Shown: positions 1 to 57,536 of the stretch, in pieces
How positions within the stretch are numbered: position 1 is the stretch's first letter
Layout: every line of letters starts with the position of its first letter
From: Minisyncoccota bacterium
GTDB lineage: Bacteria > Patescibacteriota > Microgenomatia > UBA1400 > PJMF01
DNA: 57,536 nucleotides
Assembly: GCA_003173865.1 (NCBI GenBank)
Contig: PJMF01000013.1
Location: forward strand, 1 to 57,536
Reading direction: 5' to 3'
Notes under the pieces: generated by a model
Databases searched by the model: none
Seen by the model: the letters and a program-made list of their open reading frames with translations, nothing else
Told to the model about the DNA's origin: nothing
Position numbers and translations under genes: made by a program

Positions 1-1100
1 AATTCACGCACTTCATCTTTGTAGTACGTGCGCAACGGTTCAATTAATTGAAACTGCAAATCCGCCGGCAAACCACCAACGTTGTGATGCGATTTTATCT
101 TTGATGCATGCTTCGAACCCTTAGACTCGATGACGTCAGAATAAATCGTGCCTTGTCCCAAAAATGCAGCATCAGTGTGCTTTTCTGCAATCTCAGAAAA
201 AATATCAATATAGAGTTTGCCAATGATTTTGCGCTTTTCTTCGGGATCGGTTTTGCCTTTCAGAGCAGTTAAAAAACGCGAACGCGCTTCCACAACCACT
301 AAGTCAGCTGGGACAAGTTTTTGGAAAATATACTCGACGTGTTCTTTGGTATTGGGCCGCATTAAACCACTCTCGACGTAGACTGGAATTAAGTTTTTGC
401 CAATCGCTTTTCCAATCAGTGCCGCTGCGACGGTGGAGTCTACTCCACCTGAAACTGCGCAGATGACTTTTTGAGCACCAATTTTTGTCTTCAATTCAGC
501 AATGATACTGTCAGGATCGAGTACAAAAGTACTAAGCTCTTCATTACAAATTTCAGACACGAAGTACTTCAACATTTCGAGTCCGTACTCGGTGTGATCA
601 ACTTCGGGGTGAAACAGCACACCCACAAATTTCCGCTTCTCGTCATACGCCGCCGCATGTGGCTCACGAGCCGTCGCAGCAACGATTTCAAAACCGGGTG
701 GCATTTTAGTCACTGAGTAGCCGTGCGACATAAAAACTTGGCATGCGTTATTTGGGAGCGACCAAATGTTTTTGCCAATCATTTCGAGTTTTTCTGGTCC
801 AAACTCTTGGCGACTTGCTCCTTCCACTTTGCCACCCAACACGTGCGCCATGGTTTGCCAACCATAACAAATACCCAGAATGGGAATGCCCAACTCAAAT
901 ATTTCTTTTTCGAGTGTAGGAGAATCTTCTTGATCAACCATCGCCGGCCCACCAGACAAAATCATGCCTTGAGGTTTTTGCTTTTTGACCAAAGCAAGTG
1001 CATCTTCTGGATTCACGTACTCTGACTGCACACCAAGCTGACGAAGTCGGCGCCCAATTAAGTGCGCGGTCTGTGAACCAAAATCAACGATGACGATCAT
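1..1100 (-). CDS. guaA: GMP synthase (glutamine-hydrolysing), 3' part beyond left edge
   Basis: Converts XMP to GMP using glutamine and ATP; last gene of the add-guaB-guaA operon. The start is ATG at 1098-1100 and about 366 codons are visible before the window edge cuts off the C-terminal dimerisation domain. The N-terminal class I glutamine amidotransferase domain shows SGGP, the nucleophile motif GICYGWQ (Cys about residue 78) and FHPE with the catalytic His and Glu. The ATP-pyrophosphatase domain follows with the P-loop AVSGGVDST. It lies 20 nt downstream of guaB on the same strand, so co-transcription is likely. Confidence 0.95.
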   Translation of the reverse strand, partial: MIVIVDFGSQTAHLIGRRLRQLGVQSEYVNPEDALALVKKQKPQGMILSGGPAMVDQEDSPTLEKEIFELGIPILGICYGWQTMAHVLGGKVEGASRQEFGPEKLEMIGKNIWSLPNNACQVFMSHGYSVTKMPPGFEIVAATAREPHAAAYDEKRKFVGVLFHPEVDHTEYGLEMLKYFVSEICNEELSTFVLDPDSIIAELKTKIGAQKVICAVSGGVDSTVAAALIGKAIGKNLIPVYVESGLMRPNTKEHVEYIFQKLVPADLVVVEARSRFLTALKGKTDPEEKRKIIGKLYIDIFSEIAEKHTDAAFLGQGTIYSDVIESKGSKHASKIKSHHNVGGLPADLQFQLIEPLRTYYKDEVRE

Positions 1101-1120
1101 ACCTATCTCCTCTGTTCGAA

Positions 1121-2272
1121 TTAATAATTTTTTCCGGCGTTCGTGATCACTAAATCATGTGGATGACTTTCAGTGAGCGATGCTTGCGTGATTTGCACAA
1201 ACTGCGCTTCTTTCGCAAGTTGTTCAACCGTTTTGACACCTAAGTAGTACATTCCTGATTTGATGCCGCCGATTGCTTGCTCAACGATCTCTTTAACGGT
1301 ACCTTTGACCGGCACTAAACCTTCGACGCCTTCAGCAACGAGCACTTTGTCTTTGTAATAACTTTTGCCATGGAACTCATCTTCTGACTTGATTTTTGCA
1401 CCGTGTTCCATTGCACCGATCGAGCCCATTCCACGATAACTCTTAAACATGTATGTCGACTGTTTCTTTTTTAACAAATGTTTGAATTGATTTGGAATTT
1501 GCTCAGGTGTCAGCTCCACTTTTTCTCCTGGTGCCTCAACTGCAGAAGCAAAAAAGCTGCCCATCATCACCGTGCCCGCACCTGCGGCCAGCGCCTTGAC
1601 CATATCGCCGGAGTACTTAATGCCACCATCGGCAATAATTGGCACGCCAGCTTCGCGGCCAGCTCGAACAGTCTCTATAATTGCGGTTAACTGTGGGACA
1701 CCCATTCCAGATACAATGCGCGTCGTACAAATCGCACTCGGTCCCATACCCACCCGAATACTATCCGCACCTGATTCGATCAACGCTTTTGCGCCATCAT
1801 ATGTTGCCACATTGCCAGCAATCACTTGCAGATCTTTGTATGTTCTCTTGAGAAATTTGGTTGTTTCAATAATGCTCGTGGCATAGCCGTGCGCGGAATC
1901 TACTAAAATCACAGAGACACCAGCAGCTACTAAAGCCTCCGCGCGTTCTTCAAAACCTTTACTCGCGCCAATTGCAGCACCGACCAAAAGATTCTTAGCA
2001 AGAACTTTTTTTACTTCAACAACTTGTGCGTCAACTGTTAAGTTGCGATGAATGAAACCAATGCCACCAAGCTCAGCCAAAGCAATTGCCAGCTCACTCT
2101 CGGTCACTGTATCCATCGGTGAAGAAACCAACGGTGTTTGTAAACGTATGCTCCGAGTTAACTGTGAACTGATCTCAATATCTTGTCGGGAAAAATCGCT
2201 ATAACCAGGCAGAAGCAACACATCATCAAATGTCAATGTAACGGGAAAGTTTGGTGTTTGCATACGCGTCAT
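1121..2272 (-). CDS. guaB: IMP dehydrogenase lacking CBS domains
   Basis: Oxidises IMP to XMP with NAD+, the step before guaA. The protein is 383 aa rather than the usual about 490 because the two CBS domains normally inserted after the IHRNLT region are absent and the barrel continues directly. The catalytic loop is [11 protein letters not shown] (nucleophilic Cys present) and the mobile flap region [10 protein letters not shown] is intact. An AGGAG ribosome binding site lies 5 nt before the ATG at 2270-2272, overlapping the end of the upstream gene, only 2 nt away. The lack of CBS domains implies loss of adenine- or guanine-nucleotide allosteric control; this is inference from the family. 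Confidence 0.95.
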
Positions 2273-2274
2273 GT

Positions 2275-3300
2275 TTACTCCTGTTTAATAAAACTTGCTT
2301 CAGAGGCAACTTGATTGGCTCGAAGCAAGTCTTCTTTTGTTAATATGTTGTGTTCGAGCAACTTTTGGAACTCAGCGCGAAGAGAGATACACTGCATCTC
2401 TGGACCATCAGTATTGATCGTAAACAAAACATTATTTTTCTTGAGCGTCGCGTAGACATGGCGCATCTCATCAAAATCTTTAAGCACTTTGGTGTTGAGG
2501 TTTGACGTCGGACAGGTTTCCAACACAATTTTATTGTTCACTAAGTGATCCATGAGTTTTTGGTCTTGAATACACGCGATGCCATGACCAATACGATCTG
2601 GACTCAGCTCTTCCACCACTTGCCACATTTCTTCGATACCAGTGGCTTCACCAGTGTGAATCGTGACACCCAGGCCAAATCCGCGGGCTTCTTCAACCAA
2701 TGATTTAATGTCGCGGGGTGCAAAACGTGCGCTTTGATCGTTTAAACTGATTGGTCCAGCTAAATCAATCCCAACAACGCCACGGTGCCGGTACTTGATA
2801 GCTTTCTTGACAATGCCAGCGTTTTCTTGCTGCGAAAAACGTCGATCCATCATCAAGATAATGCCTGCCTTAACCGGATACTTGAGCATCGCACGCTCCA
2901 TTCCTTGCAAAGCGAACACAATGAGATGATCAAGGTCACGCTCACCTTTGCGGTTGCGCAAAATCGGATTAAAACGCATTTCCAACTTGGTAATATTATT
3001 TTTGCGATACGCACCAGAAACAATATTCTGCATCCCGGTAAACAGCGCCTCTGGTGAAGACTGAATTTTTTCCGTCCAGTCATACATGCTCAAGTATTCT
3101 TCATATCCCTTGGCTTCGTGAATCGTAATCATTTTTTCGAACTCCCAGTAGCTTTTGGTGGGAAGACGAATGCCTTGATCGTGAGCAATTTCCCACAACA
3201 TCGTCGGCGAAATCGAGAAACCAACGTGAGTATGAAGCTCAGTCAACTCGACGCCCTCGAGAAAGTGTAAGTTTGGAGAAAAATCGGTCGTATTGATCAT
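2275..3300 (-). CDS. add: adenosine deaminase family protein
   Basis: 341-aa member of the zinc-dependent adenosine/adenine deaminase family, expected to hydrolyse an aminopurine to the 6-oxo form and so feed IMP/GMP formation by the next genes. Family motifs are present: ELHTHVG (metal His pair), HTGEA, RIGHG, CPTSN and NTDGPEM. The last motif normally reads TDDP; the first Asp (zinc ligand) is kept, but the second, which contacts the purine ring in mouse ADA, is Gly. The exact substrate is therefore uncertain (adenosine, deoxyadenosine or a modified purine). First gene of the operon, with a -10 box 6 nt before its ATG. Confidence 0.85.
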   Translation of the reverse strand: MINTTDFSPNLHFLEGVELTELHTHVGFSISPTMLWEIAHDQGIRLPTKSYWEFEKMITIHEAKGYEEYLSMYDWTEKIQSSPEALFTGMQNIVSGAYRKNNITKLEMRFNPILRNRKGERDLDHLIVFALQGMERAMLKYPVKAGIILMMDRRFSQQENAGIVKKAIKYRHRGVVGIDLAGPISLNDQSARFAPRDIKSLVEEARGFGLGVTIHTGEATGIEEMWQVVEELSPDRIGHGIACIQDQKLMDHLVNNKIVLETCPTSNLNTKVLKDFDEMRHVYATLKKNNVLFTINTDGPEMQCISLRAEFQKLLEHNILTKEDLLRANQVASEASFIKQE

Positions 3301-3306
3301 AAATTC

Positions 3307-3335
3307 TTTATACGCTACGAACTACACACTCACAA
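3307..3335 (-). promoter_or_regulatory. promoter of add-guaB-guaA operon
   Basis: On the minus strand TTGTGA (3330-3335), a 17-nt spacer and TATAAA (3307-3312) form a good sigma-70 type promoter. The -10 box ends 6 nt before the add start codon, so the transcript would begin at or next to the ATG and be leaderless. Confidence 0.7.
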
Positions 3336-3348
3336 CACTGTTTTTTGA

Positions 3349-3410
3349 AGGAGTTCGTAGTTTTCGAAAGACTTCGAGAATCGTCGTCTTTCGAAAACTA
3401 TGTAACTCCT
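3349..3410. repeat. long inverted repeat (hairpin), copy 1 of 2 in window
   Basis: Arms 3349-3372 and 3386-3410 are complementary over about 24 bp with one mismatch and one bulge, around a 13-nt loop. The arm contains AGGAGTT then GTTTTCGAAAGAC. A related palindrome with the same AGGAGT and GTTTTCGA blocks is at 42671-42769. It sits just upstream of the add promoter and next to the candidate structured RNA. It could be a bidirectional terminator, an operator or a mobile palindromic element. Confidence 0.65.
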
Positions 3411-3418
3411 AAATGTAT

Positions 3419-3569
3419 AAAAAAAGACACCCCTACTTTCAGCTCAACTTGGTTTCCCTCCCCGCCTTAACGGAGATTTGTTACTTGGGAGCGAAAGCCT
3501 TTTGGTGCCTTCGCGAATTTTGATATTCGTGTATTAAACACTATTAGAGAGATTTTGAGAAGGGGGTGT
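3419..3569 (-). ncRNA. candidate structured RNA ending in a terminator-like stem
   Basis: Read on the minus strand, a closing 7-bp stem (3563-3569 with 3427-3433, ACACCCC/GGGGTGT) encloses three local hairpins (3491-3514 with an 8-bp stem, 3514-3529, and 3458-3475). It is followed one base later by a run of seven T (3419-3425). No open reading frame explains the segment. It does not match motifs I know for tmRNA, RNase P or ZTP riboswitches; a 6S-like RNA or leader is possible but unproven. Confidence 0.35.
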
Positions 3570-3671
3570 TGCGGGGTAAGCGCAAATAACCTCTTCTTAA
3601 GAAGTAAAATATAAAGAGATTTTAATCTTTTTATTGTAGACTTGTGTTTTCACAAATGCTCCACTGAGTTG

Positions 3672-3956
3672 ATGTTTCTAAATCTAGATTTACACAACTA
3701 CCTCAATCTTTTTGCGCAATATGTGCTTTCACCAAGTATTATTGGTAGCGTAATTCTCTTTGGATTAAGCAAAATACTGAAGCTCGGAGAAATAAAAAAA
3801 GACTTTGAAACCATTAAAGCTGACGTTGCTGAGCTAAAAAAGAAATCCGGAAGTATTATCACCAATATTACTGTGATTAAAACTCATTTAGTTGATAAGC
3901 AACTCACCCACCCAACCTCATCCATTTGCGTATTTTTGCATAATCGAGCTCTTTGA
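3672..3956 (+). CDS. small predicted membrane/coiled-coil protein
   Basis: About 94 aa from the ATG at 3672 (a TTG 30 nt upstream is a less likely start). The N-terminal part has one hydrophobic segment (SPSIIGSVILFGL) and is followed by a Lys/Glu-rich stretch, KKDFETIKADVAELKKKSG, typical of a short coiled coil. The last 17 codons overlap the 3' end of the convergent kinase gene. I do not recognise a family and no strong ribosome binding site is visible. The amphipathic, protein-like composition is the main support. Confidence 0.4.
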   Translation: MFLNLDLHNYLNLFAQYVLSPSIIGSVILFGLSKILKLGEIKKDFETIKADVAELKKKSGSIITNITVIKTHLVDKQLTHPTSSICVFLHNRAL

Positions 3957-6018
3957 TAGTTGCTTTCGGATCGACCAATGGCGTGTCAATGCGTGTAGAA
4001 AACAAATAACCAAAAACTGCATCAATTAATGCCATATCTACTCCGGGAACGGATGTTAATTTATCCTCTAATCTAAGTAAATTCTCTTTCCCTGATAAAC
4101 CAAATAATTCCAGAATATGATTCTCTAATTGGGAGACTGATCTGAAAGAATGATTTAAAGAGTCCCAATTCAAACAAGTAATATGCCCAGATTGATCTAC
4201 CCGATAATCATCGAGTTGTCTGCCTTGAGCCTCAATCCCGATATCCTTATTTGCTAATTCAAATTCGATGAGCGATAGAGCATGTTGAAGTGCTTGGTCA
4301 ACACTTTCTGCAGTGAGTTGATCTGAAACTTTAGGCATTTTGTTATCAAGCGTCTCAGGTAAGTACTCCATAACTGTTACAGCAAATCCCAACTTAAGTT
4401 CTTGATCACCAACCTTGAGCATGTAGTCCCACAATTCAGCATTCTCTTCTTCGGACATAACAGGTGGATACAAAACTGCTTTGGGGAACATATTCCAGTT
4501 TAAATTTGCAGGTATGGCATCATTGGAACCCAAAATTGATTGCTCAACTACGGCATTAAAAACAGATTCCTGTGTTTTGAGCATGCAAAGGGGCGTACTC
4601 GACTGAGAATCAACTGTCGAAGCCGAGTGCACTTCATAGAGCCTCGTTCCATCATCTGGCACTTTGTGAGGAAGTTCTTTCAAGAGAATAGGCTGATCAA
4701 ATTTCAAGACCACTTGCTTCTCCAAAGGTTTTCTTTCAGAAAGAATGGGGTGTGTGAGAGTAGATTGCTTTTCGAGTGCTCTCTTTACATTTTCGGGACG
4801 TATGCAATATTGATCAACAATTTCTTTTCTTTGATCCGGATGTAAATAAGCAGGATTCTCTTTTTCTATTTTTACTCCATTTTGGCGCAATGTTTGAGAA
4901 AGGTCTTCAAGCGTATGAAATGATTCGACAATGCGTTGTCTTGTTATTTTCTCTGATTCTGTTTCGGTTCTTTGATTACTATCGGGAGTTAAGGCTTGAG
5001 TTAAAGCTTCACTAAATTCCTGAGCTGATTCGTGCCGCTGATTCTGATCTTTATCTAAAGCTTTGGTAAGAATATCTACGACCAATATAATTTTTGCCGG
5101 CGAAAGTCCACGGTTCCGAAGAATTGAAGGTAATTTTTGGGATAATTTTTCTTTTCGTTTGAGATTCAAAACATCAGCACTTGCATCATAAAATTCATCT
5201 TCTTCTGTTAAGTTTTCGCCTGTCAGTAAAAAATAAGCATTACTTGCAATAGAATAAATTTCTGTCTTAAAAGTAATTTCTTCACGCGGATCCACTCTTT
5301 CGGGTGCTATATGCTCAACTGTCCCAAATTGGGTGAGACTTCTATCTTTAAGCTCATCACGCTGAATTGCCAAACCAAAATCAATCACCCTGATGTGACC
5401 CTTTGTTAAAAAAATGTTGTCAGGTGTAAGATCATAATGAAGCATGTGAATTGGTTGGCCATCTTTGCCTATCGCATTCCACATATAATCAACTAAAGAG
5501 CCCATTTCTCGTATTACTTGAGAAACCTGTTCCAGTGGCAAACCAATTTTGTGTTCTTGTCTTTCTTTTTCTACAGCAGACCTAAGAGTCACTCCCTCGC
5601 TTTTCTTCATTATTAAGGCGGGACCATAAGGTGATTCTTTAATAAAATCGATGGGCGGAACGACATAAGGAATTCCGCTTTCAATTTGAGCCATTCGGAT
5701 TACTTCTTGCAGAAATTTTTCTCTTTGTTGGTCTGTAAATCCAGTAGTGGATTCTCGAACAACTTTCACCATCACAACCCGGTGCCCAACCATATCATAG
5801 GCCTCTAAAACCTGACCATATCCACCTTTTTTCCCATCATCTTTTTTGACCAGATATCGGTCACCAAGTTTCCATACTTTGTCGATATCTTTAAACTCAT
5901 CAGGAACATTATGAAAAAATGAATCTTTGGTACGAGAAGATCCTCCACTTAAAAAATCTATATCTTGAGGTCGGAGAGTAAACTTTCCATATGGTGATTG
6001 GTCTGATCTGTCTACCAT
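3904..6018 (-). CDS. Hanks-type serine/threonine protein kinase with second kinase-like half
   Basis: 704-aa protein. Residues about 50-345 are a protein kinase domain: glycine loop KKGGYGQV, VMVK with the ATP-binding Lys (about 85), HYDLTPDN catalytic loop (HRD with Tyr for Arg), DFG at 213-215 and APE at 238-240, so it is predicted to be active. No transmembrane segment, PASTA or other sensor domain is visible. Residues about 400-700 contain VMEYLP followed about 60 residues later by DDYRVDQSGHITCLNWD, an arrangement like a hinge and a degenerate catalytic/DFG region, suggesting a pseudokinase half. TAAACT lies 6 nt before the ATG, so it may have its own leaderless promoter although it follows pyrF by 9 nt. 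The substrate is unknown. Confidence 0.85.
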   Translation of the reverse strand: MVDRSDQSPYGKFTLRPQDIDFLSGGSSRTKDSFFHNVPDEFKDIDKVWKLGDRYLVKKDDGKKGGYGQVLEAYDMVGHRVVMVKVVRESTTGFTDQQREKFLQEVIRMAQIESGIPYVVPPIDFIKESPYGPALIMKKSEGVTLRSAVEKERQEHKIGLPLEQVSQVIREMGSLVDYMWNAIGKDGQPIHMLHYDLTPDNIFLTKGHIRVIDFGLAIQRDELKDRSLTQFGTVEHIAPERVDPREEITFKTEIYSIASNAYFLLTGENLTEEDEFYDASADVLNLKRKEKLSQKLPSILRNRGLSPAKIILVVDILTKALDKDQNQRHESAQEFSEALTQALTPDSNQRTETESEKITRQRIVESFHTLEDLSQTLRQNGVKIEKENPAYLHPDQRKEIVDQYCIRPENVKRALEKQSTLTHPILSERKPLEKQVVLKFDQPILLKELPHKVPDDGTRLYEVHSASTVDSQSSTPLCMLKTQESVFNAVVEQSILGSNDAIPANLNWNMFPKAVLYPPVMSEEENAELWDYMLKVGDQELKLGFAVTVMEYLPETLDNKMPKVSDQLTAESVDQALQHALSLIEFELANKDIGIEAQGRQLDDYRVDQSGHITCLNWDSLNHSFRSVSQLENHILELFGLSGKENLLRLEDKLTSVPGVDMALIDAVFGYLFSTRIDTPLVDPKATIKELDYAKIRKWMRLGG

Positions 6019-6027
6019 ACTTTAAGT

Positions 6028-6861
6028 TTACTTTCTAAACTTATTGATTTCCTCACTGAGCTGTCGCGCTGCATTCCCCGCCTCTTCCACAAAATTTTCC
6101 CCTGAAGAAGCAAAAATAATGCCGCGAGAAGAGTTGATTAAAAGATTGTGCTGCCCGCCAGCTGGACCAGTCAATCCTGCGTTGAGGGTTTTCTCCAAAT
6201 CTCCGCCTTGAGCACCAATTCCAGGAACTAAGAAAATCATTTCATCACCAACAACTTGGCGAATCTCGCGCATTTCTTCTGGATACATGGCGCCCACGAC
6301 AAGCATGCAGTTGTGGTGTGCGTTCCATTTTTGCGCCACATGTGTGGCAACAACTGCCCACAACGGCTGGCCTTCAAACTCCAAGTCTTGAAACTCACCA
6401 GCTCCTGGGTTGGATGTATGGCAAAGGATAATCGAGACTTTATCTTCGCGCTCCAAAAAAGGTTGCAGCGCTTCGCTTCCCAAGTAAGGATGTAAAGTCA
6501 CTGCATCAAAACCATACCAATCAAAAATACTCGTCACGTATCCTTGATTTGTCGAACCAATATCCGCGCGCTTCGCATCGCAGATCGTAAAAATATCTGG
6601 ATAATTCGCTTGCAGATACTCCATCGTCATCTTGAGGTCGTGTATGCCCTCTTCGCCGCGTGTTTCGTAAAATGCCATGTTGGGTTTGTACGCCACGGCG
6701 TATTGATGCGTGGCATCGATAATTGCTTTATTAAACGCGAACTGGAGGTATTTTTCTGATTTAAGATGCGCAGGGATTTTTTCAAAATCAGAGTCAAGAC
6801 CAACACAAAGCAATGAGTTTGCTGACTGGATACGGGTGAGAAGTTTTTGAGTGGCGTTCAT
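6028..6861 (-). CDS. pyrF: orotidine 5'-phosphate decarboxylase
   Basis: Decarboxylates OMP to UMP, the final step of de novo pyrimidine synthesis. The 277-aa length and the layout match the longer (type 2) bacterial PyrF group. Visible motifs: VGLDSD near the N-terminus, the catalytic DAKRADIG loop, and VPGIGAQGG plus SSRGI for phosphate binding. Last biosynthetic gene of the pyr operon, 24 nt after the preceding small gene. Confidence 0.95.
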   Translation of the reverse strand: MNATQKLLTRIQSANSLLCVGLDSDFEKIPAHLKSEKYLQFAFNKAIIDATHQYAVAYKPNMAFYETRGEEGIHDLKMTMEYLQANYPDIFTICDAKRADIGSTNQGYVTSIFDWYGFDAVTLHPYLGSEALQPFLEREDKVSIILCHTSNPGAGEFQDLEFEGQPLWAVVATHVAQKWNAHHNCMLVVGAMYPEEMREIRQVVGDEMIFLVPGIGAQGGDLEKTLNAGLTGPAGGQHNLLINSSRGIIFASSGENFVEEAGNAARQLSEEINKFRK

Positions 6862-6885
6862 ATTTAATTGATGCCCAGTTTATCT

Positions 6886-7290
6886 TTAACAAAGAGAAAA
6901 CATCCCACCTGCAGTCATAATTGCACTTAAAGCCTCTTCCCTTTCAATCAAATCTTTCTCCATGCTAGAGTGCCATTTTTTTTGTTTTTTTGCTTCTTGT
7001 AACTCAATTTCTTTTATTGCTTCTGCAAGGATACCTTCAGGAAATTCTTCTAGATGGTGCGTAACTACACTACCTCGCAATTCATTTAAGAGAGATAAAT
7101 CAATTTTTTTTAATTGCTCAATTAATTGCGCTTGTTTTGTCGGTCTAACACTTTCATCAATGAAACCTGTAGTTAAAATATCGTCATTTTTTTCTCTCAT
7201 AGCTTGATCCATTTCAATCAAATCTAAAATTATGCTTTTGGCAGATTGAATTTCTAAGTCTCTACGGCTTTCTTCGTGTATTGACATCAC
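6886..7290 (-). CDS. unknown 134-aa protein inside the pyrimidine operon
   Basis: Highly charged, predicted mostly helical protein with no membrane segment; I do not recognise the family. Its start overlaps the pyrE stop by 4 nt (7287-7290), and pyrF follows, so it is co-expressed with UMP synthesis and translationally coupled to pyrE. Lys/Glu-rich helices in the last third (KEIELQEAKKQKK) suggest a protein or RNA interaction surface. A structural partner or regulator of the pathway is possible, but nothing in the sequence shows a catalytic site. Confidence 0.7.
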   Translation of the reverse strand: MMSIHEESRRDLEIQSAKSIILDLIEMDQAMREKNDDILTTGFIDESVRPTKQAQLIEQLKKIDLSLLNELRGSVVTHHLEEFPEGILAEAIKEIELQEAKKQKKWHSSMEKDLIEREEALSAIMTAGGMFSLC

Positions 7291-7952
7291 AACCTCACAG
7301 ACGGTTCAAATCCATGTCGAGCAGCCCAACCCCAAGGTTCTTGGAACCAATCTTGGAGCACTTTCATTTCTGCTTCGGTAAATTTATGGGCTTTAAGCGC
7401 TTCATCTAAAATCACCGAAAAAGAAGTCAAAACGTGCAGTTTCACATTTGCTTTTGCAAAAGCCTCGTTTGCTTCGGCAAATCCACAGCTCGTAATTGAT
7501 AAACAATCTGTGACTACTGCTCCCTCTGCTCTCAAGGCTTCAACGCCAGATAAACTGCTACCCCCAGTCGTAATATGGTCTTCGACGAGGAGCACTTTCA
7601 ATCCATCCACTACACCACCCTCGACTCGTTTTTTTGTGCCATGATCTTTCACTTGCTTGCGCACAAATGCAGAAGGTTTTTTTAGAAAAAAACCCAGTGC
7701 CGCGCTGTGCGGAATCCCGGCAGTTTCAATCCCAGCGACCACATCAAAATCTAAATGCTCATTCGCGATAATATGTTGAAAACCTTCAATTACTTTTGCC
7801 CACTCCTCCGGATAAAAAGGGAAACAACGATTATCAACATAGACGGGCGCTTTTAACCCAAATTTATACGTAATTGGTTGCGCAGGTTGAAAACGCACTG
7901 CATTAATCTTCAAAAGCGATTGCGCAATGAGTTGCTCGTCAGAGAGTTGCAT
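7287..7952 (-). CDS. pyrE: orotate phosphoribosyltransferase
   Basis: Transfers the phosphoribosyl group of PRPP to orotate giving OMP. The PRPP-binding motif is VLLVEDHITTGGSS, and GIETAGIPHSAALG forms the pyrophosphate-loop region. KQVKDHGTKKRVEGG corresponds to the flexible catalytic loop with Lys residues. Length 221 aa is normal. It lies 12 nt downstream of pyrC and overlaps the next small gene by 4 nt. Confidence 0.93.
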   Translation of the reverse strand: MQLSDEQLIAQSLLKINAVRFQPAQPITYKFGLKAPVYVDNRCFPFYPEEWAKVIEGFQHIIANEHLDFDVVAGIETAGIPHSAALGFFLKKPSAFVRKQVKDHGTKKRVEGGVVDGLKVLLVEDHITTGGSSLSGVEALRAEGAVVTDCLSITSCGFAEANEAFAKANVKLHVLTSFSVILDEALKAHKFTEAEMKVLQDWFQEPWGWAARHGFEPSVRL

Positions 7953-7964
7953 GGGGTCCTTTAA

Positions 7965-9317
7965 TTATTTTTTTAACCACATTCCTTTTTGTTCATTCAA
8001 GATTTTTCCATCTTCATATTTTAATTCACCTCTTAGAAAAGTCGCTACCGGTCTCCCACGCAACTTCATTCCTTCATACGCTGACCAACCAAGTTTCGTA
8101 AAGAGATCTTCCTTCTTCACTTGCCACTCTCCTTTTGTATCAAGAATCACGAAATCGGCATCGTTTCCTACTTTGATGCCAGTTTTTTGTGGAAAATCAA
8201 AGAATGTAGCAATATTGGTAGATCCGCAGTTGGCTAATCTTTGCAGCCCTTCCTCTAAACTTTCTTCGCCAAAATTGCCAATCCATCCAGTTAAAAATGC
8301 TGCAATCGTTTCCTGTACACCTGGCGTTCCACTGACTGCTTTCCAGACATCTTGATTTTTTTCTTCGATTGTATGTGGTGTGTGTTCTGAACAAATACCA
8401 TCAATCATTCCTGCACGCATCATTTGCCATAACTCATGATTGAGCTTTGGAGAACGCAGCGCTGGACTGACTTTTAATAAGGTTCCCAATTTTTTGTAAT
8501 CATCACTATTGAAAAAAAGTTGATAGCCTGTGACTTCGCCACCGGCTTGAAGTCCTTGCGTGCGTGCATACGCAATCGCATCGAACTCACCGCGAGTGCT
8601 TGCGTGCAAAATCCATAACTTTGTCCCGTAATACTTGGCTAAAACCACTGACTCCCACGCCGACATCTCGACCACTAACTCATTTCGTGCTTCTGAATAC
8701 GCAAGCATGTCTGTACGCCCTGCATCCTGAAATTCTTTTTCGCGCGCAGTCACTAAATCCTGATTTTCAGCATGCACTAAAACTGGAAATCCACGACGTG
8801 CTGCAATCTCCCAAATTTTAGCTTGATCCGAGAGCTTTGGCACTGTGGTGGGAGTTGTTTGATGACCGGCAGTAAACACTTTTACTCCCGTAATTTCAGC
8901 TGGATCAACTTTTTCGAGTTCCGAAATATCATTGACTGAAGAACCAAAATTAATAGCAAAATCGCACAGCGATTTGTGTTTATACCGGTCAATTTGTTCG
9001 TGAAGCAACTTCACGGTGGTTGTGGGAGGAATCACGTTAGGCATATCAAACACCGTGGTAAAACCACCAGCTAACGCAGCTCGCGTACCATGTGGAATGT
9101 CTTCTTTATGCTCCAAACCAGGCTCACGGAAATGACCATGCATCTCGATCAAACCAGGTAAAACATATTTGCCATTGGCATCGTAGGCATTTGGCACATT
9201 TTTGGTGCCTTCTTTAATCTCAGTGATTTTCTGATCAGTAAAAAAAATTGTTCCGGCTACAATTCCATTTGGAGTAACGATCTTCGCATTCGTAATTGCT
9301 TGAAAGTTTTTTACCAT
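7965..9317 (-). CDS. pyrC: dihydroorotase
   Basis: Cyclises carbamoyl-aspartate to dihydroorotate. 450 aa from the ATG at 9315-9317, which directly follows the frdB-like stop; a longer frame reading into frdB is rejected as it lacks conserved residues. Amidohydrolase motifs: MHGHFREPG (metal His pair and substrate Arg), MPNVIPPT, the GVKVF Lys expected to be carboxylated, VHAEN and LHAST His ligands. The final metal/catalytic motif reads SEHTPH instead of the common (S/T)DHAPH, an Asp-to-Glu change. The class I type fits the length. The step product is the substrate of the missing PyrD reaction. Confidence 0.9.
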   Translation of the reverse strand: MVKNFQAITNAKIVTPNGIVAGTIFFTDQKITEIKEGTKNVPNAYDANGKYVLPGLIEMHGHFREPGLEHKEDIPHGTRAALAGGFTTVFDMPNVIPPTTTVKLLHEQIDRYKHKSLCDFAINFGSSVNDISELEKVDPAEITGVKVFTAGHQTTPTTVPKLSDQAKIWEIAARRGFPVLVHAENQDLVTAREKEFQDAGRTDMLAYSEARNELVVEMSAWESVVLAKYYGTKLWILHASTRGEFDAIAYARTQGLQAGGEVTGYQLFFNSDDYKKLGTLLKVSPALRSPKLNHELWQMMRAGMIDGICSEHTPHTIEEKNQDVWKAVSGTPGVQETIAAFLTGWIGNFGEESLEEGLQRLANCGSTNIATFFDFPQKTGIKVGNDADFVILDTKGEWQVKKEDLFTKLGWSAYEGMKLRGRPVATFLRGELKYEDGKILNEQKGMWLKK

Positions 9318-9318
9318 G

Positions 9319-9981
9319 TTACTTATTTTGTAGTAACTCAACTGCTTTATCAATCGGCACTCCCCGAGGACAAACTTTTGTAATGCGTTTTGCTTCTTTG
9401 GCAGAATAAACGTCGACGCCTTCGACTTGCGCAATCGTTTTGCGATCCAATCCATCTCGTGGATCAGTAAAAAAACGCGCGAGTTTCACTAAGGTCATGG
9501 GATCAATAATGCCATATTTCTGTTTTTTCATTGTCTCCGAAGCAGCGACACAACATCCACACTCGATACATTTACGAAAGGGCTTGGACAAATCAGCTTG
9601 TGCTTTGGTCACGATCACATCTTTTTTCTTTTGCAGATATGGTCGCGTACGTTTGAGTCTTTCGAGTAAAAGACTCAGATCAACAATCAAATCACGTTCA
9701 ATCGGAAAGTTCGCTAGAGGTTCCACAACATATTTTTTTACATCTTTATCAACCTTTTCAAAACATCCCAGCACCGGTTTCCCATTGACCATAACCCCAC
9801 ACGTACCGCAAATTCCACTTCGGCACTCCCAGCGAAAAGCCACCGTCTGGTCACATTTTTTTTGAATAAAGTTCAGCGCATCAAGAATAGTCATTCCATC
9901 ACTATATGGAACTTGAAACGTGTCATAAGATACCGAACCTATTTCGGCACTGTAGCGACAAATTTGGAACTGAAGTTTCAT
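9319..9981 (-). CDS. frdB: fumarate reductase/succinate dehydrogenase-like iron-sulphur subunit, [3Fe-4S] ligands lost
   Basis: 220-aa soluble two-domain electron-transfer subunit. The N-terminal ferredoxin fold carries four [2Fe-2S] cysteines (C53, C58, C61, C73 in CRSGICGTCG and LGC). The C-terminal domain has CIECGCC and CPRG, giving the [4Fe-4S] ligands C138, C141, C144 and C204. Positions that bind the [3Fe-4S] cluster in E. coli SdhB (C159, C206, C212) are Ser148, Ala194 and Ile200 here. That cluster hands electrons to quinone at the membrane anchor, and no anchor genes are present. It lies 3 nt after the frdA-like gene and 1 nt before pyrC, inside the pyr operon, which lacks pyrD. A role in dihydroorotate oxidation is inferred. 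Confidence 0.9.
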   Translation of the reverse strand: MKLQFQICRYSAEIGSVSYDTFQVPYSDGMTILDALNFIQKKCDQTVAFRWECRSGICGTCGVMVNGKPVLGCFEKVDKDVKKYVVEPLANFPIERDLIVDLSLLLERLKRTRPYLQKKKDVIVTKAQADLSKPFRKCIECGCCVAASETMKKQKYGIIDPMTLVKLARFFTDPRDGLDRKTIAQVEGVDVYSAKEAKRITKVCPRGVPIDKAVELLQNK

Positions 9982-9984
9982 AAA

Positions 9985-11643
9985 TTACCTTATTACTTCT
10001 GATGTGTGTGTTTTTAACTGACCATTTTTATATGTCACGACAACATTTTTACACCACTCTTCTTTTCGTTCAGGAAAATCACTTCGATAGTGAGCTCCTC
10101 GACTCTCAGTTCTGAGTAAAGCTGCTTCAATCGTCGCTAAAGCAGTCAAAATCATGTTGTGCAACTCCAACGTATCTTGCAGTTCTTTATTTCGCTCACG
10201 AGAAGGAACTTTTACACGCAAATTCTTTGCTAACTCAGCTAACTTCCTTACTTCTGTCTGTGCCTCCTTCAATCCCTTTTCGCTGCGCACAATTCCAACT
10301 TTATTCCACATCACTGACTTCAATTGATGCTCTAACTCATATGTATCATTGCCTTTTTTACGCTTCGCGAGGCCATCTATTCTTGCTATTTCTTCTTGAA
10401 TTAACTTTCCTGGAATGTCGAGATGAGTTACCCGTTTTTTGACTTGCTTTTTTGCAGCGGTAATCGAGCGCTTGCCAAAGACTTGTCCCTCAGCAATGGA
10501 GTTACCACCCAAGCGATTTGCACCATGTACACCACCTACTACTTCGCCAACCGCAAGAAGCCCTGGCACATTCGTTTCTGCATCCACGGTAATCCGCAAA
10601 CCACCACACATGTGGTGCATTGATGGATAAATCTCCATTGGCGTTTTGTGAATGTCTACGCCAGTAACCATGTACTGCTCTAGCACATCCGGAATTTTCT
10701 CCTCGATCTCACCTTTGGGCCAGTGTGTAACGTCGAGGTAAACACCTCCGTGCTCTGAGCCTCTTCCCTCTTCTACTTCTTGATAAATTGCACGAGTCAC
10801 TTCATCACGACCTGCCAATTCCAATAATTTTGGTTGATACCGCTCCATAAATCGCTCACCTTTGCTGTTTTTGAGCTGACCACCGTGACCACGCACTTTT
10901 TCCGTCACCAGTACACCACGCGCGGAAGAAGGAAACACCATGCCAGTCGGATGAAACTGCGTCATCTCCATATCAATCAACTCAGCACCTAACTCCAACG
11001 CCATAGCATATCCGTCACCTGAGTTACTCGCTGCATTCGTTGTTACTTCATACATGCGTCCGGCACCTCCACTCGCTAGAATCACTACTTTTGCACGGAA
11101 GAAAACATACTCACCCGTAGCCAAATCAAAGCCAAATGCTCCTGCAACTCCATCTGTGGTTTTTAAAATCTTGGTGATGAAAAACTCGTCGTTATAAGGC
11201 ACCGACAACTTGCGCAACTCATCAACCAAACCTTGCATCATTTCTCGACCGGTATAGTCACCAACACAGACATTGAGAGGTTCACTCTGTTTCCCACCGC
11301 GCCAAGTGTAAAGCTCTCCATTTGGCAGACGATCAAAAATCAAACCGTACGACTCTAGGTCCATAATGCGTGCTGGCATTCCTTCAGTAAACGCTTTGAC
11401 CATTGGATAGTTATTGATATGCCAGCCGCCATCTATTGTGTCCTTAAAGTGACCTGCAGTTGTTGCCGGGAGCTTTATTGCTGCGTTTAACCCCCCCATT
11501 GCCATTCCAGTATGTGCACAACCAAGTACTTCTTTACAAATCAATTGAACATCTAAACCCTCTTTTGCAGCTTCGATAGCAGCTCTGAGGCCTGCTCCTC
11601 CTGCACCAATAATGGCTACGTCACAAGAAATTGTTTTATACAT
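9985..11643 (-). CDS. frdA: fumarate reductase/succinate dehydrogenase-like flavoprotein in pyrimidine operon
   Basis: 552-aa FAD-dependent subunit. GAGGAGLRAA is the Rossmann dinucleotide site, and AHTGMAMGG holds the His (about 44) that binds FAD covalently in E. coli FrdA. Active-site landmarks of the family are retained: QFHPTG (H231), AGRDEVTRA (R279), HHMCGG (H343/H344) and GANRLGGNS (R377). The C-terminal helical domain ends with RTESRGAHYRSDFP. By family it interconverts succinate and fumarate. Its start overlaps pyrB by 8 nt and its iron-sulphur partner follows, so it is fixed within the pyr operon where pyrD is expected. It could oxidise dihydroorotate or regenerate fumarate-linked acceptor; unproven. 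The FAD His argues against L-aspartate oxidase. Confidence 0.92.
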   Translation of the reverse strand: MYKTISCDVAIIGAGGAGLRAAIEAAKEGLDVQLICKEVLGCAHTGMAMGGLNAAIKLPATTAGHFKDTIDGGWHINNYPMVKAFTEGMPARIMDLESYGLIFDRLPNGELYTWRGGKQSEPLNVCVGDYTGREMMQGLVDELRKLSVPYNDEFFITKILKTTDGVAGAFGFDLATGEYVFFRAKVVILASGGAGRMYEVTTNAASNSGDGYAMALELGAELIDMEMTQFHPTGMVFPSSARGVLVTEKVRGHGGQLKNSKGERFMERYQPKLLELAGRDEVTRAIYQEVEEGRGSEHGGVYLDVTHWPKGEIEEKIPDVLEQYMVTGVDIHKTPMEIYPSMHHMCGGLRITVDAETNVPGLLAVGEVVGGVHGANRLGGNSIAEGQVFGKRSITAAKKQVKKRVTHLDIPGKLIQEEIARIDGLAKRKKGNDTYELEHQLKSVMWNKVGIVRSEKGLKEAQTEVRKLAELAKNLRVKVPSRERNKELQDTLELHNMILTALATIEAALLRTESRGAHYRSDFPERKEEWCKNVVVTYKNGQLKTHTSEVIR

Positions 11644-12583
11644 AGTCTTTTAGTAAAACCAAACTTAATAATGCCATACGAACATACATACCATTCGTCA
11701 TTTGTTCTGTAATGTAAATTGCACGCGGATCTAAGTCAACCTCTGGCGTAATTTCACCAACCCGTGGTAATGGATGCATCACCACTGCAGTTTTTTTTGC
11801 TTGGCGCAGTAATTGCGGTGTAATAATGTAGTGATATTTTAGTTTTTCATAAAGATCCAGATCAGTAAAACGTTCCTTTTGGACACGTGTGACATACAGG
11901 ACGTCTGTACGTGGGAGTACCTCTTCTAGAGTTTCACTTTGAGTTACTTTCACACCGCGATCAGAAAACGTTTTTATCAGATTACTTGGTAAACGAAGAA
12001 TTTCCGGTGAAACAAAGTTGAATGTGACATTTTTATACTGCGAAAGTAACTTGGAGAGTGAGTGAATCGTGCGACCATTCAACAGATCACCAACCATTGT
12101 AATCGTCAAACCATCCACCCCACCAAAATGTTCACTAATCGTAAAAAAATCAAGTAACGCTTGAGAGGGATGTTCTCCTACACCATCACCAGCATTGATA
12201 ATTGGTTTTTCACAAAACTCTGCTGCAATTTTAGCTGAACCTACTTCTGGATGACGCAAGACAACGACATCCGAATAGCAACCAAATGTACGTACCGTAT
12301 CAGGTAACGTTTCACCTTTAGCCACAGACGAGTAGCTCACACCTTGCAAAGGGATAAAACCACCTCCCAATCTCTGCATTGCACTAATAAATGACGCAAA
12401 CGTACGGCTAGAAGGTTCGTAAAAGAGCGCTGTCATTAACTTTCCTTTTAGTAAATCGCTCCCCCCTTTTGTTTCTACCAGTTTTTTCATTTTCTTCGTC
12501 ACTGTAAGCATTAGCTGCAAATCCGTTTTGTGAAATTGGTCAGCAGTTAAGACATCTTGTAAATAAAACGTATTGGAAGACAT
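11636..12583 (-). CDS. pyrB: aspartate carbamoyltransferase catalytic chain
   Basis: Condenses carbamoyl phosphate and aspartate, committing carbon to pyrimidines. The carbamoyl-phosphate site FYEPSSRT is intact, with GDGVGEHPSQALLD, GDLLNGRTIHSL and HPLPRVGEI following in the usual order. The ATG at 12581-12583 is preferred because GGAAGG precedes it by about 8 nt; an in-frame ATG 18 nt upstream is possible. No regulatory pyrI is adjacent, so allosteric control of the E. coli type is not indicated. It overlaps the frdA-like gene by 8 nt. Confidence 0.95.
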   Translation of the reverse strand: MSSNTFYLQDVLTADQFHKTDLQLMLTVTKKMKKLVETKGGSDLLKGKLMTALFYEPSSRTFASFISAMQRLGGGFIPLQGVSYSSVAKGETLPDTVRTFGCYSDVVVLRHPEVGSAKIAAEFCEKPIINAGDGVGEHPSQALLDFFTISEHFGGVDGLTITMVGDLLNGRTIHSLSKLLSQYKNVTFNFVSPEILRLPSNLIKTFSDRGVKVTQSETLEEVLPRTDVLYVTRVQKERFTDLDLYEKLKYHYIITPQLLRQAKKTAVVMHPLPRVGEITPEVDLDPRAIYITEQMTNGMYVRMALLSLVLLKDYV

Positions 12584-12606
12584 ATATTTTCCTTCCGGCA
12601 TAAGTA

Positions 12607-15600
12607 TTAATGTAATTGACTCATGTACTCACTCCACGACTTCACTTCCAGATCTTCTAACTCATATTTTGCTAGTGCATCAACAAAGTGCGCGGCGTTA
12701 TCAACAGTTGTAAAAATCGGTATCCCGAAATCAATTGCCATTCGCCTCATTGTATACCCATCAGTATTATCCAAGTACAGCTGTTCAACTTCATTATTCT
12801 TATAACGACCAGGAATCACAATTGCAAAGTCAATTGAACGCAGCGCAAGTAAATCCGTCACATTTGGATGTTTCTGAGTCTCTTGAATTTTTCCGACTGC
12901 TGTAGCAGCAATTCCATTTTCCTTGAGGAAAAGCACCGTCCCTGACGTCCCAAAAATTGTGAATCCCATCTGTATTAAGTGTCCACAACTACTCAAAAAA
13001 CGAAGCTTCGACTTACTTCCACCTAAACTCACAAGAACTGCTTTTTTCTGTGGTGGTTTTACATTTGTTGCATACAATCCTTTGAGATACGCGTCGTGCA
13101 TATCTTTACCGAATGCAGCCACTTCACCGGTTGAACTCATCTCAACACGCAGAACTGGATCTGTCCCACGCAACTTATGAAACGAAAACTGCGGAACTTT
13201 AACTGCTTGAAAAGGTAACTTCGTCAGCGTAACTGGCTTCACTTTTTTCCCAAGCATCACTTCAGTCGCCATTTGAATAAAGTTGACGTGGAGCGTTTTA
13301 CTTACAAACGGTAAACTACGTGATGCTCTCAAGTTGCACTCAATCACGTAAGCCACATCATTTAACACAAGAAATTGAATGTTAAATGGTCCATTGACAT
13401 CCAGCGCTCCGACTATCTTTGCAGCGACATCACGCAAATGATCTTGCATACTGCGTGACAAACCTACTGCTGGGAGAGTGAGTGTCGAGTCACCTGAGTG
13501 CACCCCTCCACCTTCCAGATGTTCGCTGATGGCATACGCAATAATCTTGCCATCTTGACTGACTCCATCAAAGTCACACTCAGTCGCATCGCTTAAAAAG
13601 CGACTCATCACTAAAGGATGCTCTTTAAAATCGATATCTTTACGTGACATGTAACGATCAAGATTTTTCTCTGACTCTAAAACGCTCATCGCTCGACCAG
13701 AAAGAACAAAAGAGGGCCGTACTAAAATTGGATAATCAAGTTTTACTGCAAGCTCTTTAGCTTGTTTCAGCGTACGCGCCTCACCCCAAGTTGGTTGCGG
13801 AATTTTTAAATTATCGAGCAACTTACTAAATGTTTTGCGATCTTCAGCTCGATAAATATTTTCTGCCTTCGTGCCAAGTAGTGGAACACGATGAGTAGCA
13901 AGTTTGGGTGCTAAGTTATTAGGAATCTGGCCACCAACAGAAACAACACAAGGCGACTGCTCAATATCCCAAATATCAAGAATACGTTCCAAACTCAGCA
14001 CCTCAAAGTACAAGTAATCTGAGTTATCATAGTCAGTTGAAACTGTTTCGGGATTACAGTTGATCATCACCGTACTCAAACCATTTTTCTTGAGTGTTTG
14101 AATAGTATTGACTGCACACCAATCAAACTCAACTGAAGTTCCAATCGAGTAAGGACCTCCCCCGATTACCATCGCTTTCTTTTCTTTTGCATTTGGTACA
14201 TGATCACTTTCAGTACCGTGATACGTGAGGTAAAGATAATTTGTTTTGGCAGGAAACTCTCCAGCCATCGTATCGATACGTTTGACTACTGGAAGAATTC
14301 TTAATTTTTTGCGTAGCGTGCGAACGTCATCTTCTTTTTTCTTGAGAATCCCTCCAATTTGTCTATCTGAAAATCCAAGTTGTTTCGCTGAGAGAAGAAG
14401 ATCAGGATTTTTTTCAAAACTTACAAAACTCGATTTACTCAGTTTTTGATACATAGCCACAATGTGTTTAAGCTTTGCCAAAAACCACATATCAATACCA
14501 GTGATCTGATGAATCTGCTCGAGTGTCACTCCTTCGCGCATCGCCGAACAAATGGTAAAAAGACGCATTGAGTTTGGTTTTTTTACTTTTTCAGTGAGTT
14601 GTTTACGAGTTTCTTGGCTAAACGCTTTATCCAAAACGCCTTCATAACCATCATTCAACATGCGAGCACCTTTTTGAATTGCTTCCTCAAATGTACGACC
14701 AATTGCCATCACTTCACCAACACTCTTCATTTCACTCCCAATTTCATTAATAGCATGGGAGTACTTGTCGAGATCCCAACGGGGAATTTTGACGACAACG
14801 TAGTCCAGCGCTGGTTCAAAAAATGCCGATGTTTTTTGTGTAATTAAATTTTGCAAATCAGGTAAATTTTTTCCTAGTGCTAACTTTGCGGCAATATAAG
14901 CTAACGGATAACCAGTTGCTTTGGAAGCAAGTGCCGATGATCGAGAAAGTCGTGCATTGACTTCGATAATACGATAGTCGCTATTTTTGGGATTGACAGC
15001 GTACTGGATGTTACATTCGCCAACAATCTTTAACTCGCGAATGGCATCAATCGCTACCTGACGAAGCAAAAAATACTCGTGATTATTGAGTGTCTGAGAC
15101 GGTGCAATCACGATTGATTCGCCAGTATGAATTCCAACCGGATCAAAGTTTTCCATATTACAGACAGTAATACAGTTATCTGCCTGATCGCGTACTACTT
15201 CATACTCGATTTCTTTCCAACCTTCCAGTGATTCTTCTAAAATAACTTGAGGTGCCGTGGCAAATGCGTTCGTTAGTAACTTCTGCAATGTTTCTCTATC
15301 TCGTGCGACACCAGAACCAGTGCCGCCAAGTGCAAAACCAGTTCGGAGCATGACCGGAAATCCAAGTTCTTCAGCAAATTGCATACCTTCCTCAGCGGAA
15401 GTGATAATTTTTCCTTTTGCAGTTTTGAGGCCGATCTTAGCGAGACGTTTGCTAAATAGTTCCCGATCTTCTGTATCAATCACCGCTTGAATGGGTGTTC
15501 CTAAAATGCGGACATTATATTTTTCTAATACACCACTCTTTGCTAACTCCATACCACAATTGAGCGCTGTTTGGCCACCAAAAGAAAGTAAAATACCCGA

Positions 15601-15858
15601 AGGCTTTTCTTTTTTAATGACTTTTTCGACAAAAAATGGAGTAACTGGTAAAAAATAAATCTCATCTGCCAGGCCTTCAGACGTTTGAATCGTTGCGACG
15701 TTTGGATTAATGAGAATAACTTGCTTCCCTTCTTCTTTGAGCGCCTTAATAGCCTGTGTTCCAGAGTAATCAAACTCACCAGCCTCACCAATTTTCAGGG
15801 CTCCGGAGCCGAGCAAAAGAATTTTTTCTTGAGTTGATAATACCTTTTTAGACTTCAT
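12607..15858 (-). CDS. carB: carbamoyl-phosphate synthase large subunit
   Basis: Full-length 1083-aa synthetase that makes carbamoyl phosphate from bicarbonate, ammonia and two ATP. It has the tandem arrangement of two ATP-grasp halves (first starting LGSGALKIGEAGEFDYSG, second near GGGPYSIGTSVEFD), a middle oligomerisation domain and a C-terminal MGS-like allosteric domain (VSLGGSKSKLRF then IFGTSGT). Four nt separate it from carA. It is the largest gene of the pyr operon, with no sign of truncation. Confidence 0.97.
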   Translation of the reverse strand: MKSKKVLSTQEKILLLGSGALKIGEAGEFDYSGTQAIKALKEEGKQVILINPNVATIQTSEGLADEIYFLPVTPFFVEKVIKKEKPSGILLSFGGQTALNCGMELAKSGVLEKYNVRILGTPIQAVIDTEDRELFSKRLAKIGLKTAKGKIITSAEEGMQFAEELGFPVMLRTGFALGGTGSGVARDRETLQKLLTNAFATAPQVILEESLEGWKEIEYEVVRDQADNCITVCNMENFDPVGIHTGESIVIAPSQTLNNHEYFLLRQVAIDAIRELKIVGECNIQYAVNPKNSDYRIIEVNARLSRSSALASKATGYPLAYIAAKLALGKNLPDLQNLITQKTSAFFEPALDYVVVKIPRWDLDKYSHAINEIGSEMKSVGEVMAIGRTFEEAIQKGARMLNDGYEGVLDKAFSQETRKQLTEKVKKPNSMRLFTICSAMREGVTLEQIHQITGIDMWFLAKLKHIVAMYQKLSKSSFVSFEKNPDLLLSAKQLGFSDRQIGGILKKKEDDVRTLRKKLRILPVVKRIDTMAGEFPAKTNYLYLTYHGTESDHVPNAKEKKAMVIGGGPYSIGTSVEFDWCAVNTIQTLKKNGLSTVMINCNPETVSTDYDNSDYLYFEVLSLERILDIWDIEQSPCVVSVGGQIPNNLAPKLATHRVPLLGTKAENIYRAEDRKTFSKLLDNLKIPQPTWGEARTLKQAKELAVKLDYPILVRPSFVLSGRAMSVLESEKNLDRYMSRKDIDFKEHPLVMSRFLSDATECDFDGVSQDGKIIAYAISEHLEGGGVHSGDSTLTLPAVGLSRSMQDHLRDVAAKIVGALDVNGPFNIQFLVLNDVAYVIECNLRASRSLPFVSKTLHVNFIQMATEVMLGKKVKPVTLTKLPFQAVKVPQFSFHKLRGTDPVLRVEMSSTGEVAAFGKDMHDAYLKGLYATNVKPPQKKAVLVSLGGSKSKLRFLSSCGHLIQMGFTIFGTSGTVLFLKENGIAATAVGKIQETQKHPNVTDLLALRSIDFAIVIPGRYKNNEVEQLYLDNTDGYTMRRMAIDFGIPIFTTVDNAAHFVDALAKYELEDLEVKSWSEYMSQLH

Positions 15859-15862
15859 ATGT

Positions 15863-16936
15863 TTATTTCATCAGTTTCTTAAAAATCCAGTTTGTATCAA
15901 ACGGTCCCGGTTGACCTTCTGGATGAAACTGCACACTTGCAATATTCTTTGTTTTACTCCGTAAGCCTTCGCTTGTTTGATCATTTAAGTTAATAAACCA
16001 CTCCTCAAATCCAGACGGAATGGTGGCACGATCCACTGCGTAGCCATGATTTTGAGAAGTTAAGTATGCTTTTTTCGTAAGCACATCTTGACACGGTTGA
16101 TTCAGACCTCGATGTCCATACGGCAATTTATATGTATTCGCTCCAATTGCTAAGGCCAAGAGCTGATGACCCAAACAAATCCCTAAGAAAGGTAACTTCG
16201 CATTCAACACTTCACGAATATGTTGAATTGTTATCTCACAATCCTTTGGATCACCCGGCCCATTCGAGACAAGCACCCCATCAATTTTTTCTTTCAGATC
16301 TAAGGGATTCATGTCCCAAGGAATGCGAATAATCTTATAGCCGTTGTTCAGCATCTCACGGATGATGCCATGCTTTACTCCACAATCGATAAGCGCAATT
16401 GTTTTTCCACTGGACAATGATTTCTCAGGAGAATATTGCACAACTTGATTTAAACTTGCTTCAGACACAACTTTAGTTAGATCGAGTGGTTTCCATTTCG
16501 GTGCAATTTTTCTCATGCTGATTTTGCCCTGCAATACGCCTTTTTCACGAATTTTATGAGTGAGCGCACGCGTATCAACGCCAGAAATTGCTGGAACTTT
16601 AAATTTTTTGAGCCATGCTGAAAAAGTTTGCTGAGATTGGTAATGAGAAGGCTCCGCTGCTTCATTACAAACGATCACACCACGTGTCCAAATCCTTTCC
16701 GACTCAAAGTTAACAACCAGATGTGAGTCTTGCATGACCACTTTAGGAACGCCGTAATTACCAATTAATGGATAAGTAAAAACTAAAATTTGGCCAGCAA
16801 AAGAAGGATCTGTTAAACTTTCTGTATATCCCGTCATTCCTGTTGAAAAAACCACTTCGCCATCAGCCTCACCTTCGTAACCAAAAGATTCTCCTTCAAT
16901 CACGTCACCATCTGCTAGATATAAATAGGCCTTCAT
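15863..16936 (-). CDS. carA: carbamoyl-phosphate synthase small (glutaminase) subunit
   Basis: 357 aa. Supplies ammonia to CarB by glutamine hydrolysis. The N-terminal CarA domain starts with AYLYLADGDVIEGESFG. The class I amidotransferase domain has VSNGPGDP, LGICLGHQ (nucleophile Cys) and VQFHPEGQPG (His, Glu). First gene of the pyr operon; AAGGAG lies about 11 nt before the ATG. A terminator hairpin 26 nt upstream of the start indicates attenuation control. Confidence 0.96.
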   Translation of the reverse strand: MKAYLYLADGDVIEGESFGYEGEADGEVVFSTGMTGYTESLTDPSFAGQILVFTYPLIGNYGVPKVVMQDSHLVVNFESERIWTRGVIVCNEAAEPSHYQSQQTFSAWLKKFKVPAISGVDTRALTHKIREKGVLQGKISMRKIAPKWKPLDLTKVVSEASLNQVVQYSPEKSLSSGKTIALIDCGVKHGIIREMLNNGYKIIRIPWDMNPLDLKEKIDGVLVSNGPGDPKDCEITIQHIREVLNAKLPFLGICLGHQLLALAIGANTYKLPYGHRGLNQPCQDVLTKKAYLTSQNHGYAVDRATIPSGFEEWFINLNDQTSEGLRSKTKNIASVQFHPEGQPGPFDTNWIFKKLMK

Positions 16937-16961
16937 ACTGCCTTTTTCTCCTTAAAATTGT

Positions 16962-16987
16962 AAAAAAAATCCCGATCGCTATCGGGA
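16962..16987 (-). terminator. intrinsic terminator in the carA leader (attenuator)
   Basis: On the minus strand the perfect 7-bp stem TCCCGAT/ATCGGGA with a 4-nt loop is followed by eight T (16962-16969). It ends only 25 nt before the carA ATG, too close for a separate downstream promoter, so transcripts must read through it to express the pyr genes. Confidence 0.75.
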
Positions 16988-17039
16988 TGAACAAAATCTC
17001 CATTCAGTGGAGTGGCACAAATAAATTGGAGGGACACTT

Positions 17040-17060
17040 CTCTAGTGTTAGACACTAGAG
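17040..17060 (-). promoter_or_regulatory. 9-bp perfect hairpin at 5' end of the pyr leader
   Basis: CTCTAGTGT pairs with ACACTAGAG around a 3-nt loop. It begins about 5 nt after the -10 box of the pyr promoter, so it would form the very 5' end of the leader RNA; it is also a possible operator dyad. A smaller hairpin (CTCCA/TGGAG) lies between it and the terminator. Confidence 0.55.
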
Positions 17061-17064
17061 TCGA

Positions 17065-17093
17065 ATAGTAACCAAACGTCGCTCAAAATTCAA
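17065..17093 (-). promoter_or_regulatory. promoter of the pyrimidine operon
   Basis: Minus-strand TTGAAT (17088-17093), exactly 17 nt, then TACTAT (17065-17070). It lies within 10 nt of the tmk stop codon and predicts a leader of roughly 120 nt upstream of carA, containing the 5' hairpin and the terminator. Confidence 0.6.
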
Positions 17094-17101
17094 GAGCGAA
17101 T

Positions 17102-17725
17102 TCATTGAGCAAGGAACTGTTGCACTATCCCCCCGATCTCCTCTTCCACTTCTCTAACGCTTTTACTTCCATCAATCACTTGCCATCTGCCAATCGTGTC
17201 TTTATGGGCAAGTTCCAGATACGTGTCACGTACTTTGCGGTGAAAATCAAGTTTTTCCAGATCAAGGCGGTTTTGTTCGCCGGTTTGCGCTCGCCGCTGC
17301 AATCCTTTTTCCGGATCGTAATCGAGCAAAAGAGTCAGTCCGGGTGTCGTATGTTGTGTTGAGATCTCATTGAGACTTTCAATAGCTTCCATACCAAAAC
17401 CCCGAACCATACCCTGATACACAACTGAAGAGTCTCGAGTACGATCCATCAGGACTATTTGGCCAGCGCGCAAACTAGGTAACACTATTTCTGCATAAAT
17501 CTGCGCCCGCGCAGCTTGAAAAAGTAACACCTCTGTCGTAAAACCAATTTCTTTGTACTCGGGAGACAAGACAAGCTCGCGAATTTTTTCACTTAAACGT
17601 GTTCCGCCTGGTTCGCGAACAGCCACGACTTCATGACCAGCTGTTTCCAAATGTTTTTTTAACAGCGCAATCTGCGTCGTCTTCCCTACCCCTTCCCCAC
17701 CTTCGAAAGAAATCAATTTCGTCAT
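17102..17725 (-). CDS. tmk: thymidylate kinase
   Basis: Phosphorylates dTMP to dTDP. P-loop FEGGEGVGKTT, the REPGGT motif and a DR motif (LMDRTRDSS) identify the family; the lid region RRAQTGEQNRLD follows. The start MTKLISFEGG at 17723-17725 matches the family better than an in-frame ATG three codons upstream. It is divergent from the HD-domain gene with only 26 nt between starts. It belongs functionally with dcd, thyA and folA nearby. Confidence 0.95.
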   Translation of the reverse strand: MTKLISFEGGEGVGKTTQIALLKKHLETAGHEVVAVREPGGTRLSEKIRELVLSPEYKEIGFTTEVLLFQAARAQIYAEIVLPSLRAGQIVLMDRTRDSSVVYQGMVRGFGMEAIESLNEISTQHTTPGLTLLLDYDPEKGLQRRAQTGEQNRLDLEKLDFHRKVRDTYLELAHKDTIGRWQVIDGSKSVREVEEEIGGIVQQFLAQ

Positions 17726-17741
17726 ACAGATCAAAGTAAGT

Positions 17742-17747
17742 TATAAT
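17742..17747 (+). promoter_or_regulatory. -10 box of the HD-domain gene
   Basis: Perfect TATAAT 4 nt before the ATG at 17752 and 7 nt before a second in-frame ATG at 17755. The spacing implies a leaderless message starting at one of these codons. Confidence 0.6.
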
Positions 17748-17751
17748 AGAG

Positions 17752-18363
17752 ATGATGTCAATTCCTTCTCAACAGTTTAGACGCGATATCGAGTTTCTGT
17801 ACGAAGTTGGTACGTTGCGCTACGCAAGTCGTACCTGGAATCAATTTTTAAATCCTGGTTGTCAAAATCTGACAGAACATACCTTGCGCGTGGTCTGGAT
17901 CGCCCTTATTTTAGCGAAACATGAAGGGATTACGGACACGGGTAAAGTGATCAAGATGGCACTCGTTCACGATATTTCTGAAAGCCGCAGTGTTGATGTG
18001 AACTATGTTTCTCGTCAATATGCCGACCGACATGAGGATAAAGCTATTACCGATACCTTGGACGAGACAATTCTGAAAGATGAGTTCTTGCCTATCTGGG
18101 AAGAATACGAACGCAAAGAATGTCTGGAAGCAAAAATTGTCAAAGATGCCGATAACTTGGATGTTGACTTAGAACTCAAAGAGTTAGAAGCAATGGGAAA
18201 TACATTGGGTCAATCGCTGAAAGCAACTCGCGAACATGTTGCCAGCACCAAATTTTATACTGAAACCGCCAAGCGCATCTGGCAAGCTATTCAAACGTCT
18301 AATCCTCATGACTGGCACATGCTTGGGAAAAATCGTTTTACCACCGGCGACTGGAAAGACTAG
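17752..18363 (+). CDS. HD-domain phosphohydrolase (YfbR/dNMP nucleotidase-like)
   Basis: 203 aa. The metal-binding HD signature is complete: TEHTLRV (H43), LVHDISE (H73, D74) and VKDADNLD (about D132-134), the layout of the HD_3 group that includes 5'-deoxynucleotidase YfbR. Placement beside tmk, dcd, thyA and DHFR supports a role in deoxynucleotide balance, but the substrate cannot be read from the sequence. Its stop codon shares the tetramer CTAG with the stop of the convergent DHFR gene. Confidence 0.85.
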   Translation: MMSIPSQQFRRDIEFLYEVGTLRYASRTWNQFLNPGCQNLTEHTLRVVWIALILAKHEGITDTGKVIKMALVHDISESRSVDVNYVSRQYADRHEDKAITDTLDETILKDEFLPIWEEYERKECLEAKIVKDADNLDVDLELKELEAMGNTLGQSLKATREHVASTKFYTETAKRIWQAIQTSNPHDWHMLGKNRFTTGDWKD

Positions 18364-18869
18364 CTTACATCATACTCAAGTAGGAGTGTTTGGTCAGAGA
18401 GGTGTTCCATCTTGACCAGCTTGAGGGACACGCGCGCACTTAAATCATCCCCAAATAACTTTACCCCAGCTCCAAAAACCACTGGTTCGACCGTCAAGTA
18501 GAGTTTGTTGATAGCACCAGCTTCAAGAAACATTTTATAGATCGAGGCTCCGCCACAAATGGCGACTTCCTTGAAACATTCTTTCGCTAGTGAAGCAATC
18601 AGTTCTTTTGGTGGCAGTTGGGTATACCGAAGTTGTGGCACATCTTGTTGCTTGGGCATCTTACTGGAATAGACTATATTAAGGCGACCCGGCAACGGTC
18701 GACCAATTGTTTTGTATGTGCTTGAACCCATCACAATCACTCCTGCTTGCTTCGTCCGTTCAGAAAAAAATTGTTTATCTTCTTTGCTCGTCCAGCTCGT
18801 CGAGATCTGATCTGTTTGCTCGGCGATGAAGCCATCAACGGTGATTGCTGCGATGAGAAAGACGTTCAT
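18360..18869 (-). CDS. folA: dihydrofolate reductase family protein
   Basis: 169 aa. Starts MNVFLIAAITVDGFIA and continues with VIVMGSSTYKTIGRPLPGR (NADPH-binding region) and EVAICGGASIYKMFL, all typical of DHFR. By family it reduces dihydrofolate made by thymidylate synthase, which is encoded 2.4 kb away. The N-terminal Asp (TVDG, in place of the usual Trp-Asp region) resembles the RibD-C/DHFR-like branch, so a related pteridine or pyrimidine reductase is an alternative. Confidence 0.82.
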   Translation of the reverse strand: MNVFLIAAITVDGFIAEQTDQISTSWTSKEDKQFFSERTKQAGVIVMGSSTYKTIGRPLPGRLNIVYSSKMPKQQDVPQLRYTQLPPKELIASLAKECFKEVAICGGASIYKMFLEAGAINKLYLTVEPVVFGAGVKLFGDDLSARVSLKLVKMEHLSDQTLLLEYDVS

Positions 18870-18875
18870 AGGAGT

Positions 18876-19427
18876 TTATGATACTGCTTCTTCGTCAGAA
18901 GAATCAGAACTAGAATCGAGACCAGATAAATCTGGATAGGCACCAAAGAAATCTAGGACTCTTTCTTTATAACGATCCCTAATATGTTGGACTATTAGAA
19001 GTTCTGCTTTCTTGAGTACCCGAGCTGCCCTTTCGCGTGTGATCAGACCATTATCCAACATTGATTGAATTCTCGCTATAAAATCTACTAATTCTACATC
19101 TGCCGCATTTAAGATTGATTCACTCCAGACTGTAGCTAAACCTACATCTATACGCATTTCTGCTAATTGTGTAAGCGCCTCGAGAAACACATTCACATCA
19201 AACCTATCTTTTCCGAAAACTTCTTGCAGAAGTTCACCAAAAGCTTCTGCAAAACTCCTCGGTGCTTCACCCAGAATATAATTATCTGTAAAGTTCAGAA
19301 ACATCATAAACGCAGTAGAAATATGGGATTCATCTTTATCTCCGATAAAATCTTCTATTTCAGTTTTAATATCTATTTTCAGATTGCCCGGTACTTTTTC
19401 CATTAAATTTTTCATTTCTTGAGTCAT
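18876..19427 (-). CDS. unknown helical protein
   Basis: About 183 aa from the ATG at 19425-19427, chosen because AAGGAAAG lies about 8 nt upstream; an ATG two codons earlier is too close to that site. Predicted all-helical and acidic, ending with a low-complexity Ser/Asp/Glu tail (LDSSSDSSDEEAVS). No membrane segment and no family recognised. It precedes the DHFR gene by 6 nt and is probably co-transcribed with it. Confidence 0.7.
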   Translation of the reverse strand: MTQEMKNLMEKVPGNLKIDIKTEIEDFIGDKDESHISTAFMMFLNFTDNYILGEAPRSFAEAFGELLQEVFGKDRFDVNVFLEALTQLAEMRIDVGLATVWSESILNAADVELVDFIARIQSMLDNGLITRERAARVLKKAELLIVQHIRDRYKERVLDFFGAYPDLSGLDSSSDSSDEEAVS

Positions 19428-19514
19428 TGCCATATCTTTCCTTAAAAATAATTGCAACCTGATGCGGTTGTTTTATCCGATTCTAATTTCTTTTTCTTTT
19501 TTTGCAACTTGTCT

Positions 19515-19543
19515 TTGACAGCTTTCGCTACTTCCCGTATATT
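19515..19543 (+). promoter_or_regulatory. promoter of CYTH-dcd genes
   Basis: Consensus -35 TTGACA (19515-19520), 17-nt spacer, TATATT (19538-19543), then 7 nt to the ATG at 19551. This is the best-looking promoter in the window and implies a leaderless transcript. Confidence 0.8.
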
Positions 19544-19550
19544 TGCTGAT

Positions 19551-20282
19551 ATGTCGTCTTCCTCACATTTTGAAATCGAGATTAAAAGTTTACTCATTAC
19601 CAAGGAAAATGCAGACACATTGTTGGCACATTTGCGCGAGTATGACCCCGAGTTGAAGCAGGTTGAAGACAGCAAACAACTGAACCATTATTTTATTGGC
19701 AGAGACGTCAGTCGCTTGGGCGACAAACTGCTTCAGTATTTCCCCGCTAACAAAAAAGCCAGTTTTGCCGAAACGTTACGCAAAGGGAAAAAAATTTCTG
19801 TGCGTACGCGCCAACAAAACGATAAGGTCATTTTCGTGATGAAAGCGTCAATCGATGACACAACGAGCTCAAACGGTATTTCGCGGATGGAGTTTGAAGT
19901 GGAGATCCCAGAATTAAACTTAGACCAATTAGACAAGCTATTCCTCGATGCAGGCTTGCAGTATCAAGCCAAGTGGTCACGTGAGCGTCGGGCGTTTCAA
20001 CTTCATTTACTCAACGCGCCTGCCCCAATTACCGTCTGCATTGATAAAAATGCCGGCTATGGCTATCTTGCCGAGTTTGAGATGGTGATCGATGACGCAA
20101 ATCAAGCTGAAACTGCGATGCAGTTTTTGCGAAACTTGATGAAAGAACTTCATGTCACTGAACTCGAGCAATCTCATTTAGAAAAAATGTTTTCTCACTA
20201 CAACGCCCACTGGTCAGATTTTTATGGAACCGATAAAATCTTCACAGATACTAACCAATCTGCAACGTATGTTTCTCTCTGA
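19551..20282 (+). CDS. CYTH-domain protein (triphosphate-binding)
   Basis: 243 aa from the ATG at 19551, the first codon after the promoter. FEIEIKSLL near the start is the ExExK signature of the CYTH fold; alternating charged strands follow, with ISVRTRQQ, IFVMKAS, RMEFEVEIPE and YLAEFEMVID. Family members are adenylyl cyclase class IV, thiamine triphosphatase or tripolyphosphatase; they bind triphosphates within a beta-barrel tunnel using the same acidic and basic residues. The reaction here is not determinable. The reading frame overlaps dcd by 14 nt, so the two are translationally coupled. Confidence 0.85.
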   Translation: MSSSSHFEIEIKSLLITKENADTLLAHLREYDPELKQVEDSKQLNHYFIGRDVSRLGDKLLQYFPANKKASFAETLRKGKKISVRTRQQNDKVIFVMKASIDDTTSSNGISRMEFEVEIPELNLDQLDKLFLDAGLQYQAKWSRERRAFQLHLLNAPAPITVCIDKNAGYGYLAEFEMVIDDANQAETAMQFLRNLMKELHVTELEQSHLEKMFSHYNAHWSDFYGTDKIFTDTNQSATYVSL

Positions 20283-20823
20283 TCAACAAATCAAAGCAGC
20301 TATTGAAGTCGGCGACATCACTATTCAGGATTTTGACGAAAAACGCCTTCAACCTGCAAGTTACGACATCCTACTTGGCAATAAATTTATCGTGACAGAA
20401 GGTCATACGACTCCTGCCATCGATCCGGTCAAAGGTATCTTTGCCGAAACGCGCGAAATCACCCTAAGAGACGATGAAAGTTTTGTACTTCATCCGCACG
20501 TCAGTATTCTTGGCATCTCTCACGACTATTTTGGCGCAAAAAACGATTACCTAATTCAGTTATCTGGCAAAAGTAGCTTGGCCCGTATCGGTTTAATCGT
20601 GCATAACACCGCCGGCCTGATTAATCCTGGCCACTACCTCAATATCACGCTTGAGCTTTGCAATCTCAACAACGTTCCCATCGTCTTGCGACCAAAAATG
20701 GAAATCGCTCAGTTACTTTTCTCTAGATTAGAGGCTCCTGCAAGTCGTGACTATAGTGAGGTGGGCCGCTATCATGATGATAACTGGCAAGGCTGGGCAC
20801 CGGCAAAAGCGAAGACAGCGTAA
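20269..20823 (+). CDS. dcd: dCTP deaminase (possibly bifunctional with dUTPase activity)
   Basis: 184 aa from the ATG at 20269; MFLSDQQIKAAIE matches the family N-terminus better than an ATG 45 nt upstream. Core motif: SGKSSLARIG, then HNTAGLINPGH and NITLELCN, which contains the catalytic Glu. It deaminates dCTP to dUTP, the source of dUMP for ThyA. TAG-x-I-x-PG resembles the archaeal-type bifunctional dCTP deaminase/dUTPase more than the E. coli TAHRIDPG form, and no separate dut is seen in the window; bifunctionality is inference. Confidence 0.92.
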   Translation: MFLSDQQIKAAIEVGDITIQDFDEKRLQPASYDILLGNKFIVTEGHTTPAIDPVKGIFAETREITLRDDESFVLHPHVSILGISHDYFGAKNDYLIQLSGKSSLARIGLIVHNTAGLINPGHYLNITLELCNLNNVPIVLRPKMEIAQLLFSRLEAPASRDYSEVGRYHDDNWQGWAPAKAKTA

Positions 20824-21133
20824 GTACTTTTTCGCAGTTGAAGTTACGTTTCCAGAGGTCTTTAAAGTGGGGATTCGTGTGCATAATTAATGCCAGTTTT
20901 TTCTTTCTCTCCCACGCAGTCATTTTTTGGGCAAAAGCTTCTGCGTGTTGCCTCCGTGTAAACCCAGCAAACCAAACTAATTTGGTAAACAATCTTTCTT
21001 GAGTTAGACACTTTCCTTTGATCGAGAAACCTTGTTCATATAATCTTTTTTCAATCATATTTAACACTCGCACCTCAATCATCGTATGTTGCTGATTCGT
21101 AACAGCACATGCAAACCAAAAATCAAACGTCAT
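20723..21133 (-). CDS. degenerate GIY-YIG-like protein
   Basis: 136 aa. The middle of the protein follows the GIY-YIG endonuclease pattern: EKRLYEQG, FTKLVWFAGFT, AFAQKMTAWERKKKLALI, then NPHFKDLW. However, the N-terminal GIY and YIG strands read FWFACAV and TMIEVRV, so the name-giving tyrosines and glycine are missing. It is likely inactive or repurposed. The last 33 codons overlap the dcd 3' end on the opposite strand and look non-conserved. Confidence 0.6.
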   Translation of the reverse strand: MTFDFWFACAVTNQQHTMIEVRVLNMIEKRLYEQGFSIKGKCLTQERLFTKLVWFAGFTRRQHAEAFAQKMTAWERKKKLALIMHTNPHFKDLWKRNFNCEKVLTLSSLLPVPSLASYHHDSGPPHYSHDLQEPLI

Positions 21134-21227
21134 AGATCTCCATTTCAGCAGGCTGTTTTTAAGTGAGGCCGCATCTTAACGAACAAACTGTAGGAAAAAC
21201 CGTAGCAAGAATGTAAGAATTTTCAGC

Positions 21228-21255
21228 TGGACAGTAAAAATTCAGCCGCTAGAAT
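21228..21255 (+). promoter_or_regulatory. promoter of thyA
   Basis: TGGACA (21228-21233), 16-nt spacer, TAGAAT (21250-21255), then 7 nt to the ATG at 21263. The -10 box overlaps an upstream in-frame ATG (21254), which makes 21263 the likely leaderless start. Confidence 0.6.
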
Positions 21256-21262
21256 GAAGTCT

Positions 21263-22252
21263 ATGCAGAAAAAACCCAAACATCCTGAATATCAATACTT
21301 AGACCTTCTCCAAGATATTTTGGATACCGGTTTTGAAAAACATGAGTTCAATAGCGGAATTGCTTTGAAAAGTGTTTTTGGCCGTAGCATGCGCTTTGAT
21401 TTGTCACAAGGCTTCCCCCTCCTTACTACCAAAAAAGTTTTTCTCAAAGGCATTATTCATGAACTTGTTTGGTTTTTGCATGGTGATACAAATATTAAGT
21501 ACTTAGTCGATAACGATGTGCATATTTGGGACGACTGGGCGTTTAAAGAATATAAAAAAGCCGCGGATGCCGGCAAACAGCCTGCCCTTACTGACAAAGA
21601 ATTTGCAGAAAAAATCAAAACAGACGCCAAGTTTGCCAAAAAATGGGGCGAACTTGGACCAGTGTATGGCCGGCAGTGGCGACGTTGGCAAGCCAGTGAC
21701 GGTCGCGAAATCGACCAACTCACTTGGGCAATCGAGAAAGTGCGCAACTATCCAGATCGTAAACACACCGTTGTTTCTGCTTGGAATCCGGAATTTATTT
21801 ACGAAATGGCAGCGCCAGGCACTTCGATGGCCATTCCTCCATGTCACACGATGTATCAACTGAATGTGATCGACGGCAAACTCTCTTTACTTTTATTTCA
21901 ACGCAGTGCGGATATGTTTTTAGGTGTACCGTTTAATATTGCCAGTTATGCGCTGCTCACTTTAGTGATCGCACAAATTACGGGTTATGAACCTGGTGAA
22001 TTCGTTCACATGATTGGTGATGCACATATTTATAGCAATCACTACGATCAAGTTCGTGAGCAAATTTCGCGCACTCCCCAACCATTTCCGCGGATGCATG
22101 TCAATCCAAATTTGAAAAATATTGACGACGTCAAGTTTGAAGACTTTGAAATCGAAGGCTATGATCCACATCCCCCAATCAAAGGCAAAATTACCGTCGT
22201 CGGTGGCTTCAAGGAGGAAGATCGGAAGAAAATGGTGAAGAAGAAAAAGTAA
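21263..22252 (+). CDS. thyA: thymidylate synthase
   Basis: Methylates dUMP to dTMP using methylene-tetrahydrofolate. 329 aa from the ATG at 21263 (332 from 21254). Conserved landmarks: SVFGRSMRFDLSQGFPL, GPVYGRQWR, the catalytic PPCHTMYQ, LFQRSADMFLGVPFN and HIYSNH. It is longer than the 264-aa E. coli enzyme because of an insertion of about 50 residues before GPVYGRQW, as in Lactobacillus-type enzymes. It works with DHFR, dcd and tmk in the same region. Confidence 0.97.
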   Translation: MQKKPKHPEYQYLDLLQDILDTGFEKHEFNSGIALKSVFGRSMRFDLSQGFPLLTTKKVFLKGIIHELVWFLHGDTNIKYLVDNDVHIWDDWAFKEYKKAADAGKQPALTDKEFAEKIKTDAKFAKKWGELGPVYGRQWRRWQASDGREIDQLTWAIEKVRNYPDRKHTVVSAWNPEFIYEMAAPGTSMAIPPCHTMYQLNVIDGKLSLLLFQRSADMFLGVPFNIASYALLTLVIAQITGYEPGEFVHMIGDAHIYSNHYDQVREQISRTPQPFPRMHVNPNLKNIDDVKFEDFEIEGYDPHPPIKGKITVVGGFKEEDRKKMVKKKK

Positions 22253-22306
22253 ATTTAATCTTCTGAGTTAGGAACAAAACTTGTTATTCAGCTCAAGTAA
22301 TTAAAG

Positions 22307-23083
22307 TTATTCCCTAACCACATAAGGCACTTCCAACTTAAACTTCATGGCGTTCACTTGCGAGATCACTTTTTCAATTTTTTCACGACTTAAATCTCCA
22401 ACAGAAATTGACTCCACTGCCTTTCCATTATCAATATACTGTTCGAGAATCTGGTCGGCGATCTCATAAGTAAACCCCATCTCTTCTTCATCAGTTTGTC
22501 CAATCCACAAACCAGCGGAAGGTTGTTTTTCGAGAAAAATCGGTGGTAACTGCAAAAACTCTACGAGCTGTCGCACCTGGGTTTTATACAAATGACAAAT
22601 AGGTTCAATATCAGAGGCTGCATCGCCGAAACGCGTAAAGTAGCCAAGATAATGTTCAGATTTATTTTCCGTTCCGCAAACCAAACCATCAAGCGACTTC
22701 GCAATATCAAAAACACAAATCATGCGCATGCGTGCTTTCAAGTTGCCCCGCCTGATGACTTCCTCCTCACTGAGATGAAGTGCTGCAGCTACCGCATCGA
22801 CTGCAGGCTTAATATCAATAGTTCTCACATTTTCTTGTGGCAGTTGTAGATACTCAACCAACATCTGCGCATCGGCCATTGGTTGCTGATGATGAGGTAA
22901 CAAAACGGCAGTGACTTTTTCTTTTCCGAGTGCACGAACGAGTAAAGTAAGAGCGAGTGCCGAGTCGATTCCGCCCGATACAGCTATTACAGCACGGTTT
23001 TTATGATTTCTCTGAAAAACTGCGCGCAAAAAACTGACGATCTTATCAACTTCCCCTTGAGGATTACTGAAGTGTAGAGACAT
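22307..23083 (-). CDS. nadE: NAD synthetase (ammonia-dependent type)
   Basis: 258 aa from the ATG at 23081-23083. Amidates nicotinate adenine dinucleotide to NAD+. P-loop AVSGGIDSALAL; GTENKSEHYLGYFTRFGD and the C-terminal LEKQPSAGLWIGQTDEEEMG are characteristic. No glutaminase (nitrilase) domain is present, so ammonia or a separate glutaminase is needed. It overlaps nadD by 20 nt, and the two catalyse consecutive steps. Confidence 0.95.
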   Translation of the reverse strand: MSLHFSNPQGEVDKIVSFLRAVFQRNHKNRAVIAVSGGIDSALALTLLVRALGKEKVTAVLLPHHQQPMADAQMLVEYLQLPQENVRTIDIKPAVDAVAAALHLSEEEVIRRGNLKARMRMICVFDIAKSLDGLVCGTENKSEHYLGYFTRFGDAASDIEPICHLYKTQVRQLVEFLQLPPIFLEKQPSAGLWIGQTDEEEMGFTYEIADQILEQYIDNGKAVESISVGDLSREKIEKVISQVNAMKFKLEVPYVVRE

Positions 23084-23645
23084 AGAGACCCTTTTGGCTA
23101 ATATACTGTGCAACCGTTTCTTCAACAAGTCCTTCAATAGGTTGTCGAGCTCGTACGCGCTCACGAACTTCTGTCGAAGAAACGTTAATTTCTGGCATAT
23201 CAGTAAGTGGAATCATTCCCGGTAACAATGATTGAAGCGGAAACCCTGCACGCGGATAGACAAAAACGTGATATGTGTGCAACAGTTCTGTTGCTCGATA
23301 CCATTTGTGAAAATCGGCAATATTATCAGAGCCAATAACCCAACTAAAAGTATCTTGTGAATAGCGTTCGCTTAGACCCTCCAACGTGTTGTAGGAATAA
23401 CTGGTATCGTTATGCTCAAGTTCAAATTTTTCTATCTTTATTGTTGGCAACTTCATCTTCACTACCATTTGTTGCAGCATCGCTAAACGATCTACGACGG
23501 CTGTCATATTTTTGACAAAATGGTGTTTGCGCACTGGTACAAACCACACCCGATCGACCTTCCCTGCTTCAAGTAGGTGCTCAGCAATCAAGCGATGTCC
23601 CATATGGGGAGGATCAAAGGCGCCACCAAATAATGCAATCTGCAT
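23064..23645 (-). CDS. nadD: nicotinate-nucleotide adenylyltransferase
   Basis: 193 aa. Adenylylates nicotinate mononucleotide. GGAFDPPHMGH contains the T/HxGH nucleotidyl-transfer site, WVIGSDN and the C-terminal SSTEVRERV (ISSTxxR) complete the family pattern. The ATG at 23643-23645 is chosen because TATAAT lies exactly 6 nt upstream (minus strand 23652-23657) and the family begins at MQIALFGG; an ATG 18 nt earlier would include the -10 box. Confidence 0.95.
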   Translation of the reverse strand: MQIALFGGAFDPPHMGHRLIAEHLLEAGKVDRVWFVPVRKHHFVKNMTAVVDRLAMLQQMVVKMKLPTIKIEKFELEHNDTSYSYNTLEGLSERYSQDTFSWVIGSDNIADFHKWYRATELLHTYHVFVYPRAGFPLQSLLPGMIPLTDMPEINVSSTEVRERVRARQPIEGLVEETVAQYISQKGLYVSTLQ

Positions 23646-23716
23646 GGGCAGATTATAGGGCATCTTTAAGTTACTTGCCTAATCTAAAAACTTGATGCCC
23701 AACACGGCGTTTTTCT

Positions 23717-23884
23717 TCAATTGGTTTTTTCATCTTCCTCTTTCTGAAACTCTCCATAATTGAGAGGTCTCTTCATTCGCGCAGCGGCGGCCATTGCTTC
23801 AAGGGCCTCCAGGAGTTCTTTTTCGGCGAGATCAATGTCTTTAAAATCAAGATGTACAAAGGGGTCAAAAGTAAAATCTTTCAT
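23717..23884 (-). CDS. possible 55-aa acidic protein
   Basis: Short frame from ATG 23882-23884 to TGA 23717-23719. The product is acidic with a helix-forming centre (EKELLEALEAMAAAARMKRP) and a charged tail. It fills most of the 311-nt space between topA and nadD on the same strand as both. No family recognised and no clear ribosome binding site; support is the amphipathic composition and position. Confidence 0.4.
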   Translation of the reverse strand: MKDFTFDPFVHLDFKDIDLAEKELLEALEAMAAAARMKRPLNYGEFQKEEDEKTN

Positions 23885-23956
23885 TGATAGAAAGTTTAAA
23901 CTCTCATGATAAGAGAACCACCAGAGGTCAGTAAGAGGATCGTAAGAGTCTAAGGA

Positions 23957-26107
23957 TTACTTTTTTGCAGCTTTTTTCTTAGCCGTTTTCTTCACAGTTT
24001 TTGCAGCTCCGTATTTTTGTTCTCGCACCTTCTTGCGCTCTGCTCGCTCTTGTTTCATTTTTTCCCATTCTGCAGTTGTAATTGTCAAACCGGGTTGCGG
24101 TTTTGACCAACTTGCCCAATCACATTCTGGATAACGCGTACAGCTATAAAAATCTTTGCCATATCGTGTCGGCTTGATCACTACTTCCCCTTTTTGACAT
24201 AACGGGCACAGCGCACCTTCTACTTTGTTAACAATATTTTCGGTAAAATCACACTTTGGGAAACGGCTACAGCTTTTAAACTTGCCAAACTTTCCAGATC
24301 TGATCACGATCTCACCATGCTCAGTTGTGCCGCATTTAGGACATGGCTCGCCAGTTTTTTCGGTAGGAATTTGTGCGCGCTCGGCAGTATCGACAACAGA
24401 GCTCACTACTTTCTCAAGTGGAACATAAAACTGTTTCATCAAAAGACGCCAATCTTTTTCACCTCGCGAGACTGCGTCAAGATCATCTTCCATGTTTGCA
24501 GTAAACTTATAATCAACAATCTCGGTAAAGTACTTCACTAAGAAATCGTTCACGGCAATCCCAATCGGTGTTGGAAAAAACTTTTTTTCTTTTCGCTCAA
24601 CGTATCCACGATCTTCGATCACAGAAATAATTGATGCATACGTACTGGGCCGACCAATCCCCTCTTTTTCGAGTGTTTTAATTAGCGAGGCATCGTTATA
24701 ACGTGCCGGTGGTTGTGTAAATTTTTGTGCGCCATTACTTTCGACGAAGTAGACAGGTTGTTTCGCTTGCAAATCAGGCAACAAAACATCTCCTTGATTA
24801 GGGAAAAGTCTCATCCATCCATCAAATTTAAGAATTGATCCAGATGAGCGTAACAGTATCTTTGATTGAGCAACTGCTTCAACTGTAACCGTTGTTTGAT
24901 CATACACTGCTGCTTCCATCTGACTCGCAATAAAGCGCCGCCAGATCAAGTCATAGAGTTTGGCGTGCTGTTCAGTCAAGCGTTCAAATTTACTTGCCAA
25001 TTGCTTTCCTTCTAGATGAACATCCGTCGGACGAATTGCTTCATGGGCTTCTTGGGCATTTTTGGATTTATTGGCAAAAAATCTCGGTTGATTTGGTAAA
25101 TATGCTTTGCCAAACGTTTGATTGATAAAACCTCGTGCCATGTCCAGTGATTGAGACGATAAATTCATCGAGTCAGTACGATGATAGGTAATCACACCTT
25201 CTTCATACAGTTGCTGCGCAATGCGCATCGTATTTTTTGAGGTGTATCCAAAACGAGTTGCAGCTTGCTGTTGGAGCGTTGAAGTCGTAAAAGGTGGCAA
25301 ACTGACGCGACGACGCTCTTTTTTCTCAACTGCATCGACTACGTAAGAAGCTGCATCTAATTGTTCAATAATTGGTGTGACGTCAGCAGCTAACTTCGGG
25401 TTATATTCTTTTCCATTTATTTGGATTACGCGCGCTACAAACATCCCTTCAGGAATGTACTCGATTTTATTTTCTTTAAAGTATTGATCAATCTTTTTTG
25501 ATTTATCTAATTGATGTACATTGAGTAAAACATCCACTTCCCAATACTCTTCGGCAACAAATTTTTCTATCTCGCGTTCACGCTCGACGATCAACCTTAA
25601 TGCAACTGACTGGACGCGACCCGCTGATAATCCATAACGAATTTTTTTCCATAAGACTGGTGATACCGAGTATCCAACTAAACGATCCAGAACACGTCGA
25701 GCTTGCTGCGCATTCACCAAATCCATATTGAGCTGAAGAGGATGGGCAATGGCATCGAGAATAGCCGATTTAGTAATTTCATGAAATGTCGCGCGAACAA
25801 ACACATCATCTTTGCCACCTAACACTTCTTTCAAGTGCCATCCAATCGCCTCTCCTTCTCGGTCAGGGTCGGTGGCTAGAATAATCTGTTCCGCGCCCTT
25901 CGCTAAGGTCTTGAGTTCTTTTACCACTTTCGTTTTGTCTTTAGGAATCAAATACTCAGGCTCGAAGTCATGAGCAATATCCACTCCCATTTTTGATTTT
26001 GGCAAGTCACGAATATGACCGATCGAGGCGCGAACGATGTACCCACTCCCTAAATAGGTAGTAAGCTTTCGGGCTTTCGTTGGTGATTCAACCAAAACAA
26101 GTTTCAT
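23957..26107 (-). CDS. topA: DNA topoisomerase I
   Basis: 716-aa type IA topoisomerase that relaxes negative supercoils. The Toprim domain begins KLVLVESPTKARKL, with the acidic cluster ATDPDREGEAIGWH. The catalytic Tyr is in EGVITYHRTDS. Two C-terminal zinc ribbons are seen (CPKCGTTEHG...CSRFPKC and CPLCQKGEV...CTRYPEC), followed by a Lys/Ala-rich tail (KTVKKTAKKKAAKK). All in normal order; 33 nt after dprA. Confidence 0.97.
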   Translation of the reverse strand: MKLVLVESPTKARKLTTYLGSGYIVRASIGHIRDLPKSKMGVDIAHDFEPEYLIPKDKTKVVKELKTLAKGAEQIILATDPDREGEAIGWHLKEVLGGKDDVFVRATFHEITKSAILDAIAHPLQLNMDLVNAQQARRVLDRLVGYSVSPVLWKKIRYGLSAGRVQSVALRLIVEREREIEKFVAEEYWEVDVLLNVHQLDKSKKIDQYFKENKIEYIPEGMFVARVIQINGKEYNPKLAADVTPIIEQLDAASYVVDAVEKKERRRVSLPPFTTSTLQQQAATRFGYTSKNTMRIAQQLYEEGVITYHRTDSMNLSSQSLDMARGFINQTFGKAYLPNQPRFFANKSKNAQEAHEAIRPTDVHLEGKQLASKFERLTEQHAKLYDLIWRRFIASQMEAAVYDQTTVTVEAVAQSKILLRSSGSILKFDGWMRLFPNQGDVLLPDLQAKQPVYFVESNGAQKFTQPPARYNDASLIKTLEKEGIGRPSTYASIISVIEDRGYVERKEKKFFPTPIGIAVNDFLVKYFTEIVDYKFTANMEDDLDAVSRGEKDWRLLMKQFYVPLEKVVSSVVDTAERAQIPTEKTGEPCPKCGTTEHGEIVIRSGKFGKFKSCSRFPKCDFTENIVNKVEGALCPLCQKGEVVIKPTRYGKDFYSCTRYPECDWASWSKPQPGLTITTAEWEKMKQERAERKKVREQKYGAAKTVKKTAKKKAAKK

Positions 26108-26140
26108 ACACTGGGGATAATATCACATTATCCGTCCTTT

Positions 26141-27028
26141 CTAGAGTCCTAGCTCTTCTAAAATATCAGCTGCACTCCCCACAAACTCCGCTCCTTGATT
26201 GAGCAAATTGCGCGTCCCGTCGCTCACTTCACTCGTGATTGGCCCAGGCACAGCGCCCACAAATCGCCCTGCTTCGAGAGCACACTGCGCAGTAATTAAG
26301 CTACCACTTTTCGCAGCCGCTTCTACAACTACCGTAGCGAGACTCAAACCTGCCACAATCCTATTTCTAACGGGAAAGTTCCCCGCCAATGGCGGCACTT
26401 CAGGTAAAAACTCAGTCATTAAGGTATTGCCCGCCGCTAAAAACTCCTCCTTAAATTGAGCAGCCACCCGAGGAAAAAAATGATCGAAACCAAACCCAAG
26501 CACCCCCACTGAGTAGCCACCACACTTGACCGCAGTTTGGTGGGCAAACAAATCAACGCCGTACATAAATCCAGAAATAATCGTTGCGCCTGCAAACACC
26601 AGCTCCGTCGTTAATTTTTCTGTTGCTAACTTGCCATAGATACTTGGATGCCGAGTGCCTACAACTGCCACTGGCAACTCTGTCAACCTTTCTACGGGAC
26701 CTTTCACGAATAGTACCAACGGTGGATCGTATACTTGCCGAAGAAGCGGTGGATACTGCGTATCTACATCAGTTAAGACAGCAATCTTTCGCTCAGCTAA
26801 AAATTCCAGATAGCTCGCCGGCGAAAACTTGCGTTGAAATTTTGTTAACTCTGCTTGCTGTGGTTGAGTGAGACCAACTCGATCGTAGATCTGCTCTTTT
26901 CCGCTCCATAACAACTGCCAAGACAATTTTTGATCAGTTATTACTTTGCGTAGAGATCGAATTGTTTGTCTCCCGATCGTCGGGACAGAAATCAACGCAA
27001 CTAAAATGTGTCGTTCTTCTTGATTCAT
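26141..27028 (-). CDS. dprA: DNA processing protein DprA
   Basis: 295 aa. Binds incoming single-stranded DNA and loads RecA during natural transformation. A short N-terminal helical region (SAM-like) precedes the Rossmann core with VAVVGTRHPSIYGK, ISGFMYGVDLFAH, FLPEVPPLAGNFPVRNRI and SGSLITAQCALEAGR. The usual SGLARGID motif is replaced by SGFMYGVD. No C-terminal winged helix is present. Other competence genes are not in the window. Confidence 0.93.
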   Translation of the reverse strand: MNQEERHILVALISVPTIGRQTIRSLRKVITDQKLSWQLLWSGKEQIYDRVGLTQPQQAELTKFQRKFSPASYLEFLAERKIAVLTDVDTQYPPLLRQVYDPPLVLFVKGPVERLTELPVAVVGTRHPSIYGKLATEKLTTELVFAGATIISGFMYGVDLFAHQTAVKCGGYSVGVLGFGFDHFFPRVAAQFKEEFLAAGNTLMTEFLPEVPPLAGNFPVRNRIVAGLSLATVVVEAAAKSGSLITAQCALEAGRFVGAVPGPITSEVSDGTRNLLNQGAEFVGSAADILEELGL

Positions 27029-27070
27029 GAACGTACTTTATGATAGAAAAATGACAAAATCCGTAACAAA

Positions 27071-28879
27071 TTACGGTTTGGTCGTCCCAAGCATCCAATA
27101 CAGCAAAGTTTTCACGATTGGTCCACCATCTTTCGAACCTTCTTTATAGGGATTTTGATCATCACTCTCCACAAATATCGTAATCGTAATTCGTCTCGGA
27201 AAACCCGTGACTGCAACTTTACTCCGCCACTTTTGATAGAGTGTCTGTAAATCTGGAGTGAGCTGTGCACTCGAGCTTGCTTCATTTTTAAAATCTGGCA
27301 AACCAATAATTGAAGTAAAGACACCGTGCGTCTTGCGATATCCTTTTTCATTTGCTTCACCGAACTCGGCAGTGCCAGTTTTACATAAAATTGCCCCATC
27401 TTGAATATTTGCATCGATGTCTTGGTTTGGTTTAACGTGCAGTTCGTTGTACGGAAAAAATGGAAATGCCGTTCCACCTCGCGAGCATGCACCCAGCATC
27501 CCATCCAGTACTGTCTTCAAGTTTTCTTGTTTAATGTTTACGTCACGACAGTTGCGTTTATCAGTATGCACCACCGAAAGTTGACACAATGTCCCATTAT
27601 TAGAAATCGCCTGGGTCATTTGAGCGGCCTGCAACGGTGTGATTAATAAATCTCCTTGACCAATTCCATAGTGATATGTGTCACCCAAAAACCACTTTTC
27701 ATTTTTAACTCGCAACTTCCAATCTGGATCTGGCACGAGTCCAGGAATTTCACCTGGTAAATCAATGCCTGTTTTCGCGCCGAATCCCAACATATGGGCC
27801 ATTGTTGAGATGGCATTCGGGCCAGTCCACTCAGCCACTTTATAGAAAAAAATATCATTACTGCGCGCGATTGCCCGTACAATCCCAATCTGTCCCTCTA
27901 CTTTGCCATACTGCCGATAGTACCAATTTCCAAAAATATAATTGCCCAATTTAATCTTTCCTTCATCGAGTACTTGTGTCGATAAGTTGACTTTTTCCGA
28001 CTCTAAACCAGCCAGTGCAGTCACAATTTTAAAAATTGAACCAGGTGGGTAGTTGCCAGAAATTGCTCGATTAAAAAAAATATTTTGTGGGTCGGCAAAT
28101 AAATTTTGCACCACACTGCGGCGTTGTTGTTCCTTGTCTGCTTCCGGATATGTTTTACTCAGTACGTTCGGATCAAAACTCGGTGAACTCGTCAATGCGA
28201 GTACCTCACCTGTTTGACTATCGGTGACGATCAAGGCACCTCGCTGCGTGCCCATTGCCTGCTGCGCAACTTCCGAGAGATATGGATCAAGTGAAGTTGT
28301 GAGATCTTGCCCACTCATGGCGGCAGTTTCTTGAACAAGCCGTTGCTTCTGTCCCACTGCATTCACTTCATAAATTTGTTCACCATCTCGTCCGCGGAGT
28401 TGTTCATCATAGAGACTTTCTAGACCAGCTTTTCCAATTTGTTGATCGGAAGAGAGCGTTTCATCCCGCCTTAAATCAGCTGCCGTAACTCCACCCACGT
28501 AACCAAGCACATGAGCAAGTGCAGATGAATACGGATAAAATCGCTCTGCTGAAGTCTCGATTGATGCTGATTGAGTGGCCATGAGCTGTAGCCCTTCTTC
28601 TCGAGTAATTGGCGTCCGCGTTTTGGTCAAAAAATCAGGGCGATCAACTCGATAGTACTTTTCATTATTGAGTACAATAGGATCTCCGTATCGATCAAAA
28701 AACACACCTCTGTTGCCGTGAACAGTTAAACGATAAAAGCGATTTTGTTCTGCTTTTTTTAAAAATAAATCTCCCTGCATCACCTGCACATCAAACAGCC
28801 GAGTTGCTAAGACACAAAAAAGAATCAAAAATAAGATACTGACAAGCAAAAAACGCTGAGAAATAACTTTTTTATTCAC
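27071..28879 (-). CDS. mrdA: penicillin-binding protein 2 (rod-shape transpeptidase)
   Basis: 602 aa. One N-terminal transmembrane helix (FLLVSILFLILFCVLA), a dimerisation domain, then the transpeptidase with SxxK (PGSIFK), SxN (ARSND) and KTG (CKTGTAEFG). It cross-links peptidoglycan along the side wall. The start overlaps mreD by 8 nt. The gene order mreB-mreC-mreD-mrdA is the classic elongasome cluster. Confidence 0.95.
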   Translation of the reverse strand: MNKKVISQRFLLVSILFLILFCVLATRLFDVQVMQGDLFLKKAEQNRFYRLTVHGNRGVFFDRYGDPIVLNNEKYYRVDRPDFLTKTRTPITREEGLQLMATQSASIETSAERFYPYSSALAHVLGYVGGVTAADLRRDETLSSDQQIGKAGLESLYDEQLRGRDGEQIYEVNAVGQKQRLVQETAAMSGQDLTTSLDPYLSEVAQQAMGTQRGALIVTDSQTGEVLALTSSPSFDPNVLSKTYPEADKEQQRRSVVQNLFADPQNIFFNRAISGNYPPGSIFKIVTALAGLESEKVNLSTQVLDEGKIKLGNYIFGNWYYRQYGKVEGQIGIVRAIARSNDIFFYKVAEWTGPNAISTMAHMLGFGAKTGIDLPGEIPGLVPDPDWKLRVKNEKWFLGDTYHYGIGQGDLLITPLQAAQMTQAISNNGTLCQLSVVHTDKRNCRDVNIKQENLKTVLDGMLGACSRGGTAFPFFPYNELHVKPNQDIDANIQDGAILCKTGTAEFGEANEKGYRKTHGVFTSIIGLPDFKNEASSSAQLTPDLQTLYQKWRSKVAVTGFPRRITITIFVESDDQNPYKEGSKDGGPIVKTLLYWMLGTTKP

Positions 28880-29309
28880 GAGTGGTAAACCTTTTTGAAA
28901 TACTTAAAATGCCTTTTTTCCGACGAAACTGAAAGAAAAAACGCAAAAAGAGAAACACCAAAGCAAATGAAACTCCCACCGATACAATACTCCAACCTGT
29001 GAAAGGATAATGCAGAAGTAACCCAATTACTCCAATCACACCCACAATCCCCAGAAAAATTTGTTGTGACTCGGCTACCGTAATCAGCGCCACCAACAGC
29101 AATGCCACCACCCAAAAAGGCAACACATACACTACACTGATCGCTACAGTCATTAGTATGATCATGAATACTCTCGAGTAGTCCTCTAAAAGTAATAGTT
29201 GCAGTACAGCAAACAACACACTTAAAATAGGCAAACCAATTCCTCTCTCGATTGTTAAGAAAAATAAGAAAAAGAGAAAGTAAAAAAGATGAATAAAGAA
29301 ATTTTTCAT
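28872..29309 (-). CDS. mreD: MreD-like rod-shape membrane protein
   Basis: 145 aa, almost entirely hydrophobic, with about five predicted membrane segments and a basic C-terminal tail (FQFRRKKG). Sequence similarity to MreD is weak by eye; the call rests on size, topology and position between mreC (4-nt overlap) and mrdA (8-nt overlap). Confidence 0.75.
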   Translation of the reverse strand: MKNFFIHLFYFLFFLFFLTIERGIGLPILSVLFAVLQLLLLEDYSRVFMIILMTVAISVVYVLPFWVVALLLVALITVAESQQIFLGIVGVIGVIGLLLHYPFTGWSIVSVGVSFALVFLFLRFFFQFRRKKGILSISKRFTTRE

Positions 29310-30079
29310 TCTTTTACCTCAACAATATGACTTTCGTAAAAAGAAGCAACTTGAGTGATGATAGCTGTTTGCATTGATGAGTTCGCTTGCTTTTGCACTT
29401 CCTTGACTGTGCCAATAAACATGCCTTTTGGCACTCCAGGCTGACCTTCACTTGAAATTTTTTCTCCTGTTTTAATTTCTGTATCAGTGGGCAACTCTTT
29501 GAGGACGAGCTGTTTACCATCACCCACGATGACACCTGAAACTCCCGACTCAGTTTTGGCGAGGACAGGTTGAGAACTTGCTTGTTGTAAAAGAATCACT
29601 TCCGCTTGATGTGCAGATGTCTTGCCAACGCGACCAATAAATGTATCACCTAGTAAAATCAGATTCCCCTCGTTCACCCCATCTTCTTGACCCTTTCCAA
29701 TAAATGGTTGACCGTAAGAAACAATTGGTGCAATGATCACTTGATTGTTGAGGGATTGAAAAGAATCCTTTTTCTCGATGAGTGCTCTAAGCTCGGCATT
29801 TTCTGCTCTCAAGTTCGCTAACTCAGCAGATTCTGCTGCCGCTTGAGAGTACTTTAGCTCAAGATCACGAATGTATTGATACCCTAACATATTTTTTTTC
29901 ACTAAGTGATAGGGCATTAAAGTGATCTCAATCAGTTGTGTGGAAAAACCAAGGAGCGGCGAAAATAAGCGTTCTCCTATGCCTCGTACTGGAGTCATCA
30001 AACCTAAAAATTCTGTGATTCCAAATAGAAGAATCACGATTCCTTGAATGAGCAACTTTTTATTTAATGTATTAAACAT
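29306..30079 (-). CDS. mreC: rod shape-determining protein MreC
   Basis: 257 aa. N-terminal transmembrane helix (LLIQGIVILLFGITEFLG), a coiled coil (LKYSQAAAESAELANLRAEN), then the beta-rich domain with APIVSYGQPF and KTSAHQAEVILLQ. It links cytoplasmic MreB filaments to periplasmic PBP2. The start lies 16 nt inside the end of mreB. Confidence 0.92.
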   Translation of the reverse strand: MFNTLNKKLLIQGIVILLFGITEFLGLMTPVRGIGERLFSPLLGFSTQLIEITLMPYHLVKKNMLGYQYIRDLELKYSQAAAESAELANLRAENAELRALIEKKDSFQSLNNQVIIAPIVSYGQPFIGKGQEDGVNEGNLILLGDTFIGRVGKTSAHQAEVILLQQASSQPVLAKTESGVSGVIVGDGKQLVLKELPTDTEIKTGEKISSEGQPGVPKGMFIGTVKEVQKQANSSMQTAIITQVASFYESHIVEVKE

Positions 30080-31098
30080 AGACCAAAAATAACGTCATCC
30101 GATGCCGTAGAAGATAGCATGACTGGAGTCTGGAGTTGGTGTTCTAAAAACTCAGCAAGACCTTCTAGCATCGCGCCTCCGCCAGAAAGAAAAATGCCCG
30201 ATTCGAATGCTTCGGCAACGATCTGTGGTTGAACGTCCTGACAAAGCTCTTGAATTCCCGTGAGAATGTCTCTCGCTAAATCCATAAACTCTTCCTCACA
30301 TTTTTCAAATGAAACGGAGACTGTTGTCGGTAAACTGGTTAAGACATCTCTGCCCCTCACCACACTCTGTTTAAATTGATTCTGTTCGACTGCGACTCGA
30401 CCAATTTGTTTTTTGACTTTCTCGGCAGATTGCCAACTCACTTCGCAGTGATATCGTTTACGCAACACGCGTAAAACTGCCTTCGTAAAATCTTCCCCTC
30501 CAATTGGGAGTACTTTTTGCGCTACACGCTCGCCATGATTAAAAAAACAAATCTCAGTTGTCATGCCTCCAATCACGACGAGTGCCGAAACATTTGGCAT
30601 ACGTCGACGACTATTGAGATGCGCAAAAGCAACGCGATCTTCTGTCGTAAACACTACTTTTGCATATCCGAGTTGCCTCAATACCTTTCTAAGTGTTTCT
30701 TTTTCTGCTTGCGAAATAAATGACGACGTTGCGACATGGATATTCATTTGAAAAAACGGATACACAGACCCTTTATGTGGAAGGTACATCTGCAACAACG
30801 CAGTTAAAAAGTGCTGCATCGCCTCTTCATCAAGAATGCGTCCTCGCCGCACAGGTGTAGTAATCTTCACCGTCGGCGGAGTTTTTCCTTTCATTTCTTG
30901 CGCATTATTTCCAATCGCAATGACATTTCCAGTGATAGGATGAAAAGCAACCAGCGTTGGTTGATCAAATACTTTTTTCGAGTTGACCATTAAACGAGTG
31001 TTGCTCGAACCAAGGTCAAGCTGTACACGCGGAACATTTCGGTGATCAAAATGCACAGACTGCAACAAACGTGTAAACACATCGACAAAACGGTACAT
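30064..31098 (-). CDS. mreB: rod shape-determining protein MreB
   Basis: 344-aa actin-like ATPase from the ATG at 31096-31098. PRVQLDLGSSNTRL is the phosphate-1 motif, IGNNAQEMKGKTPP is the MreB hallmark region, and LSGGGAMLEGLAE is the adenosine motif. The second phosphate motif VVIGGMTTEI lacks the usual Asp (DIGGGTT becomes VIGGMTT), so ATPase activity may be altered. TATACT lies 6 nt before this ATG; a GTG two codons upstream is unlikely as the start. Confidence 0.92.
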   Translation of the reverse strand: MYRFVDVFTRLLQSVHFDHRNVPRVQLDLGSSNTRLMVNSKKVFDQPTLVAFHPITGNVIAIGNNAQEMKGKTPPTVKITTPVRRGRILDEEAMQHFLTALLQMYLPHKGSVYPFFQMNIHVATSSFISQAEKETLRKVLRQLGYAKVVFTTEDRVAFAHLNSRRRMPNVSALVVIGGMTTEICFFNHGERVAQKVLPIGGEDFTKAVLRVLRKRYHCEVSWQSAEKVKKQIGRVAVEQNQFKQSVVRGRDVLTSLPTTVSVSFEKCEEEFMDLARDILTGIQELCQDVQPQIVAEAFESGIFLSGGGAMLEGLAEFLEHQLQTPVMLSSTASDDVIFGLCLIH

Positions 31099-31110
31099 AC
31101 CCACAGTATA

Positions 31111-31692
31111 CTATTGAATTGAGTTCAACTCATCCGCAGCATCACGCCATCGCTGATCATTCATCAGCGTTTGTGCATGTTGTACTTTCGCTAAGATGTC
31201 TGGCTTCTGCGCATTTAACTGAAGAAGTTCATTCACTCTTTCGCGCATCATTTCTTCTTTCAACTCAAGTGCTTTTTCTAACATAATTTTTTCTAGATCT
31301 GGAATTAATTTTTCAAGAAAATCAATCATGTTATTTTGACGATCTTCTTCAGAGATATCTTGTCGATCACTAATTTTCTTAAACTCAACCAATTCTTCTT
31401 GCGTAATTAAAAGTTCGACATCATTTTCTAAAAAATCCTCCCAAATAACTTGCTGCAACTCATCAAGAAAACCTTCCTTCTCTTCATCTGTAGCATCTTG
31501 GACGCCCAGTAAATCGAAAATATTTTGATCTTCAAGACTTTGCGAAACAGTGTCACTTGCTGGGGCTGATGAAGTTGACGAAGCTGGAGGTTGCGTGGGC
31601 ATCGGTGCGGATGGTGTAGGTGCAGCAGATGCTGCTGGCGTTGGTGGACTGTAACTATCGACGTACGAATTGTTTTGATTTTGATCTGTCAT
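31111..31692 (-). CDS. Pro/Ala-rich acidic protein of unknown function (DUF5663-like)
   Basis: 193 aa. A disordered Pro/Ser/Ala N-terminus (residues about 15-50) is followed by an acidic helical region with FLDELQQVIWEDFLENDVEL, reminiscent of DUF5663 proteins common in Patescibacteria; this is from memory. A long helix rich in Glu/Lys follows. GGGAG precedes the ATG by about 5 nt, so this gene uses a normal ribosome binding site, unlike its leaderless neighbour. It lies 12 nt upstream of mreB on the same strand. Confidence 0.75.
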   Translation of the reverse strand: MTDQNQNNSYVDSYSPPTPAASAAPTPSAPMPTQPPASSTSSAPASDTVSQSLEDQNIFDLLGVQDATDEEKEGFLDELQQVIWEDFLENDVELLITQEELVEFKKISDRQDISEEDRQNNMIDFLEKLIPDLEKIMLEKALELKEEMMRERVNELLQLNAQKPDILAKVQHAQTLMNDQRWRDAADELNSIQ

Positions 31693-31758
31693 ACTGCTCC
31701 CAACTTTCTGTTAGGGATTTAGTGTAGCAAAGTTTGCTAGTACTTGAAAAGTATCATG

Positions 31759-31764
31759 TATAAT
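31759..31764 (+). promoter_or_regulatory. -10 box of the O-antigen ligase gene
   Basis: TATAAT ending 6 nt before the ATG at 31771. It lies inside the frame that would extend from upstream ATGs, which argues that 31771 is the true start. Confidence 0.6.
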
Positions 31765-31770
31765 TTCCCC

Positions 31771-34011
31771 ATGGGTGTTCACACTGATAAACCTGATTAC
31801 TGGCAACGAGCGATTATTTTTACTTTTCACCTGCTTTTTTTGACTGTGCCGCTCGTTTTCACTTGGGTAAATGAAGAACTTTTTGAGTTCAATAAAATTC
31901 TTTTAGTATATGCGTACACCGTCATTATTCTGGGACTCTGGTGCTGCCGAATGATTACCCAGCAACGGTTTTTTGTCCGTCGCAGTATTTTTGACTGGCC
32001 GATTCTCTTGTTTGTGATCTCGCAGGTGTTGTCAACGATTTTTTCAATTCATCCTCATACATCAATATTTGGCTACTACACACGCTTCAACGGTGGATTG
32101 CTTTCTGTCCTGAGTTACGTGAGTTTATTTTATGCATTTATTACCAATGTTCCCAAAAACCAGATAAAAAAACTGATCATCACTTTGTTTGCGGCTGCTT
32201 TACTTGTTTCACTTTACGCAATTCCAGAACATTTTGGTCACTCACCAAGTTGTTTATTAATTAATACATCCCAACATCGCGGCAGCGGGAATGTTTTTTC
32301 CAGTGAGTGGTTTAATACTGTATTTAATGACGCGTGTTGGATACAGGATGTTCAATCACGTGTGTTTGGCACTTTTGGCCAACCCAACTGGTTAGCCGCC
32401 TACGCAATTTTACTGATTCCGGTCGGTTTTGTCCTTTCCGGTCATGCGCTTGAGGAAAATGCCGAAAAACCCAGACTCAAAGATCTTTTGTTACGTGGCT
32501 TTTTTGGTTTCACAAGCATCTTGCTCTTCGAGACGCTTATTTTTACAAAATCACGATCGGGAATGCTCGGCTTTGCCACGGAATCTCTTTTCTTGATATG
32601 TGGCATCTTGTTTTTCTCCATTCGCCGAAAATCTCTACGATTGATCTCAATGACAACTTTTCTTTTTTCTATCGCAGTTATTTCGGCTTTTACCTTGACT
32701 GCACTGTATTTCGGCACTCCGTATACTCCCAGTGTAGGAGAAATTTTTCATAAGCCCGATCCAACACCAGTGGCAGTGACCTCTCCCTCAGCAACCGCTT
32801 CTCCAATGAACAGACTTGATATTGGCGGTACAGAATCGGCAGAGATTCGCCGCATAGTCTGGACTGGAGCTTTTAGAGTGTGGGAGCGATACCCAATCTT
32901 TGGTTCTGGAGTGGAAACTTTTGCGTATAGTTACTATAAAGATCGTCCAGTTGAACACAACCTCGTCTCGGAGTGGGATTTTCTTTATAATAAAGCGCAT
33001 AACGAGTTCCTTAACTATCTTGCTACTACGGGTATTGTGGGCTTCAGTACCTATGTGGTTATGCTCGGTTTTTTTATCGTGATGCCTGTGTGGATAAGTC
33101 GCAACGCAAGTAACCCATTTATTTCTCTTTCTATTTCAGCTAGCCTGATTGGTCTGAGTGTCTCAAATTTGCTTGGTTTTTCTACTGTCATGGTAAGTGC
33201 GTTATTCTTTCTTTATCCCGCCTTCGTAGTGGTACTGTATGGAAAAGAACACTTGATTGAGTTCAAAGGTGAAAACGCAGCTGAAAACGAAACCGATACA
33301 GGCCTGGCAATGATTGGCTTTGCCGTGGTTGGTATCGTGGTCGTGATACTGCTTTACTCTACTTTCTCGATGTGGACAGCCGACCACGACTATGCCTACG
33401 GTAAAGCGTTAATCCAAGCGGGCCAGCTCGTAAAAGGGGTTGAGAATTTACGCAAAGCTGCAGCAAAATCACCCAATGAAGGTTTATTTGATGAAGAGCT
33501 CGGGATTACGTATGCGCGGGTGGCTGTGGAAACTGCTAACGATGATGCAACGAGTGCAGCCCAGTTAGCGAATCAAGCCATCGAAGCATCTGATCAAATG
33601 ATGCAGCTGAATCCAGTTAATCTGAATTTCTACAAAAGTCGCGTCAAAGTGTTGATGAACTTGTCTCAGCTGCAACCACTTCTTTTATATAAAACAAAAG
33701 ATACTCTGAACCAAGCGATTGAGCTCTCACCGACTGATCCAAAGTTACGATACTTCTTAGGCCTCGTAGAACTTGGCTTAGACGATAAAACGGGAGGTGT
33801 AGAAAATCTGGAGAAATCGATCGAACTCAAACCAGACTATGAGCAACCTCGCTTGAGCCTGGCCCAAGAATTTGTTGCAGAACACCGCAACAAGCAAGCG
33901 ATTGAGCAATATCAATATATCTTGGACAAAATTGCCCCCAGTGATGAGACAGCCAAGAAAGCACTCGATATACTGCTTCACTCCCCTGTCCAGCCGCAGA
34001 AAAAGGTATAA
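31771..34011 (+). CDS. O-antigen ligase-like polytopic membrane protein with TPR domain
   Basis: 746 aa. About a dozen membrane helices form the N-terminal two thirds, with the Wzy_C/O-antigen ligase pattern around FGTFGQPNWLAAY and VERYPIFGSGVETF-like WERYPIFGSG...DRPVEHNLVSEWDF...KAHNEFLNYLATTG. After the last helix (VGIVVVILLYSTF), residues about 550-740 are TPR-type helical repeats (LFDEELGITYARVA, PKLRYFLGLVELG). Such proteins transfer or polymerise surface glycans, or glycosylate proteins. The gene begins at its -10 box (leaderless) and ends 11 nt before def. Confidence 0.88.
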   Translation: MGVHTDKPDYWQRAIIFTFHLLFLTVPLVFTWVNEELFEFNKILLVYAYTVIILGLWCCRMITQQRFFVRRSIFDWPILLFVISQVLSTIFSIHPHTSIFGYYTRFNGGLLSVLSYVSLFYAFITNVPKNQIKKLIITLFAAALLVSLYAIPEHFGHSPSCLLINTSQHRGSGNVFSSEWFNTVFNDACWIQDVQSRVFGTFGQPNWLAAYAILLIPVGFVLSGHALEENAEKPRLKDLLLRGFFGFTSILLFETLIFTKSRSGMLGFATESLFLICGILFFSIRRKSLRLISMTTFLFSIAVISAFTLTALYFGTPYTPSVGEIFHKPDPTPVAVTSPSATASPMNRLDIGGTESAEIRRIVWTGAFRVWERYPIFGSGVETFAYSYYKDRPVEHNLVSEWDFLYNKAHNEFLNYLATTGIVGFSTYVVMLGFFIVMPVWISRNASNPFISLSISASLIGLSVSNLLGFSTVMVSALFFLYPAFVVVLYGKEHLIEFKGENAAENETDTGLAMIGFAVVGIVVVILLYSTFSMWTADHDYAYGKALIQAGQLVKGVENLRKAAAKSPNEGLFDEELGITYARVAVETANDDATSAAQLANQAIEASDQMMQLNPVNLNFYKSRVKVLMNLSQLQPLLLYKTKDTLNQAIELSPTDPKLRYFLGLVELGLDDKTGGVENLEKSIELKPDYEQPRLSLAQEFVAEHRNKQAIEQYQYILDKIAPSDETAKKALDILLHSPVQPQKKV

Positions 34012-34022
34012 TAGCCTGCGAA

Positions 34023-34616
34023 ATGAAGATTATTACTGTTCCAAATCCACATTTACGTCAAACAGCTCAACCAATTCAAAAAGTTGATAAAAAAATCAAG
34101 CAGTTTTTGAGTGAGTTAGAACAAACCCTCGTCAATAAAAAAAATCCCCAGGGTGTGGGGCTGGCTGCTCCTCAAGTTGACGTCACTTGGCGAGCTTTCG
34201 TCACGCAGTTAACTGAAGACGGAAAACGTGAAGACGGACCGGTAGCTACCAAAGTATACATTAACCCAGAAATCATTGCTCAAAGTCCGCATCAAATCTT
34301 GGGACCAACTGAAAAAGAAGAAACCTTGGAAGGCTGTCTCTCGATTCCTGGTGTGTATGGTCCGGTTCCCCGCTATGAATGGATTCGTTTACGCTACCAA
34401 AAAATTGTTGATGACGAGTTATTGAGTGTAGAAGAACGTTATGAGCACTTTGCGGCTCGAGTCATCCAACACGAGACCGACCACTTAAATGGTATCTTGT
34501 TTATCGACTACTCGCTCAAGTACGACCTGCCTTTATATAAAGAAAATCCTCGAAATAAAAAGCTCTATGAAATAGATCGCGACATGGCAGAAGCTTTTAT
34601 TCATCAAACACAATGA
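34023..34616 (+). CDS. def: peptide deformylase
   Basis: 197 aa. Removes the N-formyl group from nascent proteins. All three metal motifs are intact: GVGLAAPQ, EGCLS and QHETDH (HExxH form HETDH). TATAAT overlaps the stop of the upstream gene and lies 10 nt before the ATG. It overlaps fmt by 4 nt, the usual def-fmt pairing of enzymes that remove and add the formyl group. Confidence 0.97.
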   Translation: MKIITVPNPHLRQTAQPIQKVDKKIKQFLSELEQTLVNKKNPQGVGLAAPQVDVTWRAFVTQLTEDGKREDGPVATKVYINPEIIAQSPHQILGPTEKEETLEGCLSIPGVYGPVPRYEWIRLRYQKIVDDELLSVEERYEHFAARVIQHETDHLNGILFIDYSLKYDLPLYKENPRNKKLYEIDRDMAEAFIHQTQ

Positions 34617-35575
34617 ACACATATACCGTTTCCATTGCTGGCTCGACTCAACATACCCGCATGTGTGCTGAAGCTTTACTTGCCGATGGACGTTTTGAAG
34701 TTACCTGGATACTGACTCCTCAACCTAAACCAATTGGCCGCAAGCAAGTTCTCACTGCTAATTCACTTCATCTCCTGGCCCAAGAGCGCAACATTCCTAC
34801 GATTTTAATTGATAAAAAAATTGATCAATCAGTAAAAACACAAATTCTCCGTGCTGAAACTCCACCAGATTTTTTACTGGTGGTTGATTTTGGTTACTTC
34901 ATCCCTGAATGGCTATTGGAGCTTCCACGCATTGCCCCGTTAAACATTCATCCTTCTCTCCTCCCTCGATGGCGCGGCAGTTCGCCCGGACAGTTTGTAT
35001 TGATGAACGGGGAAAAAGAATCAGCAGTGACCCTAATGATCATGAATATGGGAATGGACACTGGACCAGTGGTCGAGCAAATTCTGTTTGCAGTAGAAAA
35101 CACTTGGACTCAAACCGAGTACTACAATCACAGCTTTACGTTGGTGAGTAAAGTCTTGGCACAAACCATCGTCGATCTAGCCGAAGGCAAGCGACAACCT
35201 CAAGCTCAACCCCCTGAGTCACCCACACCAATCGCGCGGCGCCTATCCAAAGAAGATGGATTTATCGACTGGAGCTGTGTTCAATCGGCAATGATCGGTC
35301 AAAAAGACGCCATTGTTGGCACAACCTCTGCTCTAGTTATGGAGTTGTACTCCAAGTCCCGACATTGGCCTCAAGTAATTGCTCATGCAAGTAAAGGACT
35401 GATGCCGTGGCCCACCTTATGGACAATCATCCCGACTCTAAAAGGACCAAAAAGAATGCAAATTTTAGGCGCCACAACTACTGATAATGAAGTACTACTT
35501 CTCGAGAGAGTCAAAATTGAAGGACAAAACGAAAGCAACTGGAAGCAAGTCGAATCACTTATTTCGCAGGCTTAA
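34613..35575 (+). CDS. fmt: methionyl-tRNA formyltransferase
   Basis: 320 aa. Formylates initiator Met-tRNA using 10-formyl-tetrahydrofolate. The catalytic region NIHPSLLPRWRGSSP and NMGMDTGP are conserved. The C-terminal domain follows with RRLSKEDGFIDW. The N-terminal SLLP loop region is normal, while the first strand (TVSIAGSTQHTR) deviates from the usual FxGTPxFA. Start overlaps def (ATGA). The 3' end overlaps rpmB on the other strand by 17 nt. Confidence 0.94.
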   Translation: MNTYTVSIAGSTQHTRMCAEALLADGRFEVTWILTPQPKPIGRKQVLTANSLHLLAQERNIPTILIDKKIDQSVKTQILRAETPPDFLLVVDFGYFIPEWLLELPRIAPLNIHPSLLPRWRGSSPGQFVLMNGEKESAVTLMIMNMGMDTGPVVEQILFAVENTWTQTEYYNHSFTLVSKVLAQTIVDLAEGKRQPQAQPPESPTPIARRLSKEDGFIDWSCVQSAMIGQKDAIVGTTSALVMELYSKSRHWPQVIAHASKGLMPWPTLWTIIPTLKGPKRMQILGATTTDNEVLLLERVKIEGQNESNWKQVESLISQA

Positions 35576-35768
35576 AGTGGGTAGTCATTCCAGACTTTTT
35601 GAGCTGTTTTAAGATGCTACTCGGTACTCTTAATCTTTGTTTGACACCATCGACGAGGATCGTGACTGTGTGTAGGTTGTACTTAAAGGCGTGTTTAGTA
35701 CGATTTTTGGCGTGTGAAACACGATTGCCAATGTGGGCAACTTGTGGATACTTCATGGCATATGGCAT
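35559..35768 (-). CDS. rpmB: ribosomal protein L28
   Basis: 69-aa basic protein with the L28 core GNRVSHAKNRTKHAF followed by KYNLHTVTI and a basic C-terminus. The N-terminal zinc-type cysteines found in many L28 proteins are absent (AMKYPQVAHIGN in their place). Part of the large ribosomal subunit. Confidence 0.88.
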   Translation of the reverse strand: MPYAMKYPQVAHIGNRVSHAKNRTKHAFKYNLHTVTILVDGVKQRLRVPSSILKQLKKSGMTTHFKPAK

Positions 35769-35830
35769 AGGGCTCCTTGTTCAGAGAATGGATTGTATCA
35801 TTAAACCCCTACTAGAGCAATTGCGTAGGG

Positions 35831-35836
35831 TATAAT
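35831..35836 (+). promoter_or_regulatory. -10 box of the site-2 protease gene
   Basis: Perfect TATAAT ending 6 nt before the ATG at 35843; no room for a ribosome binding site. Confidence 0.6.
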
Positions 35837-35842
35837 GATTCC

Positions 35843-36463
35843 ATGCTCTCTCTTCTCTTTTCCAACCCAGTGATTTTTTTAATTAGTTTTGGGGCATTAA
35901 TTCTCTCGTTAACAATCCATGAGTTCGCCCATGCCTTTGTGGCTGACCGTTTAGGTGATCCAACCCCTCGAATGCAAGGTCGAGTGACCCTTAATCCACT
36001 TGCTCACCTTGATCCACTTGGTACAGTTGCGATGCTGCTTGTCCGATTTGGTTGGGGGAAGCCAGTCCAGTTCAACCCATTTAACTTGAAAAATCCGGTG
36101 CGCGACAGCGCGTTAATTGCGCTCGCAGGCCCTGCGTCAAATATCTGTATTGCAGTACTCATCTCTGTGATCTTGAAGGTAACTGGTCAATCTTTAAGCT
36201 TGTTTGCAGTCGTGGCCAGTGAAGTTCTCATCGTGAATGTGGTTTTGGCTATTTTTAACTTAGTGCCTGTTTATCCTTTGGATGGCAGCAAAATTCTTTT
36301 GGCTTTTTTGCCTCGGGATCTTGCATATGAGTATGAGAGCTTTATGAATCGATATGGTATGTTTGTTTTAATTGCGCTGATTTTTCCTTGGTATCAAGGA
36401 GTTTCCCCGATTTCGTTTTTGGTTTCGCCGGTTGTGCAGTTCGTTACCGGGTTGCTGATGTAG
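35843..36463 (+). CDS. site-2 protease family (M50) membrane metalloprotease
   Basis: 206 aa with about five membrane helices. HEFAHAF is the zinc-binding HExxH in the first helix, and NLVPVYPLDGSKIL provides the third ligand motif (NxxPxxPLDG). No PDZ or CBS domain. This compact type cleaves within membranes, often acting on anti-sigma factors; a sigma factor gene lies convergently at its 3' end with 20-nt overlap, which may or may not be meaningful. Confidence 0.92.
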   Translation: MLSLLFSNPVIFLISFGALILSLTIHEFAHAFVADRLGDPTPRMQGRVTLNPLAHLDPLGTVAMLLVRFGWGKPVQFNPFNLKNPVRDSALIALAGPASNICIAVLISVILKVTGQSLSLFAVVASEVLIVNVVLAIFNLVPVYPLDGSKILLAFLPRDLAYEYESFMNRYGMFVLIALIFPWYQGVSPISFLVSPVVQFVTGLLM

Positions 36464-37079
36464 TAACAGACATAGCCTCATTCACATATTTTCGAATTTT
36501 TTCTTTTGCTCGATGCAGTAAAGCTTTCACCGAAGTATCAGACTTACCCAATCTATCTGCAATTTCTCTTGAAATGAGTTTTTCCGTGTAGTAGAGGTCG
36601 AATACTTCTTTTTCTCGAACGGTAAGTTGCTTCAGTGCATTGTACATAGCCTCAAGGGCTCTTCGAGAAGAGTCATCTTCTAATTCTAAGAATTCATCCT
36701 CAGGGTCTTCAGCATGAAGATGTGTGAAATCTAGATCAAGCAGCTCCAAAGAAATCCTAGGATTTCTACTATTACTTCTATATACGTTTTTCAGCGCATT
36801 ATTAGTTGTAAAAATGATCCACTTTATTAAGGCATGAGAACCGTGGTAAGTAAAAGTTTCAATATGTTCATAAAATTTAAAGATTATTTTGTCTCGAAGC
36901 TCATTAATATTATCTACATGTGTGTCCCACTTTTGATTCAAAATTCCAAAAACGATTGTCTGCAATACAGGAAGAGCTTTTTCCCAAGCTTCCTCTCTAC
37001 AGCTTTTATCAGGACTTTTGAGTGATTCAAAGACATCTCGCGATAAATTTGTTTCAACAAGCTTTAGATAATTTGCCAT
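36444..37079 (-). CDS. ECF-like RNA polymerase sigma factor
   Basis: 211 aa from the ATG at 37077-37079, chosen because AAAGGGG precedes it by about 6 nt and longer frames add Cys-rich non-conserved residues. Region 2 is weakly conserved around RDKIIFKFYEHIETF and ALIKWIIFTTNNALKNVYR. Region 4 is clear: LKQLTVREKEVFDLYY, REIADRLGKSDTSVKALLHRA, a helix-turn-helix for -35 recognition. No anti-sigma gene is adjacent. The divergent FkbM gene begins 50 nt away. Confidence 0.85.
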   Translation of the reverse strand: MANYLKLVETNLSRDVFESLKSPDKSCREEAWEKALPVLQTIVFGILNQKWDTHVDNINELRDKIIFKFYEHIETFTYHGSHALIKWIIFTTNNALKNVYRSNSRNPRISLELLDLDFTHLHAEDPEDEFLELEDDSSRRALEAMYNALKQLTVREKEVFDLYYTEKLISREIADRLGKSDTSVKALLHRAKEKIRKYVNEAMSVTTSATR

Positions 37080-37117
37080 ACAACCCCTTTCCAAGCACCA
37101 GATCATACCACAAACGG

Positions 37118-37123
37118 TATAAT
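37118..37123 (+). promoter_or_regulatory. -10 box of the FkbM methyltransferase gene
   Basis: TATAAT ending 6 nt before the ATG at 37130; an upstream in-frame ATG at 37022 would place the box inside the coding region and its added residues are antisense to the sigma factor. Confidence 0.6.
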
Positions 37124-37129
37124 GCTGAT

Positions 37130-37822
37130 ATGTTTTCGACTCATCTAGGTCCTTACACCATCTCATATCAAAACGGTGAAGAATATCATCGCATTAAAAG
37201 TGAAGTGTGGTCTCAGGGTGCTTACTACTTCGAGACTAACAACCGAGAGCCTCGCATCATCGACGCTGGTGCGCATATTGGCCTGGCAACACTGTATTTT
37301 AAAAAAATTTATCCTCAGGCTCATATTACTGCAATTGAACCTCATCCACTGAATTTTTCTCTTTTAGAAGAAAACATTTCTCAAAATCATCTGCAAAATG
37401 TCACGCTCGTTCAATCAGCACTCGCTGCGCAAGTCGGCCGACAAACTTTTTTTACAGATAGCAGTGATGAACAGTGGCACAGCACAGCCAGTTTTACATA
37501 TGGTGCTTGGACTGGGAGCCAGAAAAGTCAAGAAATCACTGTTCCTACTCTTCCGTTGAGTAATTTTTTAACAGACCCTGTGGATTTTGTGAAACTTGAC
37601 ATCGAAGGCGCGGAACAGGAAGTATTAACTGCTGCTGCGTCCCACCTTCACCAGATCAAGAAAATGATCATTGAGTTCCATCCCGTCGCACACCAATTTT
37701 TACCAAAACTCATCGAGTTCCTCAAAGCACATCGTTTCGAAGTCATTGTGTGGAAAGAAAGTAAATCAATAGACCCAAAGAAAAGCAAGGGCTTAGTACT
37801 CATAGAATGTACTCAAAGGTAG
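37130..37822 (+). CDS. FkbM-family SAM-dependent methyltransferase
   Basis: 230 aa. Motif I RIIDAGAHIGLATLYF, acidic AIEPHP, and VDFVKLDIEGAE in the position characteristic of FkbM methyltransferases, which O-methylate sugars or other small molecules. No membrane segment. No other glycan genes flank it directly; the substrate is unknown. Confidence 0.88.
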   Translation: MFSTHLGPYTISYQNGEEYHRIKSEVWSQGAYYFETNNREPRIIDAGAHIGLATLYFKKIYPQAHITAIEPHPLNFSLLEENISQNHLQNVTLVQSALAAQVGRQTFFTDSSDEQWHSTASFTYGAWTGSQKSQEITVPTLPLSNFLTDPVDFVKLDIEGAEQEVLTAAASHLHQIKKMIIEFHPVAHQFLPKLIEFLKAHRFEVIVWKESKSIDPKKSKGLVLIECTQR

Positions 37823-37893
37823 TGCTGGAGATGCATTTTGGGAGGTCAATTGCGCACACTTTTTTTCGAGGAGAAATTGCAGAAATTGTAAAA

Positions 37894-38460
37894 TTAATTT
37901 GCGCGGGAAATGTACTCGCCTGTTTCCGTGTCAATAATGATGACGTCACCCGTTTTGACAAATAAGGGGGCTTGTACCGTCATACCGGTCTCCACCGTAA
38001 CTGGCTTTTTAGGTGCATTGACACGATTGCCAGCAGTGGCGTCTTCGGCATACGTCACTTTTAACTTTACATTGAGAGGAAAACGAACGCCAATTGCTTC
38101 ATCTTCGTATAAAAGAATAAATACCAAAACATCAGGTGTTAAGAAACCAACTTTATCTTCAATTAAAGCTTTCTTGACGTTGATTTGTTCATACGTCCGA
38201 GGATCCATAAAGACCACTTCATCATCATCAAGATAAAGAAACTGCATCTCACGCGACTGCACATCGAGTTCTTCGACTGTCTCGACTGACTTGAAGGTAA
38301 ACTCCTGAGTAGCAGTAGTTTTGACGTTCTTCAAACGAGCACGCGTAAACGCCGAACCCTTTCCTGGACTCACGAACTCGGTTTTCGTCACCAAGTACGG
38401 TTGGTCTTTGAATAAAATATAGCTTCCCTTACGGATATTTCCGCCTTTAATCATCGGCAT
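37894..38460 (-). CDS. efp: translation elongation factor P
   Basis: 188 aa with the three beta-barrel domains of EF-P (KOW-like N-terminal, OB central, and C-terminal GDVIIIDTETGEYISRA). It relieves ribosome stalling at proline runs. The tip loop reads VSPGKGSAF, with Lys34 at exactly the position modified by EpmA in E. coli. TATAAT lies 8 nt before the ATG and overlaps the end of the frameshifted transporter gene. An EpmA-type ligase lies 0.9 kb upstream on the same strand. Confidence 0.95.
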   Translation of the reverse strand: MPMIKGGNIRKGSYILFKDQPYLVTKTEFVSPGKGSAFTRARLKNVKTTATQEFTFKSVETVEELDVQSREMQFLYLDDDEVVFMDPRTYEQINVKKALIEDKVGFLTPDVLVFILLYEDEAIGVRFPLNVKLKVTYAEDATAGNRVNAPKKPVTVETGMTVQAPLFVKTGDVIIIDTETGEYISRAN

Positions 38461-38469
38461 ATACTCGTA

Positions 38470-39308
38470 TTATAGCTCATGTGCGTTAGAAATGGTGACA
38501 GCAGTCATAATTAAAAGAGCTCCTATCACCTCTTGTAAAGACGGTTTTTCTTGAAAAATAAGAAAAGTTCAGAAGAAAGCACAACTGTCCCTAGACTCAG
38601 ATCAAATTTTTGAAATCCGACTAAAGTCAAGTAAGAAATTGAGAGAACGAAAAAACCGAACATGATCCCGATCAACCAAGACAACGTCGAAATATGTGGA
38701 AAAAATGACTGCCCAGTGTACATGAGCAAACTCACAGAAAGAATCGCTCCCCCGATGATCGGCAAGCAAGCCAAGACTAATCTATCCATTTTGCCAGCTA
38801 AATGTCTCCGGAAAGAGTTTGCGATTGCGTCAAACCCGCCTGCAGCTAAACCCATCCAAAAACCAACATTGAGTTGGGCAACTGAAAATGGATATGCATA
38901 GACAATCAATCCAATTGCGATCGTACCTAAAGCAATCATTTTTGATCGAGTTAATTTATCTTTAAAAAAAACAGAACCAATTATCAATGATCCCACCAGC
39001 GAACTCACATACAAGCTCATCGTGGTGACGATAATCTTGGTATATAAGACAGAGAAAGTAAAACACAGCACAGACAAAGGGAACGCAAAAGTAAAAAGAA
39101 ATAAATACTTTTTCGGCACTGCCTTAAAGTCAATTTTTTTCTTTGTGAGAAGGATAATTGCAACAGCAATGATCAACGCCAAGATGTTTCGAAATATAAT
39201 CTGTTGATACACAGTCAGATCGTAATTAAGATAACGAACAAGTACACCCATCGAGCCAAAGATCGCTGTAGCAAGCAATAAAGCCGTAAAACCTTGAAGA
39301 CGCTTCAT
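38470..39308 (-). pseudogene. EamA/DMT-family transporter with apparent frameshift near 3' end
   Basis: Ten-helix drug/metabolite transporter. The uninterrupted frame (38526-39308, 260 aa) ends abruptly with the odd basic tail FFKKNRLYKR. In the next frame the sequence continues as FQEKPSLQEVIGALLI and then MTAVTISNAHEL to a stop at 38470, exactly the ending expected of an EamA domain. One missing T in the run of four at about 38563-38566 (minus strand) explains it. It is either a genuine recent mutation, programmed slippage or an assembly error. The -10 box near the start gives an 8-nt spacing to the ATG. Confidence 0.75.
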
Positions 39309-39324
39309 AGGGAGTAATTATACT

Positions 39325-40386
39325 TTATTCATCAAACATATCTTCAACAGGAAAAAACAGAGTCTCTTTAATTGAGGATGCGTTGGCAAAAAGCATGACA
39401 ATGCGGTCAATACCGACTGCAATGCCCCCAGCACGGGGCATTCCAGCGCGCAAAGCGTCGATAAAATCGGGATCGTGTGTGTAAACAATCTTACCTAGAG
39501 CCGCCCGTAATTTTTCTTCTTCAAGTAAACGGCGTTCTTGCTCGTCTGCATCAGTTAATTCGGAAAATGCATTTCCTAACTCAACTCCAACTAAATAAAA
39601 CTCAAATCGTTCTGCAAAACGCGGATCACTGTCTTTCTTACGCGAGAGAGCTGCTTGAGAGGCAGGATAGTCATAAATAATGGTTGGTTTTTTTTGACCG
39701 AGAAAAGGTTCTATTTCATTCAGAAAAATTTGATTGTACACAGACTCCCAAGTAGTATGTTGGTCAACTCGATAACCCTTTTGTTGCGCTGCCTTCGGCA
39801 GCGCCACCTCAGAAATCAGCGTCTCCTTATCAATTCCCGCATACTTCTCAAATGCCTCGGCCACGCTTAAGCGTTCCCATGGTGTTGAGAGATCATATTC
39901 TTTTCCTTGATGTTGTAGCCGATAACGCGGATGACTTTTCTTGAATTCCTCAGGAGTGACGTGATCCCAAATTGATTGAAACAGGTGCTCACAATCCCGC
40001 ATAATGTCCGTGTAGTCTGCGTTAGAGCGATACCACTCCATGATCGTAAATTCCGGATTATGCGTGCCACTTTTGCCTTCCCCATTACGAAAACACTTAC
40101 AAATTTGAAAAATATTGCCCAGTCCAGCGACTAACAATTTTTTCATTGCGTACTCAGGGCTGGTTAATAAAAAGGCGCGCTTCTCTTCCCCATCATCAAA
40201 CTTTAACTGTGTCTCAAACACTTCCAGATACGGTTCAGTCCCAGGATGTTCAGCTAACAACGGTGTATCAACTTCATGAAAACCATTTTGCTTGAAAAAA
40301 ATACGAATCGCATCAATCACTTTCTCACGCATTAAATATGTGGTGAGTAAGTGCGGCTGAGCACGAAGTTTTTGCCAGGTTTTCAT
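39325..40386 (-). CDS. epmA: EF-P lysine ligase EpmA-like (class II LysRS paralogue)
   Basis: 353 aa, the catalytic core of class II lysyl-tRNA synthetase without the N-terminal anticodon-binding domain, as in EpmA/PoxA/GenX. Motif 2 is FQICKCFRNGE with NPEFTIMEWY, and motif 3 is GGIAVGIDRIVML. It ligates (beta-)lysine to EF-P. The nearby efp gene with an intact Lys34 loop supports this. No EpmB (lysine 2,3-aminomutase) gene is in the window. A mini-LysRS with another role is the alternative. Confidence 0.9.
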   Translation of the reverse strand: MKTWQKLRAQPHLLTTYLMREKVIDAIRIFFKQNGFHEVDTPLLAEHPGTEPYLEVFETQLKFDDGEEKRAFLLTSPEYAMKKLLVAGLGNIFQICKCFRNGEGKSGTHNPEFTIMEWYRSNADYTDIMRDCEHLFQSIWDHVTPEEFKKSHPRYRLQHQGKEYDLSTPWERLSVAEAFEKYAGIDKETLISEVALPKAAQQKGYRVDQHTTWESVYNQIFLNEIEPFLGQKKPTIIYDYPASQAALSRKKDSDPRFAERFEFYLVGVELGNAFSELTDADEQERRLLEEEKLRAALGKIVYTHDPDFIDALRAGMPRAGGIAVGIDRIVMLFANASSIKETLFFPVEDMFDE

Positions 40387-40447
40387 CTCGCTTATTTTCT
40401 TATACCGCAGAGAGTTTGCAACAGGAGAAACCAGGGGAAAATTGAAC

Positions 40448-40654
40448 CTACCAGTTTGCGCGCCAAGTCAATGTAGTGCCATTGACCCCACTAAAATGGT
40501 GCACCAAATTGTTATACTTCACGAGAACCATCATTGATAGAATTGCGAAGCTCAGTGGAACCAAGTAGTGATCAGGCAACATTCCAAAGTGTCTGAGTTC
40601 TTTCTTGATTAACTGTTTGATTTTTTTCAAGTGCTTGAAGTAAGTGCCCAACAT
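40448..40654 (-). CDS. possible small membrane protein
   Basis: 68 aa with a basic N-terminus (KHLKKIKQLIKKELR) and one hydrophobic helix (YLVPLSFAILSMMVLV). A consensus -35 TTGACA (minus strand 40682-40687) lies 27 nt before the ATG with a poor TATCGA -10 at 16-nt spacing. No family recognised. It is the only candidate gene in the 350-nt gap between epmA and the ABC transporter. Confidence 0.4.
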   Translation of the reverse strand: MLGTYFKHLKKIKQLIKKELRHFGMLPDHYLVPLSFAILSMMVLVKYNNLVHHFSGVNGTTLTWRANW

Positions 40655-40738
40655 ATATTTCGATATATATTACAACCCACTTGTCAAACGTGTGTAAGGG
40701 CTACGTAAGAGTTTGATGATAAGATATCGAGACGCTCT

Positions 40739-42625
40739 TCACTCAATTACCTGCATATTCCAAAAGGCCGAGTAAAGACCTTTCCGTGCGAGGAGCTCGT
40801 CATGGGTTCCCTCTTCTGCGATTTTGCCGTCATTCAACATGTAAATATAATCAGCTTTTCGCGCAGTCGTAATGCGATGGGTAATAAATAAAATACCGCT
40901 CTGTTTTGATTCTTTTTTAAGCATATTGACTACCTTTGTTTCATGCTCGATGTCCATTTGATTCATCCCTTCATCAAAAATCAAAAATGGTCTTTTTTGA
41001 AGAAGTACCCGCGCTACCGCCAATAACTGCTCTTGCCCACCAGAAAGATTTGCACCTTCACCTAAAACTGTGTCGAGCTGCTTAGGCATTTGCGCAATCA
41101 CCTTTTTGATATCAAGTTCTTCTAGTAATTGCCAGAGCTCTTTTTCATCAATTTTTTGTTTCATTCCGAGTAAAAGATTCTCACGAATACTAAATCGTTC
41201 CAAAATAAATGGACTCTGCTGAATAATACCAAATTGCTGAACTAACTGATTTTGGTCATATTCATAGAGTCGATGACCATCAAGGAAAACACTCCCCTCG
41301 TTGGGTTCGTAGTGATGCATCGAAAGATGAGTAATTGTGGTCTTGCCTGCTCCGTTACGACCGAGAAGAGCAACAATTTTCCCCTTTTCTAATTGAAGGT
41401 TCACTCCTTTTAAGACCGGTGGTTGATTGTTTTCTTCTTCCAGAATTTTTTTCCAATCTTCAAACTCACTTTCGTAGTGATACGAAGAAAACTTACTCAA
41501 AAATCCTTTGGTTTTTTCCACCATCATCGTTAAGTATTCGCGTTCTTCAGTAAACAAATCGGGAAATGTAAAGTAAACGGTTTGAAAAACGATCTTTTGT
41601 GGATTGTGCAGAGGTAACACTAATTGATCACTGCGCTTTGTTCTCGACCTTAACATAAAGAAAAATTGCAATCGATCAAATTGCAGTCCGATATCTCGCC
41701 ATTCTCTCATACTATTCAAGATGTCTCGGAAAACACCATTTAATTGCATCGTATAGGCGATAACTAAAGTAAAGGTTCCAATGGTCAATTCTCCATGAAA
41801 CACTTGATACCCAATCATCAAGCTCGCCCCCAACATTAATGTGCTTCCCAACATTGATTCGTAGTTACGGAGCACCGTATTTGATTCTTCACGTTGCCAC
41901 ATTAAGTGATCTCTCTCGCGAGAAAGCGCTATATATTGCTCAACAAATGTATCTGATGCACCAAGCACTTTTAAAATATGAAAGTTGTTTGTCAGTGCCT
42001 GATCGATCTTCCAAAAGCGTTCTTTTTGTCTATCTTCAAGGACACTTAACGCAAACTCTTGTTTGCGAGATATCTCATTGAGGAACACCTGTAAAAAAGT
42101 AATTGTGGAAACAAAGATTAATAAAGGCCAACTGATGAAGCCAAGTAACGGAATAATAGCTAAGATCGTCGTGATGTTGCCGAGCCGATACTTGATAAAA
42201 CGAAAGAAATTATTGACGATGCGAGTCGAACTCAACGTAGAATATAAAATCCGCTGATTTCTTTTGTTATCAAAGAATCCTGCATCGAGTGTATCAAGTT
42301 TTTGCCAAACATACTTTTCGATATCAAGCTGGACTTCTGTATCAAATTTACTTGCACTTTGACGATTAAAACGGTCTACCACCCACATCCGCACCAACTC
42401 GATCATCAATGGAATCAAGAGAAGCAACGCGAAGATTCCCAAATTGCCACGAGTTTGGAGTTGATCGACTTGGAGCTTAGTAAAGTATGGAATAACGGCG
42501 CCAAGAAGAGAGATTACTACTTCAAGTAGGAGCACTCGAGCCACTAGCCAGCGGTATTTACTAAGCACTTGAACTAAAAACCAAATTCGACTCCTTAGAG
42601 AAGACGTAAAAGTCAAGTTTTGCAT
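40739..42625 (-). CDS. ABC exporter (fused permease and ATPase)
   Basis: 628 aa. Five to six membrane helices in the first 320 residues, then a nucleotide-binding domain: Walker A LLGRNGAGKTT, Q-loop FGIIQQSPFIL, signature ANLSGGQEQ, and Walker B FLIFDEGMNQMD with the catalytic Glu but a divergent D-loop. It is a half-transporter that would act as a homodimer, exporting lipids, peptides or drugs. An insertion of about 60 residues (YLTMMVEKTKGFLSKF region) precedes Walker A. It is transcribed away from the long intergenic region. Confidence 0.93.
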   Translation of the reverse strand: MQNLTFTSSLRSRIWFLVQVLSKYRWLVARVLLLEVVISLLGAVIPYFTKLQVDQLQTRGNLGIFALLLLIPLMIELVRMWVVDRFNRQSASKFDTEVQLDIEKYVWQKLDTLDAGFFDNKRNQRILYSTLSSTRIVNNFFRFIKYRLGNITTILAIIPLLGFISWPLLIFVSTITFLQVFLNEISRKQEFALSVLEDRQKERFWKIDQALTNNFHILKVLGASDTFVEQYIALSRERDHLMWQREESNTVLRNYESMLGSTLMLGASLMIGYQVFHGELTIGTFTLVIAYTMQLNGVFRDILNSMREWRDIGLQFDRLQFFFMLRSRTKRSDQLVLPLHNPQKIVFQTVYFTFPDLFTEEREYLTMMVEKTKGFLSKFSSYHYESEFEDWKKILEEENNQPPVLKGVNLQLEKGKIVALLGRNGAGKTTITHLSMHHYEPNEGSVFLDGHRLYEYDQNQLVQQFGIIQQSPFILERFSIRENLLLGMKQKIDEKELWQLLEELDIKKVIAQMPKQLDTVLGEGANLSGGQEQLLAVARVLLQKRPFLIFDEGMNQMDIEHETKVVNMLKKESKQSGILFITHRITTARKADYIYMLNDGKIAEEGTHDELLARKGLYSAFWNMQVIE

Positions 42626-42670
42626 TTCTTTATTTTCTCTTGTGTGTTTGATCTTGTCATTAATTAAACA

Positions 42671-42769
42671 TCAGGAGTGACGTGGTTTTCGAGAAACTTG
42701 AGAGCTGTGTGAGCAATTGCAGAGACGTGGGTGCGATCATCGTCTCTTGAAAACCACGTCACTCCTGAA
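42671..42769. repeat. long inverted repeat (hairpin), copy 2 of 2 in window
   Basis: Arms 42671-42697 and 42743-42769 pair over 27 bp with two mismatches around a 45-nt loop. The arm reads TCAGGAGTGACGTGGTTTTC at its outer end and shares AGGAGT and GTTTTCGA with the hairpin at 3349-3410. The nucleotide differences are matched on both arms, meaning the pairing is conserved while the sequence varies. Confidence 0.7.
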
Positions 42770-43372
42770 ACATAAGAAGACCGAATCTTTTTTAGTTATA
42801 GGATGAATAGTCGAGTGTTTATCGAGAGGAGAAACGCAGCGAAGATGAGCGTTTAGCAGAAAAATCAATTGAGTGATTGTTGCGTTTAGATTTGATAAAA
42901 AGATTGATAAATAGTTATTTTTAAGATTTTCAGCTCAAAATTTACCGTGTTTGAAAAGCGAAGAATGTAAGAAAAGTTTTGCTGCTTTCATTTTTTTATT
43001 TTAGCAGCATTTGATCATCATCAAAATTTTTGCAGATTCACCGCATTTTCACTGCAGTGTAAACAGTATTGTTCACAGCCTATTTTGTATTTTATTCGTC
43101 TCATAGAGAAATTATCGGTGGAGTGGTCTGTGGTGTGAATAAAGCACGAATGTCTAAAACTCATTACTCGAAATAAATGCGAATAACCTTCTCTCAAAAT
43201 TTCTGATTTTCGGTTTCAATCGATTTTCCTTTTTGATGATTTTGAATAATTTTATTCTTGATCTCATCATTGATAATTATCGATTTTTTTGCATGTCGAA
43301 AACAGTAAAGTGGAAAACTCCGTAACTCTGTACTGACAGTATGAGTAATTATTAATTAATCAGGAGGTTCTT
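42770..43372. other. AT-rich intergenic region, about 600 nt
   Basis: No credible reading frame. It contains a hairpin GCTGCT/AGCAGC (about 42980-43007) and several AT-rich dyads (for example around TTGATAATTATCGATT near 43270). A minor resemblance (GCGAATAACCTTCT near 43179 against GCGCAAATAACCTCTTCT near 3580) links it loosely with the region beside the other palindrome. It may hold an unrecognised RNA or a complex promoter for the following secreted protein. Confidence 0.4.
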
Positions 43373-43627
43373 ATGAATGGAAAGAAATTTTTGGTCTTAG
43401 CGGTCATGTTTGCGTTAGTGGGATTAACTCAGGCACCAAAGGCAATGGCAAAAACCACGACTACTGTCGCTACTCCTATGCCAGTCGTTAAAACACTCTC
43501 AAGTATCAAGTTGCCACAACCAAAAACGAGTGTTATCACTTCAATACTGAAAAATCCAAACACCTGGATACTCGGCGCCCGCATCCTTCTCTGGGTGGGA
43601 ACGAGTCTCAGTACACCAACTCCGTAA
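43373..43627 (+). CDS. small predicted secreted protein
   Basis: 84 aa with a classical signal peptide: MNGKKFLVLAVMFALVGLTQ then a probable cleavage after APKAMA. The mature part is short, Thr/Pro/Val-rich and ends with a hydrophobic stretch (WILGARILLWVGTSL). It has the strongest ribosome binding site in the window, AGGAGG 5 nt before the ATG, suggesting high expression. No family recognised. It could be a surface or pilin-like peptide or a membrane-active peptide; nothing decides. Confidence 0.75.
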   Translation: MNGKKFLVLAVMFALVGLTQAPKAMAKTTTTVATPMPVVKTLSSIKLPQPKTSVITSILKNPNTWILGARILLWVGTSLSTPTP

Positions 43628-43647
43628 GACTTGTGCCATAACTTTAG

Positions 43648-43676
43648 GAGGGGCAACCAAAAGTTGCCCTTCCTCA
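43648..43676 (+). terminator. strong hairpin after the secreted-protein gene
   Basis: AGGAGGGGCAAC pairs with GTTGCCCTTCCT around CAAAA. Very stable and 20 nt after the stop codon, but no T-run follows on the plus strand; it could stabilise the 3' end of the mRNA or act as an imperfect terminator. Confidence 0.5.
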
Positions 43677-43678
43677 TC

Positions 43679-43684
43679 TATAAT
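43679..43684 (+). promoter_or_regulatory. -10 box of the methyltransferase gene
   Basis: TATAAT ending 6 nt before the ATG at 43691. GGAG falls between box and ATG but would lie within or at the edge of the untranscribed region. Confidence 0.5.
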
Positions 43685-43690
43685 GGAGAA

Positions 43691-44224
43691 ATGCTCTTGA
43701 GTTGGGTTATTGCTGGCATGATTTCGCTTCCCGTGACCGCAGCTTATCTCTGGCTCGGTCATTGGATCATGTGGAAGATTCCCATTCTCCACGGTCCAGT
43801 CTTTATTCCAAGTAACGATGCGTCCACTGACCTCATGTTAAAAATGGCCCAACTTCAAGAAGGTGAAAGGTTAGCAGATCTTGGTTCTGGTAATGGCAAA
43901 ATTGTCATTGCAGCAGCACAGAAAGGCGCTTTGAGTGATGGATTTGAGAACAGTCCAACATTGGTGTATCAATCGCGCAAGAAAATCAAAAACGCTGGAT
44001 TAACCCACCAAGCACGTATTTATTTAAAAAGCTTTTGGTCTGCCGATTTAAGTCAATATGACGTCATTACGTTATATACCAGCGTTGCTACTATGCCAAA
44101 ACTCGAACAGAAACTCCTCCGCGAACTCAAACCAGGCGCGCGAGTTGTTTCTAATACCTTTGCGTTTCCACACTGGCCATGCGAGAAACAAAGAGGAAAT
44201 ATTTTTCTCTATCTAAGGAAATGA
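43691..44224 (+). CDS. membrane-anchored class I SAM-dependent methyltransferase
   Basis: 177 aa from the ATG at 43691. One or two N-terminal hydrophobic segments (LLSWVIAGMISLPVTAAYLW) precede motif I RLADLGSGNGKIVIAAA; ENSPTLVYQSRKK follows, and the later LKPGARVVSNTF is the usual strand 5 region. The arrangement resembles small CPR methyltransferases anchored to the membrane. Substrate unknown. It ends 3 nt before the convergent gene. Confidence 0.8.
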   Translation: MLLSWVIAGMISLPVTAAYLWLGHWIMWKIPILHGPVFIPSNDASTDLMLKMAQLQEGERLADLGSGNGKIVIAAAQKGALSDGFENSPTLVYQSRKKIKNAGLTHQARIYLKSFWSADLSQYDVITLYTSVATMPKLEQKLLRELKPGARVVSNTFAFPHWPCEKQRGNIFLYLRK

Positions 44225-44227
44225 AAA

Positions 44228-45283
44228 CTATCCTGCAGCCGGGGCAAAGTAGACACGGACAGAAGCCTGCTTATTTTTCACTCCGACAATTTCTACTCGC
44301 ACGAAACTATTGGTATTTCCGCCTTGGAGTAAAAGTGAGTTTGTTTGGTAGCCTACTGCAGAATCCTTGTCAGACTGCGTAGTTCGCTGGTCTAAAATGC
44401 CAAAAAACCCAGGCATAATTTTAAGCCATACTGCAACTTCAGCAATATAAAGTTGTTGGGGATTGAGCGCCTCTTCATCCTCGCGGCAAAAATATTGATC
44501 AATAGCTCGCCGAATATCTAAATGACTCGACCCAGAATGAATAATCGCCACTTCTGGATGAGGTGGCATCATTTGGAAACTATCTGGCTTGAGAAACAAC
44601 TCTACACCACTGATCAATTTGTTATTTTCTTGTCGTAACCACCGCCAATTTTTTCCCTCTGGAGTTTCTTCACCCTTTTCACTGACAAGAAAAGAAACTT
44701 CTTTTTCTTTCCCAACCAACTGCGTTAATTTCTCTCCTTTTAAAGTATCACCACTCCAAAAATAAAAGTTAAATAAACCGTCTTCTTTCTTAAGAGAAAT
44801 AGGACGATCAACATGATTGATCACTGGAACGCACGGCACTCCTCCATTCCTTCTCAAGAATACTTCACTCGCCATCGGCGGAATCTCCAAGCCAAGTTGC
44901 GCAAGACGACTACGTGTATGGACTCCCAACACCGAGAAAACAAAATCATCCAGCTCTAAAAGTGGCTTCATTTCTTGAGGCAAAAGAACAGGCACAAAAC
45001 AAACTTTTCGAGGCGGAATAGTAATACTACATGCAACCGCAACATTGGGACTAAACCACACTCCTTTTCCCAGTATTTGCGTCAGACGTTTACGAGTTTC
45101 TTCTTGACCCAAGGCAAGCATTTCTCGTTGCAAATTCAACAAAACATGAGGAGAAGGAAACTTGCAGAGATCTTGTTGAGTGTTGAATAAAGACTCTGCA
45201 ATAGGATCTATTGGAGCACATCTTCTCAATGCTTCTACTCCACTCGCACAACTTCGCAACATATTAATGGTGGATTGTAGCAC
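44228..45283 (-). CDS. unknown 351-aa protein
   Basis: Soluble protein; no family recognised with confidence. The central region (SITIPPRKVCFVPVLLP, LGLEIPPMASEVFLRRNGG, then VPVINHVDRPISLKKEDGLF) alternates beta-strands and turns faintly like the dUTPase/dCTP deaminase fold, but the catalytic SSxxR motif is not seen. It lies alone between convergent and codirectional neighbours. Two in-frame ATGs lie at the start (44228-45283 uses the first). Confidence 0.65.
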   Translation of the reverse strand: MLQSTINMLRSCASGVEALRRCAPIDPIAESLFNTQQDLCKFPSPHVLLNLQREMLALGQEETRKRLTQILGKGVWFSPNVAVACSITIPPRKVCFVPVLLPQEMKPLLELDDFVFSVLGVHTRSRLAQLGLEIPPMASEVFLRRNGGVPCVPVINHVDRPISLKKEDGLFNFYFWSGDTLKGEKLTQLVGKEKEVSFLVSEKGEETPEGKNWRWLRQENNKLISGVELFLKPDSFQMMPPHPEVAIIHSGSSHLDIRRAIDQYFCREDEEALNPQQLYIAEVAVWLKIMPGFFGILDQRTTQSDKDSAVGYQTNSLLLQGGNTNSFVRVEIVGVKNKQASVRVYFAPAAG

Positions 45284-45362
45284 CGAAGGTTAGACTTTTC
45301 TTACTTGCTCATGCCTCAACGCCCAATCTTTCTGTGATTTTGATAAAAGTCAATTTGCGGGG

Positions 45363-46313
45363 TCAAGTCTTTTTTCCATTCCTCCAAATATACTCTTCCA
45401 CAAACTGTTTTAATTGTTTCGCTTTCTCTTCCCCAACCTCCATCGTATAAAAACGAACAAAGTAATCTGGATCTTTCATCAAAATACCTTGAAAATAATT
45501 TTGCGAAAGGACCGCGATATACTCGTTATAATTTTCCTTCTGGGTCAGCACATATTCTTGATACTTCCAAAACTCGAACGCTATCCTGTCTGTTTCTGAA
45601 AGAGGATAATTTTTTTTATCCTCAAGCCAGCCAATATTTGCATAAAACTTTGGATGAAAAGAATCTCTTTTATCCTGTACTTCAAGAAGTTTTTTAGGAG
45701 CAAAAACTTCATACGGTTCGCCAATGATCTCGGTAATGCGATCGTACCAGGGAGACATCTCTGTTAAGAAATTATTTTCAATGTGATCAGTAACAGGAAT
45801 CTGTAGATGAGTGAGCTCATGAGCAAGAGCGATCTCTGAATGTATTCTGTCTGGAGTAAAAAGTGGATCTGATGCCATGAAGTCTTTATGTATATTTACC
45901 TCAACTGAGTAAGGAGCTAGTTTATAAAGATGAGAGTACTCTCCTGGAACATTTTGATCTCCTAATAAAATTGTCAACTTTACTCCATCTTTATTTTGGT
46001 AGAAATGTGGAGGTAGAGCAGCAAGACACTCTTGCAAAACCTGGAGTCTCTCTTTATCCCACTCTAAAGGCATGTCTGGAAATTCTGTTTGAGAATAACT
46101 AAGACTATGCTCTTTATACACCTCGATAAGCGTACGGATACGAATATCAAACTTCTGTTCTATTTCTTTTTTTAGTTGAGAAGCGGTTTCATTCTCTTTG
46201 ACTGTAGTAGGAGCAAAAGTTTCACGAACAGGAAGATTCTTGCGGGGCATCCCACTGATAAGCAATCTCCCCACTGCTGCAGCAGTCAATTTCATGAACT
46301 CTCTACGATTCAT
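45363..46313 (-). CDS. predicted exported zinc metallopeptidase with twin-arginine-like signal
   Basis: 316 aa from MNRREFMKL at 46311-46313 (an ATG 30 nt upstream is also possible). The N-terminus NRREFMKLTAAAVGRLLISG fits a Tat signal (RRxFxK then hydrophobic core). The catalytic helix is ALAHELTHLQIP (HExxH), and NEYIAVLSQNYF downstream could supply a third ligand. Residues in between are Tyr/Phe/Glu-rich and match no family I can name. Likely substrate is extracellular protein or cell wall. No tat genes are in the window. Confidence 0.7.
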   Translation of the reverse strand: MNRREFMKLTAAAVGRLLISGMPRKNLPVRETFAPTTVKENETASQLKKEIEQKFDIRIRTLIEVYKEHSLSYSQTEFPDMPLEWDKERLQVLQECLAALPPHFYQNKDGVKLTILLGDQNVPGEYSHLYKLAPYSVEVNIHKDFMASDPLFTPDRIHSEIALAHELTHLQIPVTDHIENNFLTEMSPWYDRITEIIGEPYEVFAPKKLLEVQDKRDSFHPKFYANIGWLEDKKNYPLSETDRIAFEFWKYQEYVLTQKENYNEYIAVLSQNYFQGILMKDPDYFVRFYTMEVGEEKAKQLKQFVEEYIWRNGKKT

Positions 46314-46430
46314 CGGAGGATTTGCAACCGTCTTTTCTGTCATATATATACCTTATATAATAGTAACACTACTATATTCAATCCGCTGATTTTTTTCAGT
46401 TTTTTGGGCTTGGTCTCCCTGAGTAATTTC

Positions 46431-47087
46431 TCACCAAATCTTCCACAGCACTCTCAAATCAGAAAAAAATAACATCGAAACAGTTCTTTTACACGGAAAA
46501 ACCGTATTTTCTGTTGAGTTATCTGATAACCAAGGAAAAACCTCCCAATTTATATAGATGCCTTCATCTCTCACCTGATCGGCATCTGGGAAACGCTGTC
46601 CTTTATGTAGAGGTAATACATAGTAGCTGGTGTGACTTCCTCTTCCATGAGTCACTTCTTTTTCAACCGCACACTGACCAGTAAATTGCTGTGGTCCATA
46701 CTGAAGATCGCTGATCGTTTTTTGCAAAAAATATCCTCCACTCAAAGCAAAAATGAGTCCAATAAGTATTAATTTAAGTATTTCTGGATGAAAAGCAATC
46801 CTCCAAAATGTTTTTTGATCAGGATGTTTAGTAAATGTATATATCGGCCAGTTGAAGTACAGATATAGACCAAGGTAGATGGGAATACTCAGTATAACGG
46901 CAGCAGAAGTAATCGCAAAGATTACTAGAATGAAGTACGCACTTGATGAGTTAAAAAGTAAGCTTGGTAGCCATTGCGTAAAAGGATAGTAGAGAACGAA
47001 AAAAGCTCCAAAAAAAATGGCCAGGAGACTTCGCCAAGGTTGAGGAACACGGTCTAGGACGGTTTTTTGTTTGGAATTTGCCTCCAT
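46431..47087 (-). CDS. predicted membrane protein of unknown function
   Basis: 218 aa with about four membrane helices in the first 140 residues (LLAIFFGAFFVLYYPF, AYFILVIFAITSAAVILSI, LILIGLIFALSGGYFL) and a C-terminal soluble part with two Cys (GQCAVEKEV and PCKRTVSM) and RGSHTSYYVLPL. The latter recalls DUF3592-like domains but weakly. TAATAT lies 6 nt before the ATG. Confidence 0.65.
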   Translation of the reverse strand: MEANSKQKTVLDRVPQPWRSLLAIFFGAFFVLYYPFTQWLPSLLFNSSSAYFILVIFAITSAAVILSIPIYLGLYLYFNWPIYTFTKHPDQKTFWRIAFHPEILKLILIGLIFALSGGYFLQKTISDLQYGPQQFTGQCAVEKEVTHGRGSHTSYYVLPLHKGQRFPDADQVRDEGIYINWEVFPWLSDNSTENTVFPCKRTVSMLFFSDLRVLWKIW

Positions 47088-47138
47088 ATAAATATATTAT
47101 CATGGTAAAATCAAGAACTTAAAAAAAAGAAGGACTCT

Positions 47139-48437
47139 ATGGTCACTACTGTAAGTACTAAAGAAATGACTGCGATAGCTTCCCTAGGCTCTCCTAAAGT
47201 GGAACGTCGCCCTTTTCCTCCCACAGAACTCAACGTCTCTTTGCTTACCAAGCAATTAATTCCGGGAGAACCAATACAACTTTCTCTTACAGTTGAGAAA
47301 AGGGGCCATAACAGAATTTTGATTTACGTTGTTCGTGATAGTGGCGAAAATCTGCAAGTAGCTGAGATGAGCATCGATAAGTATACCTCACATCAGAATG
47401 TTCCTGCTAAAGATAATTGGCACAGCCCTGAGAGTAATAGACTTGTGGCAAGCTTAGATCTCAACGATGAGACCTCTGTTGATACGTGTACCGCCATATT
47501 TACTCTCCCAACTGACCCACAGGTAATTAAAGACCTCGCCACCAACAATAGAATCACTTTATTAGTAAAAGCAACCTCTTTGTGGCATCAACCAAAAGAT
47601 GAACGCGTTGTGATTCCACTTATAGAAGAAGTAAACCCAGTATTAGCAGCTTACATAAACCGGTGTTATCTTCTTATTGCCGAAAGTCAGTTGCCAATGC
47701 CAGTGAATTCACAATTAGTACATATTTTTAACTCATTAAATGTATCTTCGGTTGAAAAACAAAGAAATACCCCAGCGTCAAAGCAAATTGATGCAACTAT
47801 CAACTTTGATACCGATGCTCAAAGGCGATGGGTAAACAATGCTACTGAATTGATAAAAAAAGCAGAGCTAGCTCCTTCTTCTGCTGAAGCGGCAGCTCAA
47901 CAAACAGAAAATAAACCTACAGAACAAGTAGAACCTGTGAAACTTGAAGATCAATTAACAGCATTGATTGTAGATGCAATGAACGCTGCTATTGTGAAGG
48001 CTAAAGAGTTGCAACAAACTAACAAACAAAGCGCAAAACCTGAAGAAAAAGCAGATGATCGTACCAACAATAATAAACAAGATATCTACGCACAATTAAT
48101 GGTAACAAGAGAAAGATACAAGAGAAATTTACCAGATCCCTCGCCTCAATTTTACGAAAGACTTACGAATTCAACACTCTGGCAAGATTGGTTTACGAGA
48201 CTTTTTGACAAACACGGTAGAGCTCAAGGTGTTACACTTGATCCAATATATTTTTCCGTATCAGAAATTACCGGAACGGTGTTCCAAGAAGCTTTGCAGC
48301 TTGCATTGGGCAATTACTTTAAGGTTAGCGTTGAGTCCAATGCCTCGCTAAATTATGCGTATCGCGAAACCAAGCAACGTTTTAGTTTATTGACATTAAC
48401 AATGCTCCAACCTTCCGAAAGAGAGAACTTACTTTAA
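47139..48437 (+). CDS. unknown 432-aa protein with coiled middle
   Basis: AAGAAGGA precedes the ATG by 5 nt. Residues about 25-175 are beta-rich with an Ig-like flavour (IPGEPIQLSLTVEKRGHNRI). Residues 240-300 are low-complexity Ala/Glu/Gln (APSSAEAAAQQTENKPTEQ). The C-terminal 120 residues are helical. No signal peptide or membrane segment and no known family. Its TAA stop overlaps that of the convergent Fic gene within TTAA. Confidence 0.65.
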   Translation: MVTTVSTKEMTAIASLGSPKVERRPFPPTELNVSLLTKQLIPGEPIQLSLTVEKRGHNRILIYVVRDSGENLQVAEMSIDKYTSHQNVPAKDNWHSPESNRLVASLDLNDETSVDTCTAIFTLPTDPQVIKDLATNNRITLLVKATSLWHQPKDERVVIPLIEEVNPVLAAYINRCYLLIAESQLPMPVNSQLVHIFNSLNVSSVEKQRNTPASKQIDATINFDTDAQRRWVNNATELIKKAELAPSSAEAAAQQTENKPTEQVEPVKLEDQLTALIVDAMNAAIVKAKELQQTNKQSAKPEEKADDRTNNNKQDIYAQLMVTRERYKRNLPDPSPQFYERLTNSTLWQDWFTRLFDKHGRAQGVTLDPIYFSVSEITGTVFQEALQLALGNYFKVSVESNASLNYAYRETKQRFSLLTLTMLQPSERENLL

Positions 48438-49267
48438 TACTTTTTCCCAATCTTCCACACTCCTTTTTCGCGAAAAGCTGGAATTGTTTGGCGTAAAGCT
48501 GCATTAAGTATTATTGGAGCTGGCTTTCCCAGTTTTTGAGCATACTCAACCAAAGGCATAATAGTATCTCCTCTCAAGTAGGTTGTCCTTTTGTGTAAGG
48601 ATTCAACCACAGCTAGTGCAATCACTTTTCCCATTGGTTTTGTATTTTGTTCGTATTTATACTCATGAAAACCTCGATAATATGTTTGCTTCTCTTTGTC
48701 TCTAATAATAATGCTCGGAAAACCCAATTGTTGGAGTTGATAATTAATAAGCACTCGGCCAATTCGGCCATTCCCATCATTGAACGGATGAATTGTTTCA
48801 AAATCACTCGAATATTCAATGAGTATTTCTTCAATCATTCTTTCGAGATGCTCGAGAGCTAGCGCAACATGAGCTCCGACTCTGACATACTCTCCTTTTT
48901 TACGGAATCTGCCAGCAATTTTGTCATCAATATTTCCAAGTAACATTTGATGCAATAATAAAATCTGCTCAAAAATCATCTCCTCATCACGCACTTTTGA
49001 GCGGACGTACTCGATTACTCGCGCTAAGTTTTTCGCTTCAAATATTTCTCTTAAAGAAACATCACGAGATACTTCCATTTCTAACAAAATTTTCTCAGTT
49101 TCTCGCAGAGTCAGAGTGGAGTCCTCAATCGCATTAGAGTTATAAACTGCTTCAGAGATTTCAGCCTCGTCAAGTAATTGCAACAAAGATTCTTTACCAG
49201 ACTTTAATTGGTCATACTCTTGCTTAAGGAGTTTAATTCTCTCTCGAAATGGACTTGAAGTAGGCAT
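48434..49267 (-). CDS. Fic-family AMP-transferase with inhibitory helix and C-terminal HTH
   Basis: 277 aa. The Fic motif HPFNDGNGRIGR (H160) is complete, predicting transfer of AMP from ATP to a protein hydroxyl. NSNAIEDS (S44 to E48) matches the (S/T)xxxE(G/N) inhibitory helix of class II Fic proteins, except for Asp at the last position. The C-terminal 40 residues (MPLVEYAQKLGKPAPI then IPAFREKGVWKIG) read as an excisionase-type helix-turn-helix. The promoter is covered by a repeated GTGAATT dyad, so autoregulation is likely. Target unknown; no separate antitoxin gene is adjacent. Confidence 0.9.
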   Translation of the reverse strand: MPTSSPFRERIKLLKQEYDQLKSGKESLLQLLDEAEISEAVYNSNAIEDSTLTLRETEKILLEMEVSRDVSLREIFEAKNLARVIEYVRSKVRDEEMIFEQILLLHQMLLGNIDDKIAGRFRKKGEYVRVGAHVALALEHLERMIEEILIEYSSDFETIHPFNDGNGRIGRVLINYQLQQLGFPSIIIRDKEKQTYYRGFHEYKYEQNTKPMGKVIALAVVESLHKRTTYLRGDTIMPLVEYAQKLGKPAPIILNAALRQTIPAFREKGVWKIGKKY

Positions 49268-49269
49268 GA

Positions 49270-49341
49270 GTGAATTATGGCAAATTCACTGTTTTTTGTT
49301 AATTTATAGTGAATTTGTTGCTCAAAGCAGTGCTAATTCAC
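49270..49341 (-). promoter_or_regulatory. fic promoter with four-fold GTGAATT operator array
   Basis: Minus-strand TTAACA (49297-49302), 17 nt, CATAAT (49274-49279), 6 nt, ATG. Four half-sites in alternating orientation: GTGAATT at 49270-49276, AATTCAC at 49283-49289, GTGAATT at 49309-49315, AATTCAC at 49335-49341. The first two form a dyad over the -10 box. Two half-sites are followed by GTTTTTTG. Confidence 0.65.
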
Positions 49342-49404
49342 GGTTTTTTGAAACGTTGCAAAACTGGCGCACTTTTTGGAGTGATTGGTGGCAAACGTGA
49401 TAAC

Positions 49405-50226
49405 TTATCTCAAGAACCCCAACACTGATTCAAGATTACTAGGATGACAAGCAACAACAGGATATATTTTTCCTAAGTCATTTAACTCAAAAGCAAGTTC
49501 TTTACCTGTTAAAGAAGCTATCACTCCTCCCGATTCTTCGATAACGAGTGTTGCAGCCGCAATATCCCAGATATTACTTTTCATAAACATACATACTTGG
49601 AAAGTATTATCCGCCACTTTCACGAGATCTAGTGCACCGGCTCCCATCATTCTTACACCTCGGACAGATGGAAAAATATTTTTTACAAAACTCAACTCTT
49701 TTTCCCGCAGAATCTCATCTGAATGAAGATAAGTTGCCACCATTGAATCCTTCAATGACTTCATCTCAATACTCAGGCTAACTTCCCGATTGCTCCGTAT
49801 CTTTATCGCACCCTTTCCTTTTTCGGCAAGATAGCTTGTATTTGTGAGTGGCTCGTAGAGAACTCCATACATCAGTTCGCCATCTACAAAACAACCAATA
49901 GAAATGACGAAGTATTCTATTCCTGATGCGAAGTTTGTAGTCCCATCAATCGGATCAATTGCAAACATATATTTTCCTTTTTTATGCAATCCGTTTTCTT
50001 CTCCAATAAAACCAATCTCTGTTTCGGAAATCCCAAGTTTGACCATTCCTTGAATAATAGCTTCCTGAATACACGTTTGACTTTCAATATCCGCTTTAGT
50101 CACTAGATCCTGACGAGAAGATTTAAACTGAGGTTCGAGTCGTTCTTCAAAATAAACGTTGACTTGCGCTGCAGATTTTTTTGCAGCGTCGGACAAAATC
50201 TGTAGGATAGGAGAAGAGTCAATCAT
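49405..50226 (-). CDS. inositol monophosphatase family phosphatase
   Basis: 273 aa from the ATG at 50224-50226, 6 nt after a TATAAT (50233-50238); a longer frame adds unrelated hydrophobic residues. Metal sites GFIGEEN, DPIDGTTNFASG and WDIAAATLVIEESGG are all present. Members hydrolyse inositol-1-phosphate, fructose bisphosphate, PAP or similar; the sequence does not distinguish. Divergent from the next gene, with 116 nt between starts. Confidence 0.92.
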   Translation of the reverse strand: MIDSSPILQILSDAAKKSAAQVNVYFEERLEPQFKSSRQDLVTKADIESQTCIQEAIIQGMVKLGISETEIGFIGEENGLHKKGKYMFAIDPIDGTTNFASGIEYFVISIGCFVDGELMYGVLYEPLTNTSYLAEKGKGAIKIRSNREVSLSIEMKSLKDSMVATYLHSDEILREKELSFVKNIFPSVRGVRMMGAGALDLVKVADNTFQVCMFMKSNIWDIAAATLVIEESGGVIASLTGKELAFELNDLGKIYPVVACHPSNLESVLGFLR

Positions 50227-50330
50227 GGGTAAATTATAGCGCCAGAAGACAAAAAGAGGGACAGAATGTCCAAAATAAGCTAAAGGACTAGGAAATTGAA
50301 GCATGACAGGATTTTAACGAAAAAACATGA

Positions 50331-50336
50331 TATATT
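50331..50336 (+). promoter_or_regulatory. -10 box of the two-gene unit at 50343
   Basis: TATATT ending 6 nt before the ATG at 50343, matching the leaderless spacing seen across the window. Confidence 0.5.
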
Positions 50337-50342
50337 AAAAAT

Positions 50343-50711
50343 ATGTCGCTAATTTTATCTTTGAATGCTTATGTTTTTGTAGTGATACCTCTTCTTTTGC
50401 TTTCAATTTGGGTAAGTATGAAGTTCCAAAAAGGCTTAGCGTATCTACGCGAAAAGAATGCTTTTTCTCCGGAGACAGCAGTCCCGCTGAGTGAGCAACA
50501 ATTCAGAGATTTTCTTTTTAATCAGGTAAGACCTGGGTCAAAGTACCTGCAAAAGACAGACGATGGGAGATATTGGATCAATCAAACGGAGTATGAGAAG
50601 AGTCAAAAAGTGAAAATGATCTTGGTTGCGTGTTTGATTGTGGTAATTCTCGCCGTCGGCATTGGATCTTTTTATTGGATTTTTCAACTCGCTACATTTA
50701 AATTTAAATAG
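50343..50711 (+). CDS. small membrane protein, two predicted helices
   Basis: 122 aa. An N-terminal helix (AYVFVVIPLLLLSIWVSM), a soluble middle with RYWINQTEYEKSQK, and a C-terminal helix (MILVACLIVVILAVGIGSF). No family recognised. Its stop codon is immediately followed by the ATG of the next gene, so the two form a unit. Confidence 0.65.
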   Translation: MSLILSLNAYVFVVIPLLLLSIWVSMKFQKGLAYLREKNAFSPETAVPLSEQQFRDFLFNQVRPGSKYLQKTDDGRYWINQTEYEKSQKVKMILVACLIVVILAVGIGSFYWIFQLATFKFK

Positions 50712-50921
50712 ATGCGAATGGCCCAAACTGCATTTTATTTAAAATCTCTTCGAAGCTTTCTTCTCCGTTCCAACCAACCTCACGCGACTGGAACAACTAA
50801 GACAATAAAACAGTCAGATGGATCGCGTACAATTATTTTTACTGAAGGCGATTGGTACATGGATGATAACTTTTTTGCAGGGGTTGGTGGAAGAAGTAAG
50901 GAATTTTTACTGACTCAATAA
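50712..50921 (+). CDS. small protein with GDW...FFAG C-terminal motif (DUF5680-like)
   Basis: 69 aa. A basic N-terminal half is followed by SRTIIFTEGDWYMDDNFFAG and VGGRSKEF, which resembles the core of DUF5680-type proteins (recalled, not searched). The ATG directly abuts the upstream TAG. Degenerate copies of the same C-terminal motif occur at 52361 and 52749 in noncoding DNA, which suggests repeated duplication and decay of this gene. Confidence 0.6.
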   Translation: MRMAQTAFYLKSLRSFLLRSNQPHATGTTKTIKQSDGSRTIIFTEGDWYMDDNFFAGVGGRSKEFLLTQ

Positions 50922-51192
50922 GCATACATCAACTTTCCTTCTAACCTAGTATGCACAGCGGCAGATTTGTTTAAGGTACAGCTAGACTTTATCCAACTTT
51001 TCCACAAACTCCATCGACTTAAATGTAAGTTCTTGCATGGCCTAGTTCTCGGTATTCCTGAGGCATGCTAGAGTAAAAACAGAACACTTGAACTTACAGA
51101 CTCGGTTTTTATCACTAAGTGAGGGACATTTTTAAATAAATGTCATGGTGGCGGTTATAGTCCGGGCGTGGCAAAAAGACAAATCGATCGAA
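50922..51192. other. 270-nt noncoding segment with nested inverted repeat
   Basis: No reading frame. TGTAAGTTC (51024-51032) pairs with GAACTTACA (51090-51098), enclosing GCATGGCC (51035-51042) with GGCATGC (51062-51068). GACATTT (51125-51131) pairs with AAATGTC (51138-51144). The block CACAGCGGCAGATTTG then TTTAAGGT (50954-50977) recurs almost exactly at 52857-52881 after a degenerate gene copy. Confidence 0.5.
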
Positions 51193-52338
51193 CTATGATT
51201 CTTTATCGTCATCTATATCCTCACTATCGCCAAGGTACGGAGCATTGTCAACCGAATCGAAAGGTATTTCTGTATTAGGGAGCATGACTTTCTCCACGAT
51301 AGCATACAACTCCGCAATTGCTGCATCGAGCAGAGCAAGTGCGTCAAAAAGCTTTTCCATTGATACAATTTTCTTGTGTATCTCGACAGTTGAATCGCCT
51401 TGTTTATTTTGTATGATGTCACCTGATTGCAGTTTTTGTTCAAAACGATGTAAGTCTTTAAACAGCTCTATAAGTACGCTACTCACAGGAGTTGCTCTTT
51501 GAGGTTGATCATTTTCCCCGGTAACATCACTCAATGCTCCTTGCCCAAAAAAAAGAACATGAGAGACTTCTTCAGGAAAATAATGCGGTGGGAGGTCATC
51601 TCCCGTATCTTCAAGTGCTCTTCGAATTTTCTCCTTATTCCTAAAACGTTGTTCCATTTGACTCCATGTTGCCAGCTCTACAAGCGTACTCTTTTCGTCG
51701 GGGAGACTGATACCTTCGTTTATTTCTTCTAATTGCTTTCTAACACGGTCTGTTGTTTGAGTTAATTCAAGCACTATTGATTGCTCGGGTAACGTAATTG
51801 AAGAAGCTTCTTTTTTGTTTCTCAGGCCCATGAATGTTTGGCCTATAACTTTTTCTCTCACCTGTTCTCTCAATTCATAGATACTTTTGATGAGCTGTAC
51901 AACTTCTTTTGTATATAGTTCGTGTACACCACTTTCCAAAATTGTAAAGTAAAATATGGGATCAGTACTTGGCTCAGAGAGCATGTTCCCGAGAAAGAAC
52001 AAGTATCTTTCTAGATACTTGTAGTAGTTGGAGTTTGTCCGTTGTTCAAAAGGAACTGGGCAAGCGATAAGTTGGGCAAACATTTGAGAAAGGCGATCTT
52101 GATCAACAGAAGTCTCAAACCACTCTCTATAAAACTCTTCCGGTGTTTCTAATTCTGTTTTTGGCCCTCCTAAACTCTCTCGAATAACTTGGATCATTCT
52201 TTTTAGGAGAAACAAACGATCCATACGGTTCGCTCTTTCTCGATCTGTTTCCCACACTTCGTCTGTAAATATTTTGCGCGAGTTCAATTCAGGTTCTACA
52301 ACAGAATTAGGTAAAGAAGATCTGTGGTGCTCAAACAT
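51193..52338 (-). CDS. unknown helical protein
   Basis: 381 aa from the ATG at 52336-52338; a TTG eight codons upstream is possible. Predicted almost all helical, acidic, with an Asp/Ser-rich C-terminus (YLGDSEDIDDDKES). No membrane segment, metal motif or known family. It is downstream of a 96-aa unknown gene on the same strand and probably co-transcribed, separated only by a decayed gene fragment on the other strand. Confidence 0.7.
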   Translation of the reverse strand: MFEHHRSSLPNSVVEPELNSRKIFTDEVWETDRERANRMDRLFLLKRMIQVIRESLGGPKTELETPEEFYREWFETSVDQDRLSQMFAQLIACPVPFEQRTNSNYYKYLERYLFFLGNMLSEPSTDPIFYFTILESGVHELYTKEVVQLIKSIYELREQVREKVIGQTFMGLRNKKEASSITLPEQSIVLELTQTTDRVRKQLEEINEGISLPDEKSTLVELATWSQMEQRFRNKEKIRRALEDTGDDLPPHYFPEEVSHVLFFGQGALSDVTGENDQPQRATPVSSVLIELFKDLHRFEQKLQSGDIIQNKQGDSTVEIHKKIVSMEKLFDALALLDAAIAELYAIVEKVMLPNTEIPFDSVDNAPYLGDSEDIDDDKES

Positions 52339-52360
52339 ATCGTATAGAGAAGTATAACTC

Positions 52361-52417
52361 AAGTTCGAGTTGCTTGCAGGGGCTGGTAGAAGAAGTGAAA
52401 ACTTGGTTTCGATTTAA
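52361..52417 (+). pseudogene. degenerate C-terminal fragment, copy 2 of the FAG-motif gene
   Basis: Open in frame as KFELLAGAGRRSENLVSI followed by TAA. Aligns with the end of the 50712-50921 product (FFAGVGGRSKEFLLTQ) including AG.G.RS. At the DNA level TTGCAGGGG and GGTAGAAGAAGTGA are shared. No start codon or upstream homology remains. Confidence 0.5.
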
Positions 52418-52704
52418 TTTGAAGTATTCCGTCTCCAGACTTCAATAGTATCGTCTTTATCAGGGTGCATTATTCGTAGAAAAAAAGCGCCAGGTCGTCC
52501 TTCTCGGGCTTCATTTTCGACCATATCTACTGCTTCAAGCACTTCATTAGGAATGTCTTTCCCAACAGCTGCTGTAAAAGTTCGAATCAGTGTATAAGCC
52601 TCTTTACTCGAAGGAACACCATATTCAAGTCGGATGATATCCTGTTCTAGCTTTTGTTCTAACCTCTGTAGAATGCATGAACCCAGTTCTACATTTTTTA
52701 GCAT
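52414..52704 (-). CDS. unknown 96-aa protein
   Basis: Small acidic soluble protein, helical N-terminal half (RLEQKLEQDIIRLEYG) and a beta-type end (GAFFLRIMHPDKDDTIEVW). TATAAT lies 8 nt before the ATG. No family recognised. Upstream of, and codirectional with, the 381-aa unknown gene. Confidence 0.6.
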   Translation of the reverse strand: MLKNVELGSCILQRLEQKLEQDIIRLEYGVPSSKEAYTLIRTFTAAVGKDIPNEVLEAVDMVENEAREGRPGAFFLRIMHPDKDDTIEVWRRNTSN

Positions 52705-52748
52705 AGACGATAATTATATCATATAGGTCCGATTTCTTGTAGACCTAA

Positions 52749-52820
52749 GGAGATTTCACTCGAGGAAAAAGTGCATTTGCAGGGGTTTGTGGAGAAAATC
52801 AGGAATTTTTTGATGTCTGA
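52749..52820 (+). pseudogene. degenerate C-terminal fragment, copy 3 of the FAG-motif gene
   Basis: Reads GDFTRGKSAFAGVCGENQEF then FDV and TGA, aligning over its whole length with the GDWYMDDNFFAGVGGRSKEF end of the gene at 50712-50921. Stops interrupt the frame immediately upstream. The downstream block at 52857-52881 also matches the block after copy 1, so the duplication included flanking DNA. A hairpin ACCAC/GTGGT with TCTTTT lies at about 52823-52845. Confidence 0.55.
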
Positions 52821-52909
52821 AAGACCACAAGTTCGTGGTTCTTTTGTCCCCGCGCACACAGCGTCAGATTTGGTTTAAGGTGGAAGATCTGAATCAATTT
52901 TCCCCTCAG

Positions 52910-54082
52910 CTAAGCTAGGTCCCTAAGAAACGTTTTCCAATTCGTCACATCGTGTTCGTGAACCTTCTGTTCTCCTTCACCCGTATAAATAAGCGTAGTG
53001 GGGTGATGCTTTGTGGGATTTAAAGTGAACCAAACTGACAAACCTTTTAACATCTCTGGGTTAAATGTGCGTGCTGCTTTTATTTCTATGCCTTGTTTGC
53101 TTTCACCGGAATCAATGATTGCATCGACTTCATTACCATTGCTATCGCGCCAGAAGTAAATTTGCTCGTTTTTTCTTTGATTGAAGTTACTTTTAAGTAT
53201 TTCGGTGATAATAAAATTCTCAAAAATGTGGCCGTATGCAAAATGTGTTTCAAGCTCAGTGATTGAGTTGATTTTCAATAGATAACAAAGCAAACCAACA
53301 TCATAAAAATAGACTTTGGGGGTTTTAATCACTCGTTTTCCATAGTTCTGATGATATGGCTGTAAATCATAGGTAATGTAACTTGCTTCTAGAATGCTCA
53401 ACCATGACTCAATAGTTTTATAATTCACACCCACGTCATTTGCTAAAGAAGAGAAGTTCACAAGTTGTCCTACTCTCCCAGCAAGTAACTGCAAAAATCT
53501 TTGAAAAGTGCTCAAATCTCCAATATTTTTAATTTGCCGAACATCTCTTTCAACATATGTACTCAAATAATCACGATAAAAATCTTCAGGCTGGATATTT
53601 TTAATCAATGGACGAGGATAAAATCCCTTGAGCATACTTGTATCGCTTTTTGAAAATTCACTTGCATATGGACTTTCTATTAATTCTGAGTATGAAAGAG
53701 GTAACAACGTAAAGTTGGCTACTCTACCAGCTAATGATTGGGAAATATGTTGAGAAATGGCGAAATTTTGAGAACCCGTAATGATAAATTGACCATCTTT
53801 TTTTTGTGCATCTACTTCAACTTGAATATACGAAAGTAGCTCTGGAAATTTCTGAACTTCGTCAATAATCATCCGCTCAGCAGAACCAATTTTTAGGAAC
53901 CCCTTGGGGTCAGCTTTTGCTAAGGCTAAGGTGTCTAAATTTTCTAAATTAACGTATATGTAGTTGGGGAAAAGCCCTTGAGCTAAGCTTGTTTTCCCAG
54001 ATTGCCGTGGGCCAGTGATCGAGACAACAGGGTATTTATTGGCTAGTTCCAAAACTTTATCTGCAATAATTCTCTTTATCAT
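52910..54082 (-). CDS. AAA-type ATPase with DUF4143 domain
   Basis: 390 aa. Walker A ITGPRQSGKTSLA, Walker B RMIIDEVQKFPELL, sensor FIITGSQNF. The C-terminal DUF4143 region contains a winged-helix-like part and FWRDSNGNEVDAII...GIEIKAART, the spaced E..D..ExK arrangement of PD-(D/E)XK-like folds. These are abundant, often horizontally moved proteins of unclear function, sometimes linked to defence or toxin-antitoxin loci. -10-like TATTAT lies 7 nt before the ATG. Confidence 0.88.
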   Translation of the reverse strand: MIKRIIADKVLELANKYPVVSITGPRQSGKTSLAQGLFPNYIYVNLENLDTLALAKADPKGFLKIGSAERMIIDEVQKFPELLSYIQVEVDAQKKDGQFIITGSQNFAISQHISQSLAGRVANFTLLPLSYSELIESPYASEFSKSDTSMLKGFYPRPLIKNIQPEDFYRDYLSTYVERDVRQIKNIGDLSTFQRFLQLLAGRVGQLVNFSSLANDVGVNYKTIESWLSILEASYITYDLQPYHQNYGKRVIKTPKVYFYDVGLLCYLLKINSITELETHFAYGHIFENFIITEILKSNFNQRKNEQIYFWRDSNGNEVDAIIDSGESKQGIEIKAARTFNPEMLKGLSVWFTLNPTKHHPTTLIYTGEGEQKVHEHDVTNWKTFLRDLA

Positions 54083-54138
54083 GTGACCAATAATATACTA
54101 TGTAAATTAGTATTTCAACTCCTAATTTGCATAATCTG

Positions 54139-54211
54139 CAGGGGTAGAGGGACTCGAACCCCCAGTCTCAGATTTGGAGTCTGATGGTTTAACCAGTTAA
54201 CCGATACCCCT
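54139..54211 (-). tRNA. tRNA-Trp (anticodon CCA)
   Basis: 73 nt. Acceptor AGGGGTA pairs with TACCCCT (54205-54211 with 54140-54146), discriminator G. The anticodon stem-loop has CTCCAAA with CCA, and the T arm has GGGGGTTCGAGTCCCT. CCA is not encoded. The 5' 15 nt overlap the 3' end of the upstream protein gene on the same strand. Confidence 0.93.
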
Positions 54212-54868
54212 ATCAAGTAAAAGCGTAAGGGTATTATACGTTGCAAACAGCTCTTGAGCAATTCGCGCACTGTAATATCTCAGTGAGAGGGTACCCATGT
54301 AACCCTCCCTCTTTCGTTTTCCGGTGTTTTGCTTGATATAAGACTTGGTAAATTGTGTGAGGGGGATTTGCGTAACTTCCGACCAAAAAGCTTTCACTTC
54401 GTCTTCGTTATGGTAAGAATGCAGATGGACTAACACTCGCAACTTTTTCTCGTCAATAGGAAAGGCAGCCCTTAAAACTCTCAAGAAAACAGACATCATT
54501 TTGGGATCTGAGTTAGTAAAACCTATTACTTCAGTTACTTTCTTTCCCTCCGCCCAAAATAACATTGAGCATAGAAGCTTCTGCAAAGTTGGATTCAGGT
54601 CTACTTTACTCAACTCACCCATTACCCTCTTATACAACTCATCTTTGATTTCCTTTCGTTTCTGATTCATTACCGCGCGCCCTTTCGCACCACCGAACCC
54701 TTTTCTTTTGGCGAGTCTTTCTTTCGCTTTATCACTCAGAATAAGTGTATGCGTCCAGTGGCGCACAGTTCCTTTCGGAATTTTCGTCATGTCAGCAATT
54801 TCTTGAAAAGAGTGACCTTCTTCTCGTAATTGCATAGCAGATGATTTTTCTAAATCAGAGTGAATCAT
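54197..54868 (-). CDS. HTH plus LAGLIDADG-like domain protein overlapping tRNA-Trp
   Basis: 223 aa. N-terminal helix-turn-helix (AMQLREEGHSFQEIADMTKI then GTVRHWTHT). Residues about 95-215 follow a LAGLIDADG-like pattern (LLCSMLFWAEGKK, IGFTNSDPKMMSVFLRVL, FWSEVTQIPLTQFTKSYIK). The catalytic acidic residue of the first LAGLIDADG helix may be the Glu of FWAEGKK. It may act as a homing-endonuclease-derived regulator. The stop codon lies 15 nt inside tRNA-Trp. TAATAT lies 6 nt before the ATG. Confidence 0.7.
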   Translation of the reverse strand: MIHSDLEKSSAMQLREEGHSFQEIADMTKIPKGTVRHWTHTLILSDKAKERLAKRKGFGGAKGRAVMNQKRKEIKDELYKRVMGELSKVDLNPTLQKLLCSMLFWAEGKKVTEVIGFTNSDPKMMSVFLRVLRAAFPIDEKKLRVLVHLHSYHNEDEVKAFWSEVTQIPLTQFTKSYIKQNTGKRKREGYMGTLSLRYYSARIAQELFATYNTLTLLLDRGIG

Positions 54869-54905
54869 ATTCTCATATTAATAGAATTTGAATTATTTTT
54901 CAACC

Positions 54906-54934
54906 TTGGATTGGATCGTGATTTTCCTTACACT
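54906..54934 (+). promoter_or_regulatory. promoter of the GT-B-like gene
   Basis: TTGGAT (54906-54911), 17-nt spacer, TACACT (54929-54934), 7 nt, ATG at 54942. The spacing supports a leaderless start at 54942 rather than the upstream in-frame ATG at 54888. Confidence 0.6.
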
Positions 54935-54941
54935 TACACAC

Positions 54942-56210
54942 ATGAGTTTGCTTCCTGCGCAGTTAACTGATTTATATCGTCGAGATCGAGAGTTGCTTGC
55001 AGCTACACAACTACCGATTGTGACTGTGGCCGGAACGTTTCGCCAAGATCAAGACATCGTGCTCTCTCGTGCGCATTTTTCAATGGCACTTGGGGTTGCG
55101 AACTACATCTGGGGAAACAAAATCGATCCACAAAAAGCGTGGATTGTTGACCCAACGCATTATATTTCTCAAACTCAGTGGTCTAAGCTAGAACTTACCG
55201 AAGAAATTGCGAAAATTATTATCCGCCACTCTTTTTTGCATCAAATAAAAACGTGGATCGATCAATTTGGTCGGAGCAAATTGCCGATCTTGCAGAGCAT
55301 TACTCCTCCGCTCCTCTACCTTACTGAGCATGTCGAGAAACCGATTTTCAGTTTTCATATCGCGGCCGGCAATATTTTAGCTGCACAAGGAAAAGAAGTG
55401 ATTCAAGTGGTGACTGATCCACAAGTTCGTGAAGAGTATCTACAGGAAGTCGAACGACCAAATATCAAGTTCTGCGTTTTTGATGATGCGACGAGACTCG
55501 AATTTCTTGAACTCGCTAGCATTCATCATAAAAAAGTGCGTTTAGACCAGATTATCGTCACAGGCTCCCCGATTGATCCGCGTATCATCGCCGCGCGCAA
55601 ACACAAACTTACTTGGCGATCTGGTCCACTCCGTCTCTGCATTACCACTGGCGGACTTGGCAGTAATAAAGAAGAAATGAAGAAAATGCTGAATCAGCTT
55701 TTGCCGCTTCTCAACCATAAAGAACCCAAATATCAGGTACTCGTCTATGCCGGAACTCAAAAAGATATTGCGGAAATGGTAACTCAACTGGCACACCAGC
55801 ACTCCGTCACTCTCAGTCCCGCTTCGCATCAACACGCATCACTTCGTTTACTCCACCACCCACATCTTCTAGAAGCGAATGAGCTCCTGATTAAATATGG
55901 CTTTCCCTGGGCACATGGCTTCATCACAAAACCATCAGCAGACATGGCCTATGACGCCGTCGCCGCGGGATGTTTTCTCCTTACGTTGCAAGAATGGGGT
56001 GTTTGGGAAGAAAAAGTCCGCCAAGTTTTTGAACAAAAAGAAATTAGCCGCCGTGCCGAAGTGGATCATATTGTTGAGCAATTGATCGTACTGCAGTCTG
56101 CGCGTGGCAAAATGAGCTGGATCGAGCACGCCATGAATCATGCGTTTGGAATCGAAAAATTGTTTTTGCTGGGGAGTCAGAAGATTGTTGAGGCGGCTCA
56201 CACAACATAA
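54942..56210 (+). CDS. GT-B glycosyltransferase-like protein
   Basis: 422 aa. Two Rossmann-like halves: FSFHIAAGNILAAQGKEVIQVVTDP in shape for the N-terminal part, and RLCITTGGLGSNKEEMKKML, FITKPSADMAYDAVAAGC and LLTLQEWGVWEEKVRQVFE for the C-terminal part. The KPSADMAYDA and GxWEExN-like pattern recalls the MurG/MGDG-synthase group, in which this region binds the nucleotide sugar. No membrane segment. The donor and acceptor cannot be told. The 3' end overlaps the convergent neighbour by 13 nt. Confidence 0.65.
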   Translation: MSLLPAQLTDLYRRDRELLAATQLPIVTVAGTFRQDQDIVLSRAHFSMALGVANYIWGNKIDPQKAWIVDPTHYISQTQWSKLELTEEIAKIIIRHSFLHQIKTWIDQFGRSKLPILQSITPPLLYLTEHVEKPIFSFHIAAGNILAAQGKEVIQVVTDPQVREEYLQEVERPNIKFCVFDDATRLEFLELASIHHKKVRLDQIIVTGSPIDPRIIAARKHKLTWRSGPLRLCITTGGLGSNKEEMKKMLNQLLPLLNHKEPKYQVLVYAGTQKDIAEMVTQLAHQHSVTLSPASHQHASLRLLHHPHLLEANELLIKYGFPWAHGFITKPSADMAYDAVAAGCFLLTLQEWGVWEEKVRQVFEQKEISRRAEVDHIVEQLIVLQSARGKMSWIEHAMNHAFGIEKLFLLGSQKIVEAAHTT

Positions 56211-57187
56211 TCTGTTTCTGTAAGCGGAAAATCAGAAAGCAAAAACGTCACTCTGGCTCTTTGAGTATATCGAAGAGTTATTTTCGTATATCCAGGTTCA
56301 CCATGTTCTTTGAGTGCTTGAGCAAAGTTATTTAATACATCAAGCGAAATTACCGCTCCTTGTCGATACTCGAAGACATCAATTGTATCTGGTTGGCTAG
56401 GATCATCGTAATCAACATTGAGCTTCATCTCTTCAGGATCTGACTGATCATAGATATCGCTCTTCCCCGGAAAGAGTGATTTTCGAGTAGATAAAATCAA
56501 ATTTTCGTCAGAATACGCATTAAAACCTAATTTCCATTCAGCTTCAAAATGCGTAGGTGCAGATGCCAAACGTTTTGTTAATTTGTGAAAAACAATTCCT
56601 CGATTGCTATGACCTCTTCCAAATAAAGATTTCTCCTCTATCTCCGCTTTTACTCCTTCGCGAAAACCTCTACTATCAAAATGGCTCTGAAAGCCTTTAT
56701 ATTGACAGAAGCTTCCATCGCCCACAGCAACATTCACTGTCAAAATAAGTATATCTTCACTGAGCTTCCAAATCTCTTTCAGATCAAGTAATTGCCTTAT
56801 CAGATACTGATATAGTTTGGGAAACTCCTCAATATGAGCACACGTAATCACGATATGTGTAACATGCGGAGCTTCGTTTTTCCTTCCCTTATTCACACTT
56901 GTTTCTATTTGGAAACGAGAACTTGGTGTAAATGGATACACTTTAGCAATTGAGCGTTGTAAAGAGAAATGATCTGGTGTTTCACCAAAAAAAAGCAAAT
57001 TTTTATAACCCAAACCCATAACAAATGGAGATGATGAAATTTGTTTCTCAAAAGCAATTTGAGTGTTCTTATTAGAGACGCTCCTCGGATTATCTAAATC
57101 AACTGCAAAAATGTGATGTTTTGCCAATTCTCTAGTAATAGCCTCCAGCAGAGGTAAGAGAAGTTTGCCTTCTAAGCGTTGTAACAT
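56198..57187 (-). CDS. unknown 329-aa protein
   Basis: Soluble mixed alpha/beta protein with no recognised family. Notable stretches are PHVTHIVITCAHIEEFPKLY, VNVAVGDGSFCQYKGFQSHF, and an acidic loop SDPEEMKLNVDYDDPSQPD. It lies 18 nt downstream of rpmG and may be in its transcription unit; a TAAAAT box precedes it by 15 nt. Confidence 0.65.
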   Translation of the reverse strand: MLQRLEGKLLLPLLEAITRELAKHHIFAVDLDNPRSVSNKNTQIAFEKQISSSPFVMGLGYKNLLFFGETPDHFSLQRSIAKVYPFTPSSRFQIETSVNKGRKNEAPHVTHIVITCAHIEEFPKLYQYLIRQLLDLKEIWKLSEDILILTVNVAVGDGSFCQYKGFQSHFDSRGFREGVKAEIEEKSLFGRGHSNRGIVFHKLTKRLASAPTHFEAEWKLGFNAYSDENLILSTRKSLFPGKSDIYDQSDPEEMKLNVDYDDPSQPDTIDVFEYRQGAVISLDVLNNFAQALKEHGEPGYTKITLRYTQRARVTFLLSDFPLTETDYVV

Positions 57188-57205
57188 AAAAACTGAGAAA
57201 GAATT

Positions 57206-57409
57206 TTACTTCAGTTTCTTCGAAACCACGTGTTTCGTAGTCTTCCGACACACTGAACAATATTTATTAAGGGGAAATGCGCCCTCACCACCGGCTTGTT
57301 TCTTGAGTTGATCGTTGTTTTTGTTGAACTCGGTAATGTAGCCAAAAGCACTGCAAACACTGCACTTTAAGCCAACAGCTTGACGTGGTCCTTTTTTCTT
57401 TTTTGCCAT
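57206..57409 (-). CDS. rpmG: ribosomal protein L33
   Basis: 67 aa, starts MAKKKKGPRQAVGLKCSVCS and ends NKYCSVCRKTTKHVVSKKLK; both CxxC pairs of the zinc-binding L33 form are present. An insertion (KKQAGGEGAFPL) lengthens it relative to the usual 49-55 aa. AGGAG lies 5 nt before the ATG, and a TATACT box lies about 30 nt upstream, just after the tRNA-Tyr gene. Confidence 0.93.
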   Translation of the reverse strand: MAKKKKGPRQAVGLKCSVCSAFGYITEFNKNNDQLKKQAGGEGAFPLNKYCSVCRKTTKHVVSKKLK

Positions 57410-57463
57410 AAAACTCCTGATTTGAACTTGAGAGTGTGTAGTATATCACCGAGCTCTGCTCGG

Positions 57464-57536
57464 TGCCAGGTGTAGGATTCGAACCTACGAAGGCGTGAAC
57501 CAACAGATTTACAGTCTGTCCTCGTTGACCGCTTGA
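57464..57536 (-). tRNA. tRNA-Tyr (anticodon GTA), 5' end beyond right edge
   Basis: Anticodon loop CTGTAAA with GTA, a long variable arm typical of bacterial tRNA-Tyr, T arm GTAGGTTCGAATCCTAC, acceptor strand ACCTGGC (57465-57471) and discriminator A. The 5' acceptor half lies outside the window. A hairpin CACCGAG/CTCGGTG (57448-57464) overlaps its 3' end and may terminate the transcript. Confidence 0.85.

Follow-up and report, generated by a model that had tools for sequence, protein, structure and literature searches.

A complex II-type flavoprotein in the dihydroorotate dehydrogenase slot of Patescibacteria pyrimidine operons probably stands in for PyrD

We found that the pyrimidine operon of a Minisyncoccota bacterium encodes an FrdA-like flavoprotein and an FrdB-like iron-sulphur subunit devoid of [3Fe-4S] ligands at the place where dihydroorotate dehydrogenase would be expected. 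The occurrence of FrdA in this slot and its tendency to occur without PyrD form the chief signal and point to a new substrate. Such pyrimidine-operon FrdAs (pyr-FrdA) are probably non-homologous dihydroorotate dehydrogenases that replace PyrD and, alone or with a two-cluster FrdB, complete pyrimidine synthesis in PyrD-less Patescibacteria. The activity itself (dihydroorotate to orotate) is proposed on genomic grounds, i.e., operon slot, gene cassette and PyrD exclusion. Our literature search, within reach of few subscription papers and preprints, retrieved no report of FrdA as a dihydroorotate dehydrogenase or PyrD replacement in Patescibacteria.

The window, meaning the whole 57,536-nucleotide stretch of DNA that was analysed, comes from a genome of 1.2 Mb (95% complete) belonging to the same class as Candidatus Roizmanbacteria records (Patescibacteria). 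Its pyrimidine operon runs on the minus strand from 16936 down to 6028 in the order carA, carB, pyrB, frdA, frdB, pyrC, pyrE, a 134-aa ORF and pyrF, with overlaps or gaps of at most 24 bp and no pyrD within it:

15863..16936, minus strand, carA, small chain of carbamoyl-phosphate synthase, assigned by its resemblance to carA across the compared loci
12607..15858, minus strand, carB, large chain of carbamoyl-phosphate synthase, assigned by its resemblance to carB across the compared loci
11636..12601, minus strand, pyrB, aspartate carbamoyltransferase, overlapping the frdA start by 8 bp
9985..11643, minus strand, frdA, FrdA-like flavoprotein of 552 aa, the proposed dihydroorotate-oxidising subunit
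9319..9981, minus strand, frdB, FrdB-like iron-sulphur subunit of 220 aa, with [2Fe-2S] and [4Fe-4S] ligands present and the [3Fe-4S] cysteines gone
7965..9317, minus strand, pyrC, ~450-aa type of dihydroorotase, invariably found with pyr-FrdA, 1 bp after frdB
7287..7952, minus strand, pyrE, orotate phosphoribosyltransferase, which uses orotate (TIGR00336 over cut-off)
6886..7290, minus strand, 134-aa ORF between pyrE and pyrF, matching no known family (zero matches in Pfam or NCBIfam)
6028..6861, minus strand, pyrF, orotidine-5'-phosphate decarboxylase (TIGR02127 over cut-off)

In the class, the usual operon has the organization pyrB-carA-carB-pyrC-pyrD(-pyrK)-(lyase)-pyrE-pyrF, with a pyrD that either resembles class 1B or is a divergent form of ~360 aa. 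The FrdA operons lack pyrD, and the pyrC-pyrD place is occupied by FrdA(B) together with a different dihydroorotase. The ~450-aa pyrC type was present in 12/12 FrdA loci, 46-72% identical to the window pyrC, and a ~340-aa type, about 30% identical to it, in all seven pyrD loci tested. An aspartase/fumarase-type lyase is also encoded in the operons of several relatives. We rejected this gene as a specific sign of FrdAB, as ordinary operons also have it after pyrD (L079, L082, L086); thus, it only suggests fumarate as acceptor for both kinds of enzyme. The divergent ~360-aa PyrD (L079:2897-3970, minus strand; similar ORFs in L080-L082, L086, L153 and L156) scores only ~55-75 bits to PF01180. Many Patescibacteria carry it in their pyr operon, frequently with the aspartase/fumarase-like lyase behind it; it is possibly a distinct fumarate-using class. 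At another locus (L089:10577-12370, minus strand; G340), a 597-aa ORF containing pyrB appears to fuse aspartate carbamoyltransferase with another domain.

Relatives of the window FrdB are rare. Searching 84,980 species genomes returned just five, all from Roizmanbacteria/Patescibacteria and 51-56% identical. In four of the five, frdA-frdB-pyrC lies downstream of carB; the fifth (L009) begins at FrdB and runs into pyrimidine genes. FrdA is more widespread, with nine further carriers (52-62% identity) among 374 genomes of the class; two of the nine, G485 and G702, are identical with G321 and G336. All thirteen complex-II-type pyr-FrdAs lie in or beside pyrimidine genes, almost all directly upstream of the distinct dihydroorotase, and form a single clade with 100/100 support and a stem of 0.68. 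Within it, FrdA-only members (99/97) and members with FrdB (87/72) make up separate subclades. The FrdB gene is missing from the FrdA loci of G702, G589, G414, G479 and G722, and a family search found no FrdB-family protein in the whole genomes of these five; FrdA is therefore taken to be sufficient alone. No FrdB is visible in G446 either, but there the contig stops at FrdA. In plasmid records, relatives did not exceed about 39% identity.

As for FrdB itself, the initial annotation had proposed, by eye, that it keeps the [2Fe-2S] (C53, C58, C61, C73) and [4Fe-4S] (C138, C141, C144, C204) ligands, that Ser148, Ala194 and Ile200 replace those of the [3Fe-4S] cluster, and that anchor genes are absent. 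These statements stood, the last of them for the operons compared. A script reading of the product places cysteines at 53, 58, 61, 73, 138, 141, 143, 144 and 204, and in a phmmer alignment with E. coli FrdB (PDB 1kf6_B; E 1e-32) the second set pairs with the [4Fe-4S] cysteines and the three substituted residues with the [3Fe-4S] ones. The same three cysteines are missing, and the eight other ligands kept, in all eight pyr-operon FrdBs found (window, L007-L011, G571 and G461; about 51-80% identical mutually or to the window), which thus lack one of the three ligand sets of a complex II iron-sulphur subunit. Ordinary FrdB/SdhB proteins of the same phylum have all eleven ligands. No membrane-anchor gene (SdhC/D or SdhE/F) was found in the operon at any compared locus. 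An additional cysteine, C143 (motif CIECGCC), is invariant in the pyr-operon proteins. Only the [2Fe-2S] domain of the window FrdB is detected by Pfam, and NCBIfam assigns the protein to the dhsB subfamily at 174 bits (cut-off 88), below every more specific cut-off. Structure predictions by AlphaFold from five-sequence alignments were of low confidence (mean pLDDT 57.6 for FrdA and 53.2 for FrdB).

An assembly or sequencing artefact was ruled out by the recurrence of this FrdB in eight genomes. Judging from these sequences, the ligand loss is ancestral and no error, since it is common to all eight pyr-operon FrdBs, unlike the ordinary Patescibacteria FrdBs; within the FrdA clade it is secondary, because the clade holds five genomes with FrdA and without any FrdB. 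In one MAG (G325; L011:8001-8659) a frameshift splits FrdB, which represents either a pseudogene or a sequencing error.

The window FrdA has the features of a complex II flavoprotein, i.e., the FAD_binding_2 and Succ_DH_flav_C domains (PF00890, 8.9e-82; PF02910, 5.2e-30), the histidine of covalent FAD attachment and the His/Arg catalytic set. Aligned to E. coli FrdA, it keeps His44, H231, E248, R251, R279, H343 and R377, which correspond to His44, His232, Glu245, Arg248, Arg287, His355 and Arg390. PMC10238741 describes what His232, His355 and Arg390 do in the E. coli enzyme. In addition, six residues (M49, W114, K118, N124, H253 and H344) are invariant in 13/13 pyr-FrdAs and absent from every informative reference NadB, SdhA or FrdA, a set from which one misread ORF (Gemmatirosa) was removed and in which two references lack the N-terminus. 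Elsewhere in the family, position 49 is mostly E or Q, 253 is E, D or A, and 344 is Y or F. E. coli His44 serves FAD attachment, and Glu245, Arg248 and Arg287 act in the active site. The motif W-x-G-x-K-Q-x-x-P-L-N-x-C of pyr-FrdA sits at the position of the NadB loop that recognises the amino group.

The distribution of PyrD, followed by its PF01180 domain, agrees with replacement. We compared 83 genomes that are at least 90% complete and encode an aspartate carbamoyltransferase scoring above the family cut-off; 6/9 with pyr-FrdA lack PF01180 vs 5/74 without pyr-FrdA (Fisher one-sided p = 8.6e-5), these being draft MAGs with kinship ignored and the weakest PyrD found scoring ~55 bits, so that a more divergent PyrD could escape the counts. 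The six comprise FrdAB genomes (G571 and G461, 96% complete) and FrdA-only genomes (G589, G414, G479 and G722). G571 has the order carB-pyrB-FrdA-FrdB-pyrC-pyrF-pyrE, G414 the clusters carA-carB-pyrB, pyrC-FrdA and pyrF-pyrE, and neither genome encodes any PF01180 protein. The five PyrD-less genomes without FrdA mostly have no real pyrimidine operons: G189, G510 and G605 carry a lone pyrB, G409 a pyrB with only pyrE near, and in G459 a divergent PyrD is cut by the contig end. Hence, in this sample of 83, practically every true pyr operon that lacks FrdA has PyrD. Neither FrdA nor FrdB of the window matches the PF01180 TIM-barrel domain, so both fall outside the known dihydroorotate dehydrogenase classes.

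The exclusion is incomplete, because PyrD is still encoded by the window genome, G485 (VKOR-type only) and G446, the three of the nine that retain PF01180, and by G702, whose PyrD, like those of the window genome and G485, is of the VKOR-linked quinone class. G446 has two pyrimidine clusters (L142, L154), one with pyr-FrdA and the other a full operon with a class-1B PyrD.

Mechanistically, dihydroorotate may be viewed as a cyclic relative of aspartate and succinate that would bind at the succinate position of FrdA/SdhA, where the conserved Arg/His residues would hold its carboxylate and FAD would desaturate it by accepting a hydride. The hydride would pass to N5 of the probably covalent FAD and Arg279, as base, would take the proton, i.e., fumarate reduction in reverse. 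In FrdA-only members the reduced FAD would be reoxidised directly, most likely by fumarate at the same site, in a ping-pong cycle like that of class 1A, for which the operon lyase could supply fumarate; this is the most natural oxidant for them since the dicarboxylate-binding residues are retained. Class-1A PyrD uses fumarate as its oxidant. The class-I enzyme Ura1 is likewise described in PMC8520639 as using fumarate as acceptor. Fumarate is a plausible electron acceptor for pyr-FrdA.

In FrdAB members, electrons may instead travel singly through [2Fe-2S] and [4Fe-4S] to an acceptor that is presumably soluble, given that [3Fe-4S], the quinone-serving cluster of complex II, is gone; with a soluble partner this cluster would become useless and be lost. 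The FrdB without it is best read as an optional electron conduit to such a partner. A soluble route with another donor or acceptor had already been suggested in the initial annotation, and the clade-wide ligand loss, the anchor-less operons and the single FrdB of the window genome speak for it; yet the FrdA slot and the absence of PyrD point to a new substrate too.

It counts against dihydroorotate as substrate that every known fumarate-binding residue is retained, as in a plain fumarate reductase. FrdAB could thus be an ordinary soluble fumarate reductase making succinate, merely disposing of electrons, e.g., those of dihydroorotate delivered via a separate PyrD. The intact catalytic and dicarboxylate-binding residues (H231, E248, R251, R279, H343 and R377), the PyrD encoded elsewhere in the window genome and the lyase of related operons, able to make fumarate, all fit this, as do the closest family models, those of the methanogen thiol:fumarate reductase TfrA/TfrB (NF004900, NF004898), likewise a soluble, anchor-less pair of flavoprotein and FrdB-type iron-sulphur subunit. 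TfrA is the top-scoring model for pyr-FrdA and TfrB a high-scoring one for FrdB. The window proteins nevertheless remain below both curated cut-offs (601 bits vs 718 and 148 bits vs 385), and, unlike TfrB with its 488-position model, the 220-aa FrdB has no CCG (HdrB-like) domain; the lost [3Fe-4S] cysteines and the pyrimidine operon set the pair further apart. Such a reductase would find no PyrD to serve in the six PyrD-less genomes of either kind, its FrdA-only forms would have no subunit through which donor electrons could enter, and the six clade-specific substitutions around the active site would go unexplained. The coexisting PyrD of the window genome, a possible divergent PyrD and the draft state of the genomes leave room for this alternative, which we nonetheless regard as unlikely.

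For the window genome specifically, orotate might be made by its VKOR-linked, class-2-like PyrD, with FrdAB as an auxiliary. This PyrD passes the quinone-dependent dihydroorotate dehydrogenase model (272 bits vs cut-off 267) and carries the active-site motif NISCPN. It adjoins a VKOR gene far from the pyr operon, on contig C32 (genome G000; L001:145-603, minus strand, and 1309-2403, plus strand). The two are neighbouring genes in L001; a PyrD-VKOR fusion was read directly only in L017 and L018 (Roizmanbacteria), and for other genomes the VKOR type is deduced from frame length. Many genomes that lack pyrB encode a long-frame PyrD, among them at least eight PF01180-positive genomes from the family of the window in which no pyrB exceeds the cut-off. 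Its presence in relatives without aspartate carbamoyltransferase shows that it has no fixed link to de novo pyrimidine synthesis and suggests a role outside this pathway, perhaps tied to disulphide formation; with the gene so distant from the operon, we find this source of orotate improbable.

Least probable is an L-aspartate oxidase/dehydrogenase (NadB-like) or another enzyme directed at aspartate or carbamoyl-aspartate and co-regulated with pyrimidine genes by chance, for although NadB is the best known of the soluble homologues in the superfamily and works without FrdB, and aspartate is a substrate of the pathway, the window FrdA scores 348.7 bits on NadB models against a cut-off of 452.75, the NadB-like proteins of the class are only 30-36% identical to it and form a separate 100/100 clade, the two NadB loci inspected (L151, L152) are flanked by apparent NAD-synthesis genes, the FAD-attaching histidine kept in pyr-FrdAs is missing in NadB, and the loss of PyrD would be left unexplained. 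NadB itself can take fumarate as acceptor.

Replacement of PyrD by pyr-FrdA thus remains the reading we favour. The two share the operon slot, are mutually exclusive in most genomes and would both use a flavin to oxidise a C-C bond adjacent to a carboxylate; they differ in having no sequence relation, FrdA being a Rossmann-type FAD protein and PyrD a TIM-barrel FMN protein. With complex II, pyr-FrdAB shares the FrdA fold, the covalent-FAD histidine, the His/Arg catalytic set and the [2Fe-2S] and [4Fe-4S] ligands, and departs from it in the anchor-less pyrimidine operon, the missing [3Fe-4S] ligands and the six clade-specific residues near the active site. A precedent for substrate change in the FrdA fold is urocanate reductase UrdA, which kept the Arg/His catalytic set (PMC7921117); unlike in UrdA, where the second carboxylate-binding His became Tyr, this residue is retained in pyr-FrdAs as H231.

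The recognised dihydroorotate dehydrogenases, to our knowledge, all share one fold. If the proposed function is true, a complex II-family replacement would mean that a universal metabolic step is also solved by an unrelated protein. It would close a gap in the pathway of Patescibacteria that seem to have no PyrD, a gap hidden so far by the annotation 'succinate dehydrogenase/fumarate reductase'. It would also show a respiratory enzyme shedding its quinone branch on its turn to biosynthesis. The orotate step in the building of DNA and RNA letters has probably passed to a fumarate reductase relative in this group of very small, uncultured bacteria.
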